Of a stretch of 64,000 nucleotides of DNA, positions 1 through 64,000 are shown piece by piece. Position numbers and translations under genes: made by a program. This stretch comes from Pedobacter cryoconitis (lineage in GTDB: Bacteria; Bacteroidota; Bacteroidia; Sphingobacteriales; Sphingobacteriaceae): positions 372,001 through 436,000 of the forward strand of contig NZ_JACHCG010000001.1 of assembly GCF_014200595.1 (NCBI RefSeq). The letters run 5' to 3'. Position 1 is the first letter of the stretch; each line of letters starts with the position of its first letter. The notes under the pieces are model-generated. The model was given only the letters and a program-made list of their open reading frames with translations. It was not told the DNA's origin and searched no databases.

Positions 1-137
1 ATCCGCGTAAAACAGCCTTGTCCATCATTGCACTTATAGAAGGAGGAATTATGATTTCCAAAGTTACCGGTGATGCGACTGCAATGGATCATATACTCAG
101 TACAGTAGAAACCCTTATTGATCAAATTGAGCGTTAA
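1..137 (+). CDS. TetR-family regulator, C-terminal end (partial)
   Basis: Only the last 44 codons are in the window, in the frame whose codons begin at base 3 and end with TAA at 135-137. The readable tail contains ALIEGGIMISKVTGD and ends in a helix followed by IEQ-like polar residues. An alpha-helical tail of the type IALIEGG..L is common at the end of the ligand-binding domain of TetR regulators. It lies 35 bp upstream of a DHA2 drug-efflux gene on the same strand, the usual arrangement for a TetR repressor and the pump it controls. The DNA-binding domain is outside the window, so the family call rests on this tail and on context. Confidence 0.55.
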   Translation, partial: PRKTALSIIALIEGGIMISKVTGDATAMDHILSTVETLIDQIER

Positions 138-172
138 TTTTTTTTATCCTAAAATATACCAATCAGTATAAT

Positions 173-1723
173 ATGAGCCCTTTAAAACGTCAGATTCTGT
201 TAATCACTGTAATTGCAGCAGCAATAATGGAATTAATTGACACCTCGATTGTGAACGTTGCCCTGAATTATATGAGTGGGAATTTAGGGGCAACCTTAGA
301 AGATATCTCCTGGGTAATCACGTCTTACGCAATCGCCAATGTGATTATTATTCCCATGACCAGTTTCTTAGTTAACAACCTGGGCAGGAGAAACTACTAT
401 ATCGGCTCTATTATCCTGTTCACCTTCTGTTCTTTCATGTGCGGTAATGCCACCGGAATCTGGGAACTTGTTGCCTTCCGCTTTCTGCAAGGTTTAGGAG
501 GAGGGGCTTTACTTTCTGTCTCAGCTGTGGTAGTTTACGAACTGTTTCCGAAAGAAAAACAAGCGACTGCAAGTGCACTATTTGGCATAGGCATTTTTAT
601 CGGGCCAACCATCGGTCCAACTTTAGGAGGCTTTATTACCGAAAACTATTCCTGGCCATGGATCTTTTACATTAATATTCCCATTGGTATCGCTGCTGCT
701 ATATCCTGTATGTTTCTTTTAGGAGAATCACCTATCAAACAGCAATTAAAAAGGATAGACTGGATCGGTATATTTCTACTGATAGCCGGCGTTGGATCAC
801 TGCAAACCGTATTAGAAAGAGGGGAGACCGATGACTGGTTTGCAGCAGGCTATATTATTGTCCTTTCCGTCATTGCCACACTCTCCATCATCGGATTTAT
901 AGTATGGGAATTAAGTATTGAAAACCCTATCGTTAACCTGAGGATCCTAAAATACAGATCTTTAAGTATAGCTGCCATTCTGACTTTTATTACAGGAATG
1001 GGCATGTATACCTCTATCTATTTAACCCCTGTAGTTGCCCAGCGTTTACTCGGATTTACCCCAACGCAGTCCGGTTTATTACTCCTGCCCGGATCAATCG
1101 TAGCTGTTCTGGCACTAATCATTACCGGTAAATTGCTGCAAAAAGGAGTGGCTCCCGCTTTCATGATCCTGTTAGGCTTTCTCTGCTTTATTTACTTCAA
1201 CTGGTCGATGTCCAGGATCAACCTGGAAACCCCGGCTATTGATATCACCCTGAACTTGATATTCAGAGCTATAGGCATGGCACTGCTCACTGTCCCTTTA
1301 TCTACACTTGCTGTGTCTTCACTGGAAGCCAAAGACATGCCTCAGGGTACATCTCTCAATAATATGATGCGTCAGCTGGGAGGGTCATTCGGCATCTCTA
1401 TCATTAACACCTATGTGGCCAGGCGCGTTGCCTTACACCGGATGGATCTGATCACTCACATTAAAGTAGAGAACCCAGTAGCCGTAGAAAGAATTAATAC
1501 CTATACCCACTTATTCCAGCAGAAAGGTTTCGGACTGCTTGACGCTAAACAAAAGGCCATGCAGCTGATTGAAAATGTAGTCGTCAAACAATCCTTCTTT
1601 TCCAGTTACCTCGATGCTTATTTATTAATCGGGCTGTTTTTTGCCATTGTATTGCCCCTGCTCATTTTTGTTGCCAAACGTGATAAAGCAAAACCGCTGG
1701 TTATCCCTTCCTCAGATCATTAA
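173..1723 (+). CDS. DHA2-family MFS multidrug efflux transporter (EmrB/QacA type)
   Basis: A 516-residue inner-membrane proton antiporter predicted to export toxic organic compounds. Family motifs are visible: the helix-1 signature ELIDTSIVNVAL (about residues 21-32), the loop 2-3 motif GRRNYY (about 71-76) and the motif-C antiporter signature GPTIGPTLGGF (about 143-153). Hydrophobic segments and length fit the 14-helix DHA2 subfamily rather than 12-helix carriers. No periplasmic adaptor (EmrA) or outer-membrane channel gene is adjacent, so it may work alone or with partners encoded elsewhere. The preceding TetR gene and the short 35-bp gap suggest a shared operon. The real substrate cannot be inferred. 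Confidence 0.85.
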   Translation: MSPLKRQILLITVIAAAIMELIDTSIVNVALNYMSGNLGATLEDISWVITSYAIANVIIIPMTSFLVNNLGRRNYYIGSIILFTFCSFMCGNATGIWELVAFRFLQGLGGGALLSVSAVVVYELFPKEKQATASALFGIGIFIGPTIGPTLGGFITENYSWPWIFYINIPIGIAAAISCMFLLGESPIKQQLKRIDWIGIFLLIAGVGSLQTVLERGETDDWFAAGYIIVLSVIATLSIIGFIVWELSIENPIVNLRILKYRSLSIAAILTFITGMGMYTSIYLTPVVAQRLLGFTPTQSGLLLLPGSIVAVLALIITGKLLQKGVAPAFMILLGFLCFIYFNWSMSRINLETPAIDITLNLIFRAIGMALLTVPLSTLAVSSLEAKDMPQGTSLNNMMRQLGGSFGISIINTYVARRVALHRMDLITHIKVENPVAVERINTYTHLFQQKGFGLLDAKQKAMQLIENVVVKQSFFSSYLDAYLLIGLFFAIVLPLLIFVAKRDKAKPLVIPSSDH

Positions 1724-1746
1724 CAAAAACATAAATAAATAAAAAG

Positions 1747-2493
1747 ATGAAATCAACAAATAATACTATTCTGATTGCTGGCGGAACTGCTGGGATCGGA
1801 TTTGAAATCGCTAAACTATTAACAGAAAAAGGTAATCATGTGATCATTACCGGCCGCGATCAGAAACGCCTTGACGCAGCAGTAGCTAAACTCGATAATG
1901 TGACAGGTATTGTTTTCGATACCACACAAGAAGCAGAAGTTGATCTTTTAGTGGATAGGATTGCCACTGATTTTCCTACCCTGAACGTGGTGATCAATAA
2001 TGCAGGACTTGCTTATACCTATGACGTATTTGCCGGAAATAAATCATGGGAAAAAGCAGCAGAGGAAATGAATACCAATTATGTTTCCCTGATCCGTCTC
2101 ACAGAAAAACTATTGCCTCAACTGCTCAAACAAGAAGCTTCCGCACTGGTTAATGTGAGCTCCATTGTGGCTATCGCGCCAGGAATTCGCGTACTGACTT
2201 ACAGTTCAAGTAAAGCAGCAGTTCATTCCTATACACAAGGATTACGTCTGACTTTAAAAGACACCAGTGTTAAAGTATTCGAATTGATGCCGCCATTAGT
2301 AAATACTGAATTCTCTAAAGAAATTGGCGGAGCAGAAAATGGTATCCCACCTTTACAAGTGGCTACAGAATTTGCTGAAGCTTTTGAAAATGATACCTAT
2401 GAAATACACGTAGGTGCAACGGCGCAGGTTTATGAACTGGCGCGCACTTCGCCTCTGGTTGCTTTAAATGCTGTAAACGGAGTAGAAGCATAA
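1747..2493 (+). CDS. SDR-family oxidoreductase (DltE-like)
   Basis: A 248-residue soluble NAD(P)-dependent short-chain dehydrogenase. The glycine-rich cofactor loop reads GGTAGIGFEIA (about 12-22), the NNAG motif is at about 84-87, the catalytic serine is in NVSSI (about 136-140) and the catalytic YxxxK is Y152-S-S-S-K156. The overall pattern, including the PPLVNTEF segment after the active site, resembles proteins annotated as DltE-like oxidoreductases in many bacteria; a role in D-alanylation is not implied. It starts 23 bp after the efflux pump and is followed by a strong terminator, so it is probably the last gene of a TetR-pump-SDR operon and may modify the exported compound. Confidence 0.8.
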   Translation: MKSTNNTILIAGGTAGIGFEIAKLLTEKGNHVIITGRDQKRLDAAVAKLDNVTGIVFDTTQEAEVDLLVDRIATDFPTLNVVINNAGLAYTYDVFAGNKSWEKAAEEMNTNYVSLIRLTEKLLPQLLKQEASALVNVSSIVAIAPGIRVLTYSSSKAAVHSYTQGLRLTLKDTSVKVFELMPPLVNTEFSKEIGGAENGIPPLQVATEFAEAFENDTYEIHVGATAQVYELARTSPLVALNAVNGVEA

Positions 2494-2500
2494 TAGAAAT

Positions 2501-2551
2501 ATAACAAACAAAGGCCGTTTCTATCCAAATAGAACGGCCTTTGTTTGTTAT
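2501..2551. terminator. Bidirectional intrinsic terminator
   Basis: A near-perfect inverted repeat: a 19-bp stem centred on AAAGGCCGTT/AACGGCCTTT, extended by CTAT/ATAG with a single bulged T, closes on a CCAA loop. A-runs on one side and T-runs on the other let it serve both the SDR gene (+) and the convergent DUF6268 gene (-). Confidence 0.9.
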
Positions 2552-2563
2552 AAAAAAAGATGT

Positions 2564-3538
2564 TTATTTACCCTCCTTATTAAATTTAAGCCTGATTCCG
2601 GCATTGACATAAAAGTTTCCACCTAATTTATTGATCTGTCCATTGGTAAATAAATTCTTGATGCCACCTTCTTTAAGATCGTAATTTCTTAAAATCATGT
2701 AACCACCACCCAGTACAAAATCAAAATGTTTACTCTTCCACTTGGTTTCCAGGCCAGCAGGTAATTCCATATAGTTTAGATAACGTCTGCCAGGCTCAAC
2801 CGTATTCTCAGTGTCAAAGCTTGTATTTTTAAACCTCACCGCTAACTTTACTTCCATCTTTTTGGTGACATCACGTGCAACGCTGACCTCAGTAGGTATA
2901 TCAATATTGAATTTAAATCTGCCTTCTGTTTCTAAATGTAACATCAAACCGGGTAAAACTATAGGTGCATTCAGTGCATTCACTACAAAAGCTCCAAATC
3001 CATAAGAGAATCCCGGCCGGGGAGTTTTGATAAAAAGTACACCTCCACTGATAAATATATCATGATAATCTACTGCTTTAAGATCCGTATTCACACCGGC
3101 AGTTAATAGGCTGACCATCGCCCAGTTATTTCGCATAGAGCGTAAATAAGTTACCCCAAGCATAGTATTGAGTAGTTTCTCCGGCATCAAATCCTGGCTA
3201 TTGTCTTTACCAGACATTTCGGTATAACCTCCACTCACAATACCCGTCCATTTTTCCAGTTTTTTTGTAGCAGGATCGAATTTAGTAGAAATTGGAAAAC
3301 TATAATTCAGATCAATCCTTTTTTGAGTTTTCTCGGCATTTTCTACCTGCCCGTTTTTCTGCGTGTATTTACTTTGGGGGACATAGATCGCATTAACATC
3401 CAGCGTATTCTCCGGGCCGAATTGGGCCATTGCATTTGTGCCTGTTAAAAGCAGAAGAATGAGAAGTAATCTCTGGAAGAAGTTATTTTTCTTAAACATA
3501 AATTTAAACGAATGAGGTATTGAATATTTGTTGAACAT
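2564..3538 (-). CDS. DUF6268-like outer-membrane beta-barrel protein
   Basis: A 324-residue exported protein. The N-terminus holds a hydrophobic signal segment, LLLILLLLTGTNAMAQ, ending at about residue 38, which fits signal peptidase I cleavage. The mature part alternates polar and hydrophobic residues in short strands rich in G, Y and aromatic positions and ends in a strand, as in outer-membrane barrels. The opening DVNAIYVPQSKY after the signal and the KWTGIVSGGYTEMSG pattern match proteins annotated DUF6268 in Bacteroidota; this is from memory. The first Met is preceded by ACAGGA, which supports this start; a second Met at residue 14 would give a more compact signal peptide. Function unknown. 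Confidence 0.65.
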   Translation of the reverse strand: MFNKYSIPHSFKFMFKKNNFFQRLLLILLLLTGTNAMAQFGPENTLDVNAIYVPQSKYTQKNGQVENAEKTQKRIDLNYSFPISTKFDPATKKLEKWTGIVSGGYTEMSGKDNSQDLMPEKLLNTMLGVTYLRSMRNNWAMVSLLTAGVNTDLKAVDYHDIFISGGVLFIKTPRPGFSYGFGAFVVNALNAPIVLPGLMLHLETEGRFKFNIDIPTEVSVARDVTKKMEVKLAVRFKNTSFDTENTVEPGRRYLNYMELPAGLETKWKSKHFDFVLGGGYMILRNYDLKEGGIKNLFTNGQINKLGGNFYVNAGIRLKFNKEGK

Positions 3539-3799
3539 TTTTTTCCTGTTTAGTCATAGGACAACCTCTTTGTATTCTACCCTTACGTCTGGATTAAAAT
3601 TAATTTTCCGCCTTTAAATCAGGCCGGAATGATGCTGCTTCTTCCTACAAGCTGTAGAGAATGTCTACAATTGAAAACAAAGGATCATTTCTAAAGCACT
3701 TTAAACAAGGATTTTAATCCCATTTTAATCTGTGGAGCGAAAATTGCTATTGTGCATCTTTAATAACTTGCTCATTACTTAAAGATTAGTGTATTTCAG

Positions 3800-6700
3800 A
3801 TGAAAAGAAACCCTTTACCGTACCTCGTATGCTTACTCGCCATGGTATTCAGCACCCACTTTGCACAGGGAGCTGCCCATAGAAAAGACCTGTCAAGTTT
3901 CAGGACAGTATTATTCCAAACCGACACCGTTCCTAAGGATTCTGTGAAAAAAGATTCCATCAAAAAGGATACTGCAAAACGTGCCGTAATCCCGATAATT
4001 AAAGTTGCTCAGGATACTACACGTAAAAAAGTAATTCAGGACACGACAGTTAAAAAACCTGCTCAGGATACTACCGTTAAAAAGGTAGCTCAGGATACAA
4101 CTGTTAAACCGATTATTCAGGATACCACTGCTAAAAAAGCAGTTCAGGATACGACCGTTAAACCAGCGGCCCAAGATACAGCCGGCAGCAAATCCGTTCA
4201 GGACTCTATCAGTGGTAAAGTTTCTGACAGTGGTGGTCCGCTGATCGGTGTAGTCATTACCGTGAAAGGCGGAAAAGATAAATCCCTTACCGATAGCAAA
4301 GGGCAATTTAAGATTGCCGCCGGTGATAATGCAATTCTCTTATTCGCCTATATGGGTTATAAGACCAAACAAGAACCCGTCAATAAACGAAAGACCATCA
4401 ATGTGGTCATGGCAACAGAATCAAAAGTACTGAGTGAAGTACAAGTTGTTGCGACCGGATATGGAACCGTTAACCGTTCCAAACTGACCAGTTCTGTTTC
4501 CAGTATCCAGTCTGACCAGATTAAAAATGATGTAATGCCGACTATTACCCAGGCTATTCAGGGTAAAGCAGGAGGAGTACAGGTTACACAGAAATCAGGC
4601 TCACCAGGTGGTGGTTTAAATATCCGGATCAGGGGTACAACATCGATCAACGCTGGTTCTGATCCATTATACGTAGTAGATGGTATCCCGGTGAACAGTA
4701 CAACGAATTTTACAGGTGGAAGTAACTTCAACTTCGGTGGTGGAACGCAGGGGATCAATATCCTGGCTTCTATAAACCCATCCGATGTACAGTCTGTAGA
4801 GATCTTAAAAGATGCAGCCTCTTCTTCTATCTACGGAGCCAGAGCAGCAAACGGTGTTGTTTTGATTACGACTAAAAAAGGTCAGCCGGGTACAAGTACC
4901 TTCAGCTTTAACGCTTACGAAGGATTCTCTGAAGTTCCAAACGAGAGAAAATATAAAATGATGAATACTGGTGAATACCAGGATTACATGAAAGACTATT
5001 ACAAATACCTGCTGGATGCCAATGGCAATCCTACCCCGGTTCCAGCACAAGTATTAGCTAATCCAAATATCAATACAGACTGGCAGAAACAGATTTTCAG
5101 AACAGCGCCAACACGTAATTATGAATTATCTGCGCGCGGAGGATCTGAAAAAACACAATACTATACATCCATTGGTTATATGCGCCAGGGAGGTGTGATT
5201 CAAAACTCTAACTTCAGCCGTTTAAGTGCAAGGATCAACCTGGATCACCAGCATAGTGATAAATTAAAATTCTCTGCCCGTGTGAATTTAACCAGAGCAT
5301 TGAATGACCGTGTTCAGGAAGAAAACTCCAAAGAAGGATCTACAAAAACCGGTATTTTTGCACCGCCAAACCTTCCGGTTTACAACCCTGATGGAAGTTA
5401 CGCTTATGACCAGGTTAACACCAGCCGTGAGAATCCAGTAGCCATGTTGTTGCTGCCAGTTAACAACTCAGAAACATTCAGAGTATTGGCAAGTGGTTCA
5501 GCAGAATATAAATTTATGCCTGAACTGACTTTAAAAACCAGTTTTGGTGCAGATTTAAGTTATATCGATGAAACCTTCTTTATGCCGCCAAACGGTATCC
5601 GTTCTTTTGCGGCACAAGGCGGAATTGGTGCACAAAGAAATACAAGAGATCAATTGTGGATCAATGAAACTACATTGAGCTATCAGAAATCATTCGGTGA
5701 ACATCATATTGATGCCCTTGCCGGAGCCTCAGTTCAACAATCGCGCGTACAATTTGTAGACGCAAGCCGTTCAAATTTTCCATCTAACGATATCGAGTAT
5801 ATCTCTGCCGGTGGTTTAGTAACAGGTGCAAACTCTTTCCCTGAAGAATGGAGTATCGCTTCTGGTTTTTCAAGAGTGAACTATGATTACAAAGGAAAAT
5901 ATCTTTTAACAGCAAACTTCAGAGTTGATGGATCTTCACGTTTCGGTACAAACAGCCGTTACGCTACTTTCCCATCTTTCGGTGCTGCATGGCGTGCATC
6001 AGATGAAGACTTCCTGAAGTCTAACAAAGTAATCAGCAATCTGAAAGTAAGAGCATCCTGGGGTATCACAGGAAACCAGAACATTCCTAACTATGCGAGT
6101 TATTCTTTATATAGCGGAAGTAATAACTATATGGGCAATCCTGGTTATTTACCAAATGTATTAGGTGATAAAGACCTGAAATGGGAAACGACCAAACAAT
6201 TGGATTTTGGAGTAGATGTAGGCTTGTTTAACAACCGTATCTCAATACTTGCAGATTATTACATTAAAAATACTTCTGACCTTTTGGTTGGTGTTGTTGT
6301 GCCGACAAGTTCAGGCTTTGCCAACCGTTTTACCAATGTAGGTAAGATTCAGAATAAAGGATTTGAATTTGAATTAACTACACAGAATCTGGTTGGTGCG
6401 TTTAAATGGAGTACCTCTTTAAACATGTCCTTTAACAGGAACAAAGTTGTTTCCTTACCAGGCGGAGAGTTAAGCGGTGGTGTTGGTGGATTAAATATTG
6501 CCAGAGAAGGATTACCACTTGGTTCATTCTACGGATGGAAAATGTCTGGTGTAAACCCTCAGACTGGTATGATTGATTATATCAAACAAGATGGTAGCCT
6601 TGGTGCACCGAATGATCCGAAAGATCGCGGAATCATTGGTAATCCAAATCCTGATTTCTATGGAGGTATCACCAATACATTTACCTATAAAAACTTTGAC

Positions 6701-7159
6701 CTGAGCATTATGGGGCAGTTTTCTTATGGAAATGATGTCTTCAATTATAACCTGGCTTCAGGACTGGATGGAAGTAATAAAACAAGTAACGGTTTCGCAG
6801 ACTGGAACAGACGCTGGAGAAATCCGGGAGATATTACAGATATCCCAAGACCAACACCTGGAAACTTTGATAACACAGCTATATCTGACCGTTTTGTACA
6901 GGATGGATCTTTCTTCAGATTTAGAAATATTACGTTTGGTTATACCTTAAGTGATAAAGTTTCAGAGAAATTGAAGATCAAAAGCTTACGTGTTTACACT
7001 ACCGTACAAAATGCTTTCGTATTTACTAAATACAAAGGTTACGACCCGGAAGTAAGCTCTAGTCATGGTGGCGCGAATGCTGGTTTGACTTATGGTTATG
7101 ATTACGGTAGTTATCCGCAGCCAAGAATCTTTACTGCTGGTATCAATTTAACTTTCTAA
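3800..7159 (+). CDS. SusC/RagA-family TonB-linked outer-membrane receptor with N-terminal repeat linker
   Basis: A 1119-residue TonB-dependent outer-membrane channel that works with the SusD lipoprotein encoded next. Order of parts: signal peptide (about 1-26), a Lys/Asp/Thr-rich tandem-repeat linker (about 71-137), a carboxypeptidase-D-like domain (ISGKVSDSGGPLIGV onward, about 137-210), the TonB plug with VRG-like IRIRGTTSINAGSDPLYVVDG, the SusC signature LKDAASSSIYGARAANGVV, and a 22-strand barrel ending in the C-terminal aromatic strand AGINLTF. The linker is unusual: eight 9-residue QDTT units in the place where other receptors have an STN domain or go straight into the carboxypeptidase-like domain. 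No carbohydrate-active enzyme gene is adjacent, so the nutrient is unknown. Confidence 0.93.
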   Translation: MKRNPLPYLVCLLAMVFSTHFAQGAAHRKDLSSFRTVLFQTDTVPKDSVKKDSIKKDTAKRAVIPIIKVAQDTTRKKVIQDTTVKKPAQDTTVKKVAQDTTVKPIIQDTTAKKAVQDTTVKPAAQDTAGSKSVQDSISGKVSDSGGPLIGVVITVKGGKDKSLTDSKGQFKIAAGDNAILLFAYMGYKTKQEPVNKRKTINVVMATESKVLSEVQVVATGYGTVNRSKLTSSVSSIQSDQIKNDVMPTITQAIQGKAGGVQVTQKSGSPGGGLNIRIRGTTSINAGSDPLYVVDGIPVNSTTNFTGGSNFNFGGGTQGINILASINPSDVQSVEILKDAASSSIYGARAANGVVLITTKKGQPGTSTFSFNAYEGFSEVPNERKYKMMNTGEYQDYMKDYYKYLLDANGNPTPVPAQVLANPNINTDWQKQIFRTAPTRNYELSARGGSEKTQYYTSIGYMRQGGVIQNSNFSRLSARINLDHQHSDKLKFSARVNLTRALNDRVQEENSKEGSTKTGIFAPPNLPVYNPDGSYAYDQVNTSRENPVAMLLLPVNNSETFRVLASGSAEYKFMPELTLKTSFGADLSYIDETFFMPPNGIRSFAAQGGIGAQRNTRDQLWINETTLSYQKSFGEHHIDALAGASVQQSRVQFVDASRSNFPSNDIEYISAGGLVTGANSFPEEWSIASGFSRVNYDYKGKYLLTANFRVDGSSRFGTNSRYATFPSFGAAWRASDEDFLKSNKVISNLKVRASWGITGNQNIPNYASYSLYSGSNNYMGNPGYLPNVLGDKDLKWETTKQLDFGVDVGLFNNRISILADYYIKNTSDLLVGVVVPTSSGFANRFTNVGKIQNKGFEFELTTQNLVGAFKWSTSLNMSFNRNKVVSLPGGELSGGVGGLNIAREGLPLGSFYGWKMSGVNPQTGMIDYIKQDGSLGAPNDPKDRGIIGNPNPDFYGGITNTFTYKNFDLSIMGQFSYGNDVFNYNLASGLDGSNKTSNGFADWNRRWRNPGDITDIPRPTPGNFDNTAISDRFVQDGSFFRFRNITFGYTLSDKVSEKLKIKSLRVYTTVQNAFVFTKYKGYDPEVSSSHGGANAGLTYGYDYGSYPQPRIFTAGINLTF
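4010..4210 (+). repeat. 27-bp tandem repeat encoding 9-residue QDTT units in SusC
   Basis: Seven complete 27-bp units plus a partial eighth lie in frame inside the SusC gene. Each unit starts with CAG/CAA-GA(C/T)-AC encoding QDT. The Gln of each unit falls at residues 71, 80, 89, 98, 107, 116, 125 and 134, exactly nine apart. Third-codon positions differ between units, so the array is old or under protein-level selection rather than a recent slippage event. Confidence 0.92.
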
Positions 7160-7180
7160 GAACAACTCTATAAACAGAAC

Positions 7181-8551
7181 ATGAAAACGATTTCAAAATA
7201 TATTTTACTAGCAGCCGTGTCCTTAAGCTTTACGTCCTGTAAAAAATTCCTGGACAGGGAACCTATTGCACAGATTACACCTGATAATATTTTCAATTCA
7301 CAACAAGGTGCCCAATCGGCAGTAATGGGAATGTACAGAACACAATTGGGAGCGAACTCTTACGGACAATCCCTGATTATTGTTCCTGAATTCTCGGCCA
7401 GACACGTGAATCACGTATCCAGCTTTCCTGAATATGTAGACTTTAAAACCAATACGATCCGTATTGATAATCCATGGGTACAGAATATCTGGACAGCAGG
7501 TTATGCTGCCATTAATGCGGCAAATAACATTGTGGTGAAAGTAGCTGCAATGCCTGAAGCTGCAATTGCAACTGATAAAAGACAACAATTCATCAGAGAA
7601 GCACAATTTATCAGAGCTTTGACTTATTTTAATTTAGTCAGAGCATTTGGAGAGGTTCCTTTAATTGTAACGCCGACCGGAGAAAACGATAACCTGAAAG
7701 TACCACGTAATACCGTAGCTGAAGTTTATGCGAAAATCATTGCAGACCTGATAGAAGCTTCTAATTTGCCGAATGTTTATGCGAATATTGCAGAAACTAA
7801 AGGCAGAGTAACTGGTAACGCAGCTAAAGCTTTGCTGGCTAAAGTTTATCTATATAATGGTGCTGTAACAAATACTTACGCAGAAGCAGCAAGATTAGCG
7901 AAGGATGTGATCGCAACAAGCGGTGCGTCAATGCCAGTTGACTTCGGGTCAGTCTGGACTACAAAAAACACTTCAGAATCAATTTTTGAATTGCAGTTTG
8001 ATGCACAGGCGACCAACCCGCTGGCCACGGTAAGTAATCCGAATGCTTCTGCTTTATTTTATGCAGAAGGAAAATCGATTGCTGATTTATATGAAGCAGG
8101 AGATAAAAGAAGAGACTTTACCATTTACCAGAATACCCCGGCAGATCCGAGGTTTTATATCGGTAAATACAGAATCTTTAACCCGGCTATTCAAAACGTA
8201 CCGGTGATCCGTATTGCTGAAATCTATCTGATCCACGCAGAGGCCCAGGCCCGCTTAGATGGGGGAGTAAGTGCCGCAAGCTACGATTCTTATAAAAAGG
8301 TGCGTGACAGGGCTGGAATCACTACTCCTGACATTTCTACCTTTACTACGCTTGCAGCATTTATAACCGCTGTGCAGAAAGAAAAGAGAAAGGAAATGAT
8401 GTTTGAAGGAGAAGCGTGGTTTGATTACTGCCGTACTGGTTTAGCATTGACCGATATGATGACTAAAGCAGATCCTAATTACTATTTATACCCTGTTCCT
8501 GATGCAGAACGCAGAAATAATCCAACTTTAACCCAAAATAAAGGGTATTAG
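7181..8551 (+). CDS. RagB/SusD-family nutrient-binding outer-membrane lipoprotein
   Basis: A 456-residue surface lipoprotein that caps the SusC channel and binds its ligand. The signal ends in the lipobox SFTSC with the lipidated Cys near residue 20, followed by KKFLDREP, the typical SusD start. TPR-like helices include the IREAQFIRALTYFNLVRAF signature (about 133-151) and a C-terminal segment ending RRNNPTLTQNKGY, as in most SusD proteins. It begins 21 bp after the SusC stop codon and is followed by a strong terminator, so the two form a complete two-gene operon. Confidence 0.93.
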   Translation: MKTISKYILLAAVSLSFTSCKKFLDREPIAQITPDNIFNSQQGAQSAVMGMYRTQLGANSYGQSLIIVPEFSARHVNHVSSFPEYVDFKTNTIRIDNPWVQNIWTAGYAAINAANNIVVKVAAMPEAAIATDKRQQFIREAQFIRALTYFNLVRAFGEVPLIVTPTGENDNLKVPRNTVAEVYAKIIADLIEASNLPNVYANIAETKGRVTGNAAKALLAKVYLYNGAVTNTYAEAARLAKDVIATSGASMPVDFGSVWTTKNTSESIFELQFDAQATNPLATVSNPNASALFYAEGKSIADLYEAGDKRRDFTIYQNTPADPRFYIGKYRIFNPAIQNVPVIRIAEIYLIHAEAQARLDGGVSAASYDSYKKVRDRAGITTPDISTFTTLAAFITAVQKEKRKEMMFEGEAWFDYCRTGLALTDMMTKADPNYYLYPVPDAERRNNPTLTQNKGY

Positions 8552-8570
8552 ATTGGTTCACAGGTCAATA

Positions 8571-8606
8571 AAATGAAAAGAGAGGTTTTTACCTCTCTTT
8601 TCATTT
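8571..8606 (+). terminator. Intrinsic terminator of the first SusC/SusD operon
   Basis: A perfect 16-bp stem containing GAAAAGAGAGGT and its complement closes on a TTTT loop, and the descending arm is T-rich. It lies 20 bp after the SusD stop codon. Confidence 0.92.
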
Positions 8607-8752
8607 GAAAGGGAAATTACTATCGGGCTGAAAACTATGTCATTATATTTTCATACCAGACAGCTAAACTCATAGAATTGTAACTCTTTTAGGAGGTTAT
8701 TGCTGTTTAAATAGATTTAATGCATATTTAAGAAAGAATTAGCCATTATACT

Positions 8753-9019
8753 ATGTTAGGAGAATTAATCGAAAAGGAGTCAATAGACGTAAGTGAAATT
8801 ATAGCCGCAGATCAGAACCATATCGAGGAATTAAAAGATAAGCTCAGTGGTGCTCAGCGTTTAGGTAATGAATTCAAATCAAAAGCAGACATTACTTTTA
8901 ATACAAAATTCGGCCCAAAGACTGTGAATACGACAGTGTGGTCAGTTACAGAGAAATATATTCAGCTGAAAAATGGAATTCATATTCCTTTGACCAGCCT
9001 GATTGATATAGATTTTTAA
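8753..9019 (+). CDS. Small conserved-looking hypothetical protein
   Basis: An 88-residue acidic-to-neutral soluble protein with no signal peptide or membrane segment. The first half is helical and charged (IEELKDKLSGAQRLGNEFK), the second half alternates strands and ends HIPLTSLIDIDF. The ATG lies after a purine-poor leader. The last three bases overlap the end of the decayed DUF6266 gene on the other strand. I do not recognise a family; the even codon use and the well-formed secondary-structure pattern suggest that it is real. It is not part of an operon. Confidence 0.5.
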   Translation: MLGELIEKESIDVSEIIAADQNHIEELKDKLSGAQRLGNEFKSKADITFNTKFGPKTVNTTVWSVTEKYIQLKNGIHIPLTSLIDIDF

Positions 9020-9400
9020 GCGATGACCTGAGTGAGTACACTTCCGCAGTGAACACTTTTGGAAACAGCATCACTCAGGACATCTTTAAATACCAGGAAT
9101 ACTTCGTAAGTTCGATTCTTTCCATGCGCAGGATGCATTGGAAAAGTGTCTTTTAATTCACTTCTGCGTGCGCCACTGTAGCAGGCAAGGAAAAGTCTTC
9201 CTTCTTTATTTTAAAGCAGGATCATGATTCTGTCGTTTGGAGAACCTATGCCCGTCATATCTTCGCCCCATTCAAAATTAAGGGCGTTTTTATACAGAGT
9301 TACCTTCACATTTTCAGGTTTGACCAGTACTCCAAATTGCTGCTTTAAAAATGAAACCGCCCAGGATTCCCTTTGAAAATTTACCCGTTAAACTTCCCAT
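9016..9400 (-). pseudogene. Decayed DUF6266 gene
   Basis: Reading the minus strand from the ATG at 9398-9400 gives MGSLTGKFSKGILGGF, the conserved start of DUF6266 proteins (M-x-x-hydrophobic-GxxGGFSGK), then a stop after 28 codons. A different frame then carries a C-terminal part: NDRIMILL, an in-frame TAA where a Tyr is expected, then NKEGRLFLACYSGARRSELKD and YEVFLVFKDVLSDAVSKS, which fits the C-terminal half of the same family. About 90-120 central residues are missing compared with usual DUF6266 proteins of about 200 residues. One large deletion with a frame change plus a nonsense mutation explains the pattern. Family assignment is from memory of the motif. Confidence 0.65.
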
Positions 9401-9466
9401 AATAAATAAATGCTTTTCCATCAATGTAAGCTATTCGCGTTAAAGATTATCCTGATGCGTAAAAAA

Positions 9467-9516
9467 TGTCCGCAATTGTCCGCAGCTGTCTGCAATTGTC
9501 CGCAGTTGTCCGTGGG
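9467..9516. repeat. Five 10-bp tandem units (TGTCCGCAAT type)
   Basis: Successive decamers TGTCCGCAAT, TGTCCGCAGC, TGTCTGCAAT, TGTCCGCAGT and TGTCCGTGGG lie without gaps. The 10-bp period puts each unit on the same face of the helix. No reading frame uses it. Confidence 0.85.
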
Positions 9517-9708
9517 TTAGTCAAAGGGAAAATTATAATTTCATTAATTTTCAACTAGTTAAGGTTTGGTTGTGCCTGAATAGAGATCGGGGTAACACCA
9601 GGTTGTAAACGGCCTTTAAGCATACGTACTCTAAGTCATTTCAACTAGTTGTTTTGACTTGGACTTGCCATGCTCTCACGTTACTTTAGCATTGCTCTTA
9701 CCCTAACG

Positions 9709-9741
9709 AGTACCCGGGCAGTACTCAGGCAGTACCCGGCC
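9709..9741. repeat. Three 11-bp tandem units (AGTACCCGGGC type)
   Basis: AGTACCCGGGC, AGTACTCAGGC and AGTACCCGGCC follow each other directly. The unit and period differ from those of the 10-bp array 190 bp upstream. Confidence 0.8.
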
Positions 9742-9852
9742 GGTATAGATTTATTATTTAGCTATTTTGAATTTATTTGTCAGTAAGTTAGGTAGGTATT
9801 TTTATGCTGTTTTTATGGGGGTTTATAGGGTGTTTTTACGATGTTTCAGCTG

Positions 9853-10635
9853 TTAAATAGTTGGAATAGTTCCTCCGTCAATTACATATTCAGTTCCTGA
9901 TAAATAGTTTGCACGTGGAGAGACAAGGAATCCTACAAGCTCAGCAATTTCTTCTGGTTTGGCTGGCCTGCCCATCGGGATACCTCCCAATGAATTCATC
10001 ACTTGTTGAGTTGCATTTTCTATGGTATCTCCTGAACTTTCCGCTAAGCGCTCCATCATCCTTATAGCCGCTTCTGTCTGTATCCAGCCCGGTGATACGG
10101 TTAATACGCGTATACCTTTTGGAGTAACCTCTTTTGATAACCCTTTGCTGTAATTGATCAGTCCGGCTTTAGCGGCTGCATAAGGTAAAGTAGAATCAGG
10201 TAATGGTAGTCTTCCCTGTATCGAGGCGATATGTATAATGACTCCTGAGCCCTTTGCTAACATGGAAGGTAACAAACCTCTATCGAGCCTTACAGGAGCC
10301 AGTAGATTAGTTTGAAGTGTTTCTAACCAATGCGCGTCTGATAGTGCTGCAAATCCACCGCCAGGGGTTTCTGAGCCACCGAGATTGTTAATCAGGATAT
10401 CTATTCCACCATATTCCGCTAAGATTGCTGCGGTTACTTTTTTAGTGCCTTCTGACATACTTAAATCCGCGGAGATAAAGTGGAAATCAGGATTGACATC
10501 TTCCGGTTTATTTCTTGCAGTGATGATTACTTTCGCTCCTGCAAGAGCTAGTCTTTCTGCAATTGCCTTTCCTGTTCCTTTTGTCCCGCCTGTTACCAGT
10601 GCTATCTGACCAGATAATTCGTTGTACATATCCAT
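9853..10635 (-). CDS. SDR-family oxidoreductase
   Basis: A 260-residue classical short-chain dehydrogenase. Cofactor loop GGTKGTGKAIAE (about 16-27), NNLGG in place of NNAG (about 87-91), catalytic Ser in IIHIASIQ and Y-A-A-A-K (about 157-161), and the C-terminal LSGTEYVIDGGT segment typical of the family. It is transcribed away from an HxlR regulator with only 128 bp between the start codons, an arrangement usual for redox- or electrophile-responsive regulators and the single enzyme they control. A candidate promoter (TTG-N20-GACCTTTG on the minus strand) lies upstream. Substrate unknown. Confidence 0.85.
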   Translation of the reverse strand: MDMYNELSGQIALVTGGTKGTGKAIAERLALAGAKVIITARNKPEDVNPDFHFISADLSMSEGTKKVTAAILAEYGGIDILINNLGGSETPGGGFAALSDAHWLETLQTNLLAPVRLDRGLLPSMLAKGSGVIIHIASIQGRLPLPDSTLPYAAAKAGLINYSKGLSKEVTPKGIRVLTVSPGWIQTEAAIRMMERLAESSGDTIENATQQVMNSLGGIPMGRPAKPEEIAELVGFLVSPRANYLSGTEYVIDGGTIPTI

Positions 10636-10657
10636 AATTAATATTTGTTGATGTTAT

Positions 10658-10688
10658 CAAAGGTCGGGTGTCTGATCAGTTGGTACAA
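10658..10688 (-). promoter_or_regulatory. Candidate promoter of the SDR gene
   Basis: On the minus strand TTG (10688-10686) is separated by 20 bp from GACCTTTG (10665-10658), one base off the Bacteroidota -7 consensus TAnnTTTG. Predicted transcription start near 10652, giving a leader of about 17 nt. Confidence 0.5.
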
Positions 10689-10724
10689 TTACGGATAAAC
10701 GAATCGGATAGGGTTAAATTTGTC

Positions 10725-10759
10725 CGTATTGACAGATTTTGGGCAATACGCTATCTTTA
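10725..10759 (+). promoter_or_regulatory. HxlR gene promoter with inverted-repeat operator
   Basis: TTG (10729-10731), a 20-bp spacer and TATCTTTA (10752-10759) fit TTG-N19-21-TAnnTTTG with one mismatch. The inverted repeat CGTATTG (10725-10731) and CAATACG (10744-10750) fills the spacer, as expected for an autorepressor operator. The -7 box ends 4 nt before the ATG, so the mRNA should be leaderless or nearly so. Confidence 0.6.
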
Positions 10760-10763
10760 GCGC

Positions 10764-11114
10764 ATGTATCAGAAAAAGATAGCGCAGCACTTTGATTGCG
10801 GACTGGATTTAGTAGGGGAGGTCTTATATGGAAAATGGAAAATAAGATTACTTTATTTTATCAATGAAGGACATATCAGGCCCAGTCAGCTGCAAAGAAA
10901 AATTCCGGGGGCTTCACGCCGGGTTTTGAATGTTCAGTTAAACGAGCTGGAAAAACACGAGCTGGTTTCGAAGGTTATTTTTCCAGTACTTCCACCGAAA
11001 GTTGAGTACAGCTTAACGGCGTTTGGTCAGAGTTTAATTCCTTTAATTCATTCCATAGGGCTATGGGGAGATGAACATGAAGAGAAATTAAGGGGAATAC
11101 TAACAAAAAGTTAA
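10764..11114 (+). CDS. HxlR-family winged-helix transcriptional regulator
   Basis: A 116-residue dimeric DNA-binding protein. The HxlR signature is clear: a Cys near the N-terminus (C13 in FDCGLD), LVGEVLYGKWKIRLLYFINEGHIRPSQLQRKIPGAS cut by the helix-turn-helix, then RVLNVQLNELEKHELV and VEYSLTAFGQSL for the wing and C-terminal helix. Length matches the family. The conserved N-terminal Cys is used by several members to sense oxidants or electrophiles. It diverges from the SDR gene, and an inverted repeat sits within its own promoter, so it probably controls both. Confidence 0.88.
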   Translation: MYQKKIAQHFDCGLDLVGEVLYGKWKIRLLYFINEGHIRPSQLQRKIPGASRRVLNVQLNELEKHELVSKVIFPVLPPKVEYSLTAFGQSLIPLIHSIGLWGDEHEEKLRGILTKS

Positions 11115-11186
11115 ATACAATTAGTTCAGCTTCTTTCTTTTATCAAAGAGAAACCGGTCATATTGGATAACTGCTTAAATCTTGCT

Positions 11187-12422
11187 TTAGACCTTTTGTG
11201 TATTCTTCTCTTCAATCCACAGTGACATATATTTCGTGCTATTTGCGGTATGGTGCTGTAAAATCTGTCCGAAGAAATTGCGCTTGCGATGAGCCGTTAA
11301 ATTCAGTGATAAAGTTTGGAGGGATTCAATAAATGCCTGAGTAAAAGTTGATTTTCCATAACGTTCATTAATAATCCTTACCCCGTTTTGTTGTGCCCGG
11401 AACCACCAGACCTTGTCCTGATATAACTGAACAGCCCGGTTGATAAAAAGGAAGGGATCATCTGCGATCACTCCGTTCCATTCCAGGTTTCCTTTCATAG
11501 CTTCAGCACCTACAGAGGTAGTCACAGCAGGAGTTCCCACCTGCATGGCATCGATAAATTTTCCTTTAACACCTGCGCCAAACTGGATAGGTGCCAGTAA
11601 TATTTTATGCTTTGCAATTGCTTTCCGGGCATCTTTTGCACGGCCGTGAACATAGAATTTTTCTTTCTCGTTGTGCAATTGCATCACTTTTTGAGAAGCA
11701 TAAGCACCGTAGATATGAAGTTTAGCTTGTGGTAGCTTTTTCCTAAGCTCAGGCCAAACTTTAGTCTTTAATATCTGAACAGTATTCCAGTTGGGTTCAT
11801 GAAGAAAATTGCCAATAAACATAAATCCTTCGCGTTCTTCAAATGGTTTCCATTCCTGAATATCTTTTGCAGTCAGTTCTTCTTCTAAAAATGGTAAATA
11901 ATAAAGTAATGACGGATCTATACGGAACTGCTCTTGCAGAACCTCTATCTCCAGTTCCGAAATCATTAAAGACAGATCACAGCGTAATATCGCGGCGATC
12001 TCTCTTTTAGCCAGATCAGTAAACAGTTCCAGCGGACTGTGTGTTTTCATAGCCTGCTGACGGGCATGACGTAAACAATGCAGATCTTCTGTATCCAGTA
12101 TTCTGATGGCATCAGGACATTCCTGCTGTACTCTCCATCCGTATTGTTCTTCGACCATGAAGCGGTCAAAAAGTACGATGTCAGGACTGGTTTCCTGTAG
12201 AAAAGTATTAAAGCTGCTATCATTTAATTTGATTTCCCGCTCGGTTACGCCAATGGCTGGTAAGTCAAAACTAAATTCACTTTTAGAAGCACCAGAAGCA
12301 AATATGGCCTCATAGCCCTGAGAAAGAAATAGATTGATTAACTGAATTATTCTTGTACCCGCTGCTGATGAAGTAGGTTCAGGCCATACCAATCCAATAA
12401 TCAATACACTCTTTTTAGACAT
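11187..12422 (-). CDS. Glycosyltransferase, GT-B fold (GT4-like)
   Basis: A 411-residue cytoplasmic protein. The start reads VLIIGLVWPEPTSSAAGTRI, the N-terminal Rossmann strand and donor-side glycine loop of GT-B enzymes. The C-terminal half carries MFIGNFLHEPNWNTV, LHIYGAYAS and ILLAPIQFGAGVKGKFIDAMQ, where the last segment corresponds to the GT4 E-x7-E region (here with Lys and Asp), followed by GTPAVTTSVGAEAM. It stands alone, not in a polysaccharide cluster, and faces the miaE gene divergently. Donor and acceptor sugars cannot be inferred. Confidence 0.75.
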   Translation of the reverse strand: MSKKSVLIIGLVWPEPTSSAAGTRIIQLINLFLSQGYEAIFASGASKSEFSFDLPAIGVTEREIKLNDSSFNTFLQETSPDIVLFDRFMVEEQYGWRVQQECPDAIRILDTEDLHCLRHARQQAMKTHSPLELFTDLAKREIAAILRCDLSLMISELEIEVLQEQFRIDPSLLYYLPFLEEELTAKDIQEWKPFEEREGFMFIGNFLHEPNWNTVQILKTKVWPELRKKLPQAKLHIYGAYASQKVMQLHNEKEKFYVHGRAKDARKAIAKHKILLAPIQFGAGVKGKFIDAMQVGTPAVTTSVGAEAMKGNLEWNGVIADDPFLFINRAVQLYQDKVWWFRAQQNGVRIINERYGKSTFTQAFIESLQTLSLNLTAHRKRNFFGQILQHHTANSTKYMSLWIEEKNTQKV

Positions 12423-12438
12423 TCCTTTAAAATTTATG

Positions 12439-12446
12439 CAAAAATA
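12439..12446 (-). promoter_or_regulatory. Candidate -7 box of the glycosyltransferase gene
   Basis: The minus strand reads TATTTTTG, an exact match to TAnnTTTG, 17 nt before the ATG; the leader carries AAAGGA just before the start. No clear -33 TTG at the expected distance. Confidence 0.4.
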
Positions 12447-12499
12447 GAGGTTTTTAACGCAGATTCTCTAAACAGTCCATTAAACAATATGATTATTCG

Positions 12500-12507
12500 T
12501 AATTTTG
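12500..12507 (+). promoter_or_regulatory. Candidate -7 box of miaE
   Basis: TAATTTTG matches TAnnTTTG exactly and ends 27 nt before the miaE ATG. A -33 TTG was not found at the usual distance. Confidence 0.4.
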
Positions 12508-12534
12508 TGAACGAAGAATTTTATTAATAACCTC

Positions 12535-13116
12535 ATGCTTGGATTAAAATTATTAACAGACCCGCGTTGGGCTAATATTGCTGAATCAAATTTAGAAGAG
12601 ATATTGACTGATCATGCCTGGTGTGAGCAGAAAGCAGCAACAAATGCCATTACGCTGATCGCTAATAATTCTGAGCATATGGATTTGGTAGAAGAATTAA
12701 CAGCTATCGCTATCGAAGAAATGCAGCATTTCCAGATGGTAGTAGAAATTATCAAACAGCGCGGTTATACTTTAGGCCGTGAACGTAAAGATGATTATGT
12801 TGGCCGTTTAGTGAAATTCAGCCGCAGAGACGGGAGCCGGAACAATGCTTTTATTGACAGGCTGTTATTTGCCGCAATGATTGAAGCCAGAAGCTGTGAA
12901 CGTTTCCGGGTGTTATCATTGAATATTAAAGACCAGGAGTTAGCGAAGTTTTACCATGATTTAATGATTTCTGAAGCTGGTCATTATACCACGTTTTTAA
13001 ACTTTGCCAGAAAATATACGATTGATGTGGATGTCGATAAACGATGGAAAGAGTGGCTGGAATTTGAAGGTGAACTGATTCAGAGTTTTGGGAACAAAGA
13101 GGCTATCCACGGCTAA
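12535..13116 (+). CDS. miaE: tRNA-(ms2io6A)-hydroxylase-like diiron protein MiaE
   Basis: A 193-residue ferritin-like four-helix protein. Known MiaE enzymes hydroxylate the isopentenyl side chain of ms2i6A37 in tRNA with a non-haem diiron centre. Diiron-type motifs are visible: E21-E22 with DHAWCEQKAA (Glu near 32), IAIEEMQHFQM (an ExxH pair at about 62-65), MIEARSCERF (Glu near 118) and MISEAGHYTTF (a second ExxH at about 149-152). LGLKLLTDPRWA at the start and LVKFSRRDGSR in the middle are typical of the family. It is a single-gene unit with a hairpin downstream. MiaE is less widespread than MiaA/MiaB; its presence suggests that the hypermodified base is made here. Confidence 0.88.
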   Translation: MLGLKLLTDPRWANIAESNLEEILTDHAWCEQKAATNAITLIANNSEHMDLVEELTAIAIEEMQHFQMVVEIIKQRGYTLGRERKDDYVGRLVKFSRRDGSRNNAFIDRLLFAAMIEARSCERFRVLSLNIKDQELAKFYHDLMISEAGHYTTFLNFARKYTIDVDVDKRWKEWLEFEGELIQSFGNKEAIHG

Positions 13117-13173
13117 GAAACACCATACGGCTTTTCGTTTATATCTACCTGAATATTAGAAAATTTCATGACC

Positions 13174-13195
13174 GGTTAAACAGAGATGTTTAACC
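13174..13195 (+). terminator. Hairpin downstream of miaE, possible terminator
   Basis: GGTTAAACA, loop GAGA and TGTTTAACC form a perfect 9-bp stem 57 bp after the miaE stop codon. It is AT-rich with no strong T-tract, so termination would be modest. Confidence 0.45.
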
Positions 13196-13246
13196 ATTTA
13201 AATAAAAATCGTCTTCTTTGGGAAGCTAAAAATATAACCTCAATAT

Positions 13247-13279
13247 GTGCGTTTAAACTGCTTTAAACACAAAACGCAC
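13247..13279 (+). promoter_or_regulatory. Interrupted inverted repeat directly before a glycosyltransferase start codon
   Basis: GTGCGTTTAAA (13247-13257) pairs with TTTAAAC (13262-13268) and, after a four-base bulge, with AAACGCAC (13272-13279). The structure ends two bases before the ATG at 13282 and so would cover the ribosome-binding area in the mRNA, or act as an operator in DNA. Confidence 0.45.
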
Positions 13280-13281
13280 CA

Positions 13282-14607
13282 ATGAATCAATCGATCAAAG
13301 ACCAACTTAAAGGCAAAAAAATCCTATTTGCAACTGTTCCGGCAGACGGGCATTTTAATCCGCTTACCGGATTAGCAAAATACTTTCAGCAGGCCGGAGC
13401 TGACGTACGCTGGTACGCATCAGACACATTCACTAAAAAACTACAACAATTAGCTATTCCGCAATTTCCGTATGTCAAAGCTATAGACACGAATGCTGCC
13501 GGTATAGATAATCTGTTTCCGGAAAGAAAGCTGATTGATGATCCTATTAAGAAAGCAAACCTTGATATTATTCATGGCCTGGTTTACCGTTCATCAGAAT
13601 TTTATGAAGATCTTCAGCAAATACGTGAATCATTCCCTTTTGATTTACTAGTTTCAGATTCTGTGTTTCCAGTGGCTCCCTTAGTTAAACACCTGATGGA
13701 TATACCCGTTGTCGCAATTGGTATCATGCCTTTAGGGGAAATTTCAGTAGATCTGGCACCCTATGGTATGGGTTTATTACCTCCGCAAAATGAAGAAGAG
13801 CAAAAGAAATATGAAGAATTACGCGAACTGGCCAGTAATGTACTTTTCAAAGAATCAATTGATAGCTATGATGCGCTGCTAAAGAGTTATAATATCTCCA
13901 TCCCTCCGTCAATGCTGGTTAATTTATTGATCAAAACAGCTGATCTGTATTTACAGATTGGTACGCCAGATTTTGAATATATCCGGAGCGATCTCGGAGA
14001 AAACATCCATTTTATCGGTGCTTTATTTCCATACACCCAAAAAGACCAGCACGAACCCTGGTTTGACAAACGCTTAAATGAATACAAAAAAGTGGTTCTG
14101 GTTACTCAGGGTACTGTCGAAAAGGACGTTGAGAAGCTAATAGTCCCAACACTGGAAGCATTCAAGGATACTGATGTACTTGTGATTGCCACCACAGGTG
14201 GAAGTGAAACTGCTAACCTGAGAGAAAAATATCCTCAACACAATTTTATCATCGAAGATTATCTTCCGTTTAATGAAGTTCTTCCTTATACGCATGCCTT
14301 TATCACAAATGGAGGATACGGCGGCTCTTTACTTAGCATCAAACATGGAACACCCCTGATCGCGGCGGGTGTACATGAAGCTAAAAATGAAATTTGTGCA
14401 CGTATAGGTTATTTCAATTACGGTATCAATCTCAACACTGAAAATCCAACTCCGGAACAACTCCGGGCTGCTGTAGAGGAAATTATAATTAATGACCTTT
14501 ACACAAATAATGTAACTAAGCTGGCCGGAGAGCTCAATAGTTTGAATTCCAATGAGCTGTGTGCTCAGCATGTAGTCAGGTTACTTGATAAAATAGCTGT
14601 ACTGTAA
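13282..14607 (+). CDS. GT1-family (UGT/MGT-like) glycosyltransferase
   Basis: A 441-residue soluble GT-B enzyme that transfers a sugar from a nucleotide donor to a small molecule or lipid. The start KKILFATVPADGHFNPLTGLA carries the acceptor-side GHxNP motif of the family, cut short here at 20 residues or fewer: FATVPADGHFNPLTG. The donor-side signature is in the C-terminal half: VVLVTQGTVEKD, then YLPFNEVLPYTHAFITNGGY and GTPLIAAGVHEAKNE, equivalent to the UGT HGG-GT-P-Q motif with N-G-G in place of H-C-G. Macrolide and hydroxylated-isoprenoid glucosyltransferases share this pattern. It is monocistronic and ends at a strong terminator. Confidence 0.82.
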   Translation: MNQSIKDQLKGKKILFATVPADGHFNPLTGLAKYFQQAGADVRWYASDTFTKKLQQLAIPQFPYVKAIDTNAAGIDNLFPERKLIDDPIKKANLDIIHGLVYRSSEFYEDLQQIRESFPFDLLVSDSVFPVAPLVKHLMDIPVVAIGIMPLGEISVDLAPYGMGLLPPQNEEEQKKYEELRELASNVLFKESIDSYDALLKSYNISIPPSMLVNLLIKTADLYLQIGTPDFEYIRSDLGENIHFIGALFPYTQKDQHEPWFDKRLNEYKKVVLVTQGTVEKDVEKLIVPTLEAFKDTDVLVIATTGGSETANLREKYPQHNFIIEDYLPFNEVLPYTHAFITNGGYGGSLLSIKHGTPLIAAGVHEAKNEICARIGYFNYGINLNTENPTPEQLRAAVEEIIINDLYTNNVTKLAGELNSLNSNELCAQHVVRLLDKIAVL

Positions 14608-14611
14608 TTTA

Positions 14612-14660
14612 TTAAAATACCCCTCCGTAAATCCAGTGACTTTTCGGAGAGGTATTTTAA
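14612..14660. terminator. Bidirectional terminator
   Basis: TTAAAATACCCCTCCG and CGGAGAGGTATTTTAA pair over 16 bp with one mismatch around a 17-base loop, between convergent genes; A- and T-runs flank the stem on both strands. Confidence 0.85.
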
Positions 14661-14661
14661 T

Positions 14662-15084
14662 TTATGCTTTTGGCTTGGCACCGCCTTGTGCATTCAATGC
14701 TTTTAATTTGCTCAGCTGATCTGGTGTAAGAATAGTTTTGTATTGTTCCTGACGATACTGTGCAATTTCTTTAGCCCCACCAGCTTTTTTCTGGTCAGCA
14801 CCTTTTAATGCATCTTTCCTGGTAATACACTCTGTATTGACCACTAAGATTTTCGCATACTGATCAGCATTCAAACCTAGTTTCGTTTGTAATTCTTTGG
14901 AATATGGAATTGCACGCTGTGCTGCGGGAATTGTTGACTTTGCTTTTTGAACTTTAACTGCTGCTTGTGGTTTAACTACAGCCTGTGATTTTGCTGCTGC
15001 AACTGGTGTAGCCTGGCTGGCTGTTTGTGCTGAAGCAGTCAATCCTGCGGCAGCAAAGGCAAATGCTAAAAGTAACTTTTTCAT
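14662..15084 (-). CDS. Small secreted Ala/Lys-rich protein
   Basis: A 140-residue exported protein. The signal peptide KKLLLAFAFAAAGLTASAQ ends at about residue 20. Next is an Ala/Gln/Lys-rich low-complexity stretch with AAxK/VKPQ repeats (about 21-55). The C-terminal half is helical and resembles the LxLTxxQ pattern of small periplasmic Spy/CpxP-like proteins: LQTKLGLNADQYAKIL and YKTILTPDQLSKLKAL. That arrangement, two LTxxQ-like helical motifs, is common in uncharacterised Bacteroidota proteins. Function unknown. It diverges from the NTF2-like gene at 15214. Confidence 0.7.
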   Translation of the reverse strand: MKKLLLAFAFAAAGLTASAQTASQATPVAAAKSQAVVKPQAAVKVQKAKSTIPAAQRAIPYSKELQTKLGLNADQYAKILVVNTECITRKDALKGADQKKAGGAKEIAQYRQEQYKTILTPDQLSKLKALNAQGGAKPKA

Positions 15085-15213
15085 AGGTTTTTATTTTTTA
15101 TATAACAATAATCATTATTAACGATTAATTTAAGCCGATCAATATATGCTGTAATCAATTTGATCTGACCAGCAAAATATCAAACCTGTTAAAAACCTAA
15201 CCAACTCTACAAC

Positions 15214-15660
15214 ATGAAAAAAATAATCTTATCCTTACTTTTAATTACCTCCTGCGTGTTTGCAAAAGCTCAGGAAACAACTGGTGCTGCCTCTAAAGAA
15301 GAAACTGAAGTTGCAGCTGTTGTAGAGAAATTAAGAGCAGCTATGATCAGCGGTAACAAAGCCGACCTGGAAAGTGTAGTCTCAGCTGATTTAACCTATG
15401 GCCACTCCGGTGGGAAAATTCAGAACAAAGCAGCCTTTGTAGATGACATTACTTCGAAAAGATCAGACTTTAAAACGATTGAATTGACCAAACAATCGAT
15501 TACTATTCAGAATAATGTAGCCATTGTGCGCCATGTTTTAATCGCGGATACCAATGATGGAGGTAAACCTGCACACATTAGCCTGGGTATAGTTTTAGTG
15601 CTGAAGAAAGAGAAAAAAGACTGGAAAATTATCGCAAGACGCGCATTTCACGTGGACTAA
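15214..15660 (+). CDS. Secreted NTF2-like (DUF4440-type) protein
   Basis: A 148-residue exported protein with signal peptide KKIILSLLLITSCVFAKAQ. The mature part fits the SnoaL/NTF2-like fold: VEKLRAAMISGNKADLESVVS (first helix and turn), DLTYGHSGGKIQNKAAFVDDI, then strands ending VLVLKKEKKDWKIIARRAFH. The family includes enzymes and ligand-binding proteins; no catalytic residue can be assigned with confidence. The TAA at 15658-15660 abuts the 3' end of the convergent LacI gene with no gap, so the two transcripts must overlap. Confidence 0.78.
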   Translation: MKKIILSLLLITSCVFAKAQETTGAASKEETEVAAVVEKLRAAMISGNKADLESVVSADLTYGHSGGKIQNKAAFVDDITSKRSDFKTIELTKQSITIQNNVAIVRHVLIADTNDGGKPAHISLGIVLVLKKEKKDWKIIARRAFHVD

Positions 15661-16677
15661 CTAACTATTGCGAACATGTAAGCTTGTATCCAGTATCTTC
15701 TTTTCGAAGTCATGAACCGGATACTTGCTTTCTATTAAATTCAGCAGCATATCAGTTGCAATCTGCCCCATCTCAAAAGCGGGCTGCCGAACTGAAGTCA
15801 GCGTTGGGCACATCAGATCAAGCACATCAGAATTACAAAATCCGGCAATAACCATCTCTTGCGGGACTTTAATTTTCAACTCCTTGAATACCACTAGTGC
15901 GCCAATACTCAACCGGTCACTGGCTACGAAAATACCATCAGGCTTTTCCTTCAGGTTCATCAATTCTCTGATCGCCGTATCGGTTTCGTCCTGAAACATC
16001 CCTCCATGTTCACAATACTTGATATAAGCTTCATTGAAAGGAAGGTTATGCTTCGCTAAAGCTTGTTTATACCCATTTAAGCGCTCTACGCTAATAGACA
16101 AATGATCTGAACTTGTTAAATGAGCAATACGCCTGCAACCCTGATTAATCAGATATTCGGTCGCTTCAAATGAACCTTTCTCATTGTTTGCAATGAGCTG
16201 ATGCGTATTGATCTGATCAGTTACCCGGTCAAAAAATACCATAGGTAAGCCCCGCTGATGTAAATTCTGAAGATAAGAAGTATCTGTAGTTTCAGCAGAT
16301 AAAGAAACTAGCAAACCATCAACCGATCTGGAAGCTAAATGCTGGATATTCACCTTTTCACGCTCATAAAATTCATGTGTCTGCGTAATGATAACATGAT
16401 AACCACGGTCATAAGCAATAGACTCAATACCATTGACCACCTGGGCAAAATACTGATTTGCAACTTCACTTAAAGAAACCCCGATAGATTTACTTCTGCG
16501 CTCTTTTAAACTTAAGGCAATAGGATTTGGACGGTAATTGATTTTTTGTGCATAATCCAGCACAAGTTTTTTAGTCTCCGGACTGATTTCATGCGTGTCA
16601 CGCAGTGCTCTGGAAACAGTAGAGGTAGAAAGGCCTAATGCCTTGGCGATATCTTTTAAAGTAAAGGGCTCAAACAT
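15661..16677 (-). CDS. LacI/GalR-family transcriptional regulator
   Basis: A 338-residue dimeric repressor. The N-terminal helix-turn-helix is textbook: TLKDIAKALGLSTSTVSRAL (about 5-24) with the hinge-helix segment NYRPNPIALSLKERRS (about 49-64). The rest is a periplasmic-binding-protein-like sensor domain, with NDP-equivalent residues VASDRLSIGAL (about 253-263) and LTSVRQP (about 296-302). It is transcribed divergently from the uronate catabolic genes (157 bp between start codons), so it is the likely specific repressor, responding to an intermediate such as 2-keto-3-deoxygluconate or a uronate. Operator candidates lie between the two. Confidence 0.92.
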   Translation of the reverse strand: MFEPFTLKDIAKALGLSTSTVSRALRDTHEISPETKKLVLDYAQKINYRPNPIALSLKERRSKSIGVSLSEVANQYFAQVVNGIESIAYDRGYHVIITQTHEFYEREKVNIQHLASRSVDGLLVSLSAETTDTSYLQNLHQRGLPMVFFDRVTDQINTHQLIANNEKGSFEATEYLINQGCRRIAHLTSSDHLSISVERLNGYKQALAKHNLPFNEAYIKYCEHGGMFQDETDTAIRELMNLKEKPDGIFVASDRLSIGALVVFKELKIKVPQEMVIAGFCNSDVLDLMCPTLTSVRQPAFEMGQIATDMLLNLIESKYPVHDFEKKILDTSLHVRNS

Positions 16678-16704
16678 GATTCCGTCTCACAGCTGGTAAA
16701 TCAT

Positions 16705-16815
16705 ACAAGTCTACAAATAATTTCTGGTTGTGCCGGGAACGATTGCACAATAATTTATGGCTTTTTGTTTCATTCTGCGCCTAAATCTATGTAGACTTGT
16801 TAGTTGTTGCAAACG
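16705..16815. promoter_or_regulatory. Candidate LacI-family operators in the divergent control region
   Basis: Two symmetrical pairs lie here. ACAAGTCTACA (16705-16715) and its exact reverse complement TGTAGACTTGT (16790-16800) are 74 bp apart, a spacing that could support looping. CGATTGCA (16740-16747) on the plus strand and CGTTTGCA (16815-16808) on the minus strand resemble LacI-family half-sites. Which pair is the operator cannot be decided from sequence. Confidence 0.5.
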
Positions 16816-16834
16816 AAATATAAACCAGATATTT

Positions 16835-17638
16835 ATGAACAAATTCCATTTGATAGTTTCCAGTGTCCTCGTTTTTACCGCTTTAAACGGTCATGCTCAA
16901 AGTAAGAAAACTGTAATGCTTGATTCTTACTTCAACAACGAAACTAAAAAAGACAAAGATGGAAAACTCGTTTCCTGGCATTATAAGTGGGACGAGCAAA
17001 CCAATGGCGGTTTCTCTCTGTGGGGGGCCGAATTCAACAAAGCCGGATTTAAAACTTCCACACTCTATGCAGCACCGACTGCACAAAATCTAAAAGGTTC
17101 TGCTGTTTATATTATTGTAGACCCGGATACGGAAAAAGAAAGCAGTGATCCGAAATTTGTTCAGGCAGCGGATGTTAAAACGATTAGTGAATGGGTGAAA
17201 AAAGGAGGTGTTCTGGTATTGATGGGGAATGACATCGGCAATGCTGAATTAGATCATTTCAATACACTGGCTAAAGTATTTGGCGTGCAGTTTAATCCTG
17301 ATAGCCAGGGAAAAGTGACCGGGGAACAGTTTGATATGGGAAAGATCATGGTGCCTGCCGGAGATCCAGTATTCAAAACAGCGAAACAACTGTTTATCAA
17401 AGAATTCAGCAGTTTGGCGATAAGCGCTCCTGCAAAATCTATACTGAAAGATAAAGATGGTTATGATGTGGCTGCCTTATCAAAATATGGTAAAGGATCG
17501 GTGATTATCATTGGCGACCCATGGTTGTACAATGAATATGTAGATGGAAAAAAACTTCCCGCTGCCTATGATAACCTCAAAGCCGGTACTGATTTAATTC
17601 ACTGGATTTCGGGCTTGATTCCAGCAGATAATAAATAA
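16835..17638 (+). CDS. Secreted DUF4350-like protein of the uronate operon
   Basis: A 267-residue exported protein. The Met at 16835 gives a proper signal peptide (NKFHLIVSSVLVFTALNGHAQ), so the upstream in-frame Met at 16757 is rejected. The mature part starts KTVMLDSYFNNETKKDKDGK, then WGAEFNKAGFKTSTLYA, KTISEWVKKGGVLVLMGND and GKGSVIIIGDPWLYNEYVDG. This matches the DUF4350, glutamine-amidotransferase-like (GATase1-like) fold with no visible catalytic Cys. From memory, such domains occur fused to or next to unsaturated uronyl hydrolases (GH88/GH105) in Bacteroidota. As first gene of the KDG operon it may bind oligouronides in the periplasm. Confidence 0.7.
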   Translation: MNKFHLIVSSVLVFTALNGHAQSKKTVMLDSYFNNETKKDKDGKLVSWHYKWDEQTNGGFSLWGAEFNKAGFKTSTLYAAPTAQNLKGSAVYIIVDPDTEKESSDPKFVQAADVKTISEWVKKGGVLVLMGNDIGNAELDHFNTLAKVFGVQFNPDSQGKVTGEQFDMGKIMVPAGDPVFKTAKQLFIKEFSSLAISAPAKSILKDKDGYDVAALSKYGKGSVIIIGDPWLYNEYVDGKKLPAAYDNLKAGTDLIHWISGLIPADNK

Positions 17639-17680
17639 ACGGGTCTTAAAAAAACTCCTTACAAAGATTAAAATATTACA

Positions 17681-18520
17681 ATGAAAGATATGAAAGTGTT
17701 ACATGCGGTACATCCGGATGATTTTAAAACATACGATACGGAGAAAATCAGATCAAGATTTTTACTGACTGATTTGAAAGAAGAGAATAAGGCGAATTTC
17801 GCCTATACACATTACGACAGAATGATTGTAGGCCTGGTACATCCGGTCGCTGAAACAGTTGTTTTAGGAAACTATTCAAATCTGCGTGCTGATTATTTTC
17901 TGGAAAGAAGAGAAATCGGAATCATCAATGTTGGCGGTCCTGGTTCAATTGAAGCGGACGGGAAAACATTTGAAGTGAATAAACTTGATGCTTTATACCT
18001 TGGAAAAGGGGTGAAGGAAGTGAAATTCAAAAGTGAAGATGCTGCAAATCCAGCAGTATTTTATTGCTTGTCTACGCCAGCACATCAGGCTTATCCTGTA
18101 ACATTATTAGTTCACGCAGATGCGGTTTCTACAGAATTGGGTAGCTTAAACACGGCAAATGAACGCAGGATCATTAAATATATTCACAGAGATGGAATTC
18201 AAAGCAGTCAATTGGTGATGGGCTTGACTATTCTGGCTAATGGAAGTGTTTGGAATACCATGCCGGCACATACACATGACAGAAGGATGGAAGCTTATTT
18301 CTATTTTGATGTAGCCGCAGACCAGCGTGTTTTCCATTTAATGGGTCAGCCGCAAGAAACCCGTCATGTATTAATGGGTAATCATGATGCTATTGTTTCC
18401 CCTCCATGGAGTATCCATTCGGGAAGTGGTACACAAAATTATAGTTTTATCTGGGGCATGGGAGGTGAAAACCTTGATTATGCAGATATGGACCCGGTAG
18501 CAATTCAAGATATACGTTAA
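17681..18520 (+). CDS. kduI: 5-dehydro-4-deoxy-D-glucuronate isomerase KduI
   Basis: A 279-residue cytoplasmic cupin. It converts 5-keto-4-deoxyuronate (from unsaturated uronates) to 3-deoxy-D-glycero-2,5-hexodiulosonate. Visible signature regions: the start VLHAVHPDDFKTYDTEKIR, YDRMIVGLVHP, REIGIINVGGPGSIEADGK, MPAHTHDRRMEAYFYFD (the metal-binding H-x-H...E) and PPWSIHSGSGTQNY with the second His ligand region. Length equals the usual 278-280. It follows the DUF4350 gene by 42 bp and its stop codon overlaps the next ATG by one base, so translation is coupled to the SDR gene. Confidence 0.95.
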   Translation: MKDMKVLHAVHPDDFKTYDTEKIRSRFLLTDLKEENKANFAYTHYDRMIVGLVHPVAETVVLGNYSNLRADYFLERREIGIINVGGPGSIEADGKTFEVNKLDALYLGKGVKEVKFKSEDAANPAVFYCLSTPAHQAYPVTLLVHADAVSTELGSLNTANERRIIKYIHRDGIQSSQLVMGLTILANGSVWNTMPAHTHDRRMEAYFYFDVAADQRVFHLMGQPQETRHVLMGNHDAIVSPPWSIHSGSGTQNYSFIWGMGGENLDYADMDPVAIQDIR

Positions 18521-19335
18521 TGGAAAATACATTCTCTTTAAAAGGAAAGGTCATCATTGTAACCGGAGGTACCGGGATATTAGGCGGTGCATTTGTAGAT
18601 GCAGTAGTTGAGGCAGGTGCTTCGGTAGGTATTTTAGGCAGAAATGCTAAAGTTGCTAACGAACGTGCAGATGCAATTAACAAGGGTGGTGGCCAGGCCA
18701 TAGCTTTAGTAGCCGATGTAATGGACGAAAGTCAGTTATTGGAATGCAGGGCACAGGTACTGGAGAAATTCGGCCGGATCGATGGTTTAGTAAATGCTGC
18801 GGGTGGAAATCAGCCTGAAGGTGTTTTACAGCCCGAAGAAGATATCTTTAAGATGAACCTGGATGGAATGAAAAAGGTAATGGACTTAAATTTATGGGGA
18901 ACAGTTATTCCTACACAGGTTTTCGGAGAATCCATTGCTGCCAGTGGTAAAGGGAGCATTGTAAATATCTCTTCCATGAACTCTAAAAGAGTAATCACTA
19001 AAGTTTTAGGTTATAATTTAGGGAAAGCTGGTGTTGATTATTATAACCAGTGGTTTGCCGTTGAACTGGCCAACCGTTATGGCGGGGCAATCCGGATGAA
19101 TGCGATTGCACCAGGATTTTTCCTGACTGAACAAAACCGCACATTATTAACCAATCCGGATGGCAGTTATACTGACCGCGGCGGGTTAGCGATCAGGCAA
19201 ACACCATTTAAACGTTTTGGACATCCGGATGAGTTAAAAGGAGCTTTAGTTTGGTTATTAAGTGATGCTTCTCAATTTGTAACCGGAGCTATGATTTGTG
19301 TAGATGGCGGTTTCTCTGTATTTGGAGGCGTTTAA
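18520..19335 (+). CDS. SDR-family reductase of uronate catabolism (UxuB/KduD-type)
   Basis: A 271-residue short-chain dehydrogenase. Cofactor loop GGTGILGGAFV (about 17-27), NAAGG (about 92-96), catalytic Ser in NISSMNS, Y165-N-L-G-K169, and the C-terminus GAMICVDGGFSVFGGV. The insert ending TLLTNPDGSYTDRGG followed by TPFKRFGHPDEL is typical of SDR enzymes annotated as D-mannonate/fructuronate oxidoreductases rather than the shorter KduD (about 253 residues). Position between kduI and kdgK predicts that it reduces the KduI product to 2-keto-3-deoxygluconate. A D-mannonate route is the alternative. Start overlaps kduI by one base. Confidence 0.8.
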   Translation: MENTFSLKGKVIIVTGGTGILGGAFVDAVVEAGASVGILGRNAKVANERADAINKGGGQAIALVADVMDESQLLECRAQVLEKFGRIDGLVNAAGGNQPEGVLQPEEDIFKMNLDGMKKVMDLNLWGTVIPTQVFGESIAASGKGSIVNISSMNSKRVITKVLGYNLGKAGVDYYNQWFAVELANRYGGAIRMNAIAPGFFLTEQNRTLLTNPDGSYTDRGGLAIRQTPFKRFGHPDELKGALVWLLSDASQFVTGAMICVDGGFSVFGGV

Positions 19336-19338
19336 AGC

Positions 19339-20358
19339 ATGGGAAAGGTACTGAACTTCGGAGAGTTGTTATTGCGGATTTGTCCGGACGTGGAAGGGGG
19401 CTGGTTAAAAGAAAATAACCTGCCTTTTTTTGTGGGTGGTGCAGAGCTGAATGTCGCTACGGCTTTGGCTTTGTGGAAGATACCTTCTGCTTATCTGACG
19501 GCGTTACCTGATAATTCCTTAACGGAACAATTGGTAGACTATGTGAAGGGATTAAATATTGATACGTCTGCGATTCAATATACTGGTGAACGGGTAGGTT
19601 TATACTATTTGCACCAGGGTAAAGATCTTAAAAATGCAGGGGTGATTTATGACCGCAGTGGTTCTTCTTTCGCAACTTTACAAACAGGGACGATCAACTG
19701 GGATGTTGTTTTGAAAGATGTTTCCTGGTTTCATTTTAGTGCCATCTGTCCTGCGGTAAGTTTAGCAGCGGCTGAGGTTTGTCTGGAGGCTTTAAAAGAA
19801 GCATCAGCCAGGAATATCACGATTTCAGTTGACCTTAATTACAGAGCTAAACTCTGGAAGTATGGCAAAGAACCTATTGATATTTTACCTGGTTTAGTAC
19901 AGTATTGCGATGTGGTGATGGGTAATTTATGGGCTGCCGAAAAGATGCTGGGCATTCCTGTTCCTGAAGGCCTGGTTGAAGCAGATCAAAAAGAACTTTA
20001 TTTAGAACAGTCGGCAGTGAGCTCGAGAGAACTGATTGCCAGATTTCCTGAGTGTAAGGTCGTTGCCAATACTTTCCGCTTTGATGAACAGGAAGGGGTA
20101 AGGTATTATTCTACTTTGTTCTCGGAGGATGAATTATTGGTATCAAAGCAATATTCAGCAAAAAATATTATCAATAAGGTAGGCAGTGGTGACTGTTATA
20201 TGGCAGGTTTGATCTATGGTTTTTACCAGGATCAGCCGGCAGAAGAAATAATTGAGTTTGCAACGGCTGCTGCATTCTCCAAGCTCTTTGTAGCAGGAGA
20301 TGCGACTACGGTTGAAGCCAATCAGATTAAAGAAAAAGTAAGAAATTATGAAGACTAG
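19339..20358 (+). CDS. kdgK: 2-keto-3-deoxygluconate kinase (PfkB family)
   Basis: A 339-residue ribokinase-fold sugar kinase that phosphorylates 2-keto-3-deoxygluconate. N-terminal substrate glycines FVGGAELNVATALAL (about 31-45), a middle signature TISVDLNYRAKLWK (about 155-168) where DxNxR is typical of KDG kinases, and the ATP/anion-hole motif NKVGSGDCYMAGLIYG with catalytic Asp in GSGD (usually GAGD). Starts 3 bp after the SDR gene and its 3' end overlaps the aldolase gene by 11 bp. Confidence 0.9.
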   Translation: MGKVLNFGELLLRICPDVEGGWLKENNLPFFVGGAELNVATALALWKIPSAYLTALPDNSLTEQLVDYVKGLNIDTSAIQYTGERVGLYYLHQGKDLKNAGVIYDRSGSSFATLQTGTINWDVVLKDVSWFHFSAICPAVSLAAAEVCLEALKEASARNITISVDLNYRAKLWKYGKEPIDILPGLVQYCDVVMGNLWAAEKMLGIPVPEGLVEADQKELYLEQSAVSSRELIARFPECKVVANTFRFDEQEGVRYYSTLFSEDELLVSKQYSAKNIINKVGSGDCYMAGLIYGFYQDQPAEEIIEFATAAAFSKLFVAGDATTVEANQIKEKVRNYED

Positions 20359-21007
20359 AGAACGTTCTTTAAAAGCGATAACTGACCAGGGTTTATTGCC
20401 TTTGTTTTTTTACGAAGATGCAGAGGTGAGTTTAGAAATCATCAGAACTTTGTATAAATCCGGAATACGGGTATTGGAATATACAAACAGGGGATTTGCT
20501 GCATTGGCGAATTTCCGTTTCCTGATTGATGCGATCGGGATTGAAATGAAAGATCTGCATCTGGGTATTGGAACGATTAAAAATACAGAAGAAGCCAGCG
20601 CTTTTATTCAAGCGGGTGCACATTTTATTGTTTGCCCGGTTGTAGATGCTGAAGTGGGTAAATTGGTACATGATGCCGGTTTGTTGTGGATTCCGGGCTG
20701 TTTTACGCCAACGGAAATTAATATCGCGCATCAGTTAAATGCAGGGATTATTAAACTTTTCCCGGCAAATGTATTGGGGCCTGTTTATGTATCTTCTGTT
20801 AAAGAGGTATTTCCGGGACAGCTTTTTATTCCAACAGGCGGTGTTGAAATTGAAGAAGAAAATATGACTAAATGGTTTAAATCCGGTGTCTGTGCGGTAG
20901 GAATGGGAAGCAAACTGATCAGTAAAGAGATCCTGGAAACCAGAGATTATAATGAATTAGCTTCACGTACCAAAAAGACTATTGAAATGGTGAAAGCCAC
21001 GCGATAA
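20348..21007 (+). CDS. kdgA: KDPG/KHG aldolase
   Basis: A 219-residue class I aldolase that splits 2-keto-3-deoxy-6-phosphogluconate into pyruvate and glyceraldehyde-3-phosphate. The Schiff-base lysine lies in GIIKLFPAN (K136), the general base Glu in VLEYTNRG (E44), and substrate-binding signatures are LGIGTIKN and FIPTGGVE. The PxCFTPTEI turn is also conserved (IPGCFTPTE). The start overlaps kdgK by 11 bp, so the genes are translationally coupled. The last codons MVKATR-stop belong to a 21-bp unit that is repeated twice more after the stop. Confidence 0.93.
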   Translation: MKTRERSLKAITDQGLLPLFFYEDAEVSLEIIRTLYKSGIRVLEYTNRGFAALANFRFLIDAIGIEMKDLHLGIGTIKNTEEASAFIQAGAHFIVCPVVDAEVGKLVHDAGLLWIPGCFTPTEINIAHQLNAGIIKLFPANVLGPVYVSSVKEVFPGQLFIPTGGVEIEEENMTKWFKSGVCAVGMGSKLISKEILETRDYNELASRTKKTIEMVKATR

Positions 21008-21049
21008 ATGGTGAAGCCACCTGATCAGGGTGGTGAAACCAACCGATAA
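20987..21049 (+). repeat. Three tandem 21-bp units across the kdgA stop codon
   Basis: Unit 1 (20987-21007) encodes the last six residues and stop of the aldolase; units 2 (21008-21028) and 3 (21029-21049) are diverged non-coding copies sharing the core GGTGAA-CCA-C-GAT. All three are exactly 21 bp, in register. Confidence 0.75.
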
Positions 21050-21079
21050 AATCAACCAAACCAACCAAAACCAAATATA

Positions 21080-22453
21080 ATGAAAGAAGCCCGAATGAGC
21101 AATTACCGTTGGACGGTCTGTGCCCTGTTGTTTTTTGCTACGACAGTGAATTATCTTGACCGTCAGGTGCTTAGTCTGCTGCATTCGCGGTTAGAGGCAG
21201 AGTTTAACTGGACAAACAGTGACTATGCAAATATTACTTCGGCTTTTCAACTGGTGTATGCGATCTCTATGCTTTTTGCAGGCAGGATCGTAGACCGGCT
21301 GGGTACTAAATGGGGATATGCGGTTGCTTTGATTGTCTGGTCTTTAGGAGCTATTCTGCATGCTAAAGCTATTCCCGTTGGTCATGGACTGGCCACGATG
21401 TTAGGTTTCATCGGGATTACAGGTGTTTCGGTTTCTGTACTGGGCTTTATCTTTTCCAGAGCAGTTTTAGGCTTTGGTGAATCGGGTAATTTTCCTGCTG
21501 CCATTAAAGCTACGGCAGAATACTTCCCTAAAAAAGAACGTTCTCTGGCAACGGGGATCTTTAATTCAGGAGCTAATGTAGGCGCGGTATTAGCACCACT
21601 TACGGTTCCATGGATTGCGCATACCTGGGGCTGGGAATCTGCATTTTTAATTATTGGTGCGGTAGGGTTTTTATGGCTGATCTTCTGGTTTATTTTTTAT
21701 GAGAAGCCAGAAAAGCAAAAGCGTTTATCGAAGGCTGAGCTGGATTATATTTTATGTGACCCTGATCAGCAGGCTATTGTCCCATCTCCAACAACCGAGG
21801 CAGCTGAGAAAGTATCATGGGTTAAGTTGTTAAAGTACAGACAAACCTGGGCTTTCAGCTTGGGTAAGTTTATGACTGATGGGGTATGGTGGTTCTTTCT
21901 GTTCTGGTTGCCGTCTTATTTAAAGGTTCAGTATGGTATGGATGATACGGCAATTATGATTCCTTTAGCGGTGTTATACAGTATGACCATGATCGGAAGT
22001 GTTGGTGGAGGATGGTTCCCGATGTACTTTATGAAAAAAGGATATGCACCTTATGATGGCAGGATGAAAGCGATGTTGATCATTGCATTATTTCCTTTAG
22101 TTGTATTAGCTGCTCAGCCTTTAGGGCATATCAGTGTATGGATTCCTGTGATTTTGATTGGAATAGGGGCTTCTGCGCATCAGGCATGGTCAGCGAATAT
22201 CTTTACTACAGTTTCAGACATGTTCCCTAAAAAAGCCATTGGTTCAGTAATTGGGATTGGTGGGATGGCGGGAGGTTTAGGTGGTGTGTTTATGTCTAAG
22301 CTGGGCGGTTCACTTTTTGACCATTACAAGGCTTTAGGACACACACAAACTGGTTATACGATTATGTTCACGATTTGTGCGGTTGCTTATATTGTGGCGT
22401 GGACAGTGATGAAAATCTTAGTGCCTAAATACAGGCCAATTAATGATTTGTAA
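21080..22453 (+). CDS. MFS hexuronate transporter (ExuT-like, ACS family)
   Basis: A 457-residue 12-helix inner-membrane symporter. The start NYRWTVCALLFFATTVNYLD with RQVLS follows the anion:cation symporter pattern (NYxDR), the loop 2-3 motif is GRIVDRLGTKWGY, and helix 4 has SRAVLGFGESGNFPAAIKA, which closely matches hexuronate/glucarate carriers. It likely brings uronate or ketodeoxyuronate released in the periplasm into the cytoplasm for KduI. The start at 21080 or the Met five codons later are both possible. It is the last gene of the catabolic operon, four bases from the convergent sensor gene. Confidence 0.88.
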   Translation: MKEARMSNYRWTVCALLFFATTVNYLDRQVLSLLHSRLEAEFNWTNSDYANITSAFQLVYAISMLFAGRIVDRLGTKWGYAVALIVWSLGAILHAKAIPVGHGLATMLGFIGITGVSVSVLGFIFSRAVLGFGESGNFPAAIKATAEYFPKKERSLATGIFNSGANVGAVLAPLTVPWIAHTWGWESAFLIIGAVGFLWLIFWFIFYEKPEKQKRLSKAELDYILCDPDQQAIVPSPTTEAAEKVSWVKLLKYRQTWAFSLGKFMTDGVWWFFLFWLPSYLKVQYGMDDTAIMIPLAVLYSMTMIGSVGGGWFPMYFMKKGYAPYDGRMKAMLIIALFPLVVLAAQPLGHISVWIPVILIGIGASAHQAWSANIFTTVSDMFPKKAIGSVIGIGGMAGGLGGVFMSKLGGSLFDHYKALGHTQTGYTIMFTICAVAYIVAWTVMKILVPKYRPINDL

Positions 22454-22457
22454 CGGA

Positions 22458-25400
22458 TTATTCTTTTAAGCCGTTCTGGATATACTCAGTCGGGCTGATC
22501 CCAAATTGCTTTTTAAATTCCAGACTAAAGTATTTCCGGTCATTAAAGCCGACGCTGTAAGCGATCTCAGAGATAGATAAACCTCCGGCTTTAAGTAACC
22601 TTGCGGCTTGCTTTAACCGGAAAGACTTGATAAAGTCATTGACAGACTGATCGGTTAACGATCTTATTTTCTTGTATAATACAGGCTGGCTCATGCCTAT
22701 TTCGGTGGCAAGGGCAGGCACACCAAAGTCAGTATCGCTGATATGTTTTTCAATAATCTTAATCAGGTTCGCAAGGAATTGCTGTTCAGTAGTGTTGATA
22801 ATCAGGTTTTTGGGCTCAAGGGTAATGGTCTGTCCGTATTTTAATTTTAATTTCTCCCGCGCATTTAACAGGTTTTCTAATGTTAATTGCAGCAGCTTGA
22901 TATTAAAAGGCTTGATGATATAAGCATCTGCTCCGGTTTCCAGCCCGTTGATCTGATGGATATAAGCGGATCTTGCAGTTAACAGGATTACCGGGATGTG
23001 GCTGGTTCTTTCATCTGTTTTAACTCTTCTGCAAAATTCAAGGCCATCCATATTTGGCATCATGACATCACTGATAATCAAATCAGGAATTAAATCCGGT
23101 GCAGTTTCCCATCCAGCGAGTCCGTCTTCACATTCATGAACCTGGTAAGCCGCGGAGAGCGCATCGCTGAGAAACCTTCTGATTTCTGCATTGTCTTCCG
23201 CTAATAGGATTGTGTATTTATTTGTGTGCTGAAGAAAGTCCTCAGCAGGAATACTGTTTGCTTCAGGAACTATAACATGGTTGTTTTTGAGAGATTCGTC
23301 ATTTGAACTATCATTAAAATCTGCTGCTTTATTGTAATTTACAGCATCGTCATAATAGATATAATCTGAAATCAGGTCTGCTGGTTTAAAGTGATCTTTA
23401 CCCGTTGGCAGCGCTACAGTAAAACAAGTACGTCCATTTACCCCATTAATATCCGGTGTACTCTCGAAATAGATTTTTCCATGATGCAGCTCTGTAATGC
23501 TTTTTGAAAAGGAAAGCCCTAAACCTGTACCCATATTTCCGGCTGGGGCTACCTGGTAAAAGCTGTTAAACAGATCTGCCTGGTTTTCAGGCAGAATGCC
23601 TTTTCCACTATTTGTGATTTCAATTTGAACAAGGCCAGTTTCAGTTTTAAGGTGAAGACTGATCTGTCCGTTTGCTGGTGTAAATTTAAAAGCATTGGAA
23701 AGCAGGTTAAACAGTACTTTTTCTAATTGTACTTTATCAAAGTATAACTCAATTTCTTTCTGCGTTGCAGAGAAATTATAATTGAGCTGCTGGCTGATTG
23801 CCAGGTTTTGGAAGACCAGGAATATTTCATGGCAAAATTTAACCACATTACCCGGACTGACCTGCAATACCATTTTTCCGCTTTCTGCTTTTCTAAAATC
23901 AAGTAATTCGGTGGTCAGGCGCATCAAACGGTCTGCATTGTTTTTAATTAAGGAAAGCTCCTGGTGCAATTCTGGCTGCGCGATGGTCTGATCTATGATC
24001 TTTTCTAAAGGGCCTACAATTAATGTTAATGGTGTTCTTATCTCATGAGAAATATTCGTAAAGAATTCGAGTTTATGGGCATTGGTCTCTTTTTCATTTT
24101 TAAGTACTGCCCTGATTAATAAATAACGCAGCAACAAAACAATGATCCCTGTGGCCAGGGCACCATAAAATAAATAAGCCCACCAGGTTAAATAAAAAGG
24201 AGGAAGGACACTGATTTTTAGTGTCTTGGTATTCAGGCTTGGTATGCCGTCATTGTTTGTCCCTTTCACCTGAAAAACATAATCGCCGGGTGGCAGATTG
24301 GTATAGGTAGCTGTAGGCGTATTTACAGCGTTCCAGTTCTTTTCAAAACCTTCCAGTTTATAACTGTACTTGTTTTTCTCAGGTTTAACGTAGTTGAGCA
24401 AAGCGAAATTGAGTGTAATGGTGTTCTGGTTATGGTGCAATATCAATTCATCAGTCTGGCAGATATTTTGTTTTAACAGCCCGTCTGCTCCATTAATTTC
24501 TACGGATTGATTGTCCAGTTTCAAGTCTGTCAGGACAATTGCTGAAGGCTTGGTATTGGTTTGTATCTTATTGGTCAAAAAGCCGGTAAAGCCATTGTAA
24601 CCACCAAAAAATAATTCTCCATCCGGGCTTTTCAGATAAGCATTTTTATTAAACTCATTTCCAGGTAATCCGTCGCTCGAATTATAGTTTTTAAAGGTTT
24701 TAAGTACCGGATTAAACATGGATACCCCGTTACTGGTACTTACCCATAAATTGCCTGCATCATCTTCCATGATGCCGAATACATTGTTATTCGGTAAGCC
24801 GTTTTCCTGGGTATAATTGACAAAGCGGTTCCGCTTCTGGTCATAATAACTCAATCCTCCATAATAAGTACCGATCCATATTTCACCATTTTTACGCTGG
24901 GTGATGCAATTGATATTACTGGATTTTAAACTTTGTGGCAAGCCCATTTTGAAAGTGACCAGCAGGTTCCGGGCTTTGTTTAACAGGAACAAACCATCTG
25001 ATGTTCCAATCCAGGTATCCTGGTGCTGATCCCTATACAATACATAAATTGATCTGTCTTTTAGTTTCTGATTGACTAAAGGGAGATTGAGCGGTTTAAA
25101 TGCAGTTTTTTCAGGATTGGAATAAAGTATACCATTTTTCTGTGTCCCGACCCATAACCTTTGCTGCTGATCTTCGGTAAAGGTATTCATCTCATCTATC
25201 AGCGGATCTTTCGGGTTATATAAAAAGCGTTTGAAAGTTTGTGTTTCCGGGTTGAAACGGTTTAATCCACCGCCATGTGTACCTGTCCAGATTGTCCCTT
25301 TTTTATCTTCATAGATAGATTTAACCAGGTTTGAGCCTAAGCTGGAAGGGGAGGAAGTATTCAGGTAAGCGGTATACTGACCTGTTTTCCGGTTAAAATA

Positions 25401-26573
25401 GTTTAATCCCCCACCTTCAGTGCCTATCCACAAGTTTTTCTGCCTGTCTTCTACCAGGGAACTCACTACATTATTACTGATACTGGATTCGTATTTGTTT
25501 TTCTGATAACCGATGAAATGCGTAATGTATGGATAGGCAATATTGACCCCGCCAAAGTAAGTCCCGATCCAGATGGATTCATTTTTATCTTTAAACAGAC
25601 TGTAAACTGAGTTCTGGCTCAAACTCTTTTTATTCTCAGAAGCATTTTGATAGGAAACGCAGGCGTATGTTTTTGGATTCATAATACTGATCCCTTCCAG
25701 GCTGCCAATCCATAGGTTTCCAGACTGGTCTGTGATGATTTTGCGCACCACGTTACTAATTAAGCTTCCGGGATCACTGGTATGCTTAAAAGCGACGAAT
25801 TTGTTAGCAGAGCGATCATAGCGGTTTATGCCACCATTCTGCGTTCCGATCCAGAGGTTTTTATCTTTGTCTTCAACGATGCTGGTGATAAAGTTATCGC
25901 TGATCTCACCGGGTTGCCCAGTGTTCTTAAAGTTTTCAAAGTGATAACCGTTTTTTTTAAGGGTAAGCCGGCATAAACCATTTGAGGTTCCGATCCATAT
26001 AGCGTCCAGATAATCCTGGTAAATAGTTTTAATATTATTTGAAGGAAGCTGGTTTTTAGCAGCATAAAAGGAGCGTGTATAGACCTGCTTGTTTTTACTG
26101 TTAAGTAATTTCAAGCCGTATTCTGTTCCTACCCATAAATTTCCCGATTTGTCTTCTGTTATACAGGTTACTTTTTTTCCTTCAGGATTGGTCATCTTGC
26201 CGGGGTCACGTACCAATTCAAAAGACTCTTTTTGACTGTTATATTTTTGAAGGCCTGCATCTGAGCCTACCCATAGCGCACCTTTTTGATCCCGGTACAA
26301 AGCATTGATGTAATCATTTTTCAGAGAGTTACTGTCTGCGGGGTTATTCAGATATATTTTAAACCGGTAACCATCATAACGGTTTAAACCGCGCCGTGTA
26401 CCCAGCCAGATAAAGCCATTCTGATCTTGTGCGATGGAAAGTACGGCATTCTGAGAAAGGCCTTTTTCAATATTTAAATGGTCAAATAAAATAGGCTGCT
26501 GTGCGCTGAGCTGGCTGCAAACGAAACAAAAAAACAACACTGGGAATAGGAAGTAATTTGGTTTGAAGCGCAT
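22458..26573 (-). CDS. Hybrid two-component system sensor/regulator (HTCS)
   Basis: A 1371-residue single-chain sensor and transcription factor. Order: signal peptide (about 1-24); two seven-bladed propellers of Reg_prop repeats with recurrent LWIGT-GGLN units (about 30-690); a Y_Y_Y domain ending in ATYTNLPPGDYVFQVKGTN (about 700-785); a membrane helix WWAYLFYGALATGIIVLLL (about 795-815); histidine kinase with H843 in NISHEIRTPLT and an ATPase domain with GTGLGLSFSKS; a receiver with phosphoacceptor D1169 in IISDVMMPNMDG; and a C-terminal AraC-type helix-turn-helix. It would sense a periplasmic oligosaccharide and activate the divergent SusC operon 196 bp away. Confidence 0.96.
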   Translation of the reverse strand: MRFKPNYFLFPVLFFCFVCSQLSAQQPILFDHLNIEKGLSQNAVLSIAQDQNGFIWLGTRRGLNRYDGYRFKIYLNNPADSNSLKNDYINALYRDQKGALWVGSDAGLQKYNSQKESFELVRDPGKMTNPEGKKVTCITEDKSGNLWVGTEYGLKLLNSKNKQVYTRSFYAAKNQLPSNNIKTIYQDYLDAIWIGTSNGLCRLTLKKNGYHFENFKNTGQPGEISDNFITSIVEDKDKNLWIGTQNGGINRYDRSANKFVAFKHTSDPGSLISNVVRKIITDQSGNLWIGSLEGISIMNPKTYACVSYQNASENKKSLSQNSVYSLFKDKNESIWIGTYFGGVNIAYPYITHFIGYQKNKYESSISNNVVSSLVEDRQKNLWIGTEGGGLNYFNRKTGQYTAYLNTSSPSSLGSNLVKSIYEDKKGTIWTGTHGGGLNRFNPETQTFKRFLYNPKDPLIDEMNTFTEDQQQRLWVGTQKNGILYSNPEKTAFKPLNLPLVNQKLKDRSIYVLYRDQHQDTWIGTSDGLFLLNKARNLLVTFKMGLPQSLKSSNINCITQRKNGEIWIGTYYGGLSYYDQKRNRFVNYTQENGLPNNNVFGIMEDDAGNLWVSTSNGVSMFNPVLKTFKNYNSSDGLPGNEFNKNAYLKSPDGELFFGGYNGFTGFLTNKIQTNTKPSAIVLTDLKLDNQSVEINGADGLLKQNICQTDELILHHNQNTITLNFALLNYVKPEKNKYSYKLEGFEKNWNAVNTPTATYTNLPPGDYVFQVKGTNNDGIPSLNTKTLKISVLPPFYLTWWAYLFYGALATGIIVLLLRYLLIRAVLKNEKETNAHKLEFFTNISHEIRTPLTLIVGPLEKIIDQTIAQPELHQELSLIKNNADRLMRLTTELLDFRKAESGKMVLQVSPGNVVKFCHEIFLVFQNLAISQQLNYNFSATQKEIELYFDKVQLEKVLFNLLSNAFKFTPANGQISLHLKTETGLVQIEITNSGKGILPENQADLFNSFYQVAPAGNMGTGLGLSFSKSITELHHGKIYFESTPDINGVNGRTCFTVALPTGKDHFKPADLISDYIYYDDAVNYNKAADFNDSSNDESLKNNHVIVPEANSIPAEDFLQHTNKYTILLAEDNAEIRRFLSDALSAAYQVHECEDGLAGWETAPDLIPDLIISDVMMPNMDGLEFCRRVKTDERTSHIPVILLTARSAYIHQINGLETGADAYIIKPFNIKLLQLTLENLLNAREKLKLKYGQTITLEPKNLIINTTEQQFLANLIKIIEKHISDTDFGVPALATEIGMSQPVLYKKIRSLTDQSVNDFIKSFRLKQAARLLKAGGLSISEIAYSVGFNDRKYFSLEFKKQFGISPTEYIQNGLKE

Positions 26574-26646
26574 GTTTTGGTTTTTTCAGTAAAATAGGTG
26601 ACAAACAGCCTGATTACGCAATTATAAGCTAAATTATTAGAAATTC

Positions 26647-26702
26647 ACCCCTATAAATTTATAAAATTACCCCCTCCGCATCCCCCTTTGCCTATAAGTT
26701 TG
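26647..26702 (+). promoter_or_regulatory. Promoter and possible HTCS-binding boxes of the polysaccharide operon
   Basis: TAAGTTTG at 26695-26702 matches TAnnTTTG. Upstream lie three C-rich boxes, ACCCCT (26647-26652), ACCCCCT (26669-26675) and TCCCCCT (26681-26687), whose C-runs start 22 and 12 bp apart, close to helical phasing. A -33 TTG is lacking, as expected for a promoter that needs an activator. Confidence 0.45.
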
Positions 26703-26769
26703 CTATAGGATGTTACCACCTTGAATGGCCGGAACGCTCCTGAAAAACCTAACCAAATAAAAATCAATT

Positions 26770-29700
26770 ATGAAGAAATTATACCTTAATTTAAGAAGGT
26801 GTAGCTTAATGTTTACTGTGCTTTTATGCGGCGCATTAACTTTGGTCTCACCTTTATCTTTATTTGCGCAAAGCAAAGTAATTTCAGGAACTGTTACTGA
26901 TGAACAGCGGTTACCTGTGCCGGGTGTTTCTATCCAGGTCAAAGGCACCTCAAAGTCTACACAATCGGATTCCAATGGAAAATATAAAATCCAGGCAGAC
27001 GGGAATGCTGAAATTGTATTTACAGCAATCGGTTTTACGACACAAACTTTATCGGCTGGCGGTAATGCCATTTTAAATGTAAATCTGCATGGCACAAGCA
27101 CAGGTTTGAATGAAGTGGTTGTAGTGGGATATGGTACACAAAAGAAAGTTAATGTGATCGGCTCGATTGCAACCATCAGTGCAAAATCATTAGAGAACCG
27201 GCCGATTACTAATCTTTCTTCTGGCCTTGCGGGCTTAAGCGCTGGTATTGCAGTGAACCAGAGTTCTGGTAAACCGGGCAGCGATGGGGCGACAATACGG
27301 ATCAGGGGAGCAGGTACTTTAAACAATAATAATCCTTTAGTGATTATCGACGGAATTGCGGGTACGATGGATGCGGTTAACCTGAATGACGTGGAAAGTA
27401 TGTCTTTATTAAAAGATGCTGCGGCAGCCTCAATTTATGGTTCACTGGCGGCAAACGGCGTAATCCTGATTACCACCAAAAAAGGGACAAAGAATAAACT
27501 CAGTGTCAATTATACCAGCATGTTCTCGGTCGCGACACCTGCCAGCATGCCAAAATTTGTAACTGATTATATTACCCATATGAACCTGGTAAATGAAGGT
27601 TATCGCAACCTTGGCCAGACTCCGGTTTATACGGATGCAACTAAAGCGTTATGGGCAGCTGCAAATGCTGATCCGGATGGATTGACTGCACAGGGAATCC
27701 CAAATAGAGTTGCTTATCCAAATACAGATTGGGCAAAAGCTATTTTTGAGCATAACCTGGTCCAGCAGCATAATATTTCACTGAATGGTGGAACAGAAAA
27801 CACACAGTACCTTCTTTCTGCGGGTTATTTAAATAATCCCGGAACGATGGCCAATACCGGAACTGATCGTTTTCAGTTAAGGATTAATTTGCAAACTAAA
27901 GTCAATAAGTTCCTGACTTTAGGTACACAGACTTTTGCTTCTTTGCAAAATTTTGGAATGGCCAGTACGGTAAATGCTTTTAATTTTCTTCGTCAGACTA
28001 CGCCGGGTGTATATCCGGTATACAACGGATTATATGGGTTTCCGGCAGCTGCTGAAGAGTCTGCTACGGCAAATAACATTTCTACTTATTTATATAGCAC
28101 AGGCGGTAAGGATCAGGAATCCAGGTTTAATACTACTGTATTCGCAAACTTTGACATTTACAAAGGACTGAGTTTCGAAACCCGTTTCAATTACCAGACG
28201 CGTTTTGAAGAGAAAAATTCTTTTAGCAACACTTTCGAAAAATGGAATTTTGCGACTAATACCTTAAAGGTTGCGGCCACAACTCCCGATCAGCTGAGTA
28301 CCTCTTATTATTTCAATAAGAACTATAGCACCACTATTGATAACGTTTTAAGGTATAATACGACGGTTGCTGAAAAGCATGATATTGGAGTTTTATTAGG
28401 GTACAACCAGAATTACTTCAATTATTACAATTGGGATGCGACCAAGACTGGTTTGATCGATGCCTCTATTACTACATTGGGTTCCGCGACTACAATGACC
28501 TCTATCAATGGGGATGCTTATGATTATTCAATCAGGTCATTCTTTGGCCGTTTGAACTATGCTTACCAGAGCAAGTATTTGCTGGAAGGTGTTTTTCGTT
28601 ATGATGGATCTTCCAAATTTGCTCCCGATAACAGGTGGGGTTTCTTTCCTGCTTTCTCTGCGGGATGGCGTATTTCTCAGGAGCCGTTCATGAAAAATAT
28701 GAATGACTATGTAAGTAATCTGAAGCTACGTGCATCATGGGGCAAAACAGGTAACAATGTGATGAATGCTGATGCGTCACTCGGAAATTACGATTATAAA
28801 GCTGTTTATGGTTCTACTCCTTATTCTTTTAATGGGTTGCCGGTTAACGGGCTGATCCAGTCAAAGTTTGCCAATGGGGATTTGAGATGGGAAACTACTA
28901 CGGTAACAAACTTAGGGTTGGACGGATCGCTTTTTAAAGGGGCGGTTAATTTTGAAGTGGATTTATACAACAAGTTTACGGAAGGGATTTTATATGTGCC
29001 AACAATCCCGTTAACGGTGGGTACTGCAACTGCGGCGACTAAAAATATAGCAGAGATTTCTAATAAAGGGGTAGAGCTCACTTTGGGTTATAATGGTAAA
29101 TCCGGTGATTTTAAATATGGGGTGTCTGGAAACTTCGCTTATAACTTTAACCGGGTTAAGAAATATAAAGGTGCTTTACAACAAGGCTATACTACTGATG
29201 CAAATGGTAATCAGGTGTATACGTCAAATTTGGGCAGTGTCTCGAATGGTACAATAACGCGTATCCTTGAAGGACAGCAGGCCAATCAGTACTATCTGTA
29301 TAACGTTTATAAAGGAAATGGTTCTTATAAAAATGCGGACGGAAGTCTGAACATCAACGGAGGGCCTAAGGATGGAATGATCCGCACACCTCAGGATCTT
29401 GCCTGGTTGCAAAGTATGGTATCTGCTGGTTATACTTTTCAGCCAACAGGCGGAGCAGCTGGCAAAACTAATATTACTTATGGGGATTTGATTTATGCGG
29501 ATAACAACGGAGATGGTATTTATGGAAATACTTATGATCAGACTTTCTCTAATGTGTCGGCAACACCAAAATATAACTTCGGTCTGCAACTTAATTTTGC
29601 TTACAAAGGTTTTGATTTGTCGATGTTATGGGCAGGTAGTGCAGGTATGAAATACTACTGGAATGCTGCTGGTTACAACAGTTCAATTGTATCGCTTGGT

Positions 29701-30087
29701 AATGCAGTGAGTACATTAATTGCCAATGACCACTATTATTATAATGCAGCAAATCCGTCAGATCCGGCAAATAACATCAATGCACATTATCCAAGGCTTA
29801 AAAATACGACCGATGTTCAGAATTCTGGTGTAGCCAGTGATTTCTATCTGTATAATGCTTCTTATGTGAAGTTGAAAAACTTACAGCTCGGTTATACGCT
29901 GTCTTCAAATATTTCAAAAAAGGCAGGGATGAACAGGGTAAGGTTATATGTTTCGGGAGAGAACTTGTTTACAATCACCAAATTCCCGGGGCTTGATCCT
30001 GAGCTTGGTGTTTCTGGTGGACAGTATGCAGGCGTAGCTTACCCAACGATGCGTCAGTACACATTAGGTTTAAATGTTACTTTTTAA
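26770..30087 (+). CDS. SusC/RagA-family TonB-linked receptor of the uronate PUL
   Basis: A 1105-residue outer-membrane channel. Signal peptide ending VSPLSLFAQ (about residue 36), carboxypeptidase-like domain starting VISGTVTDEQRLPVPGVSI, TonB-box-like VVVGYGTQKKVNV (about 118-130), plug motif IRIRGAGTLNNNNPLVIIDG, the SusC signature LLKDAAAASIYGSLAANGV and a barrel with C-terminal strand YTLGLNVTF. First gene of a six-gene operon with GH16, PL8, GH88 and DUF2264 genes, so it should import the oligosaccharide made by these enzymes. Faces the HTCS gene divergently. Confidence 0.95.
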   Translation: MKKLYLNLRRCSLMFTVLLCGALTLVSPLSLFAQSKVISGTVTDEQRLPVPGVSIQVKGTSKSTQSDSNGKYKIQADGNAEIVFTAIGFTTQTLSAGGNAILNVNLHGTSTGLNEVVVVGYGTQKKVNVIGSIATISAKSLENRPITNLSSGLAGLSAGIAVNQSSGKPGSDGATIRIRGAGTLNNNNPLVIIDGIAGTMDAVNLNDVESMSLLKDAAAASIYGSLAANGVILITTKKGTKNKLSVNYTSMFSVATPASMPKFVTDYITHMNLVNEGYRNLGQTPVYTDATKALWAAANADPDGLTAQGIPNRVAYPNTDWAKAIFEHNLVQQHNISLNGGTENTQYLLSAGYLNNPGTMANTGTDRFQLRINLQTKVNKFLTLGTQTFASLQNFGMASTVNAFNFLRQTTPGVYPVYNGLYGFPAAAEESATANNISTYLYSTGGKDQESRFNTTVFANFDIYKGLSFETRFNYQTRFEEKNSFSNTFEKWNFATNTLKVAATTPDQLSTSYYFNKNYSTTIDNVLRYNTTVAEKHDIGVLLGYNQNYFNYYNWDATKTGLIDASITTLGSATTMTSINGDAYDYSIRSFFGRLNYAYQSKYLLEGVFRYDGSSKFAPDNRWGFFPAFSAGWRISQEPFMKNMNDYVSNLKLRASWGKTGNNVMNADASLGNYDYKAVYGSTPYSFNGLPVNGLIQSKFANGDLRWETTTVTNLGLDGSLFKGAVNFEVDLYNKFTEGILYVPTIPLTVGTATAATKNIAEISNKGVELTLGYNGKSGDFKYGVSGNFAYNFNRVKKYKGALQQGYTTDANGNQVYTSNLGSVSNGTITRILEGQQANQYYLYNVYKGNGSYKNADGSLNINGGPKDGMIRTPQDLAWLQSMVSAGYTFQPTGGAAGKTNITYGDLIYADNNGDGIYGNTYDQTFSNVSATPKYNFGLQLNFAYKGFDLSMLWAGSAGMKYYWNAAGYNSSIVSLGNAVSTLIANDHYYYNAANPSDPANNINAHYPRLKNTTDVQNSGVASDFYLYNASYVKLKNLQLGYTLSSNISKKAGMNRVRLYVSGENLFTITKFPGLDPELGVSGGQYAGVAYPTMRQYTLGLNVTF

Positions 30088-30098
30088 GGGAGAAAGAA

Positions 30099-31859
30099 AT
30101 GAGAAAGATTTTATCAATTATACTAACCCTGGTGGTTTTATCGGGATGTAAAAAAAACTTATTGGAAACCGCGCCTTATTCTGCGGTGGATGCGGAGAAA
30201 ATGTGGACGACTGATAACCTTACAGATTTGGGGATTACAGGTGTTTACAATGCCTTGCGTTTGGGGATTAATACTTCGGGTGCATCGGGGCTGGAACTTT
30301 ATCAATTGGATCGTTTTGGGTTTACAGGACAGACCAGTGGTTCGGAAGTACTGATGGCAGGAACAATTACCACAGGTAATTCTATGTTTAGTGATACCTG
30401 GAAAAATATGTATGAGGGGATTCAGCGTGCTAATGATGCGATTAAAAATATTCCGTTGAAGTCTCCATCCGCAGATGCGAAAAAGAGCAGGTATATAGCA
30501 GAAGCTAAATTTTTAAGAGCTTATTATTATTTCAGGTTAAATCAATTGTACAAAGGTGTACCTATTTATCTGGAGCCATTTTTGGCGGATGAAGCGGTTA
30601 AAGGGCGTTCCACTGAAGACGAGGTCTGGACTCAGGTTATCGCCGATTTGACGGCTTGTATTGCCGAGACGAATCTTCCGGACAGGTATACTGCGGGTAA
30701 TGCTTCTTATGGCCATATTACCAAAGGGGCAGCTTATGCATTACGCGGTAAAGCGTATTTATATCAGCAGAAATGGGCATTGGCTGCTGCTGATTTCAGT
30801 AAGGTTAAAGATGCGGGGTATGGTTTATTTAATAATTACACCACCTTATTCAAAACAGCTAATGAACAAAGTAATGAGATGATTTTCTCTATTCAGAATA
30901 TCGGGCAGGCGAATGCAGGTTCTACGACGCAGTTTTTTTGTGGGACAAGATCTTCTTTTGGGTCTTGCTGGAATACTTACCATGTTTCGCCAAACCTGGT
31001 TGATTTATATGAAAATGCGGATGGTTCAAAGTTTAACTGGGAGGCTGTGTTGCCGGGGTATTCTGCCTTGACTGTGGCGCAGCGGGAAGTTTACTTTTTG
31101 AGGAATAATTTGACAGCGGCCGAAATTGCCGCGGCAACAACCAGAGGTGCCAAAATGAGCCTTTATTTACCAACTGGTAATGAGGCACGTATTTTACAGG
31201 TTTATGCGAATCGTGATCCAAGGTTAGCGGCAAACGTAATTACCCCTTATTCTACTTATGTAGGTGTGTATAGCGGGATCAATGCGACGGTAACTTCGAG
31301 ATGGCCATACCGTTCAGAGGCTGCTTTAAATGGTGATTTGAGAACCGATACACAGAGCTATTTCTACTATCTGTACCGCAAATTCGTTTATGAAGGAGCT
31401 TCGGAGACACTAAACAGGTCTTATGGGCCTACAGATTTTCCCATTTTAAGGTACGCAGATGTACTGCTGATGTGGGCAGAAGCATTAAATCAACTGGGGT
31501 CTACGGGTGATGCGATTGCAAAAGTGAATGAGGTGAGAGCAAGAGCGGGCGCGGCTTTACTGCAAATGGGAAATAGCGGATTGCCAACTTACGTAAGTGG
31601 TCAGAGTGATTTAACAGAGCGTATCCGTAATGAACGCCGGGTAGAATTCCCGAATGAAGGGATTAATTACTTTGATGAGTTACGCTGGAAGAGCTGGAAA
31701 GACAAAGTTTTCTATACTGATAATGGGGTTAAACAGATCTGGGGAAATACAGTCTATCCTTATTCTTTTAAAGGGGATTATATTTATAACTGGCCTGTTC
31801 CACAGGTAGAAATAGAACGAAATCCTAATTTGAAACAAAATACTGGCTGGATAAATTAG
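30099..31859 (+). CDS. RagB/SusD-family surface glycan-binding lipoprotein
   Basis: A 586-residue lipoprotein, partner of the preceding SusC. Lipobox VLSGC with Cys17, then KKNLLETAPYSAV. SusD helical signatures: YIAEAKFLRAYYYFRLNQLY (about 128-147), LRYADVLLMWAEALNQLG, IRNERRVEFPNEGINYFDEL and the ending NPNLKQNTGWIN. It starts 11 bp after SusC and its stop codon touches the next ATG with no gap, so the GH16 gene is tightly coupled. Larger than the first SusD in this window (456 residues), which fits a different ligand. Confidence 0.95.
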   Translation: MRKILSIILTLVVLSGCKKNLLETAPYSAVDAEKMWTTDNLTDLGITGVYNALRLGINTSGASGLELYQLDRFGFTGQTSGSEVLMAGTITTGNSMFSDTWKNMYEGIQRANDAIKNIPLKSPSADAKKSRYIAEAKFLRAYYYFRLNQLYKGVPIYLEPFLADEAVKGRSTEDEVWTQVIADLTACIAETNLPDRYTAGNASYGHITKGAAYALRGKAYLYQQKWALAAADFSKVKDAGYGLFNNYTTLFKTANEQSNEMIFSIQNIGQANAGSTTQFFCGTRSSFGSCWNTYHVSPNLVDLYENADGSKFNWEAVLPGYSALTVAQREVYFLRNNLTAAEIAAATTRGAKMSLYLPTGNEARILQVYANRDPRLAANVITPYSTYVGVYSGINATVTSRWPYRSEAALNGDLRTDTQSYFYYLYRKFVYEGASETLNRSYGPTDFPILRYADVLLMWAEALNQLGSTGDAIAKVNEVRARAGAALLQMGNSGLPTYVSGQSDLTERIRNERRVEFPNEGINYFDELRWKSWKDKVFYTDNGVKQIWGNTVYPYSFKGDYIYNWPVPQVEIERNPNLKQNTGWIN

Positions 31860-32642
31860 ATGAAGGGATATCAATTAGTTGTCTTGTTGCTGCTGGGGGT
31901 AAACCTGGTGGCAACTGGCCAGGAAATCAAGAAACGTAAGCTTATTTTTTCGGATGAATTTAATTTACAGGGGCTTCCTGATAGTACAAAATGGACTTAT
32001 GAAGTGGGTTTGGTACGGAATAAAGAGCCGCAGTATTATACTTCTAAAAGGTTGGAGAATGCAAGGGTAGAAAATGGAAACTTAGTGATTGAAGCCAGAA
32101 GTGAAGATTATAAAGGTTCGGAATATACTTCAGCGAGTTTAATCACTTTGGGTAAAAAGCATTTTAGATATGGTAGGGTAGAAGTGCGGGCCAAAGTTCC
32201 TAAAGGTGTGGGGAGCTGGCCCGCTATCTGGATGTTGGGTGAAAACCGGCAGCAGGTAAAATGGCCAAACTGCGGGGAGATTGATATCCTGGAGTATGTA
32301 GGTAAGGATTCAACACAAGTTTATGGAACGGTTCATTATGCAGATTCTGCTGCTAAATATCATTATTTGGGTGAAAAGCCGGTAGTAGGAGCACCCAATG
32401 AGGATTATCATGTTTATGCGGTAGAATGGGATAAGAAAGGTATTTCCTTTTATTACGATGATTTGAAGTATTTTGTATTTGAATATAAAAAGGCTGCTTA
32501 TGATCCGGGGAAGATTTTTAAAAAACCTTTTTATCTGCTGTTAAATCTGGCATTGGGCAGGGAAGGAACATTGGGAGGGCCGCTGGATGAACACATTTTA
32601 CCTTTAAAATATTACGTGGATTATGTCAGGGTTTATAAATAG
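31860..32642 (+). CDS. GH16-family endo-beta-glucanase
   Basis: A 260-residue secreted beta-jelly-roll hydrolase. Signal segment up to about residue 20; FSDEFN start typical of GH16; WTYEVGL; the catalytic motif GEIDILEYVG with nucleophile E140, D142 and acid/base E145; and PFYLLLNLALGREGTLGGP plus YVDYVRVYK at the end. The GEIDILE form without a beta-bulge methionine residue difference points to the laminarinase-like branch that acts on beta-1,3 or mixed beta-1,3/1,4 glucans. It overlaps the PL8 gene by 20 bp. Together they suggest a substrate with both glucan and uronic-acid linkages. Substrate is inferred. Confidence 0.9.
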   Translation: MKGYQLVVLLLLGVNLVATGQEIKKRKLIFSDEFNLQGLPDSTKWTYEVGLVRNKEPQYYTSKRLENARVENGNLVIEARSEDYKGSEYTSASLITLGKKHFRYGRVEVRAKVPKGVGSWPAIWMLGENRQQVKWPNCGEIDILEYVGKDSTQVYGTVHYADSAAKYHYLGEKPVVGAPNEDYHVYAVEWDKKGISFYYDDLKYFVFEYKKAAYDPGKIFKKPFYLLLNLALGREGTLGGPLDEHILPLKYYVDYVRVYK

Positions 32643-34713
32643 GGTTGCTGTTCAGTTTAGTTTATGCAGTGCGCTGCTGGTTTGTTTCAGTGGAAGTTTG
32701 TCCATTGCTCAGGAGATCCCCGTTCCTTACAGGACAATTATGGGGCGGATCAATGCTGATTTGCAAGGCGGTTCCTCGGCTGCTAAGGTGCAGTCTGATC
32801 TTGCTGGTTTAAAAGAAGATGGCGGCTGGCCGGATATCAATTATGCGAATCCGGATTACGACCCTTTGCAAAGGATTAAAGGGATTGCGATTGCTTATAG
32901 TGGGGCAAATCATCAATTGTATGGTGATGCAAAGGCATATGATGGTGTGGTCAGATCGCTTCAGCATTGGCTGAAATTGAATCCTAAAAACAAAAACTGG
33001 TGGTACAATGATATCTTTTATCCGAAGACAATTGGTGAAATACTGATCCTGATGCGTTATGGGAAAACTCCTTTACCAGCAGCTCTGGAACAGTCTTTAA
33101 TTACCAGGATGATCCGGAAATTAAAAACTGGAGATGGAGCAAATACTTCGGATGAGGCTTTGCATTATTTGTACCGTGCTTGTTTAACCGGCCGTAAAAC
33201 TACCTTGGATTCTGCTTCAAAATATTTGTTTGAGCCTGTTTCGATTACGGATGGTAAAGAAGGGTTGCAGGTAGATAACAGCTACTTTCAACATGGAAAA
33301 CAGCAGGCAATTGGCAGTTATGGGACTGTGTTTGCCAGTAATTCTGTGAATGCAGCTTTCTATTTGAGAGGTACTGCTTATGCAATGCCTGCCGGTCAGC
33401 TGACTCTACTGATGACTTATCTGAAGGATACTTTTTTCAGGACTATCCGCGGAAGTTTCTTTGATTTTAATGTGCGTGGCCGGGGGATCAGCAGAAGAGA
33501 TTCTTTGAAAGGGGTTTTTGGAGGCTTGATCACTAAGATTAAAGTTTTGAACCCGGAAAATACAGCTTATTGGGATGCGGCAGCTAAACGAATGGCGATA
33601 GCCGTACCTGCTTCTTATGGGATTATACCGGGTAACAGGGTGTATTGGAAAAGCGGATACGCCTTACATGTCCGTCCTGAATATACTTTTAGCGTGCAGA
33701 CTGCTTCGTCCAGAACATTAAGAACGGAAAGGGGGAATAATGAAAATATACTGGGCAAGTTTCTGGCCGATGGTGCAACAAATATCCAGGTGCGTGGTGA
33801 TGAATATGCGAATGTAATGCCGGTTTGGGAATGGGATAAAATTCCGGGAACAACCAGCAGGGATTATTCAAATGATGAAGGAGCTACGATTAAGCAGGAT
33901 TGGGGGATTCCCGGAACAACTGCTTTTGTTGGTGGGGTGAGCAATGGTTTATATGGTTTGTCTGTTTATACGCAGGATATTGATGGCGTACAGGCTAAAA
34001 AGGCATGGTTCTTTTTTGATAAAGAGGTAGTGTGTTTAGGGGCTGGAATCAAAAGTGACGCTTCGGAAGAAGTGAAGACTACTTTAAATCAGAGCTGGTT
34101 AAAGGGAGAGGTCATTTTGGATAAAGCGCATGCTGCGCCTGGATGGGTATGGCATGACCATATTGGTTATTTTCTTCCTGAAGGCGGGGGCTTTATTGTG
34201 AGTGATAAATTGCAAAAAGGAAGTTGGTACCGGATCAATCAGTCTCAGTCAAAAGAAGAAATAAGCGGGAAAGTGTTTCAGCTTTCTTTAAGTCATGGGG
34301 TTAAACCTTTGGCCGGACATTACGAATATATAGTGGTTCCGGGATTAAAGGATGCGGGCGCAATGCGGAGTTATAATTTATCCATGCTCAGAATTTTAAG
34401 TAATACATCAGATTTACAGGTTGTAGAACATAAGGGGCTGGATCTTTTACAATTGGTTTTTTATAAAGATGGCGTGTTTTCGGCGGAAGATTTCAGCATT
34501 AAGGCTGATAAGGCTTGTACGATTCTGATTCAAGGTTTACATACGGAAAATCCGATTATCAATGTGGCGGATCCTGCGCAGGAAAATACGGTTATACAGC
34601 TTGAAGTGAAATTACCCGGATTAAAAGAGGTAAAGAAATTGAATTGTGTTTTACCATTGGGTGCACAACGGGGTGCTACGGTTAGCAACCGTTTAAGTCC
34701 CGGACATAATTAA
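32623..34713 (+). CDS. Polysaccharide lyase family 8 enzyme
   Basis: A 696-residue secreted lyase that cuts uronic-acid polysaccharides by beta-elimination and leaves a 4,5-unsaturated uronate at the new end. Signal peptide to about residue 30. The alpha/alpha-toroid domain has NWWYNDI (about 125-131), GANTSDEALHYLYRA with a candidate catalytic Asn (N174), and DNSYFQHGKQQAIGSYG with catalytic His H224 and Tyr Y233, the classic PL8 set. The beta-sandwich central and C-terminal domains follow. Family members act on hyaluronate, chondroitin or xanthan; sequence alone does not separate these. The start codon lies inside the GH16 gene (20-bp overlap). Confidence 0.88.
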   Translation: MSGFINRVAVQFSLCSALLVCFSGSLSIAQEIPVPYRTIMGRINADLQGGSSAAKVQSDLAGLKEDGGWPDINYANPDYDPLQRIKGIAIAYSGANHQLYGDAKAYDGVVRSLQHWLKLNPKNKNWWYNDIFYPKTIGEILILMRYGKTPLPAALEQSLITRMIRKLKTGDGANTSDEALHYLYRACLTGRKTTLDSASKYLFEPVSITDGKEGLQVDNSYFQHGKQQAIGSYGTVFASNSVNAAFYLRGTAYAMPAGQLTLLMTYLKDTFFRTIRGSFFDFNVRGRGISRRDSLKGVFGGLITKIKVLNPENTAYWDAAAKRMAIAVPASYGIIPGNRVYWKSGYALHVRPEYTFSVQTASSRTLRTERGNNENILGKFLADGATNIQVRGDEYANVMPVWEWDKIPGTTSRDYSNDEGATIKQDWGIPGTTAFVGGVSNGLYGLSVYTQDIDGVQAKKAWFFFDKEVVCLGAGIKSDASEEVKTTLNQSWLKGEVILDKAHAAPGWVWHDHIGYFLPEGGGFIVSDKLQKGSWYRINQSQSKEEISGKVFQLSLSHGVKPLAGHYEYIVVPGLKDAGAMRSYNLSMLRILSNTSDLQVVEHKGLDLLQLVFYKDGVFSAEDFSIKADKACTILIQGLHTENPIINVADPAQENTVIQLEVKLPGLKEVKKLNCVLPLGAQRGATVSNRLSPGHN

Positions 34714-34746
34714 GGACAAATGATTAAGTAAAAAACAAAAAATAAG

Positions 34747-35952
34747 ATGAAGAAGAAAATCAATTTAATTGCAGGACTACTCTTACTGGCGGGATCTGCC
34801 TCTTTTGCGCAGAAATCAGGAACACAATTACAAAGCATGAAGCAATTAATTGATGAACAGTTTAATTTTGCTGTAAAACAGTACAAAGTTCTGGACAAGA
34901 ACATCCCTGCTGGTTTAACGCCACAAAGTTTTGATGCTAAAAATAATAAACTGGTTGCCTACGATATCAAATGGTGGTGCAGCGGTTTTTATAGCGGTTC
35001 GTTATGGTATATCTACGAACAGACTAACGATGCCGCGGTGAAAAAGACAGCTGAAAAAGCATTGAAGGTTATTGAGCCGAATCAAAATTACAGTGGTAAT
35101 CATGATCTTGGTTTTATGATGTTTTGCAGTTTTGGCAATGCTTACCGCCTCACCAAAGATCCTGCTTATAAAACAATTATTGACAGGTCTGCTGCTTCGC
35201 TGGCTAAACGTTATCGTCCGGCAATTGAATCTATCCAGTCGTGGGATAAAAATAAATACTGGAAATGTCCGGTGATCATAGACAATATGATGAACCTGGA
35301 AATGTTGAATTGGGTGAGTGATAACGGAGGAGATGCGAAGTATAAAGATATTGCTGTTAAACATGCCAATACGACTTTAAAGAATCATTTCAGACCTGAT
35401 TTTAGCTCTTATCACGTGGTAGATTATGATTTGACAACTGGAAAAGTTAACCGTAAAGCGACGTGGCAGGGAGCAGCTGATTGTTCTGCATGGGCACGCG
35501 GGCAAGCCTGGGCATTGTATGGATATACGATGATGTACCGGGATACTAAGGATCAAAAATATCTGGATCAGGCAAAGGGGATTGCTCATTTTATCCTGAA
35601 CCATCCAAACCTGCCTGCTGATAAAATCCCTTTCTGGGATTTTGATGCCCCAAAAATCCCTTATGCGGAACGTGATGCTTCTGCGGGGGCTATAGCTGCA
35701 TCGGCTTTGTTAGAGCTGGCTCAGTATACCGCAGAAGGTAAGGAGAAAACGGAATTTCTATCTTCGGCAGAGACGATGATCAGATCTCTGGCAACTCCGG
35801 TATACCGTGCTAAATTAGGTGAAAACGGTGGTTTTCTGTTGTTACATAGTACAGGTGCACTTCCTTTGAACAGTGAAATTGATGTACCTTTAGTTTATGC
35901 CGATTATTACTTCCTGGAAGCTTTAGGAAGATATAAAAAGTGGTATTTGTAA
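34747..35952 (+). CDS. GH88-family unsaturated glucuronyl hydrolase
   Basis: A 401-residue periplasmic (alpha/alpha)6-barrel enzyme that hydrates the double bond of an unsaturated uronate end and so releases ketodeoxyuronate from lyase products. Signal peptide KKKINLIAGLLLLAGSASFA. Catalytic aspartates fit D120 in SGNHDLGFM and D179 in IIDNMMNLEML; their 59-residue spacing is near the 61 known in Bacillus UGL (D88/D149). WARGQAWALYGY is the family C-terminal signature. It links the PL8 lyase to the KduI pathway. It starts 33 bp after PL8. Confidence 0.93.
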   Translation: MKKKINLIAGLLLLAGSASFAQKSGTQLQSMKQLIDEQFNFAVKQYKVLDKNIPAGLTPQSFDAKNNKLVAYDIKWWCSGFYSGSLWYIYEQTNDAAVKKTAEKALKVIEPNQNYSGNHDLGFMMFCSFGNAYRLTKDPAYKTIIDRSAASLAKRYRPAIESIQSWDKNKYWKCPVIIDNMMNLEMLNWVSDNGGDAKYKDIAVKHANTTLKNHFRPDFSSYHVVDYDLTTGKVNRKATWQGAADCSAWARGQAWALYGYTMMYRDTKDQKYLDQAKGIAHFILNHPNLPADKIPFWDFDAPKIPYAERDASAGAIAASALLELAQYTAEGKEKTEFLSSAETMIRSLATPVYRAKLGENGGFLLLHSTGALPLNSEIDVPLVYADYYFLEALGRYKKWYL

Positions 35953-35972
35953 ATGATTAACCCTATAACCTT

Positions 35973-37217
35973 ATGATATTTTTCCGTACAAAAATGATAC
36001 TATTCTTGTCTTTCCTGGTTGTTTTTTCCACTGCTGCACAGCAGACCGGTAAGGGCAAACCTGCTACTGGAGCACAAGACAGACAAGTTTGGGTCAAAGC
36101 ATTATATAAGATTTCTTATCCCGTGGTTTATAACCTGGCTAACGAAACATTAAAAAAGAAGATGCCTTTGGAAACAGGGCCTGAATATGCTTTGAACCTT
36201 AAAAGTGTGACTTATCTGGAAGCGGTTGGCAGGACAATGGCTGGTATAGCGCCCTGGCTGGCTCTTCCTGATGACCGTACTGAGGAAGGGAAGATGCGTA
36301 AAGAGATGCGCACCTTGCTTTTAAAGGGGTTGAAGAATGCAGTAAATCCTAAAAGTCCTGATTATTTGAATTTCAGAACTGAAGGTCAGCCGATTGTAGA
36401 TGCTGCTTATGTGGCTCAGGCTTTTATTCGTGCGCCAGAAGCTTTGTGGGAACCTTTGGACAAGGAAACTAAAGCTCGCTTTGTAGAGGAGTTTAAGTCT
36501 TTGAGAGACCGGAGCGGAGCTTACAATAACTGGCTTTTGTTCTCTGGTTTAACGGAAGGTTTTTTATTGAGTATTGGCGAGCAATATGATCCTGCAAGGG
36601 TTCAGTTTGCAGTCAATAAAATGAAAGAGTGGTATGTAGGGGACAGCTGGTATAGTGATGGTGAAAAATTCAGTATGGATTATTATAATTCATATGTAAT
36701 TCATACGATGCTGGTTGATCTTGAAAAGATTCTGGCTGACCATAAAAAAGCACCGGTAAGTGATTATGATCAGGCGTTAAAAAGAATGGTCAGATATTCG
36801 GAGTATCTGGAAAGGATTATTTCTCCGGAGGGTACTTATCCGGCTTATGGACGTTCTGTAACTTACCGGACAGCGGCATTTCAGGCACTGGCCCAGACTG
36901 CGTTACTGGAGAAACTTCCAGCTTATGTAAAGCCGGCGCAGGTTCGTTGCGGGTTAACCAAAGTGATCCAGAATATGTTCACAGGAGATCAGAATTTTGA
37001 TGATAAAGGTTGGCTGGTATTAGGTTTTAATGGCCATCAGCCGGCAATCGCAGATTATTATACTTCTACAGGAAGTTTGTATATGGCAACTTTAGGGTTT
37101 TTGACGCTTGGGCTTCCGGCAGATAATGAGTTTTGGACGGGGCCGGCAGCAGCATGGACTTCTTTAAAGGCATGGACGGGACAAGAGGTGGTCAAGGATT
37201 ATAAAGTAGCGTATTAG
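35973..37217 (+). CDS. Secreted DUF2264 protein (possible GH154-type glycosidase)
   Basis: A 414-residue exported protein. Signal peptide ending FSTAAQ. DUF2264 hallmarks: YLEAVGRTMAGIAPWLALP (about 79-97), NNWLLFSGLTEGFLL (about 185-199), WYVGDSWYSDGEKFSMDYYNS (here 21 residues, motif core SDGEKFSMDYYNSYV) and RSVTYRTAAFQALAQ (about 294-308). The fold is an (alpha/alpha)6 toroid. From memory, the domain is the basis of CAZy family GH154, in which beta-glucuronidase activity was reported; that link is not certain. Operon context with GH88 and PL8 supports a role on uronic-acid oligosaccharides. It closes the operon before a terminator. Confidence 0.82.
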   Translation: MIFFRTKMILFLSFLVVFSTAAQQTGKGKPATGAQDRQVWVKALYKISYPVVYNLANETLKKKMPLETGPEYALNLKSVTYLEAVGRTMAGIAPWLALPDDRTEEGKMRKEMRTLLLKGLKNAVNPKSPDYLNFRTEGQPIVDAAYVAQAFIRAPEALWEPLDKETKARFVEEFKSLRDRSGAYNNWLLFSGLTEGFLLSIGEQYDPARVQFAVNKMKEWYVGDSWYSDGEKFSMDYYNSYVIHTMLVDLEKILADHKKAPVSDYDQALKRMVRYSEYLERIISPEGTYPAYGRSVTYRTAAFQALAQTALLEKLPAYVKPAQVRCGLTKVIQNMFTGDQNFDDKGWLVLGFNGHQPAIADYYTSTGSLYMATLGFLTLGLPADNEFWTGPAAAWTSLKAWTGQEVVKDYKVAY

Positions 37218-37223
37218 TACATA

Positions 37224-37260
37224 ATTAAGCCCTTGATCTTTATCAGATTAAGGGCTTAAT
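37224..37260. terminator. Bidirectional terminator between DUF2264 and PL38-type genes
   Basis: ATTAAGCCCTT and AAGGGCTTAAT pair perfectly over 11 bp, extended by four more pairs after a mismatch, with loop TTATC. Both flanks are AT-rich. Confidence 0.85.
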
Positions 37261-37272
37261 ATTAGCAATTGT

Positions 37273-38469
37273 TCAGGGTTTATAAAGCAGGTCAATTAAC
37301 TGCGTGTCTTTATCTTTTGGTATAGCTTCGGCTTGTTTGAAATAAGCGTCATTTTTGTAGGCTGTACCTGCAAGTGTCAATAATCTGTACAATTCACTTG
37401 TGTTGTAGGGTATAATTTGTTTGCGGTCTTTTGCTTTTTGATCCATACCGTATGGAATTAACCAATCCAGTGCTTTGTGTATGCTTCTTCCATCTGAAGT
37501 CTGATAGTTCCATACCTCAACGCCAGCATGTTTTCCTAATAGGGCAAGGTTAAACCAGCCATCGTTCAGGTTCATTGTACTGTAGCTATAAGCTTTTGTT
37601 CTGGCAAGTTCCAGCGGCTGTTCACCTGCTGGTGTAATCTGCACTGCTATTCTTTCCAGACTTGCAGTTATGGTCTTTTTTGCCAGTTCTTTTTGGTCTG
37701 TAAATAAAGCATAAGATACTATCTGCGTATCGTAAATAGTACCGTGATTATTTTTGGATCTATGTTCGTCTTTCCCGTTTTTACTGGTTAACATCCAATC
37801 CAGGTATTGTTTATACCAGGTTTTAATGTCTTCAGTTTGTTTGGCTGTGATTGATTTTGAACTGGCCAAAAGTCCCATCCAGTCTGCGAGTTCAACCAGG
37901 GAACGACTTTCAATAATACCAATGCCCCTGCCATCGTTTACGCCCGGTATGGCTTGTGCGTAATTCAGATTGGGGTTCATTTTTGTTTCGGGTGCAATGA
38001 ACCAGGCATTTAGCAAGTCACTGGCTTTTAAAGCATACTTTTCCTGACCTGTGAAGTAATAGGCAAGGGATAAGAATTGACATTGTTCAGTGAGATTATG
38101 CAGAAATACCGCATCGGTTATTTGATGAATAGCAGGATTACGTTCACCGTCTTTTCTGATATAGGGCGTTCCGTCAGCTTTGGAAGGATCAGGCCAGAAA
38201 TAAGGCGCCTGGCTCATATAGTCGTGTTTTGATCCGCTTGGTGGAGTTGATGATTTATCCATCACAGATTTTGGCTTCGCGGTCAGGAAACCATCGGCCT
38301 TACGAACTACCTGATCTACCAGGGGTTTAATTGCTTTATCTTTTTGCTGGTAAGCTTCTTTCTTTGCTTTAAGCTGGTCAGCATTGATTAGAAATAGTTT
38401 TGGCGTTTGTGCGAAAGATAACTGTCCATACAGAACAGCGAGGATCATATAAAAAAACTTGTTCTTCAT
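37273..38469 (-). CDS. Alginate-lyase-superfamily protein (PL38-like)
   Basis: A 398-residue secreted (alpha/alpha) toroid lyase. Signal peptide to about residue 20 (GQLSFAQ). Family features: HDYMSQAPYFWPDPSKADG (about 82-100, a signature of alginate-lyase Pfam PF05426 members), NPAIHQITDAVFLH, LNAWFIAPETKMNPNLNYAQ, GIGIIESRSLVELADW, KNNHGTIYDTQ (His of the catalytic pair) and LELARTKAYSYSTMNL. Length and order match proteins placed in PL38, which include glucuronan/alginate lyases. It is transcribed against the rest of the PUL and carries a large palindrome just before its ATG. Confidence 0.85.
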   Translation of the reverse strand: MKNKFFYMILAVLYGQLSFAQTPKLFLINADQLKAKKEAYQQKDKAIKPLVDQVVRKADGFLTAKPKSVMDKSSTPPSGSKHDYMSQAPYFWPDPSKADGTPYIRKDGERNPAIHQITDAVFLHNLTEQCQFLSLAYYFTGQEKYALKASDLLNAWFIAPETKMNPNLNYAQAIPGVNDGRGIGIIESRSLVELADWMGLLASSKSITAKQTEDIKTWYKQYLDWMLTSKNGKDEHRSKNNHGTIYDTQIVSYALFTDQKELAKKTITASLERIAVQITPAGEQPLELARTKAYSYSTMNLNDGWFNLALLGKHAGVEVWNYQTSDGRSIHKALDWLIPYGMDQKAKDRKQIIPYNTSELYRLLTLAGTAYKNDAYFKQAEAIPKDKDTQLIDLLYKP

Positions 38470-38473
38470 GCGT

Positions 38474-38527
38474 ATAAGATTTAGTCACATTTGGATGCTG
38501 TGGAAACCAAATGTAGCTAAATCTTAT
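38474..38527 (-). promoter_or_regulatory. Imperfect palindrome at the start of the PL38-like gene
   Basis: ATAAGATTTAG-nn-ACATTTGG (38474-38494) pairs with CCAAATGT-nn-CTAAATCTTAT (38507-38527): 19 of 21 positions pair, with two central mismatches and a 12-base loop. It begins 4 bp from the lyase start codon and lies 15 bp beyond the SIP gene. It may be an operator, a leader hairpin, or a terminator for the SIP gene. Confidence 0.6.
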
Positions 38528-38542
38528 GCAAACAAATATGCT

Positions 38543-39382
38543 TTACTTTTCTTCCCGGTGTTCTTCCCGTCGTGCCCTGACTGAACCGTCTTCGCTGGCT
38601 CCTAACTTCCAGTAGGAGTAGGCGTATAGTTCACTTTGATCCCAGTGTTGTTCTTTACGCAGAAATTGACGAATGTCTTTTACAGTTGAAAATTCGGCTG
38701 CCGCATAGCCAAAACGGGTTGTGTTATGTTGTTGAGGTATTTTTACAGTACGTACGGCATCGGCAAGCAGCGTTTTTTCTCCGGGATGTGCGTTATAAAT
38801 CCAGTTGATCTGAATGTCTGCGTTGGTTTTTAATTCCTGCTCGTCTTCTTTTGTTGGTATTTCAATATAGGCAACTCCGGTTGCGGTAGCTGGAAGAGTT
38901 TCCAGTATAGCGGCAATAACTGGTATTCCGGTTGCATCGGCAGCTAACAGATACCAATCTGCTTTTGGATAAAGTATTGATTCTTTTGCTTTCATCAGGA
39001 TACCCAGAATATCTCCTGGTTTAGCATGGATTGCCCATGCTGATGCAGGACCGGTTTCTCCGTGTGCAACAAAGTCTATAGTCATTTCCTTCTTTTCCAC
39101 GTCGATAGCTCTGTGGGTATAAGTTCTGATGACAGGCTTTAAGTGTTCTGGCGCGTGAGACCATTCTCCGGTACTGTAGTTGAAATCAGGGAAATGGATC
39201 TCGTTGACTCCTGCGGGAGGGATAAAGATTTTATTATTGATCCCTGGGGTTGTCTCTGCAAAAAGAGGTACATCATCTCCGGTAAGGGTGATGCGGATAT
39301 AATTAGGGGTGAGATACGCCTTGTTTTTTACGGCTAATACTCCGCGGACAATGGCAGGTAATTCTTTTTTTGTTTCACTCAT
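38543..39382 (-). CDS. Siderophore-interacting protein (FAD-dependent ferric-siderophore reductase)
   Basis: A 279-residue cytoplasmic flavoprotein of the ViuB/SIP family, which reduces ferric siderophores to release iron. FAD-binding motif VIRTYTHRAID (RxYTxR, about 82-92), TIDFVAHGETGPASAWAIHA with the family GPAS motif, then PGDILGI and DWYLLAADATGIPVIAAIL for the NAD(P)H-side domain, and the C-terminal AYSYWKLGASED, where YWxxG is a SIP signature. It lies downstream of a SusC/SusD pair on the same strand but a 230-bp gap with a strong hairpin intervenes, so a shared transcript is uncertain. Confidence 0.9.
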   Translation of the reverse strand: MSETKKELPAIVRGVLAVKNKAYLTPNYIRITLTGDDVPLFAETTPGINNKIFIPPAGVNEIHFPDFNYSTGEWSHAPEHLKPVIRTYTHRAIDVEKKEMTIDFVAHGETGPASAWAIHAKPGDILGILMKAKESILYPKADWYLLAADATGIPVIAAILETLPATATGVAYIEIPTKEDEQELKTNADIQINWIYNAHPGEKTLLADAVRTVKIPQQHNTTRFGYAAAEFSTVKDIRQFLRKEQHWDQSELYAYSYWKLGASEDGSVRARREEHREEK

Positions 39383-39520
39383 CGTAGCTTTTCTCTGGTT
39401 TACTACGGGTAAAGATATGTTATTTGTAATCTTTCTAAATAAGTAAAGGCAGCTATGACAAAGGGATTACATAAAGGGAAAGAATTACCGCTATAACGAA
39501 GTACTATCCAGCAACTAGAA

Positions 39521-39587
39521 GTGATCTATGTTGGAAGGGTGTTGGAAGGGTTCGACACCCTTCCAACACCCTTCCAACATAGATCAC
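39521..39587. repeat. Perfect 31-bp-arm inverted repeat
   Basis: Arms 39521-39551 and 39557-39587 are exact reverse complements around a 5-base TCGAC centre. Each arm holds two direct copies of GTTGGAAGGGT. The left arm starts GTGATCTATG. It follows the SusD stop (26 bp away on the minus strand) and lacks a T-tract on either side, so it differs from the other terminators here. Confidence 0.9.
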
Positions 39588-39612
39588 AATACGATCGTGG
39601 ACAATTGGTGAT

Positions 39613-40848
39613 TTACCTGGTTTCAATTTCAGGAACACCAATCCAGTGCCAGTTCCTTTTAGTAAATCCCGGGGTCAGATCTCCGTCGATATTGAATCTT
39701 CTCAAATCAATTAAACGGGTTCCTCTCCAGGATAAAAATATCCTGCGGATTGCTGTAATATCGGTAAGGGTCAGGTTTTGTGCCGGAAGGTTGGATTTAC
39801 CAGCCGGATCATATTTCGCAATTACTGTATTCACATAGTCAACTGCATTTCCAGTTAACAGGCCGCGGATAGCGAGTTCTGCTCTGATCAGCTGCATTTC
39901 GTCAAAATCAGTAACCAGCAGCGGATCTCTTTCTTTAAAATAAGTTAATGACCAGTGTCCTTTAGGGGCTTTTAAAACAGGGTTCCGCGCTTTATCGGCT
40001 GTTGTTTTTAATACAGCAACCAATGTCGGATCAACAGCTGCATCTCTGACATTAATACTTAAGGCAGAAAAGAAAGCATTACTTACAGTACCTACTGTAT
40101 TTAAGAAAGCAAAGTTTTCAGCTGCTGAAAATGATTGATTGATATGGGCTACAGCCAAAGCGTAATTTTGGGTGCTTATGCCTAGTTTAGTCAATAAGGA
40201 ATGTAATAGTCTTTTTTCCTGATCGTTGGCTATTGGCAATGCTTCTTCCCAATAGCGTTGTGCTTTGGCGTAAGCTTGTTCATGTTTAACCAGCATATGA
40301 TCTGCATAAACGGCGCGATTTGCTTCACTCACTGTAAAGTAATCCGCCAGCAACATCCAGGCATAACCCGCGTGTAAACGGGCATTGATTAACGCGCCTT
40401 GTTTGATTTTCAACTTATCTTCTTCTGAAGGATTTTGCTGTGTGGCGAGTTTGATAGCGTCTTCTGCCCTTGCTCTGTAGTTCTGGACATTTGACCATGC
40501 GCTAAAAAGAGAAGGGTTATCCGGGCTCAGTTTATCTTCATCCAGCTCTTTGTAAAAAGGTGAATTAGGTACAGCGGCAGAAGTGATTTCGTCTGCAATT
40601 GCACCGGAGGCCACGAGTAAGTCTGAAGAGGCTGTAGCCCCTGCACGCCAGACACCTGCAATGATTGGCCCGTTGACATAAACTCCTTTATCGATACGGC
40701 CTAACATTTCCAGGCTGCTGAGTTGTGATTCATCAACGGTACTGTCTGGTGATTTCGGATCATTGACCCATTTATTACAGGATGAAAAGGTTAATGCGAT
40801 ACAAAGTGCCGCTCCGATTCTAAAAATATATCTTTTGTTCTTTAACAT
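39613..40848 (-). CDS. SusD-like outer-membrane lipoprotein
   Basis: A 411-residue lipoprotein with lipobox TFSSC (Cys24) followed by NKWVNDPKSPD. It is shorter and more diverged than the two other SusD proteins here, but retains NARLHAGYAWMLLADYF, FDEMQLIRAELAIRGLL and the ending RNWHWIGVPEIETR, which fits the SusD C-terminal NxxWxPIP-type segment. It follows the SusC gene by 23 bp on the same strand. The nearest downstream gene is a siderophore reductase, so iron-complex uptake is possible but only inferred. Confidence 0.85.
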   Translation of the reverse strand: MLKNKRYIFRIGAALCIALTFSSCNKWVNDPKSPDSTVDESQLSSLEMLGRIDKGVYVNGPIIAGVWRAGATASSDLLVASGAIADEITSAAVPNSPFYKELDEDKLSPDNPSLFSAWSNVQNYRARAEDAIKLATQQNPSEEDKLKIKQGALINARLHAGYAWMLLADYFTVSEANRAVYADHMLVKHEQAYAKAQRYWEEALPIANDQEKRLLHSLLTKLGISTQNYALAVAHINQSFSAAENFAFLNTVGTVSNAFFSALSINVRDAAVDPTLVAVLKTTADKARNPVLKAPKGHWSLTYFKERDPLLVTDFDEMQLIRAELAIRGLLTGNAVDYVNTVIAKYDPAGKSNLPAQNLTLTDITAIRRIFLSWRGTRLIDLRRFNIDGDLTPGFTKRNWHWIGVPEIETR

Positions 40849-40871
40849 AATCTTTTGATAAACAATACTGA

Positions 40872-43718
40872 TTAAAACCCAATATTTAAACTAAATGCAT
40901 AAGTGCGGGGAGCTGGAACGGCTGTCCAGTCTGAAGACAGGTAACTAATCCCTTTAGTTCTTTTACTTCCACCCTGAGAATCAATCTGAGGTTCAGCGCC
41001 GCCGTAGTTTGTAGTTAACCACAGGTTATTTCCTGTTACGGAAACTACACAGCGTTTCAATACCCCTTTTGTATAGCGTTTTGCCCAGTTACCTAAGTCA
41101 TAAGACATGGTTAAATTGCTTAGTCTGATGAAGTCTGCTTTTTGGATGAAATCACCTCTTACGCCTTCAACTTTTGACAGGGCGGTAGCGGTGGAGATAT
41201 AATCGGCCGTGCCTGGTGTAAGGGTAGCTAATTGTGATTTTAAAGTTTCTTTGGCTTCATAGTTATTTCCTTGTGAAGCCACATTTCTTGCCGAAATATT
41301 ATAAACTTTAGCTCCTTTTGAATAGGTGAGAAGTGATTGTATGCGCAGGTTGTTGAATAGTTGCAGGCCAAATCCTAATGACCCGTTGTAAGTAGGGAAA
41401 GGTTTACCTAATTCTTGTAGCGGGCCTTCTTTTGCACCTGTATAAACGCCTTTGGCATCAAATACCGGGCCCTGGGAAAGGTTGGAGTAAAAAGCAAATG
41501 CTGGCAATCCGGCTCTGATCAGGTTCACCGAACTCAGAATATCTTTATCACCTGAATTGATTACTTTATTAGATTGCTGATTGAAGATGGCATAAATGTC
41601 CAGACTGTGTTTTTTATTTGCACTGGTAAAGACTCTGCTATTGTAAGAAATTTCCAGTCCCTGACCTTGTATTTTACCAATGTTTTCAGGATAGTCACCA
41701 CTTAAGCTGGACGGAAAGCCCAGTGAAGGTAAAAGGGTTGTATAAACGATTGCATCACGGGTATACTGCCTGTAATAGGTAAAGCTTAATTTCTGGTTGA
41801 ATATTTTTACATCAGTTCCGATTTCAAATTCACCTGTACGTTCTGGTTTGATATCCGGATTTCCTTTCCTTAAAGGTTTTACTATAGTCCCAAAAGAAGA
41901 GTTCTCTACCAGGTAAGCGGTTTGTGCATCACCCGGATAAGGTAAGCGGCCTGATTCTCCATAGGCAGCTCTGAATTTCCATTCTTCTACTTTTCCTTTC
42001 AAAAAGTCCATGCCAGCTACGTTATAGGCCACACTTACTGTCGGATACCAGATGCTGGCTACGTTTCTTCCGATCATATTGGATACATCGCGTCTAAGCC
42101 CGGCATTGATAAATAATTTGTTGTCGTAGCTTAAAAAGGCCTCTCCATATAATCCGTGTGTGCGCTTTTCGAAGGTGTTGTCTGTAGTGCCTAAAATTTC
42201 TGCTGCGGAAGCGATATTGCTGATTCCGGGAACAGCGAAGTTACGGACACTGATTCCGGTAACTTTCTCAGATGCTTGTGTAACCTGAGAGAGGAAGGAC
42301 AGGTTTAATTGCCATTTCGGATTGAATACAAAGTTGCGGGATAATTTAAAGTCCCAGTTCATATTCTGGTTACGGCGGTTACTGATTTGCTTGCTTCCGG
42401 TATTGTTTGTGCCTTGCAAGTAGCCGTAAGGAAGATAATTTAAGCCGTCGATACGGTTCAGGTCTAAGCCAACTAAAGTTTCTGCTTTGATTTCAAAAGG
42501 AAAGGTATAAGCGAGTTTCAAACTTCCTGTAAAGCGGTCGTTTTCATATTCTTTTTGAATGGCCCGCCAGCTTTCTTCGGCAATAAATGGCCATGGGGTA
42601 CGGTCGCGCATCAGGTTCCAGATTGCATCGTCACGTCCTGAGGCTGATTGCGGGATACTTAATTTCCCTTTGACGTAACCTGCGGTAAGCGATAGTTTAA
42701 AACGGTCTTTTGTAAAGTCATACCCTGTACGCACTGTTTGCCTGTTATCCTGATTTCCAGGAACGATACCTGCATTTTTATTGGTATTTGCAGAAAGGAA
42801 AATGCTGTTATTCTCATCAATTTGAGAAGTAACATTGGCGTATAGTTGTTGTTCTGTTCCTTTTCTGAAGAAATCGTTTAAGGGGTCGTTATTGACAAAC
42901 TGATCATATTTTCTGGCCAGTTCGCTGAATCCTGTGGTATATTTTACATTGACAGCTATTCCTTTTTTACCGTTTAAGCCGCGTTTAGTTTGAATAACTA
43001 CGACACCGTTTGCAGCTTCAGCACCGTAAGAGGCTGCTGCTGCGGGGCCTTTAATGACGTCGATAGATTCTATATCATTTAAGGGTAAGTCGTTCAATGC
43101 GCTCATGGCTTCCTGAGAAGAGTTAATGTCTGAGGTATTGCTACTGCCGTAACGTACACCGTCTATAAAAATCAGTGGATCACGATCCATGCTGAAGGTG
43201 GCGGACGAACGGATGTCGAAGCGGATGGGCATGCCTACTTTACCGTTGGTATTGTAAACTTGTGCGCCGCTGATTCTTCCGTTAACAATGTCTGCGAGTG
43301 AAGAGGGGTTACTGGTGGCAACAATTCCTGCTGCATTAATGTGATCGATGTTTGTTCCAATTGCTTTTTTACTTCTTGAATTGGCCAAACTGGCGGTAAC
43401 CATAACTTCTTGCAGTTCAACGCCAGGTTCCAGGGAGATGTTGATTTGCTGACCGTCTTTAATAACCTGGTATTGCTTTTGGAAATCTTTATATCCAATC
43501 ATTTTCACGATCAGCGTCTCGCCTGATTGCAGTTGTAAAGTGAATTTACCTTGTGCATCTGCCATTACACCTTTTCCGGGGTGTTCTTTTACGGAAATAC
43601 TTGCCCCTATAATGGTTTCCCCGGTGTTTTTATCGTGTACTGTACCTTTGATGGTCTGTGCCTGAATTGCGCAACAGAGGAGCATGGCTGTTCCTAAACT
43701 GGTAAAAAATTTAATCAT
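40872..43718 (-). CDS. SusC-like TonB-dependent outer-membrane receptor
   Basis: A 948-residue TonB-linked channel, shorter than the other two (1105 and 1119). Signal peptide ending CAIQAQ (about residue 20), carboxypeptidase-like domain TIKGTVHDKNTGETIIGASI, VTASLANSRSKKAIG, plug with the SusC signature VIKGPAAAASYGAEAANGVV, barrel, and the final strand YAFSLNIGF. The lead residues IDVIKGPAAAASYG (in place of ILKDA) are typical of a sub-branch of SusC proteins. A clear promoter lies 100 bp upstream. Ligand unknown; the SIP gene nearby hints at iron chelates. Confidence 0.93.
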   Translation of the reverse strand: MIKFFTSLGTAMLLCCAIQAQTIKGTVHDKNTGETIIGASISVKEHPGKGVMADAQGKFTLQLQSGETLIVKMIGYKDFQKQYQVIKDGQQINISLEPGVELQEVMVTASLANSRSKKAIGTNIDHINAAGIVATSNPSSLADIVNGRISGAQVYNTNGKVGMPIRFDIRSSATFSMDRDPLIFIDGVRYGSSNTSDINSSQEAMSALNDLPLNDIESIDVIKGPAAAASYGAEAANGVVVIQTKRGLNGKKGIAVNVKYTTGFSELARKYDQFVNNDPLNDFFRKGTEQQLYANVTSQIDENNSIFLSANTNKNAGIVPGNQDNRQTVRTGYDFTKDRFKLSLTAGYVKGKLSIPQSASGRDDAIWNLMRDRTPWPFIAEESWRAIQKEYENDRFTGSLKLAYTFPFEIKAETLVGLDLNRIDGLNYLPYGYLQGTNNTGSKQISNRRNQNMNWDFKLSRNFVFNPKWQLNLSFLSQVTQASEKVTGISVRNFAVPGISNIASAAEILGTTDNTFEKRTHGLYGEAFLSYDNKLFINAGLRRDVSNMIGRNVASIWYPTVSVAYNVAGMDFLKGKVEEWKFRAAYGESGRLPYPGDAQTAYLVENSSFGTIVKPLRKGNPDIKPERTGEFEIGTDVKIFNQKLSFTYYRQYTRDAIVYTTLLPSLGFPSSLSGDYPENIGKIQGQGLEISYNSRVFTSANKKHSLDIYAIFNQQSNKVINSGDKDILSSVNLIRAGLPAFAFYSNLSQGPVFDAKGVYTGAKEGPLQELGKPFPTYNGSLGFGLQLFNNLRIQSLLTYSKGAKVYNISARNVASQGNNYEAKETLKSQLATLTPGTADYISTATALSKVEGVRGDFIQKADFIRLSNLTMSYDLGNWAKRYTKGVLKRCVVSVTGNNLWLTTNYGGAEPQIDSQGGSKRTKGISYLSSDWTAVPAPRTYAFSLNIGF

Positions 43719-43817
43719 ATGGTGTGTTTAATAGGGTTTGCGCTAATTTGTAATTAGCTGATAATGTTTGATTTAGATCTATTGTTTAGTGTTGGTCTAA
43801 ATAAGAATTGGCGGGCG

Positions 43818-43847
43818 CAAAGATAGGAATTACTTTAAAAGTGGCAA
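43818..43847 (-). promoter_or_regulatory. Promoter of the third SusC/SusD operon
   Basis: On the minus strand TTG (43847-43845), 19 bp, then TATCTTTG (43825-43818), an exact match to the Bacteroidota vegetative consensus. The start point near 43812 gives a leader of about 93 nt before the SusC ATG. Confidence 0.7.
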
Positions 43848-43872
43848 GGGATAAGGAGGAATAAATAACTGT

Positions 43873-43899
43873 ATTTCGTTCCCAATTTGGGAACGAAAT
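43873..43899. promoter_or_regulatory. Palindromic operator of the HigBA module
   Basis: ATTTCGTTCCCA and TGGGAACGAAAT are exact reverse complements around ATT. The palindrome ends three bases before the -7 box of higB, so a bound antitoxin would block transcription. Confidence 0.85.
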
Positions 43900-43901
43900 A
43901 T

Positions 43902-43909
43902 TATATTTG
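43902..43909 (+). promoter_or_regulatory. -7 box of higBA
   Basis: TATATTTG matches TAnnTTTG exactly and ends 6 nt before the ATG at 43916, predicting an mRNA with almost no leader. Confidence 0.65.
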
Positions 43910-43915
43910 CTAAGT

Positions 43916-44227
43916 ATGCGGGTTATAGCAATAAAAACACTGAAAGATTACATTGCCGAGTTTCATCAGGCAGAGCAAGCTTTATTAAGTTGGCATGAAG
44001 AAGCAGCCCTGGCTTCATGGAATAATCCCAATGAACTAAAGGCTCAATACAAAAATGCCTCTATACTAAATGAAAAGCGGGTTGTGTTTAATATCCACGG
44101 TAATACCTATCGCTTGATCGTTGATATAGAGTACCGTTTAAAAATTGTGTTTGTTGTTTGGTTTGGCTTGCATAAACAATACGATAAAATAAATGCTAAA
44201 ACAATAAGTTATGTTAAAACCAATTAG
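43916..44227 (+). CDS. HigB-family mRNA interferase toxin
   Basis: A 103-residue toxin with the RelE-like fold (HigB_toxin Pfam type). The Met at 43916 is chosen over an upstream TTG because the -7 box lies over the latter. Signature: YIAEFHQAEQALLSWHEEA, LKAQYKNASIL, KRVVFNIHGNTYRLIVDIEY and HKQYDKINAKTI; the FNI-GN-YRL and H-xx-YD residues are those conserved in the ribosome-dependent, mRNA-cutting family. The toxin gene comes first, as is usual for higBA, and overlaps the antitoxin by 17 bp. Confidence 0.9.
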   Translation: MRVIAIKTLKDYIAEFHQAEQALLSWHEEAALASWNNPNELKAQYKNASILNEKRVVFNIHGNTYRLIVDIEYRLKIVFVVWFGLHKQYDKINAKTISYVKTN

Positions 44228-44570
44228 AACTGAGGAAGAATACGATAATGCTTTAGCTCATATTTATGAGTTGATGCAAACAGATATTATAGAGGGGTCG
44301 GCTGTTTCTGATGAGTTGGAAATCATGAGTTTATTGGTTAAAGATTACGAATCAGTTCATTATCCTGTTGCTTATCCAAATCCAATAGAAGCTATAAAAT
44401 TTCGTATGGAACAAATGAATTTATCTGAAAATGAATTAAGTGCTTTATTGGGAACCCGTTCAAGAAAGTCTGAGATTTTATCAGGAAAACGAAAATTAAG
44501 TTTAGCTATGATACGTAAATTGATTGACATACTGCACATTCCTGCTGAAGTCCTCATTCAGGCATATTAA
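44211..44570 (+). CDS. HigA-family antitoxin
   Basis: A 119-residue antitoxin. The N-terminal part (about 1-45) is an acidic helical toxin-binding region and the C-terminal part a Cro/CI-type helix-turn-helix: NPIEAIKFRMEQMNLSENEL, then SALLGTRSRKSEILSGKRKL and IRKLIDILHIPAEVLIQ. It neutralises HigB and should repress the operon by binding the palindrome at 43873-43899. Translation is coupled to the toxin by a 17-bp overlap. Confidence 0.9.
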   Translation: MLKPIRTEEEYDNALAHIYELMQTDIIEGSAVSDELEIMSLLVKDYESVHYPVAYPNPIEAIKFRMEQMNLSENELSALLGTRSRKSEILSGKRKLSLAMIRKLIDILHIPAEVLIQAY

Positions 44571-44675
44571 TAACTGTTATTTGATATGGAGAGGTAAATT
44601 CAGTAATTATTTTTTAGTCTATTAAATTAGTATACTTTATTGTATATTGGCAAACCTAATCGTCAGTATATCAAT

Positions 44676-45668
44676 ATGTCGTCGTCCTCTTCAGAAAATC
44701 AAATCACACAAAAGGAAGGAGTTTCCTTCGCTAAAGAAACTTCAACCCTATCTTCTGCTGCGCTTACTGTCCGTGATGGCAGGTATTGGAAGAAAATTGC
44801 CGGCCGGTGTTTGTTTGCTTTAGGTTTCATGATTATCGGGCATCTGATCGCTTCATTTTATCCTTTGATCAATCTTATAGATGCTTTTAAGGCTTTCGCT
44901 AAAACACTTGATCTGGATGCCGCATTTGGATGGATGTTACTGGCCGGATTTGTAGCGCAAATGGTCGATGGGGCTTTGGGCATGGGATATGGAGTGATTT
45001 CTACCACAGTTTTATTGTCTACCGGGCTTAATCCTGCTGCAATTAGTGGAAGTATCCATACGGCAGAAATGTTTTCCAGCGGTGCTTCTGGTTTCAGTCA
45101 TTACAAGTTTGGAAATATCAATAAAAAGCTTTTTAAGACTTTGTTATTGCCTGGAGTTTTAGGGGCGATTATTGGTGCTGGGTTACTTTCTTTTCTGGGT
45201 GAATCTTATGGAAACTGGCTCAGGCCAGCACTATCTGTTTATACTTTGTTTCTTGGATTAAGGATATTATTAAATGCTTTCAGGAAAAAGAATGAATCCA
45301 GAAAGGTGAAACATGCTGGCTGGTTAGCAGGGGCTGGTGGTTTTCTGGACTCCTTTGGTGGTGGTGGATGGGGGCCTTTGGTGACCAGTACATTGATTGC
45401 AAAGGGTAAAACTCCACGTTATATTATAGGTACGGTCAGTTTAACTGAGTTTTTTGTTACGCTGGCCAGTGCGTTGACTTTCTTCATTATTTTGGGTACG
45501 AGCCATATTCAGACTATCGCTGGTTTAATTATCGGAGGACTGATCGCAGCGCCGATTGCAGCAAGGTTTGCGGGGAAATTAAATACGAAGACAATCCTGA
45601 TTGCAGTTGGAACGCTGGTTATTGTTTCCAGCGTACGTACTATTTACAAAACCGTAGTTGGCTTTTAA
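44676..45668 (+). CDS. TauE/SafE-family (TSUP) sulfite exporter-like protein
   Basis: A 330-residue inner-membrane protein. The ATG at 44676 is preferred to an in-frame TTG 12 codons earlier. After a serine-rich cytoplasmic start there are about eight hydrophobic segments. Family motifs: GFVAQMVDGALGMGYGVIST and GGFLDSFGGGGWGPLVTSTL, an internal duplication around the D-G/S-F/L-G-x-G-G motif. TSUP proteins move sulfite, organosulfonates or thiosulfate, usually outward. No sulfur gene lies next to it. It is monocistronic. Confidence 0.88.
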   Translation: MSSSSSENQITQKEGVSFAKETSTLSSAALTVRDGRYWKKIAGRCLFALGFMIIGHLIASFYPLINLIDAFKAFAKTLDLDAAFGWMLLAGFVAQMVDGALGMGYGVISTTVLLSTGLNPAAISGSIHTAEMFSSGASGFSHYKFGNINKKLFKTLLLPGVLGAIIGAGLLSFLGESYGNWLRPALSVYTLFLGLRILLNAFRKKNESRKVKHAGWLAGAGGFLDSFGGGGWGPLVTSTLIAKGKTPRYIIGTVSLTEFFVTLASALTFFIILGTSHIQTIAGLIIGGLIAAPIAARFAGKLNTKTILIAVGTLVIVSSVRTIYKTVVGF

Positions 45669-45783
45669 AATCCTACTCCTTAGCGGGGTGTTTTAATGGC
45701 TGGTGGTCTGCCTCTGTTAAATGTCATTTCACGTAATCAAAGCAAGATATGTGATACAGAATCTTCCAGTTAAATAAAAAGCT

Positions 45784-47208
45784 TTAATGAATTAAGTTTC
45801 CAATGGTTTTTATGGCATTGTTGAGTTGAGGCGTCCAGGGTAATCCGTAGCTGAGCCGCAGACAGTTGTTATACTGGTTTTGCAGCGTAAACATCCTGCC
45901 CGGGGCAAAACTTACTTTTCTTTTAATGGTCTGGTCATAAAGTTCTGCCGTATTGATTTTGGGGTTCAGTTCTACCCATAACATGAAGCCGCCTTTGGGC
46001 CTGCTGATTTTTGTTCCTTCGGGGAAATACTTCCGGATGGCTTCTCTATAGTGCAAACTGTTACTGCTTAAGGTGTTTCTTAGCTTTTTCAGATGACTTT
46101 CGTAACGTCCTTTTTCAAGGAAATCTGCTACTGCTTCTTGTGTAAGGGTTGTGGAAGAAATAGCGGTAGCAAATTTCACACGCCTGATTTGTTCTGTGAA
46201 TTTGCCCGGGGTAAGCCAGCCGACCCGATATCCGGGGGCCAATGTTTTGGAAACTGAACTACATAGAAGTACCAGGCCACTTTCATCATATGTTTTACAG
46301 TTTACTGGTCTGCCGGCGCCAAAATACAGATCGCCATAGAGGTCGTTTTCTATCAATGGTACATCATGATGTGCCAGGAGTCTGACGGCTTCTCTTTTAT
46401 GCTCCGCTGGCATTGTACCTCCCATAGGATTACTAAAATTACTGATGAACAGGCAAAGTTTGATTTTATTCTTTTGCAGGGCTGTTTTTAAAGCTTCCAG
46501 TTCAATACCTGTTTCAGGATGAGTAGGAAGTTCCAGTACTTTTAACCCTAAACTTAGTGCTAATTGCAGAATCCCAAAGTATACCGGGCTTTCTACGGCT
46601 ATGGTATCTCCTTTTTGTGTCAGTGCAACCATGGCCTGGAACATCGCACCGGTACAGCCTGCGGTGGTTAAAATATCATTTTCTGTAAGTTTTCCTCCCC
46701 AGTTTGCCGATAAGCGTGCAATCTGGCGGCGGAGTTTAGGATTGCCTAAAACATGTTCGTAACCTGATCCGTGTGCTGGCAGGGTATGTAATGCATGGCT
46801 TAGTGCTTTATTTAATTTGGGTAATGGCAGTAGTTCGGCAGAGGGAACACCAAGGGAAAGCATAATATGGTCAGTGCTGATACTGTCGTAAACGTTGCTG
46901 ACAATGTTGGAGGTATCTGCGTTGCTAAGTGATAAAGATGGCCTGCTTTGGTTAGGAAGCGCCATGTTTTGGAGTTTATAACTTACATAATAACCTGATT
47001 GTGGTACAGAACGGATCAGACTTTTACTTTCCAGCAGGTAGTAGGCTTGTAATGCAGTGCTGATACTTACTTTATAGTGTTGGTGTATAGTCCGGAGTGA
47101 AGGGAGTTTGTCTCCTGAAACGAGTACGCCGGCGTAAATCTGATGGGTAATATCCGCGGCAATATTTTCATATAAATAGCTTTTACTGGCTGGATCAGAA
47201 TTTGTCAT
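45784..47208 (-). CDS. MocR-type PLP-dependent transcriptional regulator
   Basis: A 474-residue fusion of a GntR winged helix (about 1-75; SLRTIHQHYKVSISTALQAYYLLES core) with a class I aminotransferase-like domain (about 110-474). The PLP lysine is in SSVSKTLAPGYRVGW (Lys near 332), the cofactor Asp/Tyr region in ENDLYGDLYF, and the Arg for carboxylates in LRLSYG. MocR proteins control vitamin B6, GABA, taurine or transport genes by sensing PLP-ligand adducts. It diverges from a GNAT gene, the likely target. Two near-identical 12-mers in the shared control region may be its site. Confidence 0.92.
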   Translation of the reverse strand: MTNSDPASKSYLYENIAADITHQIYAGVLVSGDKLPSLRTIHQHYKVSISTALQAYYLLESKSLIRSVPQSGYYVSYKLQNMALPNQSRPSLSLSNADTSNIVSNVYDSISTDHIMLSLGVPSAELLPLPKLNKALSHALHTLPAHGSGYEHVLGNPKLRRQIARLSANWGGKLTENDILTTAGCTGAMFQAMVALTQKGDTIAVESPVYFGILQLALSLGLKVLELPTHPETGIELEALKTALQKNKIKLCLFISNFSNPMGGTMPAEHKREAVRLLAHHDVPLIENDLYGDLYFGAGRPVNCKTYDESGLVLLCSSVSKTLAPGYRVGWLTPGKFTEQIRRVKFATAISSTTLTQEAVADFLEKGRYESHLKKLRNTLSSNSLHYREAIRKYFPEGTKISRPKGGFMLWVELNPKINTAELYDQTIKRKVSFAPGRMFTLQNQYNNCLRLSYGLPWTPQLNNAIKTIGNLIH

Positions 47209-47224
47209 CAGTTATAACTGTTAT

Positions 47225-47272
47225 GGTTAAATTAGGTAAAACTGTATCTGTACTGGTTCTGGTAAAATTAGG
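47225..47272. promoter_or_regulatory. Direct repeats in the MocR/GNAT control region
   Basis: GGTTAAATTAGG (47225-47236) and GGTAAAATTAGG (47261-47272) differ at one base and are 36 bp apart start to start. MocR regulators usually bind direct repeats, so these are candidate half-sites. Confidence 0.45.
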
Positions 47273-47298
47273 AAATTTGATTAAAAGATGCATGTCAT

Positions 47299-47877
47299 AT
47301 GAATAAAGAATCTATTTCCGAAGCTATAGTTCTGGAGGTCGCTGCTACTGACCTTCATTTTAATCAAATCCTTGCTTTACAGCAGGAGAATCTATACAGC
47401 GCTATAAGTGCTGCTCAGCAACAGCAGCAGGGTTTCGTGTTTGCGGAGCATAATCTGGCATTGTTAAAAAAGATGGCTGGTCATTTGCCTCAGGTCATCG
47501 CAACCTTTAATAACCGGGTAATTGGTTATAATCTGGCCATGCATGTTTCTTTGAGAAATGAATTGTCAAGCCTGATACCGATGTTTAATGAGTTTGAACG
47601 TTGTCGTTACCGGGGAGAGTTGTTAGGCAGTTATAACTACATGGTTGGCGGACAGGTGTGTGTGCATCGTGATTTTAGGGGGCAGGGCCTTTTGAACCGT
47701 CTATATCAGGAAACTAAAAGTAAAGTGGGAGAGCTGTATCAGTTGTGTGTAACGGAGATCTCCACCAGGAATATTAATTCCTTAAAGGTTCACCAGAGAA
47801 TGGGGTTCGAAGTGATTGGTACTTACAGGGACGAAAAAGAGCTGTGGAATGTAGTAGCCTGGAACCTTGGGGAATGA
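47299..47877 (+). CDS. GNAT-family N-acetyltransferase
   Basis: A 192-residue cytoplasmic acetyltransferase. The acetyl-CoA pyrophosphate loop reads VHRDFRGQGLLNRLYQETK with R-G-Q-G-L (about 130-142), and the C-terminal NINSLKVHQRMGFEVIGTYR segment is the conserved beta5-alpha4 region. The gene starts 90 bp from the divergent MocR gene. GNAT genes beside MocR regulators are common; target amine unknown. Confidence 0.85.
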   Translation: MNKESISEAIVLEVAATDLHFNQILALQQENLYSAISAAQQQQQGFVFAEHNLALLKKMAGHLPQVIATFNNRVIGYNLAMHVSLRNELSSLIPMFNEFERCRYRGELLGSYNYMVGGQVCVHRDFRGQGLLNRLYQETKSKVGELYQLCVTEISTRNINSLKVHQRMGFEVIGTYRDEKELWNVVAWNLGE

Positions 47878-47921
47878 GGTGATTTAATGTGGCGTTTTTT
47901 CTTAAGAATTTGCTCAAACTT

Positions 47922-47953
47922 TTTAGTGAATCACTAAAATAAATTTACATTTG
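47922..47953 (+). promoter_or_regulatory. FKBP gene promoter with upstream palindrome
   Basis: The palindrome TTTAGTGA-A-TCACTAAA (47922-47938) precedes TACATTTG (47946-47953), an exact -7 match. The -7 box ends 6 nt before the ATG at 47960, so a near-leaderless transcript is predicted. Confidence 0.55.
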
Positions 47954-47959
47954 CAATCG

Positions 47960-48439
47960 ATGATAAAGATTAAACACCTCCTGGTATTACTTGTTTGTAC
48001 GGTAACTGCGTTTACATCCTGCAAGAAAAAAGAAACTTATGACCCTGATCCACAGTTCAGGGCAGATACTACAGCAATAAGAGCTTTTGTAGTTGCGAAT
48101 AAAATTCCTGCAATTAAGGATCCTGCAACCGGGGTATTCTATCAGATTATAACCCCTGGGTCTGGCACTGTTAAAATCAATAACTCTACCACTGTTACGG
48201 TAAATTATACAGGCCGTTTCCTGAATGGTAATGTTTTTGATCAGAGCAATGGCACACCAATATCTTTTCCTTTAGGTGGTGTTATTACTGGATGGCAGAT
48301 TGGAGTACCTTTTATTCAACCTGGTGGTCGTATCCGTTTAATTATTCCTTCTGTGTTAGGTTATGGAAATGTAGATAAAGGGCCTATTCCGGCAAACTCA
48401 ATATTAGATTTTACGATTGATTTAATAAGTGCTAAATAA
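47960..48439 (+). CDS. FKBP-type peptidyl-prolyl cis-trans isomerase lipoprotein
   Basis: A 159-residue lipoprotein folding helper of the cell envelope. The ATG at 47960 is used rather than a TTG three codons earlier. Signal and lipobox end TAFTSC, followed by KKKETYDPD. The FKBP domain occupies the last 100 residues: TVTVNYTGRFLNGNVFDQS, PLGGVITGWQIGVPFIQPGG, RLIIPSVLGYGNVDKGPIPA and LDFTIDLISA, including the Tyr, Phe-Asp, Trp and Ile pocket residues of active FKBPs. It has its own promoter and terminator. Confidence 0.92.
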   Translation: MIKIKHLLVLLVCTVTAFTSCKKKETYDPDPQFRADTTAIRAFVVANKIPAIKDPATGVFYQIITPGSGTVKINNSTTVTVNYTGRFLNGNVFDQSNGTPISFPLGGVITGWQIGVPFIQPGGRIRLIIPSVLGYGNVDKGPIPANSILDFTIDLISAK

Positions 48440-48461
48440 GTAATTATAATTATAATATTGA

Positions 48462-48497
48462 AGGCCACTGTTTATGAAAATAGACAGTGGCTTTTTT
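48462..48497 (+). terminator. Intrinsic terminator of the FKBP gene
   Basis: GGCCACTGT...ACAGTGGC with additional A/T pairs forms the stem around a small loop, followed by a run of T residues (CTTTTTTATTTTT). Confidence 0.9.
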
Positions 48498-48541
48498 ATT
48501 TTTACACCAGCAGTAGGGGTATTGATTGGTAACGGCGTCTT

Positions 48542-48658
48542 ATGGGTATAAAAAAACAAATAACTCATATCATGATAGTAGAATCAAGTAAAAACGCCCT
48601 GTTTATCATTATTGCGGGAGTAATCATTGCATCAATGGTTGTTTTAATTGGTGGCTAA
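48542..48658 (+). CDS. Possible 38-residue membrane peptide
   Basis: A short reading frame starting ATG at 48542 gives MGIKKQITHIMIVESSKNAL then one hydrophobic helix, FIIIAGVIIASMVVLIGG, and stops. The charged N-terminus and single 18-residue transmembrane segment with a small C-terminus look like a small membrane protein. It lies between the FKBP terminator and the KirBac gene. An internal Met at 48572 is a second possible start. No family recognised; confidence is limited by size. Confidence 0.4.
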   Translation: MGIKKQITHIMIVESSKNALFIIIAGVIIASMVVLIGG

Positions 48659-48722
48659 AAGGTACCTGTTAAACCAGTTATTTTAGAATACGCTGAATTT
48701 TCATTAAAATTAGGTGGAAATT

Positions 48723-49664
48723 ATGGCGCTATTTAAACGTAAATCACAAATTGACGATGATCTTGGATTTGGTACACAACCAATCCTCGGGGATCAGCGA
48801 ATGATGAATGCAGATGGGTCTTCGAATATAAGACGCATTGGCCTGCCATTTATCAGAACATCCGATACCTATAACTGGCTGATCTCTATGACCTGGAAGA
48901 AATTCCTGTTCATCCTGCTGATTGCTTATCTGCTGGTTAATATACTCTTTGCGTCTTTATATGTTTTAATTGGTATTGAACATCTTAAAGGGGCTGACGG
49001 AATTACACCAAGAGATCATTTCTTTGATGCCTTCTTCTTTTCAGCACAGACTATTTCTACTGTGGGTTATGGACATATTAGTCCTGATGGCTTTTTAACG
49101 AGCTGCCTCGCGGCATTTGAATCTATGCTGGGTTTGCTGGCTTTTGCACTGGCAACGGGTTTATTATATGGCCGTTTTTCGCGGCCAACTGCTAAAGTTG
49201 TTTACAGTGAGAATATGGTGATCGCACCTTATAAGGAAATTAAGGGGCTGATGTTCAGACTGGCTAATTTAAGAAATAACCAGCTGATAGAAATAGAAGT
49301 GCAGGTCGTGCTTTCTTATAATGAATTGATCGGAGATCAGAAGAAAAGGCGGTTTTATCCCTTAGAATTGGAAAGATCAAAAATAGGCCTGCTGACAATG
49401 AGCTGGACGGTAGTTCATCCTATTGATGAAAATAGTCCGCTATATAATAAAACAGCAGAAGAGTTAGCAGAGGCTGAAGTCGAAATACTGGTTTTATTAA
49501 AGGCTTTTGATGATACTTTTTCTCAGACTGTACATACCCGGACTTCCTATAAAGATGAAAATATTATCCATAATGCAAGATTTGTAACTATTTTCTCCAG
49601 AGATGACAATGGACAGCTCATGCTGGATCTTTCAAAGATAGGAAGTCTGGAATTATTGGATTAA
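48723..49664 (+). CDS. KirBac-type inward-rectifier potassium channel
   Basis: A 313-residue inner-membrane channel. The ATG at 48723 follows AGGTGGA and is better than a GTG three codons earlier. Domains: slide helix and first membrane helix (KKFLFILLIAYLLVNILFA, about 57-75), pore loop with selectivity filter STVGYGHISPDG (about 111-122), second helix (LGLLAFALATGLLYGRFSRP, about 134-153) and a cytosolic beta-sandwich C-domain (about 155-313). GFGTQP near the start and the FSRP turn after helix 2 are Kir hallmarks. It probably shares a transcript with the next lipoprotein gene (30 bp). Confidence 0.95.
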   Translation: MALFKRKSQIDDDLGFGTQPILGDQRMMNADGSSNIRRIGLPFIRTSDTYNWLISMTWKKFLFILLIAYLLVNILFASLYVLIGIEHLKGADGITPRDHFFDAFFFSAQTISTVGYGHISPDGFLTSCLAAFESMLGLLAFALATGLLYGRFSRPTAKVVYSENMVIAPYKEIKGLMFRLANLRNNQLIEIEVQVVLSYNELIGDQKKRRFYPLELERSKIGLLTMSWTVVHPIDENSPLYNKTAEELAEAEVEILVLLKAFDDTFSQTVHTRTSYKDENIIHNARFVTIFSRDDNGQLMLDLSKIGSLELLD

Positions 49665-49694
49665 ATTCATAAATTAGTTAAAAAATCTAACCTT

Positions 49695-50234
49695 ATGAAA
49701 ACTTCTTATCTAATGTATTTATTAGTCATTTTAGCAATACCTTCTTGTAAAATGAAAAAAGCAGCAGTACAACATGTTGCGGCAGCAGATTCCTTTATGC
49801 CAATGCAGATCGGGAATAGGTGGGCCCACAGCGCAAGTTCCTACACTGAAATTAAAGATACAGTGCGGATTGACAAAAAACTTTATTATAAATTTTATTC
49901 TTTAGTTGGCGGAGATGCCACGGATATCAAGTATCTGAGAATAGATGAGCAAAACCAGTTATTGGAAGGTTATCCTGATCAGCCTGGAGTAGTTTACACA
50001 CATGCGAAATTTAATGCCAATGTGAATGATGTCTTTTTTACTTTGAATGATAAAAGTACAAATGATTACCAGGTTAAGTTGGTAGAAAAAACCGCTGACA
50101 GAAGAACTTTTGAGTTCGATATGGTGAACCAGCCTAATTTAAAAGGCAGTACACACAGGGTGAGCTATCTTAAAGGTGTCGGATTGGATGATGGCTGGAA
50201 AAATATAAAAGTAAATGGGAAAATTATTAAGTAA
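49695..50234 (+). CDS. Hypothetical lipoprotein
   Basis: A 179-residue lipoprotein with lipobox AIPSC (Cys18) followed by KMKKAAV. After a short linker the mature part starts FMPMQIGNRWAHSASSYTE, a pattern of small Bacteroidota beta-sandwich lipoproteins in which PxxxGNxW precedes a strand-rich domain. I do not recognise a named family. It starts 30 bp after the KirBac gene and ends at a strong terminator, so the two may be one operon. No catalytic motif is visible. Confidence 0.65.
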   Translation: MKTSYLMYLLVILAIPSCKMKKAAVQHVAAADSFMPMQIGNRWAHSASSYTEIKDTVRIDKKLYYKFYSLVGGDATDIKYLRIDEQNQLLEGYPDQPGVVYTHAKFNANVNDVFFTLNDKSTNDYQVKLVEKTADRRTFEFDMVNQPNLKGSTHRVSYLKGVGLDDGWKNIKVNGKIIK

Positions 50235-50245
50235 TATTTTTTGTC

Positions 50246-50286
50246 AGGCTATATTAATTGGGTTTTTGCTTTAATATAGCCTTTTT
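50246..50286 (+). terminator. Intrinsic terminator after the lipoprotein gene
   Basis: AGGCTATATTAA (50246-50257) and TTAATATAGCCT (50271-50282) pair perfectly; the stem is followed by T residues. Confidence 0.9.
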
Positions 50287-50394
50287 AAAAGCGTGTATTT
50301 TTAACACTGGTTTAAAATAAATATCAAAAAAGTTACAGGAATAAATGAATGTTCTGTATATTGTAGTGTTACGATCTACCTAACAATCAACCCT

Positions 50395-51150
50395 ATGAAC
50401 AAAAATTTGAAAAACTTCACTTTCATTGCGCTGGCCGCAATAGTGATCGCATCGTGTTCTAAAACCAAAGAAACACCTGTAGCCCCTGATCCTCAAACTG
50501 AGAAAACTGAAAAGGTATTATCCTATATTCAGAGCCTTGGATTTCCTTCATCAGCTATTGTTGAAAATGGTGATCACTATGTAGTGGAAGAAGATATTAT
50601 CTTCCCGAAAAACATGGTTATACCTGCTGGTCAGCCAAAAACTGAGCAATATTATACAGGTAGCCTTGTAAATGCGACCAATAAGAGAAATATACGCGTA
50701 AAAGTTGATGCTTCTATGACCAGCATGAACGCAGAAGTAACTTCTGCTGTGAATCAATGGAATGGAATTGCTGGTTCTACCGTTAAATTCTCTATAGTAA
50801 CAAGCGGAACTTATGACATCCTGATCAAAGATGAAAATCTTGGCAATGGTGTTTGCGGCCAGGGAACATTTCCTTCTGGCGGTGCTGCGGGTAACTTAAT
50901 TAAAATTAACAAGGCATATATTGCCGCAAATAGTTTTGCTCAGCGTCAAAGAACAATTACGCATGAGCTGGGTCACAATATTTCATTGAGACATACAAAC
51001 TGGTCTGCTATTGGGGAAGGCTCTGCCACAGCTGTACCTGGAGTTGGCGGAACAGATGCACTGTCATTGATGAATGGTGGTCAGTGTAATTCTGGCGCTA
51101 CCGTATTATCTGTAAAAGATAAACAAGCAACTGTTGCGTTATATCCATAA
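50395..51150 (+). CDS. M57-like zinc metalloprotease lipoprotein
   Basis: A 251-residue lipoprotein. Lipobox VIASC (Cys21) followed by SKTKET. The metal-binding motif is HELGHNISLRH (HExxHxxxxxH, about 195-205) and NGGQCNSG follows the Met-turn-like SLMNGG (about 220-226), the metzincin layout. Other features are YYTGSLVNATNKRNIRVKVD and AVNQWNGIAGSTVKF, found in proteins annotated as dual-action HEIGH metallopeptidases (M57). It likely acts on the outer surface or in the periplasm. Monocistronic, with a terminator downstream. Confidence 0.85.
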   Translation: MNKNLKNFTFIALAAIVIASCSKTKETPVAPDPQTEKTEKVLSYIQSLGFPSSAIVENGDHYVVEEDIIFPKNMVIPAGQPKTEQYYTGSLVNATNKRNIRVKVDASMTSMNAEVTSAVNQWNGIAGSTVKFSIVTSGTYDILIKDENLGNGVCGQGTFPSGGAAGNLIKINKAYIAANSFAQRQRTITHELGHNISLRHTNWSAIGEGSATAVPGVGGTDALSLMNGGQCNSGATVLSVKDKQATVALYP

Positions 51151-51191
51151 TAATTAACTGAAAAAAAATAACTTAAGATCGTAACTTAGCC

Positions 51192-51230
51192 GGGACAGAT
51201 GGCTCTGAAATATAAGAGCATCTGTCCTGT
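51192..51230 (+). terminator. Intrinsic terminator after the M57 gene
   Basis: GGGACAGATG-G-CTCT pairs with AGAG-CATCTGTCCT around a short AT loop, with one bulged G; TTT follows. Confidence 0.8.
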
Positions 51231-51252
51231 TTAAGAAATTATTACCAAATTT

Positions 51253-51846
51253 ATGAAACTCATATTATTCGCACTGTTTTTCCCTGTTTTTTGCTTTGCC
51301 CAGAATGGTCAGAAGAAGTTATCTGATGGTGTGGTGGACAGTGTTCCGGGAACTTCAGTAGTTTTAAAAAACTACGAGGTTATCTTCCAGAAAGTTTATA
51401 CTTCCAAATTAACGGCTGATGAACTTGGAAATCAGCTTTTTACACTTTTATCTACAACGAAAGGTTTCAGGTTTGATCGTCGTATTTCTCCTGATGGTGA
51501 TCAGCTTATCGGACGCTTGGTCAAGTATGTTGTAGATGCACAGCGTTATAATGGTTATACTGTTTTTGGAATGGCGGGGATTTTAAGCTACCCTGTGGAT
51601 GCTTCAGTAGTTGTGAATGTCAAAGATTTTAAATACCGGGTTACTGTTTCTGAATTGAGTTTTAATCATATCGAAACCGCAACCAAGGGCGAATTTAGAG
51701 ATGTAAAATTAAGCGATTACATTACTAAAAAGAATCGCAGCCGGTTCGCAACTGGTAAATCAGATCTGAAAATTGCCCGGGCTATTGATCAGGATCTTTC
51801 GAATAAGTTTGACCTTCAGAAATCTAATTTGTCTGACGATTTCTAA
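51253..51846 (+). CDS. Secreted hypothetical protein (DUF4468-like)
   Basis: A 197-residue exported protein with a clean signal peptide (ILFALFFPVFCFAQ). The mature chain alternates strands and helices: YEVIFQKVYTSKLTADELGN, FRFDRRISPDGDQLIGRL, YPVDASVVVNVKDFKYRVTV and FNHIETATKGEFRDVKLSDY. This order (strand, helix, strand hairpin, strand, then ELSF/ RVTV strands) resembles DUF4468 proteins with a TBP-like fold; assignment is tentative. The end overlaps the AraC gene by 23 bp on the opposite strand. Confidence 0.55.
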   Translation: MKLILFALFFPVFCFAQNGQKKLSDGVVDSVPGTSVVLKNYEVIFQKVYTSKLTADELGNQLFTLLSTTKGFRFDRRISPDGDQLIGRLVKYVVDAQRYNGYTVFGMAGILSYPVDASVVVNVKDFKYRVTVSELSFNHIETATKGEFRDVKLSDYITKKNRSRFATGKSDLKIARAIDQDLSNKFDLQKSNLSDDF

Positions 51847-52636
51847 ATTGTTCTGCTGTTAAACCTGTTTGTTTCTTGAAGAACCTGCTGAAATAGGCCC
51901 GGTCTTCAAAATTCAGCTCATAAGCGATTTCTTTAATCGTCCTTTCACTGCTTATGAGTTTACGCTTTGCTTCAACAATTAAACGGATATGCAAAAGCTG
52001 AGTGAGTGTTTTATTCATTTTCTCTTTAAGGATCTGGTTCAGTCTTTTCTCACTGATGCCTAATTGATCAGAATAGAAAGATGCTTTACGCTCTTTTTGA
52101 TAATAACGCTCCATGAGCAGAATAAATTCATAGACTCTTTTCTGATTGATATCCTGATTCAGAAACGCATGCTGATTCAGGCGGATCAGATTCAGCAGGA
52201 ATACTTTAAGCAATGATTTCAGCACGAGGTAAGTGCCAAAAGGATTCTGATATTCTTCTGTGATCAGCGGTTGAAGATGGTTAAAACGATTGGCCGTATC
52301 TGTATCAAGTTGCAGCATAGTGTACTGCCCCTGCATATTGAATAGATTGAAGATATCCAGTGCATATTCTTTGTCGTCTTCTTCCAGGTAATCGCGTTTA
52401 AAAGCTATCAGGTAACCTTGTTTATCCTCAATGGGTATGATTACAGAACGAAAAGGGGGAATTAAATAGACGAACTGGCTTCCAGAGGCAACTTCATTGT
52501 CAGGGTTATGTTCTGGACTGAACCAGATTATTTCGAAATACTCTTGCCTGTTTTTACTTTGCATATATTTTTCCGGGCAGTCGCTGAGCGGGAAAATAAG
52601 AAATTTAGAAGGATCTATCTGATGTACGAACTTCAT
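51824..52636 (-). CDS. AraC-family transcriptional regulator
   Basis: A 270-residue regulator. The N-terminal part (about 1-165) is a cupin-like sensor with the pattern RQEYFEIIWF and YLIPPFRSVIIP. The C-terminal AraC domain holds both helix-turn-helix units: FYSDQLGISEKRLNQILKEK and TIKEIAYELNFEDRAYFSRF with the FKKQTGLTAEQFR end. It lies upstream of and in the same direction as nothing else here; the PhlG/MFS pair is transcribed toward it from the right. A 13-bp inverted repeat surrounds its promoter. Confidence 0.92.
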   Translation of the reverse strand: MKFVHQIDPSKFLIFPLSDCPEKYMQSKNRQEYFEIIWFSPEHNPDNEVASGSQFVYLIPPFRSVIIPIEDKQGYLIAFKRDYLEEDDKEYALDIFNLFNMQGQYTMLQLDTDTANRFNHLQPLITEEYQNPFGTYLVLKSLLKVFLLNLIRLNQHAFLNQDINQKRVYEFILLMERYYQKERKASFYSDQLGISEKRLNQILKEKMNKTLTQLLHIRLIVEAKRKLISSERTIKEIAYELNFEDRAYFSRFFKKQTGLTAEQFRNRQTN

Positions 52637-52650
52637 AGGATTTGACAGGA

Positions 52651-52694
52651 AATTCAGGTTATATGCCGTAAAGATAGGGGCTATAACCTGAATT
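52651..52694 (-). promoter_or_regulatory. Inverted repeat around the AraC gene promoter
   Basis: AATTCAGGTTATA (52651-52663) and its exact reverse complement TATAACCTGAATT (52682-52694) flank TATCTTTA on the minus strand (52676-52669), one base off the -7 consensus. It may be an autoregulatory operator or the terminator of the PhlG-MFS operon. Confidence 0.6.
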
Positions 52695-52711
52695 GCTATG
52701 GAAAGGGAAGA

Positions 52712-53377
52712 TTAAAGTACATCTGCAAGTGAATGAATTTTAACCTTTTCTCCGGTTTCACGTTCGTAAAGCTCGGGAAGGAAAATACCTAGATTACTCA
52801 TTTCTTCATGACAATGTTTGAGTAAACCGGCTCCCGCTGCATCAGGATATATCCTGGAACGGGTTTCAAAATCATTTTCCAGCTCATTTTCTTCAAAGTA
52901 TCCTAACCAGAACCTGCTGCGCATTTCACATCCATAAGGTGTGTCTCTGACAAAGTGCATGAGTTTGGCAACGTACCCGGGCTGGCCTTCGAGTGCTAAA
53001 CGTGCATGTACTGCTGTTACGCCCAATTCTGCAAAGCGGGAAGTATCCATCACGGTAGCCGGGTCAAGAAATGTAATCCTTAATTTGTGGATTTCCTCGC
53101 CGCCCAAACGTTCATGAGCGATATGAGTGCCTCCAATATATTTTCCTGTGCCGCGTTCTCCAATCCAGTCGCTGAATACATGGTCTTGTTTATGCCACCA
53201 TGAATATTGTTCTGAGTTGTGGACATAACCTACCCACCACTCAATCATTTTTCCTGTAATATTCATCAGGCTTGATCGCGCTGCGACAACCAGCAGACCA
53301 TCTTCATAACGTTTGTAACCAGCTTCGAAAGGCAGGTAGCCCGGATTTAATAAGTCATTTACTTCTTCTATTCTCAT
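52712..53377 (-). CDS. DAPG-hydrolase (PhlG)-like protein
   Basis: A 221-residue protein of the family of 2,4-diacetylphloroglucinol hydrolase, a Zn-dependent C-C hydrolase. Family features: FEAGYKRYEDGLLVVAARS, MIEWWVGYVHNSEQYSWWH (about 44-62), GGTHIAHERLGGEEIHKLRI with candidate H85/E89 and the C-terminal HxxxE, KHCHEEMSNLG (H188, E192). PhlG uses H129, E160, H270 and E274; equivalents appear present in order. It is shorter than PhlG (about 290). Next to an MFS pump, it fits detoxification of a phloroglucinol-type antibiotic. Gap to the MFS gene is 11 bp. Confidence 0.8.
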   Translation of the reverse strand: MRIEEVNDLLNPGYLPFEAGYKRYEDGLLVVAARSSLMNITGKMIEWWVGYVHNSEQYSWWHKQDHVFSDWIGERGTGKYIGGTHIAHERLGGEEIHKLRITFLDPATVMDTSRFAELGVTAVHARLALEGQPGYVAKLMHFVRDTPYGCEMRSRFWLGYFEENELENDFETRSRIYPDAAGAGLLKHCHEEMSNLGIFLPELYERETGEKVKIHSLADVL

Positions 53378-53388
53378 GATATTATTAT

Positions 53389-54558
53389 TTATTTGTTTAA
53401 AAATTGATGCTTTGTTTTAAAGATTTTAAGCGTGTATTTCGCGTGAATAAGGAGGGTGATGCCTGTTAACATCGCTATACAAGCGGCAATGACAAAGATG
53501 GTTTTAAGGTCAAAGGGCAAGCCGCCTATAAAGGAAGACAGGAATTGACCACCAAATATGGCCATTGAATAATAGCTCAGGTTACGCCCCCGGTTTTGGG
53601 GATTGCTGATTTCTAAGGTCACATGGTTCAATAGCGGGATCGTAAAACCGAATCCGATGCCTGTTGCAATTGCTGCACTGATTAAGCCGGTCAGCTGATC
53701 TGAAACAGCAAATAACAGTTGTCCGGACATGAAAAAGGCAAATCCTAAAGGCACGGTGTAATTTGTGCTGATTTGTTTAACAACCAGGGGCATGAAACTC
53801 GCTGCCAGCACAGCAACTAAAGAGATAAAAGCCATGAAGTACCCGGTTTGAGCTGTTGAAAAATTAAATGTACCGGGCAGATATTGAGGAAGTCCGGAGA
53901 AGACGATGAAGAACAGTACCATGGCAATAGCGGTGCTGATCACAATTTTCAGGAGCTCTTTGGGAACAATATCCGGATGATAACCGGGAAGTTTAAAAGG
54001 GATTTTAGTTTTTCCGGGAACACTAATGAGTAGTAGTGGCAGGCAGATGAGAGCAGTGAGGTAAAGTAGAAAGGGGAGCTGCCAGCCTTTTTCGCCGAGC
54101 AGTCCACCTGCACTCAGAAAAATTACGCCGCCCATTTCAATAGACATACCCTGCCAGGAAATCATCCTGATGCGGGTTTCTCCTTCAAAAAAATCGGCAA
54201 TCAGACCTGTGCCTGCTGTTTGAACAGCAGCAGTGGCAGCACCAAGAAGTATGCGGTCTGCGATAACAATATAGGGGTTACTTAAAATAGCACCGAGAAC
54301 ACCGAATAGTGCATAGGGCACAAGGCTCCAGCACATCAGCAGGTAAGCTCCTTTTTTGTCTGATATTCTGCCCATGAAAGGAGCAAATAATACAACTCCC
54401 AGTGAAGGCAGGGTGATTAGCCATGCAGGGTTATTGGTAAAACCAAGATGTATGGCAGTTTCATTTAAGGAGGGGGCAATAACAGTCCCTGCCATAATGG
54501 TCAGACTGCTGGTTAACAAAATAACGAAGATTCCCGTTTTTGATAGTGTTTTCATCAT
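53389..54558 (-). CDS. MFS transporter (12 helices)
   Basis: A 389-residue major-facilitator carrier. Visible are the loop 2-3 motif GRISDKKGAYLL (about 63-74), a helix 5 region with LADRILLGAATAAVQTAG and a second-half motif, SNPQNRGRNLSYYS. It resembles small drug/ bicyclomycin-type DHA1 pumps. It is the first gene of the MFS-PhlG operon. The substrate may be the compound that PhlG-like protein degrades or its product; inferred from neighbourhood. An inverted repeat GGTGTGATTC...GAATCAACACC lies just upstream (54566-54593). Confidence 0.85.
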   Translation of the reverse strand: MMKTLSKTGIFVILLTSSLTIMAGTVIAPSLNETAIHLGFTNNPAWLITLPSLGVVLFAPFMGRISDKKGAYLLMCWSLVPYALFGVLGAILSNPYIVIADRILLGAATAAVQTAGTGLIADFFEGETRIRMISWQGMSIEMGGVIFLSAGGLLGEKGWQLPFLLYLTALICLPLLLISVPGKTKIPFKLPGYHPDIVPKELLKIVISTAIAMVLFFIVFSGLPQYLPGTFNFSTAQTGYFMAFISLVAVLAASFMPLVVKQISTNYTVPLGFAFFMSGQLLFAVSDQLTGLISAAIATGIGFGFTIPLLNHVTLEISNPQNRGRNLSYYSMAIFGGQFLSSFIGGLPFDLKTIFVIAACIAMLTGITLLIHAKYTLKIFKTKHQFLNK

Positions 54559-54565
54559 CTTTTAA

Positions 54566-54593
54566 GGTGTGATTCATGAATAGAATCAACACC
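54566..54593 (-). promoter_or_regulatory. Candidate operator upstream of the MFS-PhlG operon
   Basis: GGTGTGATTC and GAATCAACACC are imperfect inverted repeats, with one bulged base, directly before the MFS start codon; a regulator site or leader hairpin is possible. Confidence 0.4.
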
Positions 54594-54649
54594 ACAAAGA
54601 TCATGGAAGCGTTATGGGCGGTCGTGTATTATCTCCTGATTTTGTTGGA

Positions 54650-56062
54650 CTATTTGGAAACTTGTATCGCTCTTTTTTGAGTTGTACTTTGATTTCTGAT
54701 GAAAACAATTAACCAGCTCAGGCCAATGAAAGCATAGATACCAAGAATTACAATCGAAAGCGGAGTTACAGAAGCAGTCACGTTTTTACTGGTCATAAAC
54801 AAGGTCAGGATTGATAGTCCGATTCCCGCGCCAAGAAAATAAGAGGTCGTAGCCAGGCTGGAAGCTAAACCGTAATGCTGACTAGGGATATCCTGAATGG
54901 AAAGTACAGACAGGCCAGTGTAACTGATCGTGATTCCCAGGCCTGAAGCAAACGCAGCAGAAAGCAGAATTAAAATTAAAGAGTGACCGGTCATCAGAGA
55001 TGCTGCCAGCAAAACTGCGCTGATTAACATCATGGTCATTCCAAGAAAGCCTGTGCGGGCTATGTTCAGTCTTTTCATAATTGCAGGTAATGCAAATTTA
55101 GCAACCAGTGCAGACAGAATACTGAAGGGAACCAGTAGTAAACCAGATTTGGCAGCACTAAAATCCATGTCTTTTTGAAGCAGCAGTGAAATGATAAACA
55201 GGTAACCTGTCCAAAAAGAACCCAATAGAAAAAAGACGCCGTTCGCGGTCACAACTGTTGGGGAACGGAAAATTGATAAATCAATTAAAGGGTCTTTTAA
55301 AGTGGTTAAACGGGTAAATAATACCTTCATACAAATTACGATTGCAATTGCTAAAGCGGGTAATAATAAATAGTGTTTTTGAAAATTACCAAGTTCATGT
55401 ACACCGTAACTCAGCATCAGCAAGGCTGCGACTAATATAAAACCTGAAATAAGATCTGGTGACTTCTTTTGGTCACGTGGACCATCTGCGTCCAGATAAT
55501 ACCAGGAAGTGAAAATAACGAGCGCCAGAATAGGGACGTTAATCAGGAAAACCCAGTGCCAGCCCCAATAGGTGCTAATGATGCCACCCATAGATAAACC
55601 GCTGCCTGATCCTATGGCTGCAAAAGAACTGAAAATTCCTATGGCTTTACTGCGCTCATTTTTTTCTGTAAAGGTATGGGTAACAATGGAGAGTGCTGAA
55701 GGCATGATCAATGCTGCGGCTAAACCTTGCACGGCACGGTAAAAAGCAAGTATTACAAAGGAGCCTGAAAGTCCGGCGCCCAATGAGGTGAGCAGGAACA
55801 GGGCAGCGCCAATCATAAAGATCTTTTTTCTGCCGATTACATCGGATAGTTTTCCTCCGATAATCAGGAAACCTCCATAAAGTAATACGTATAGTGTTTG
55901 CAACCATTGTACCTGGTCGTTACTGATATTGAACTGCGCTTGTATAGAGGGAATGGTCAGATTAATAATTGCGATATCGAGTGCTTCTACGAAAATACCC
56001 ATCGAAGCAATGGTGAGAATAAGGTTCTTTTTTGAAATCATAAATTGGTATTGTTCTTTCAA
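54650..56062 (-). CDS. DHA2-family MFS drug efflux transporter
   Basis: A 470-residue 14-helix antiporter. Helix-1 signature VEALDIAIINLTIPSI (about 25-40), loop motif GKLSDVIGRKKIFMIG and motif C-type GSGSGLSMGGIIST (about 150-163). The second Met (residue 8, MISKKNLIL) is an equally good start. Compared with the pump at 173, sequence differs strongly, so this is not a recent copy. It diverges from an Lrp-family regulator across 105 bp, which suggests control by that regulator. Substrate unknown. Confidence 0.85.
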   Translation of the reverse strand: MKEQYQFMISKKNLILTIASMGIFVEALDIAIINLTIPSIQAQFNISNDQVQWLQTLYVLLYGGFLIIGGKLSDVIGRKKIFMIGAALFLLTSLGAGLSGSFVILAFYRAVQGLAAALIMPSALSIVTHTFTEKNERSKAIGIFSSFAAIGSGSGLSMGGIISTYWGWHWVFLINVPILALVIFTSWYYLDADGPRDQKKSPDLISGFILVAALLMLSYGVHELGNFQKHYLLLPALAIAIVICMKVLFTRLTTLKDPLIDLSIFRSPTVVTANGVFFLLGSFWTGYLFIISLLLQKDMDFSAAKSGLLLVPFSILSALVAKFALPAIMKRLNIARTGFLGMTMMLISAVLLAASLMTGHSLILILLSAAFASGLGITISYTGLSVLSIQDIPSQHYGLASSLATTSYFLGAGIGLSILTLFMTSKNVTASVTPLSIVILGIYAFIGLSWLIVFIRNQSTTQKRAIQVSK

Positions 56063-56119
56063 AGGTATTTATATAGAATAGATTATAGAAATGATAATAA
56101 ATATTCAGTACAAACGTGT

Positions 56120-56127
56120 TATTTTTG
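56120..56127 (+). promoter_or_regulatory. -7 box of the Lrp gene
   Basis: TATTTTTG matches TAnnTTTG; it ends 40 nt before the ATG. No TTG at the usual -33 position was found. Confidence 0.4.
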
Positions 56128-56167
56128 TATTTTTAAAAGAACAAATTACTTATTTGATCCATGAATT

Positions 56168-56656
56168 ATGACAAATACAGAACAGCCGGAAAAGGTTTCC
56201 GTATCCTTAGATGCGAAGGACTATGAAATACTCAGATTACTGGAGGAGAATGCCAAACTTACCGTCAGGGAAATAGCTGGACTTATTCATTTGAGTCCAA
56301 CGCCAACTCATGAACGAATTAAACGAATGGAAAAGAGCGGAGTGATTAAGCAATATGCGGCTATCCTGAACAGACAATTGGTTGGCAAAGGAATGATTGT
56401 TCTTTGCATGATTACTTTGAGAGAACATAATAAGAGATCGGGTGCGGTTTTTATTAAAGCGATGCTTGAGTTTAAGGAAATTGTAGAATGTTATAATATC
56501 TCAGGAGATTTTGATTTTATGGTCAAAATAGTAGCGGAAAGTATGGAAGATTACCATAATTTCTTTGTCAATAAGCTGGGAGAAGTGAAAGGTATAGGGC
56601 AAACCAAGAGCATTTTCGTCATGGCGGCCGTTAAAGAAACCCATCAGTTGATTTAG
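56168..56656 (+). CDS. Lrp/AsnC-family transcriptional regulator
   Basis: A 162-residue DNA-binding and ligand-sensing protein. The AsnC-type helix-turn-helix is LRLLEENAKLTVREIAGLIH followed by SPTPTHERIKRMEKSG (about 18-54). The RAM ligand-binding/dimer domain follows (about 75-155), with CYNISGDFDFMVKIVA typical. Amino acids are the usual ligands. Divergent from the DHA2 pump, which may be its target; such Lrp-transporter pairs are common in efflux of amino acids. The terminator starts inside the last codons. Confidence 0.92.
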   Translation: MTNTEQPEKVSVSLDAKDYEILRLLEENAKLTVREIAGLIHLSPTPTHERIKRMEKSGVIKQYAAILNRQLVGKGMIVLCMITLREHNKRSGAVFIKAMLEFKEIVECYNISGDFDFMVKIVAESMEDYHNFFVNKLGEVKGIGQTKSIFVMAAVKETHQLI

Positions 56657-56670
56657 CTGATGGGTTTCTT
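56633..56670. terminator. Terminator overlapping the Lrp stop codon
   Basis: AAGAAACCCATCAG and CTGATGGGTTTCTT pair perfectly around an 8-base loop. The left arm lies in the last codons of the Lrp gene. T-runs on the right and A-runs on the left serve convergent genes. Confidence 0.9.
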
Positions 56671-56697
56671 AATTTATTTCAGGTCGGGATATTCTGC

Positions 56698-57591
56698 TTA
56701 ACAAGCCTGGTCGATATGGTTAACGAGGTGCCTGTTTTCTGCATAAGATTTTTGCTGATCTTTAAATCCGAATATCATCTTACCCATCGTTAAACTCTGG
56801 GGAACAGTGTGCCCGATAAAGACATCATGTTCAATTATATTTTTTAGGACTACTGTATGATTTTTTTTATGCGGAATACCTGAGCCAATAATAAGATCAA
56901 TAGCTTCAGACTGTTCTGCCAGCGTGATATTATCTGATGAATTGCCTTCTTTCTGATAATCAAGACCAGACAGGCATACGACAAAATCACAATTCATGTT
57001 GTTTTTAAGGTATGTTGCCACGTGGTTTGCTTTTTCGATTGGATCGTGAAAACCGATACCACTAATTTCCGGGCCTACTCCGGTAATCCCTATTTTGAAT
57101 TTACCGAAACTGATAACTTGCCATGGCTTTACAGCCGCAGCGAGTTTAAGATCATTAAATATATAGTTGCAGTTTACCAGGCAAAAGTTCATCTGATCTG
57201 ATAATTTAGCTAGATGAGCCTCACCATGACCAAGGTCTTGTACTGATGGCATACTGGTATGGTAACCGGCTTTATTCATGGCATCAATTACTGCGTAATG
57301 GTGGGTGAGATCATGATCAGACCCTAAAAAATTTCCTGCGTCTAAAATCAGGCCTCCGGTATCCTGGTTGTTCAGCAATTTGTTTAAATTGTTTATACCT
57401 CCGGGTTCTTTGGGATCTTTACGTATCTGACCATTCAGCTGACTGCTGTAATAAATAATCACGTTTTTACCAGAAGCATGCAAAGTAGCAGCGGTTTTAC
57501 TAAGATTAGCAAAGGAGCTGATTGATTTGCTGAGTAGGGTAGCGGTTGCTACAAGGGTTGTGTTTTTGAGAAACGACCTTCGGTTTGACAT
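56698..57591 (-). CDS. UshA/5'-nucleotidase-like phosphoesterase, apparently degenerate
   Basis: A 297-residue protein with a Tat-like signal: RRSFLKNTTLVATATLLSKS. The remaining chain follows the metallophosphoesterase order of UshA/5'-nucleotidases: a first strand then YYSSQLNGQI where active enzymes have H-x-N-D-x-H-G, DAGNFLG where they have DAGD, and later segments ITGVGPEISG and VVCLSGLDYQKEG. The His and Asp metal ligands of the first and second motifs are absent or replaced. It resembles a pseudo-enzyme that keeps the fold; an alternative is a diverged active site. It diverges from the collar-protein operon by about 200 bp. Confidence 0.6.
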   Translation of the reverse strand: MSNRRSFLKNTTLVATATLLSKSISSFANLSKTAATLHASGKNVIIYYSSQLNGQIRKDPKEPGGINNLNKLLNNQDTGGLILDAGNFLGSDHDLTHHYAVIDAMNKAGYHTSMPSVQDLGHGEAHLAKLSDQMNFCLVNCNYIFNDLKLAAAVKPWQVISFGKFKIGITGVGPEISGIGFHDPIEKANHVATYLKNNMNCDFVVCLSGLDYQKEGNSSDNITLAEQSEAIDLIIGSGIPHKKNHTVVLKNIIEHDVFIGHTVPQSLTMGKMIFGFKDQQKSYAENRHLVNHIDQAC

Positions 57592-57794
57592 AGCGTTAAA
57601 TTTAAGAGCACCATAAACTTAGATAAATTATATTGTCATTTCCAAGTCACAGAAAAAAAATAAAAAATATTGCATTTATAAAAAAATAAACTAATTTTAT
57701 GACACAAATAACAATACTTAAACAACTTAACTATTCAAGCAGGCTACTTTACATAAAAAAACGCTCACAACAATTCTTTAAATCCGCTCTCAAA

Positions 57795-58325
57795 ATGGAT
57801 GAATATCTTGGTTCAATAGGCATATTTCCTTTCGGATTTGCGCCTCGAAACTTTGCACAATGTAATGGGCAGCTCTTGTCCATCGCTCAAAATCAAGCCT
57901 TATTTTCTTTACTAGGTACCATGTACGGAGGAAATGGTGTACAAAACTTTGCTTTACCGGATTTCAGAGGAAAAGTCCCTATGCACATAGGTAATGGCTT
58001 TGTTCAGGGACAGGTTTCTGGCGAAGAGTCTCACACACTTGTGATGAACGAAATTCCTCAGCACAACCATACTTTGGGGTCTGGAAATGTTCGGGCAAAG
58101 GCGGGGCTCGGAAATGCCACCGTGTTAACTCCTGAAAACAATTATTATGCTGCAAACCCTGCTTTAGCGGGCCGCTTCAGTAATCAGACTGATACGGGGA
58201 TGTATAATAATGCACCTTTCAATACCCAGACTATCGGTGCGGGACAGGGACATGAAAACAGGATGCCATTTTTGGTATTGAATTTCTGTATCTGTATATC
58301 GGGTATTTTTCCTTCAAGAAACTAA
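57795..58325 (+). CDS. Phage tail collar domain protein 1 (MdpB-like)
   Basis: A 176-residue protein with the tail-collar (Pfam PF07484) domain: MDEYLGSIGIFPFGFAPRN, then QCNGQLLSIAQNQALFSLLG, GNGVQNFALPDFRGKVPMHIG and the C-terminal NRMPFLVLNFCICISGIFPS. The Met at 57795 is chosen because homologous starts begin M-x-x-Y/F-x-G-x-I; a longer frame opens at 57699, with 32 extra residues that do not resemble the family. First of three tandem copies. No signal peptide. Known examples are called MdpB and lie outside phages. Role unknown. Confidence 0.82.
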   Translation: MDEYLGSIGIFPFGFAPRNFAQCNGQLLSIAQNQALFSLLGTMYGGNGVQNFALPDFRGKVPMHIGNGFVQGQVSGEESHTLVMNEIPQHNHTLGSGNVRAKAGLGNATVLTPENNYYAANPALAGRFSNQTDTGMYNNAPFNTQTIGAGQGHENRMPFLVLNFCICISGIFPSRN

Positions 58326-58351
58326 ATCAAGTATTTTAAATCTATTGTATT

Positions 58352-58912
58352 ATGGCTACTAGCATGGAACCCTTTGTTGGGGAAATTGGTTTGGTTGGTT
58401 TTAATTTTGCACCCAGAGGATGGGCAACCTGTGATGGACAATTAATGTCTATATCTCAAAATACGGCCCTTTTTTCCTTATTGGGTACAACGTATGGGGG
58501 AGATGGAAGAACAACTTTCGCACTCCCGAATCTTAAAGGATCAGCTCCAATCGGGGCCGGTCAGGGGCCCGGATTAACTTACCGCAATTTAGGAGAGGTT
58601 AGCGGGACAACTTCAGAAACACTGTTGTTAAGTGAAATGCCTGCGCATACCCATGCATTGGGTGCAGGCCTTAAAACGGGGGTGGCACCTAATACTGCAA
58701 ATGCAGTGGCCAGTTTGCCTGCAACTTCTCCAGGTGCTGATCTGCTTTATTCGCCGACACCGAGCCCTACAGATTATATGGCTCCTCTGGCGGTGAACCT
58801 GGATACTCAAACGAATATACTGGGAGGTAATCAACCACATAATAATATGCAGCCTTACCTGGTTGTGATTTTTGTTATCGCCTTACAGGGCATTTTTCCT
58901 CCAAGACCTTAA
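58352..58912 (+). CDS. Phage tail collar domain protein 2 (MdpB-like)
   Basis: A 186-residue paralogue: EPFVGEIGLVGFNFAPRGWA, TCDGQLMSISQNTALFSLLG, DGRTTFALPNLKGSAPIGAG, LLLSEMPAHTHALGAG, and QPHNNMQPYLVVIFVIALQG plus IFPPRP. The HTH motif (HTHALG) after the collar is a His-rich turn typical of the family. It follows copy 1 by 26 bp and precedes copy 3 by 11 bp, so all are cotranscribed. The C-terminal PHNNMQPY segment is shared with copy 3; copy 1 has diverged here (ENRMPF). Confidence 0.88.
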   Translation: MATSMEPFVGEIGLVGFNFAPRGWATCDGQLMSISQNTALFSLLGTTYGGDGRTTFALPNLKGSAPIGAGQGPGLTYRNLGEVSGTTSETLLLSEMPAHTHALGAGLKTGVAPNTANAVASLPATSPGADLLYSPTPSPTDYMAPLAVNLDTQTNILGGNQPHNNMQPYLVVIFVIALQGIFPPRP

Positions 58913-58923
58913 ATTATAAAACT

Positions 58924-59484
58924 ATGTCAGCAGCACAACCTTATGTAGGTGAAATAACAATTTTTGGTGGCAATTTTGCTCCTGCGGGATGGGCATTTTG
59001 CGATGGCAGCTTACTGGCCATTTCGGAAAATGATATCTTATTCAATTTAATCGGCACTACCTTTGGTGGTGACGGACAGAATACTTTTGCTTTGCCTGAT
59101 TTAAGAGGCCGTGTACCTGTTCATATGGGTACGAATCCACAATCGGGTACTAATTATGTACTTGGACAGCTTGCAGGAGTAGAGAATGTAACTTTAACTC
59201 CCAATCAGCTTCCTCCGCATGCGCATACCGTAACCGGAGAACTGAATATGAAAGTCAGGGCAAATGATCCTGATACACAGACTTCTCCTGTAAATAATGG
59301 GATTGCTATTGCCGCGGGAAAGCGCTATTTCAGCCGCACGCCAACAGCATCAGGCATGATGCCACTGGATACTACTATTGTATTATCTGGTGCTGGTAAC
59401 AGTCAGCCTCATAATAATATGCAGCCATATGTGGTGCTCAATTATATCATTTCATTGTTCGGTATTTATCCATCACAAGGTTAA
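58924..59484 (+). CDS. Phage tail collar domain protein 3 (MdpB-like)
   Basis: A 186-residue paralogue, same length as copy 2: QPYVGEITIFGGNFAPAGWA, FCDGSLLAISENDILFNLIG, DGQNTFALPDLRGRVPVHMG, LPPHAHTVTGE and QPHNNMQPYVVLNYIISLFG. Copies 2 and 3 are the closer pair. All lack a signal peptide, a tail-spike or fibre repeat region and any recognisable phage neighbour. In known phages the collar joins the tail baseplate; here a role in a surface or export assembly is speculation. The next gene begins 5 bp after. Confidence 0.88.
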   Translation: MSAAQPYVGEITIFGGNFAPAGWAFCDGSLLAISENDILFNLIGTTFGGDGQNTFALPDLRGRVPVHMGTNPQSGTNYVLGQLAGVENVTLTPNQLPPHAHTVTGELNMKVRANDPDTQTSPVNNGIAIAAGKRYFSRTPTASGMMPLDTTIVLSGAGNSQPHNNMQPYVVLNYIISLFGIYPSQG

Positions 59485-59489
59485 GGCAT

Positions 59490-60641
59490 ATGAAAATAGG
59501 TGTACTGCTTCCAAATTCTACGACTTATCCGCTGATCTCTCATAATTTTATGACCGGGTTAAAAGGTAGTTTAGCTGAACTGGCAACTGCGTTGTCTCCT
59601 GAACTACTGACGGCAAGTATTGGCTTTGGAACAGATGGGGTGCTGATGCTGAAGGAAGCAGAAATCATGCTGCTGGATGAAAAAGCAGACCTGTTAATTG
59701 TTTTTGCAGATCATCCAACAATAGAGTGCCTGTTTCCTTTAATCAATGCGTTAAAAAAACTGCTGATTGTAGTGAACAGTGGTGCTAAATACCCTCCTGT
59801 CAAAAAACAACCTTTTGTAATTTATCATACCCTCAATTATGCGCTGCATTGCAGGCTGATTGGTAAAAATGCTGCTAAAGTAAGCAGTAAGGCTGTTGTT
59901 GCGACTTCTTATTACGATGGTGGATATAGTCTTTGCCATGCCATTACCAAGGGGTATGCAGATGAAGGAAGTTCAGTTGCTTTTAATTTCGTCAGCAAAT
60001 TTAATGCTGCGGAATTTGATATGGAGCCACTAACCAGCTTTTTAACTTCAAATCATGACGTTCGCCATATTATGGCTGTTTACAGTGATTTAAGTCCGGT
60101 TTTTTATGAAAGACTTGCCATTGAATTTCCGGCAATTCCGTTAAATATTTTCGTTAATCCGGCCATGCTCGAAGAACTTCATTTACCAGAATATGGAATA
60201 ACCAATAAGGAAATAGTTGTTAGCTCTTATCTGCCATGGGCGGCTCAATCTGCCACAAGCGGAAATGTAGCTTATTGCAATGCTTTTAAAAGTAAAACTG
60301 GCCGTGCGCCAGATGCTATTGGTGCATTAGGCTGGGATACGGGGGCATTAATTATAAAATATATCACGGTTTCTTTAGAGAATTCCCTTTTTAATACAAA
60401 ACAGCTTCTGAATGAACTGCTGGATGCTAAAATAGAGGGAGCTAAAGGAACAATCTACATAGATGGCAATACACATCAGGTGTTTTCACCCGCATACCAG
60501 GTCAAACTGGGAGCAGGGAATCAACTGATCATACAAGATACAGTGCCCTTAATTGAGGTACTTCGCGAATGGACTGAAATATACGATGATCCACCTCAGG
60601 GATTAGTGTCAGGATGGATTAATACTTATATGTGCTCTTAA
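59490..60641 (+). CDS. Periplasmic-binding-protein-like protein without a signal peptide
   Basis: A 383-residue protein with the type 1 solute-binding fold of branched-chain amino-acid (LivJ-like) receptors: MKIGVLLPNSTTYPLISHNF at the start, LIVFADHPTIECLFPLINAL, KKLLIVVNSGAKYPPVKKQP, VVATSYYDGGYSLCHAITKG and a lobe-2 segment ALGWDTGALIIKY. It starts directly at the first strand, with no signal peptide or lipobox, so it should stay in the cytoplasm, which is unusual for this fold outside regulators and receptors. There is no membrane permease or ATPase gene in the operon. It may sense a small molecule for the collar cluster. Confidence 0.75.
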   Translation: MKIGVLLPNSTTYPLISHNFMTGLKGSLAELATALSPELLTASIGFGTDGVLMLKEAEIMLLDEKADLLIVFADHPTIECLFPLINALKKLLIVVNSGAKYPPVKKQPFVIYHTLNYALHCRLIGKNAAKVSSKAVVATSYYDGGYSLCHAITKGYADEGSSVAFNFVSKFNAAEFDMEPLTSFLTSNHDVRHIMAVYSDLSPVFYERLAIEFPAIPLNIFVNPAMLEELHLPEYGITNKEIVVSSYLPWAAQSATSGNVAYCNAFKSKTGRAPDAIGALGWDTGALIIKYITVSLENSLFNTKQLLNELLDAKIEGAKGTIYIDGNTHQVFSPAYQVKLGAGNQLIIQDTVPLIEVLREWTEIYDDPPQGLVSGWINTYMCS

Positions 60642-60691
60642 ATAACTAAGTACAATCTAAATATATATTAACGCTCTTAATCCATCATACC

Positions 60692-63600
60692 ATGGAAATT
60701 TTTATTCAAAGGATAATCAAAGGCATAGTCTTGTCTTTGATTATCCTGACCAGCATTAGTTATAATGCTGTTGCACAGACTTGTACATTCGGTAAAGGGG
60801 ACGTGATCATTACTGGTTACGACCTTCAGGACGGAGGTACACCAGCAGGTCAGGACGACCGGTTCTCTTTTTTATTGTTACGCCAGATACCGGCAGGTAC
60901 AGACATCTACTTTACTGATTTTGGATGGACTTCTGCAAATGCTTTTCAGGCAGATGTGCAGGCGACAACCGATGGTGTAATTAAATGGACTTCGGATAAA
61001 AGCTATCCGGCGGGGACAGAAATTTATGTCTTCTGTAAGTACCAGTTAAAGGCTTTTGACAATACAAATGCCCCGGCAGGAACTGTCACGGGAATAGTTG
61101 AGTCAGTAGCCACCAGGGCAAATCCTCCTGGTGGAGATCACCAGTACATGAGCTTAGGTTTATTTTCTGGAGATCAGATTTTTGCTTTTACCGGTAGTGT
61201 CGCTGCGCCAACATTACTGGCGGGTATTAGTATGAACCATGACAATGGGGGTGGAGTTAGTGGCTGGGACGCGGCTTTAACCCCGACAACTTTTGCTGCT
61301 GACCGTTCTATGCTGCCTGCGGCACTGGCAAGTGGTGCACAGAATTTGTCTCTTATTTTACATGATGATCCGGGAGATCCTGCTTTTGATACGGGATTTA
61401 CTGCACGTTTCAAAAAAACAGCTGGTGCTGGTACTTTAGCCGGTACCCCTGCTGTAATTTTAGCCCAGCTTAATAATGCTGTTAATTGGGAATTCAAAAG
61501 TGACGGTACTTCTTTCTCACCTTTTCTTGCTGGTGAAACATTTACCGTATCCGGCGCTTCATTTACTACGAATCCAACAGATAAACTGAGCCAGTGCGCT
61601 GGAACAGGTACTACGTTTACTGCTGTGGCTGCTAACTTTTGTTCTTTGAAATGGCAGTTAAGTACAGATGGGGGAGCAAATTATGCAGATATTACTGATA
61701 ATGCGATCTATTCGGGATCTGCTACTGCCACACTTACTATTTCAAATGTCAATGGCTTAAATAATAATAAATACAGGCTGAACGCAAATGGCTCTTCAGG
61801 TATAGTCAGTTCGACCGGTGCATTGTTAACCTTATCCAGCCAGGTTATTAATTTATCGCCGGTTCTGGCTTCAGGAACTTATAAAACAGCCTATAGTCAA
61901 CCTGTAACGGTTGCTTCGGGTGGAGGAGCACCTTTTGCTTATACATTAGCTGTTCCGGGAACTTTGCCGGCTGGTTTAACGCTATCTTCGGCTGGGGTTA
62001 TTTCAGGTACACCAACTGCTGTTGGTACTTTTAATTTTACTGTTAATGTGACTGGTGCCTGTGTAAGTTCAGGTTCACAAGCCTTTTCACTGGTCATTGC
62101 ACCGAAAGCGGTAACTGCAACTTTTGCTGCGGTAACTAAAGCTTATAATGGAGATGCGGTTGCCAATGTTGTTTTTGATCCGCTTACAGTAGCAAGTGGG
62201 GTGGTCGCACCAGATGTGGTCAGTGTAACTTATACTTCAGCAGCTTATAATAATGCGGGTGTAGGAATTAATAAGCCGGTAACTTTAACCGGTCTGGCTT
62301 TAACAGGTGCTAACAGTGCATCATATACGTTAAACCCGGTGGTAGTTATAGGTACGATTACAACGGCTACGATTGTTCCTTCGCTGGTGCTGCCAATTAC
62401 TAAAGTATATGATGGCAATACCACAGCTGCTTTAACCAGTGCTAATTATAGTTTTACTGGTAAGGTAGGCGCGGAGGATGTAGCTTTAAATAATCCAGCT
62501 ACAGGAACTTATGCGCTAAAGGATATTGGTAACCGTTTGGTCAGTGTTACTGGTTTAACATTAACCGGAGCAAATGCAGCCAATTATACGCTTTCTACAA
62601 CAAGTGTAAGTGCAACGGGTACAATTACTGCGGCGAGTATCGTTCCATCTTTACTATTACCTATTACGAAGGTATATGATGGAAATACCACAGCCGCGTT
62701 AACTGCTGCAAATTATAGTTTTACAGGTAAGGTTGGAACAGAGAATGTAGCTTTAAATAATCCTGCTACAGGAACTTACGCACTTAAAGATGTTGGCAAC
62801 CGTTTAGTGAGTGTTACTGGTTTAGCACTTACTGGTACAGATGCCGGAAATTATATACTTTCGGCGACTAATGTCAGTGCAACCGGAACAATCACCTCAG
62901 CGACCATTGTACCTATATTAGGGGGTATAATTACCAAGGTATACGATGGCAATACCACAGCTGCTTTAACCAATGCTAATTATAGTTTTACAGGTAAGGT
63001 TGGTACAGAGAATGTAGCTTTAAATAATCCGGCTACAGGGACTTACGCATTAAAAGATGTTGGCAGCCGTTTAGTCAGTGTTACAGGTTTAACCCTGACG
63101 GGGACCGATGCTGGAAATTATATACTTTCGACTACCAATGTCAGTGCAAACGGAACAATCACCTCAGCGACCATTGTACCTGTATTAGCGGGCACAATTA
63201 CCAAGGTTTATGACGGCACCGTTGCTGCTGCCTTAACGGGTTCGAATTACAGCTTTACAGGAAAAATTGGTGCAGAGGATGTAACACTTAATAATCCGGT
63301 AGCCGGAACTTATGATCTGAAAGTTGCAGGTAACAGAACAGTAAGCGTGAACGGAATTGCGCTGACCGGAACTGATGCACTGAATTATACACTTTCTACT
63401 ACAAGTTTAACTGCTCCGGGTACAATTACCGCAGCGACGATTATACCAGTATTGGCGGGTACGATTACTAAGGTTTATGATGGCAATACTACTGCTGCGT
63501 TAACCGGATCGAATTACAGCTTTAGCGGAAATATCGGTGCAGATGATGTAAGCTTAAATAATCCTGTGACAGGCGCTTATGATCTGAAAGATGCAGGCAG

Positions 63601-64000
63601 CAGAACAGTAAGCGTAAACGGAATTGCGTTAATAGGTGCTGATGCTGCGAATTATACACTTTCCACTACGAGTTTAACTGCTGCGGGTACCATTACCTCA
63701 GCGACTATTGTACCTGTATTAGCAGGCACAATTACTAAAGTTTATGATGGCAATACTACAGCTGCTTTAACAAATTCGAATTACAGCTTCACCGGAAAGA
63801 TCGGTGCGGATGATGTGAGCTTAAATAATCCGGCAGCCGGAACTTATGACCTGAAGATTGCGGGCAGCAGAACAGTAAGCGTGAACGGAATTGCATTAAC
63901 AGGTGCTGATGCAGCGAATTATACGCTTTCTACCACGAGTTTAACTGCTGCGGGTACCATTACATCAGCGACCATTGTACCTGTATTAGCAGGCACAATT
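60692..64000 (+). CDS. Giant secreted YDG-repeat protein (partial, runs off the window)
   Basis: The frame opens at ATG 60692 and stays open for 1103 codons to the window edge. Parts: signal peptide ending NAVAQ (about residue 30); a strand-rich N-domain starting TCTFGKGDVIITGYDLQDGG, like domains of Bacteroidota surface proteins; an Ig-like region with CSLKWQLSTDGGANY; a putative-Ig (He_PIG) segment, LPAGLTLSSAGVISGTPTAV; then a YDG-repeat array from codon 471 onward. Each 89-residue unit has ITKVYDGNTTAAL, NYSFTGK, GTY-LKD, SVTG and the TIT strand. The C-terminus, probably with a type IX secretion sorting domain, is not in the window. Likely a long surface adhesin. Confidence 0.88.
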   Translation, partial: MEIFIQRIIKGIVLSLIILTSISYNAVAQTCTFGKGDVIITGYDLQDGGTPAGQDDRFSFLLLRQIPAGTDIYFTDFGWTSANAFQADVQATTDGVIKWTSDKSYPAGTEIYVFCKYQLKAFDNTNAPAGTVTGIVESVATRANPPGGDHQYMSLGLFSGDQIFAFTGSVAAPTLLAGISMNHDNGGGVSGWDAALTPTTFAADRSMLPAALASGAQNLSLILHDDPGDPAFDTGFTARFKKTAGAGTLAGTPAVILAQLNNAVNWEFKSDGTSFSPFLAGETFTVSGASFTTNPTDKLSQCAGTGTTFTAVAANFCSLKWQLSTDGGANYADITDNAIYSGSATATLTISNVNGLNNNKYRLNANGSSGIVSSTGALLTLSSQVINLSPVLASGTYKTAYSQPVTVASGGGAPFAYTLAVPGTLPAGLTLSSAGVISGTPTAVGTFNFTVNVTGACVSSGSQAFSLVIAPKAVTATFAAVTKAYNGDAVANVVFDPLTVASGVVAPDVVSVTYTSAAYNNAGVGINKPVTLTGLALTGANSASYTLNPVVVIGTITTATIVPSLVLPITKVYDGNTTAALTSANYSFTGKVGAEDVALNNPATGTYALKDIGNRLVSVTGLTLTGANAANYTLSTTSVSATGTITAASIVPSLLLPITKVYDGNTTAALTAANYSFTGKVGTENVALNNPATGTYALKDVGNRLVSVTGLALTGTDAGNYILSATNVSATGTITSATIVPILGGIITKVYDGNTTAALTNANYSFTGKVGTENVALNNPATGTYALKDVGSRLVSVTGLTLTGTDAGNYILSTTNVSANGTITSATIVPVLAGTITKVYDGTVAAALTGSNYSFTGKIGAEDVTLNNPVAGTYDLKVAGNRTVSVNGIALTGTDALNYTLSTTSLTAPGTITAATIIPVLAGTITKVYDGNTTAALTGSNYSFSGNIGADDVSLNNPVTGAYDLKDAGSRTVSVNGIALIGADAANYTLSTTSLTAAGTITSATIVPVLAGTITKVYDGNTTAALTNSNYSFTGKIGADDVSLNNPAAGTYDLKIAGSRTVSVNGIALTGADAANYTLSTTSLTAAGTITSATIVPVLAGTI
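62102..64000 (+). repeat. Seven YDG-domain repeat units (264 + 6 x 267 bp) and the start of an eighth
   Basis: Unit starts fall at 62102, 62366, 62633, 62900, 63167, 63434 and 63701; an eighth begins at 63968. The Asp/Asn of the YDG motif recurs every 267 bp (89 residues) except that the first spacing is 264. Units are very similar at the DNA level, and neighbours 3-4 and 6-7 are the most alike, which suggests recent copying or gene conversion. Confidence 0.95.

What the first reader, a model, noticed from the sequence alone, without database searches (positions are those of the whole stretch)
56698..64000. Three phage-collar paralogues with a cytosolic binding protein and a giant YDG adhesin, outside any visible prophage
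Seen: three tandem collar-domain genes, then a type-1 solute-binding fold without signal peptide, then a signal-bearing giant repeat protein, spaced 26, 11, 5 and 50 bp. No terminase, capsid, sheath, integrase or lysis gene is present. Collar domains in phages sit at the tail tip; here they lack export signals. Inference: the genes may form an assembly or sensing unit for a surface fibre. This is the best candidate in the window for an undescribed system.
Basis: partly seen in the sequence, partly recalled or inferred. Interest (0 to 1): 0.8.

Follow-up and report, generated by a model that had tools for sequence, protein, structure and literature searches.

The report
Three-part phage-tip protein beside giant adhesin
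Bacteria from many phyla carry a conserved set of three different phage-tail-tip genes next to a giant surface protein; the set probably builds one three-part binding head, and we found no description of it.

Summary
In detail: three collar genes, a type-1 binding-fold protein and a 2,532-aa YDG adhesin in one tight run, with no phage gene seen in about 24 kb beyond the window. It is one version of a widespread non-phage gene set. Of the 80 best-matching genome loci, 74 hold three tandem collar genes. In 82 of 93 triplets, from nine phyla, the trio is one each of three old subfamilies A, B and C, in four orders. An ORF of 1,500 aa or more lies within 1.5 kb in 44 of 58 loci, against 17 of 500 control positions. 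Some species fuse B to A, or all three. Forty-one fused proteins with a PEP-CTERM-like end are circularly permuted, which fits a closed ring. HxH, a metal-binding motif of phage fibre tips, is in 278 of 279 collars, and the loop after it is hypervariable. Best reading: a domesticated phage tip, now a 1:1:1 heterotrimer, binding a surface ligand together with the giant. The rule is looser in a wider Bacteroidota sample (7 of 16 triplets one-each). Ligand, stoichiometry and export of the leaderless genes are unproven.

The parts
57795..58325 (+). collar protein, subfamily A (the ORF opens at 57699; the ATG at 57795 gives 176 aa like its orthologues)
   Evidence: PF07484 E 7e-25; subfamily by tree; HxH motif QHNH
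58352..58912 (+). collar protein, subfamily C
   Evidence: PF07484 E 4e-27; subfamily by tree; HxH motif AHTH
58924..59484 (+). collar protein, subfamily B
   Evidence: PF07484 E 1e-27; subfamily by tree; HxH motif PHAH; AlphaFold2 monomer, pLDDT 72, matches phage tail fibres
59490..60641 (+). type-1 periplasmic-binding-fold protein without a leader; optional accessory part
   Evidence: PF13458 E 7e-13; family profile matches PDB 4evq at E 2e-34; beside a collar gene in 9 of 9 genomes in which one search found it, own genome included
60692..64000 (+). giant YDG-repeat adhesin, first 1,103 of 2,532 aa; the rest lies outside the window (L004:4193-11791), followed by PorP/SprF (L004:11803-12696)
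   Evidence: 18 YDG stretches, CHU_C and TIGR04131 type B T9SS domain; PorP_SprF E 2e-49
56698..57591 (-). UshA-like protein with twin-arginine-like leader, divergently transcribed; possible accessory
   Evidence: NF041198 E 8e-14, 51 bits against a cut-off of 275; no Pfam match; same cluster in 11 of 104 loci, 10 of them Bacteroidota

Best explanation
A domesticated phage tail-fibre tip. The three genes encode three different subunits (A, B, C) that replace the three identical chains of a phage tip and form one closed 1:1:1 trimer around a shared metal site. Each chain adds its own hypervariable loop, giving a binding head with three different faces. The head works with the neighbouring giant exported repeat protein as an adhesion or matrix module: the giant is the long stalk or scaffold, the trimer a multivalent lectin-like binder of a glycan or other surface ligand. 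GNAT, DUF6916, hydroxylase-type or binding-fold proteins beside it are taken to be maturation or ligand-handling parts. Shown from sequence: trio conservation, pairing with giants, motif conservation, fusions, permutation, versions with signal peptides. Inferred: stoichiometry, metal, ligand binding, contact with the giant. Open: how the leaderless forms leave the cell (lysis or a piggy-back route are guesses).
For: Three tandem collar genes in 74 of 80 loci; of the six others one is a B::A fusion plus C, one shows the start of a third collar at the contig end, three lie at contig ends, one is a true pair. One each of A, B and C in 82 of 93 triplets, shuffled mean 20, maximum 36; the three groups come out whole in a second tree of 30 of those 82 loci. 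Orders ABC 57, BAC 17, ACB 6, BCA 2 while the set is kept. Co-inheritance r 0.81-0.85, permutation maximum 0.29. In 20 whole genomes behind such loci, 18 have exactly 3 collars, one 2, one 6. Of 31 unpermuted three-region fusions 22 have one of each (20 BAC, 1 ABC, 1 CBA), and 41 of 45 two-region ones are A plus B. 41 of 41 PEP-CTERM-like proteins are circularly permuted, 31 by pattern and 10 by reading their printed ends. HxH in 278 of 279 collars; exactly three in 61 of 69 three-core fusions. Loop after HxH 25-26% identical against 64-68% elsewhere. Giant neighbour 44 of 58 against 17 of 500. Sequence and fold resemble phage A-1(L) fibre and T4 gp12.
Against: No complex was modelled: the monomer was of middling quality (pTM 0.50) and the fusion model failed. 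Leaderless A, B and C have no visible export route (1 of 82 each has an N-terminal hydrophobic stretch). The one-each rule is not universal: 11 of 93 triplets break it, 7 of them all 'B'; in the wider Bacteroidota sample 6 of the 14 newly read triplets are one-each by best profile, 7 of 16 with the window and the all-B G056; 9 of 31 three-region fusions break it, and the permuted ones could not be assigned. B-clade support is only 47 in the large tree. Single collars with a giant nearby also occur, so the trio is not always needed: in the Bacteroidota sample an ORF of 1,000 aa or more is within 6 kb of 8 of 14 triplets and of 9 of 20 single collars, with no control run for that sample. The 80 loci were picked by similarity to the window's B gene. 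The giants share no single domain found here; a common beta-helix end is in 30 of 104 loci and not in the window's giant.
Confidence: 0.6

Rival explanations
1. The collar trio works inside the cell, as a scaffold or chaperone-like platform that helps modify or mature the giant protein or a small ligand, together with the GNAT, DUF6916, formyltransferase and hydroxylase-type proteins.
For: Leaderless collars; neighbours are cytosolic-type enzymes: GNAT in 74 of 104 loci; Asp/Asn hydroxylase, PhyH, APS-kinase, sulfotransferase-like and formyltransferase genes in several loci.
Against: Three-collar fusions with signal peptides and PEP-CTERM-like ends exist; hypervariable loops fit ligand contact better than a constant scaffold.
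Confidence: 0.17
2. The trio and the giant are neighbours only because both gather in variable genomic regions; there is no functional link.
For: Giants differ widely in domains and in side of the trio; L078 has none within 6 kb despite 9 kb of contig on each side; in the Bacteroidota sample single collars are near a large ORF about as often as triplets (9 of 20 and 8 of 14).
Against: 44 of 58 against 17 of 500 positions in 20 stretches of 15 of the same genomes, in many phyla and often with gaps under 100 bp.
Confidence: 0.1
3. The collars are anti-phage: subunits that poison the fibre tips of infecting phages, or decoys.
For: Clear kinship to phage tail proteins.
Against: No PADLOC match in 7 proteins. 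Viral-contig relatives are distant: mostly 32-41% identity over full length in the 80 kept, a few short segments up to 56%. The pairing with giants is not explained.
Confidence: 0.05
4. A prophage, tailocin or injection-system remnant.
For: Collar domains are phage tail domains.
Against: No other phage gene seen nearby; intact, co-inherited trio in many phyla.
Confidence: 0.02

Closest known systems
Phage tail-fibre tips with a collar domain (T4 gp12, T4 gp37 tip, cyanophage A-1(L) fibre)
   Same: Collar domain matched by profile and structure search; HxH motif, variable insert and a short C-terminal piece that closes the domain, as described for T4 gp37 D10/D11 (PMC6957217, passages; H-x-H iron sites PMC6363177, passages)
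   Different: Three different genes instead of one; no shaft or baseplate part in the window's proteins; no virus; beside a giant exported protein; single-chain and circularly permuted versions
COG4675 'microcystin-dependent protein' / 'tail fiber protein' annotations
   Same: Relatives of the collar genes carry these names in databases
   Different: The names state no function, and the 10 paper searches showed no description of the trio or its neighbours (listings only, several searches narrow). A soil metaproteome lists COG4675 from Pedobacter, Acidithrix and Ramlibacter (PMC5579227, passages)
Mosaic adhesive trimers (MAT) of Bdellovibrio
   Same: Phage-fibre-like trimeric proteins on a bacterial surface with variable tips (PMC10769870, passages)
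   Different: There a single chain forms a symmetric trimer and a signal peptide precedes a conserved ~130-aa domain; the word collar does not occur in the held main text
T9SS type B surface adhesins with PorP/SprF
   Same: The window's giant and its neighbour fit this kind
   Different: Collar genes are not part of the described SprB/SprF sets (recalled), and the trio stands beside giants with other export signals elsewhere

Membership tests
Prophage / tailocin / contractile injection system | Other virion or injection-machine genes next to the tail gene | tested here: not met
   None seen by eye in ORF lists from window 50 kb to about 24 kb past its end; none in the annotation of 9 plasmid neighbourhoods, though two of these list a tyrosine recombinase within 11 kb
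Phage collar-domain tail tip | PF07484 domain with HxH motif and C-terminal closing piece | tested here: met
Phage collar-domain tail tip | Homotrimer of one gene product | not testable with these tools
   Only single chains can be folded here; gene sets and fusions suggest three different chains
Mosaic adhesive trimer (MAT) | Signal peptide, ~130-aa domain after it, long trimeric fibre | tested here: not met
   The window's collars are 176-186 aa, start at the collar domain and show no leader
T9SS type B adhesin with PorP/SprF | CHU_C/TIGR04131 C-terminus and adjacent PorP/SprF gene | tested here: met
   Giant and L004:11803-12696; applies to the giant, not to the trio
ABC-transporter substrate-binding protein | Leader peptide plus transporter genes beside it | tested here: not met
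   No leader, and no ABC genes seen by eye beside the window's copy; the fold family is met
Known anti-phage defence system | Match to a PADLOC model | tested here: not met
   0 of 7 proteins

The most novel reading that the evidence does not exclude
Bacteria turned a phage's homotrimeric tail tip into a three-gene heterotrimer, kept it as a set across at least nine phyla, and in some lineages fused it into one chain and circularly permuted it for secretion; it is the binding head of a general surface or matrix module built on giant proteins exported by whatever route the host has.
Probability: 0.5. Interest if true: 0.92.

Novelty: categorically new. Interest (0 to 1): 0.85.

Why it matters
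It would give a role to a very common, unexplained gene family: one search returned 8,000 relatives, which was its limit. It would show how a symmetric viral trimer became an asymmetric cellular protein, with the stages still visible (one gene, three genes, two-in-one, three-in-one, permuted and secreted). It would also name a surface module shared by Gram-negative and Gram-positive bacteria that can be tested with four genes. The folds are known; the gene set and its architecture are what we could not find described.

Tried and rejected
Prophage remnant: rejected, no phage gene seen downstream. Binding protein as the core: rejected, 20 of 104 loci have it. One common domain of all giants: not found; a beta-helix end is shared by 30 of 104 loci. 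The first ORF picker mis-called GC-rich loci and was replaced. A first giant control had 12 far points, 3 of them positive, too few, and was replaced by 500 positions in 20 stretches from 15 genomes. Operon position as the subfamily label failed: the set, not the position, is conserved. AlphaFold2 of the B::A fusion gave no usable second half (pLDDT 57.5), probably because the A rows were laid on the first half. The Bizionia C24 structure (6ov6, weak match) was not followed: the one search for its paper showed none on it.

Left out of counts: loci without three collar genes from the subfamily count (11 of 104); loci with under 3 kb of contig on either side from the giant count (22 of 80). L058, fetched for a weak Collar match, had no collar ORF by our profile and is not among the 104. 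Fusions were looked for in the best 120 of 7,994 proteins. The sorting into triples, pairs and singles is a hand count.

Full report
What is there. The end of the window holds three collar-domain genes, a type-1 binding-fold gene and the start of a giant gene, all on the plus strand with gaps of 26, 11, 5 and 50 bp. The giant is 2,532 aa with a Sec-like leader (by eye), 18 YDG stretches and a T9SS type B C-terminus; a PorP/SprF gene follows, then an RND-efflux set. No phage gene was seen by eye in the ORF lists up to about 24 kb beyond the window. The genome has three collar matches in all. The nearest named relatives are Pedobacter proteins, so the host is probably a Pedobacter.

Conservation near home. 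The binding protein was found in 9 of 59 genomes, the window's own among them, and each of the nine has at least one collar gene beside it. In a sample of 158 Bacteroidota genomes, 38 have a collar match; by hand count there are 16 tandem triples, 6 pairs, no larger cluster, and the rest single. Of the 14 triples read anew, 6 are one-each by best profile; with the window and the all-B G056 that is 7 of 16. So the rule below is looser in Bacteroidota. In the same sample an ORF of 1,000 aa or more lies within 6 kb of 8 of 14 triples and of 9 of 20 single collars; no control was run for that sample.

Conservation across phyla. A protein search of plasmids found 72 records, many with three 'tail fiber' places, in Deinococcus, Comamonas, Aminobacter, Ensifer, Paenibacillus and others, at up to 55.5% identity. 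In phage records the best of the 20 listed (of 342) was 37.7%. A scan of genome contigs gave at least 589 relatives, of which the 80 most like the window's third collar were kept. Of these 80, 74 have three collar genes (a few are cut at a contig end, such as L068). Of the other six, L137 has a B::A fusion plus C, L116 shows the start of a third collar at the contig end, L111, L136 and L140 lie at contig ends, and L119 is a true pair. In all, 104 loci were examined: 93 with three, 5 with two, 6 with one. The genes are tight: median gap 14 bp, 5th to 95th percentile 8 to 61 bp, over 93 triplets.

Three old subfamilies. A FastTree of 279 collars falls into three clades, with support 93 for A, 78 for C and 47 for B. 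Of 93 loci, 82 have one of each, in the orders ABC (57), BAC (17), ACB (6, the window included) and BCA (2). Shuffled labels give a mean of 20.4 and a maximum of 36 in 2,000 trials; of the 11 exceptions 7 are all B. An IQ-TREE of 30 chosen loci of the 82 recovers the three groups exactly (SH-aLRT 69, 95 and 96), with three phage domains joining on the branch of B. The phyla are Pseudomonadota, Acidobacteriota, Chloroflexota, Bacteroidota, Actinomycetota, Verrucomicrobiota, Myxococcota, Bacillota and, from plasmids, Deinococcota. Distances of A, B and C between loci correlate at 0.81 to 0.85 (permutation maximum 0.29), so the trio travels as a set. In 20 whole genomes behind such loci, 18 have exactly three collar matches, one two and one six, as two triplets about 19 kb apart.

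The giant. With at least 3 kb of contig on both sides, 44 of 58 loci have an ORF of 1,500 aa or more starting or ending within 1.5 kb, against 17 of 500 positions in 20 control stretches from 15 of the same genomes; for 1,000 aa within 2.5 kb it is 52 of 58 against 95 of 500. Of all 104 loci, 97 have an ORF of 600 aa or more within 6 kb, a loose bar. The giants differ in export: T9SS in Bacteroidota, a ShlB/FhaC-type partner in Comamonas, SLH-like ends in Bacillota, autotransporter-like ends or starts in Pontibrevibacter and Aminobacter (by eye). Of 72 giants with a complete start, 60 have a hydrophobic stretch near it; of 82 A, 82 B and 82 C proteins one each has (a crude test). A beta-helix end is shared by giants of 30 of 104 loci.

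Other neighbours. By clustering of unfiltered ORFs within 7 kb, a GNAT enzyme is in 74 of 104 loci, a DUF6916 protein in 63, the binding protein in 20, the UshA-like protein in 11, an Asp/Asn hydroxylase cluster in 11 and a formyltransferase in 7 (representatives checked; some members in GC-rich loci may be spurious). The window lacks the GNAT and DUF6916 clusters and has the binding protein instead. Of 30 binding proteins listed, four outside Bacteroidota (L059, L116, L117, L147) have twin-arginine leaders by eye and one (L115) is unclear.

Fusions and permutation. In Paenibacillus eucommiae B and A are one 335-aa protein with a short glycine-containing linker, followed by C. A search with it lists 120 of 7,994 relatives. 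By best profile, 41 of 45 two-region proteins are A plus B, and 22 of 31 unpermuted three-region proteins have one of each (20 B-A-C, one A-B-C, one C-B-A); 9 do not, and margins are sometimes small. Nineteen three-core proteins have an N-terminal hydrophobic stretch and no PEP-CTERM-like end. Forty-one have a PEP-CTERM-like end by a loose pattern. In 31 of these by pattern, and in the other 10 by reading their printed starts, the chain begins with the C-terminal piece of a collar; in 39 of 41 the pattern finds no such piece after the last core, and the printed ends of the other two show none by eye. So all 41 are circularly permuted. Of 31 three-core proteins without such an end, one has the piece in front and 27 have it behind. 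The subfamilies of the permuted domains could not be told. A chain that can be opened at another point is what one expects if its three domains close into a ring.

Motifs and structure. HxH is present in 278 of 279 collars, and exactly three in 61 of 69 three-core proteins. In phage T4 the gp37 tip has H-x-H sites with iron (PMC6363177, passages), the iron-binding histidines are needed for function, and the tip is an insert in a collar-like domain closed by a short C-terminal piece (PMC6957217, passages). Here the stretch after HxH is 25-26% identical within a subfamily, against 64-68% before and after it. The window's B collar was modelled alone at pLDDT 72 and pTM 0.50; its best solved matches are cyanophage A-1(L) fibre (E 4e-6) and T4 gp12, as by sequence. 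A lone chain of middling confidence would be expected of an obligate trimer, but is no proof.

Viral side. Of 80 viral-contig loci (best of 553), 63 have one collar ORF, 13 two and 4 three; L192, a 4.7-kb contig with the highest scores, has the three different subfamilies and looks bacterial.

Mechanism. Shown from sequence: the trio, its co-inheritance, fusions, permutation, versions with signal peptides, motif and loop pattern, and the giant neighbour. Inferred: a 1:1:1 ring around a metal site with three different binding loops, acting at the surface or in the matrix with the giant. Not known: ligand, contact with the giant, and how leaderless collars leave the cell. Release by lysis, as for leaderless lectins of other bacteria (recalled), or export with a twin-arginine partner are guesses.

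Novelty. Each fold is known; the three-gene set, its pairing with giants and the permuted single chains fit none of the known systems tested. Ten searches of the open-access library showed nothing on the trio (listings only); subscription papers and preprints are not covered. A soil metaproteome lists 'microcystin-dependent protein' COG4675 from Pedobacter and others, so proteins of this family are made in soil (PMC5579227, passages).

Noticed in passing
P0196, P0204, P0211, P0248 and others: Circularly permuted three-collar proteins with signal peptide and PEP-CTERM-like end, one from a Phycisphaerales genome; they deserve a study of their own.
   Followed up: partly
L047, L050-L053, L056, L057, L125: Asp/Asn hydroxylase, PhyH, APS-kinase, sulfotransferase-like and formyltransferase genes gather in differing sets beside collar genes, mostly single-collar or all-B loci: a possible protein-modification module not seen at the window's locus.
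   Followed up: partly
L067, L070, L088, L128 and many others: DUF6916 (PF21880), a ~100-aa family of unknown function, is a frequent neighbour of the collar trio.
   Followed up: partly
L192:492-2144: A 4.7-kb contig filed as viral carries one each of B, A and C and looks like bacterial DNA.
   Followed up: no
window 60692-64000 and L004:4193-11791: Pfam's Ribosomal_S19 and NCBIfam's ribA match the giant's YDG repeat region, presumably spuriously.
   Followed up: no
window 50395-51150: A lipoprotein-like ORF with a zinc-metalloprotease-like motif (HELGHNISLRH), read by eye.
   Followed up: no
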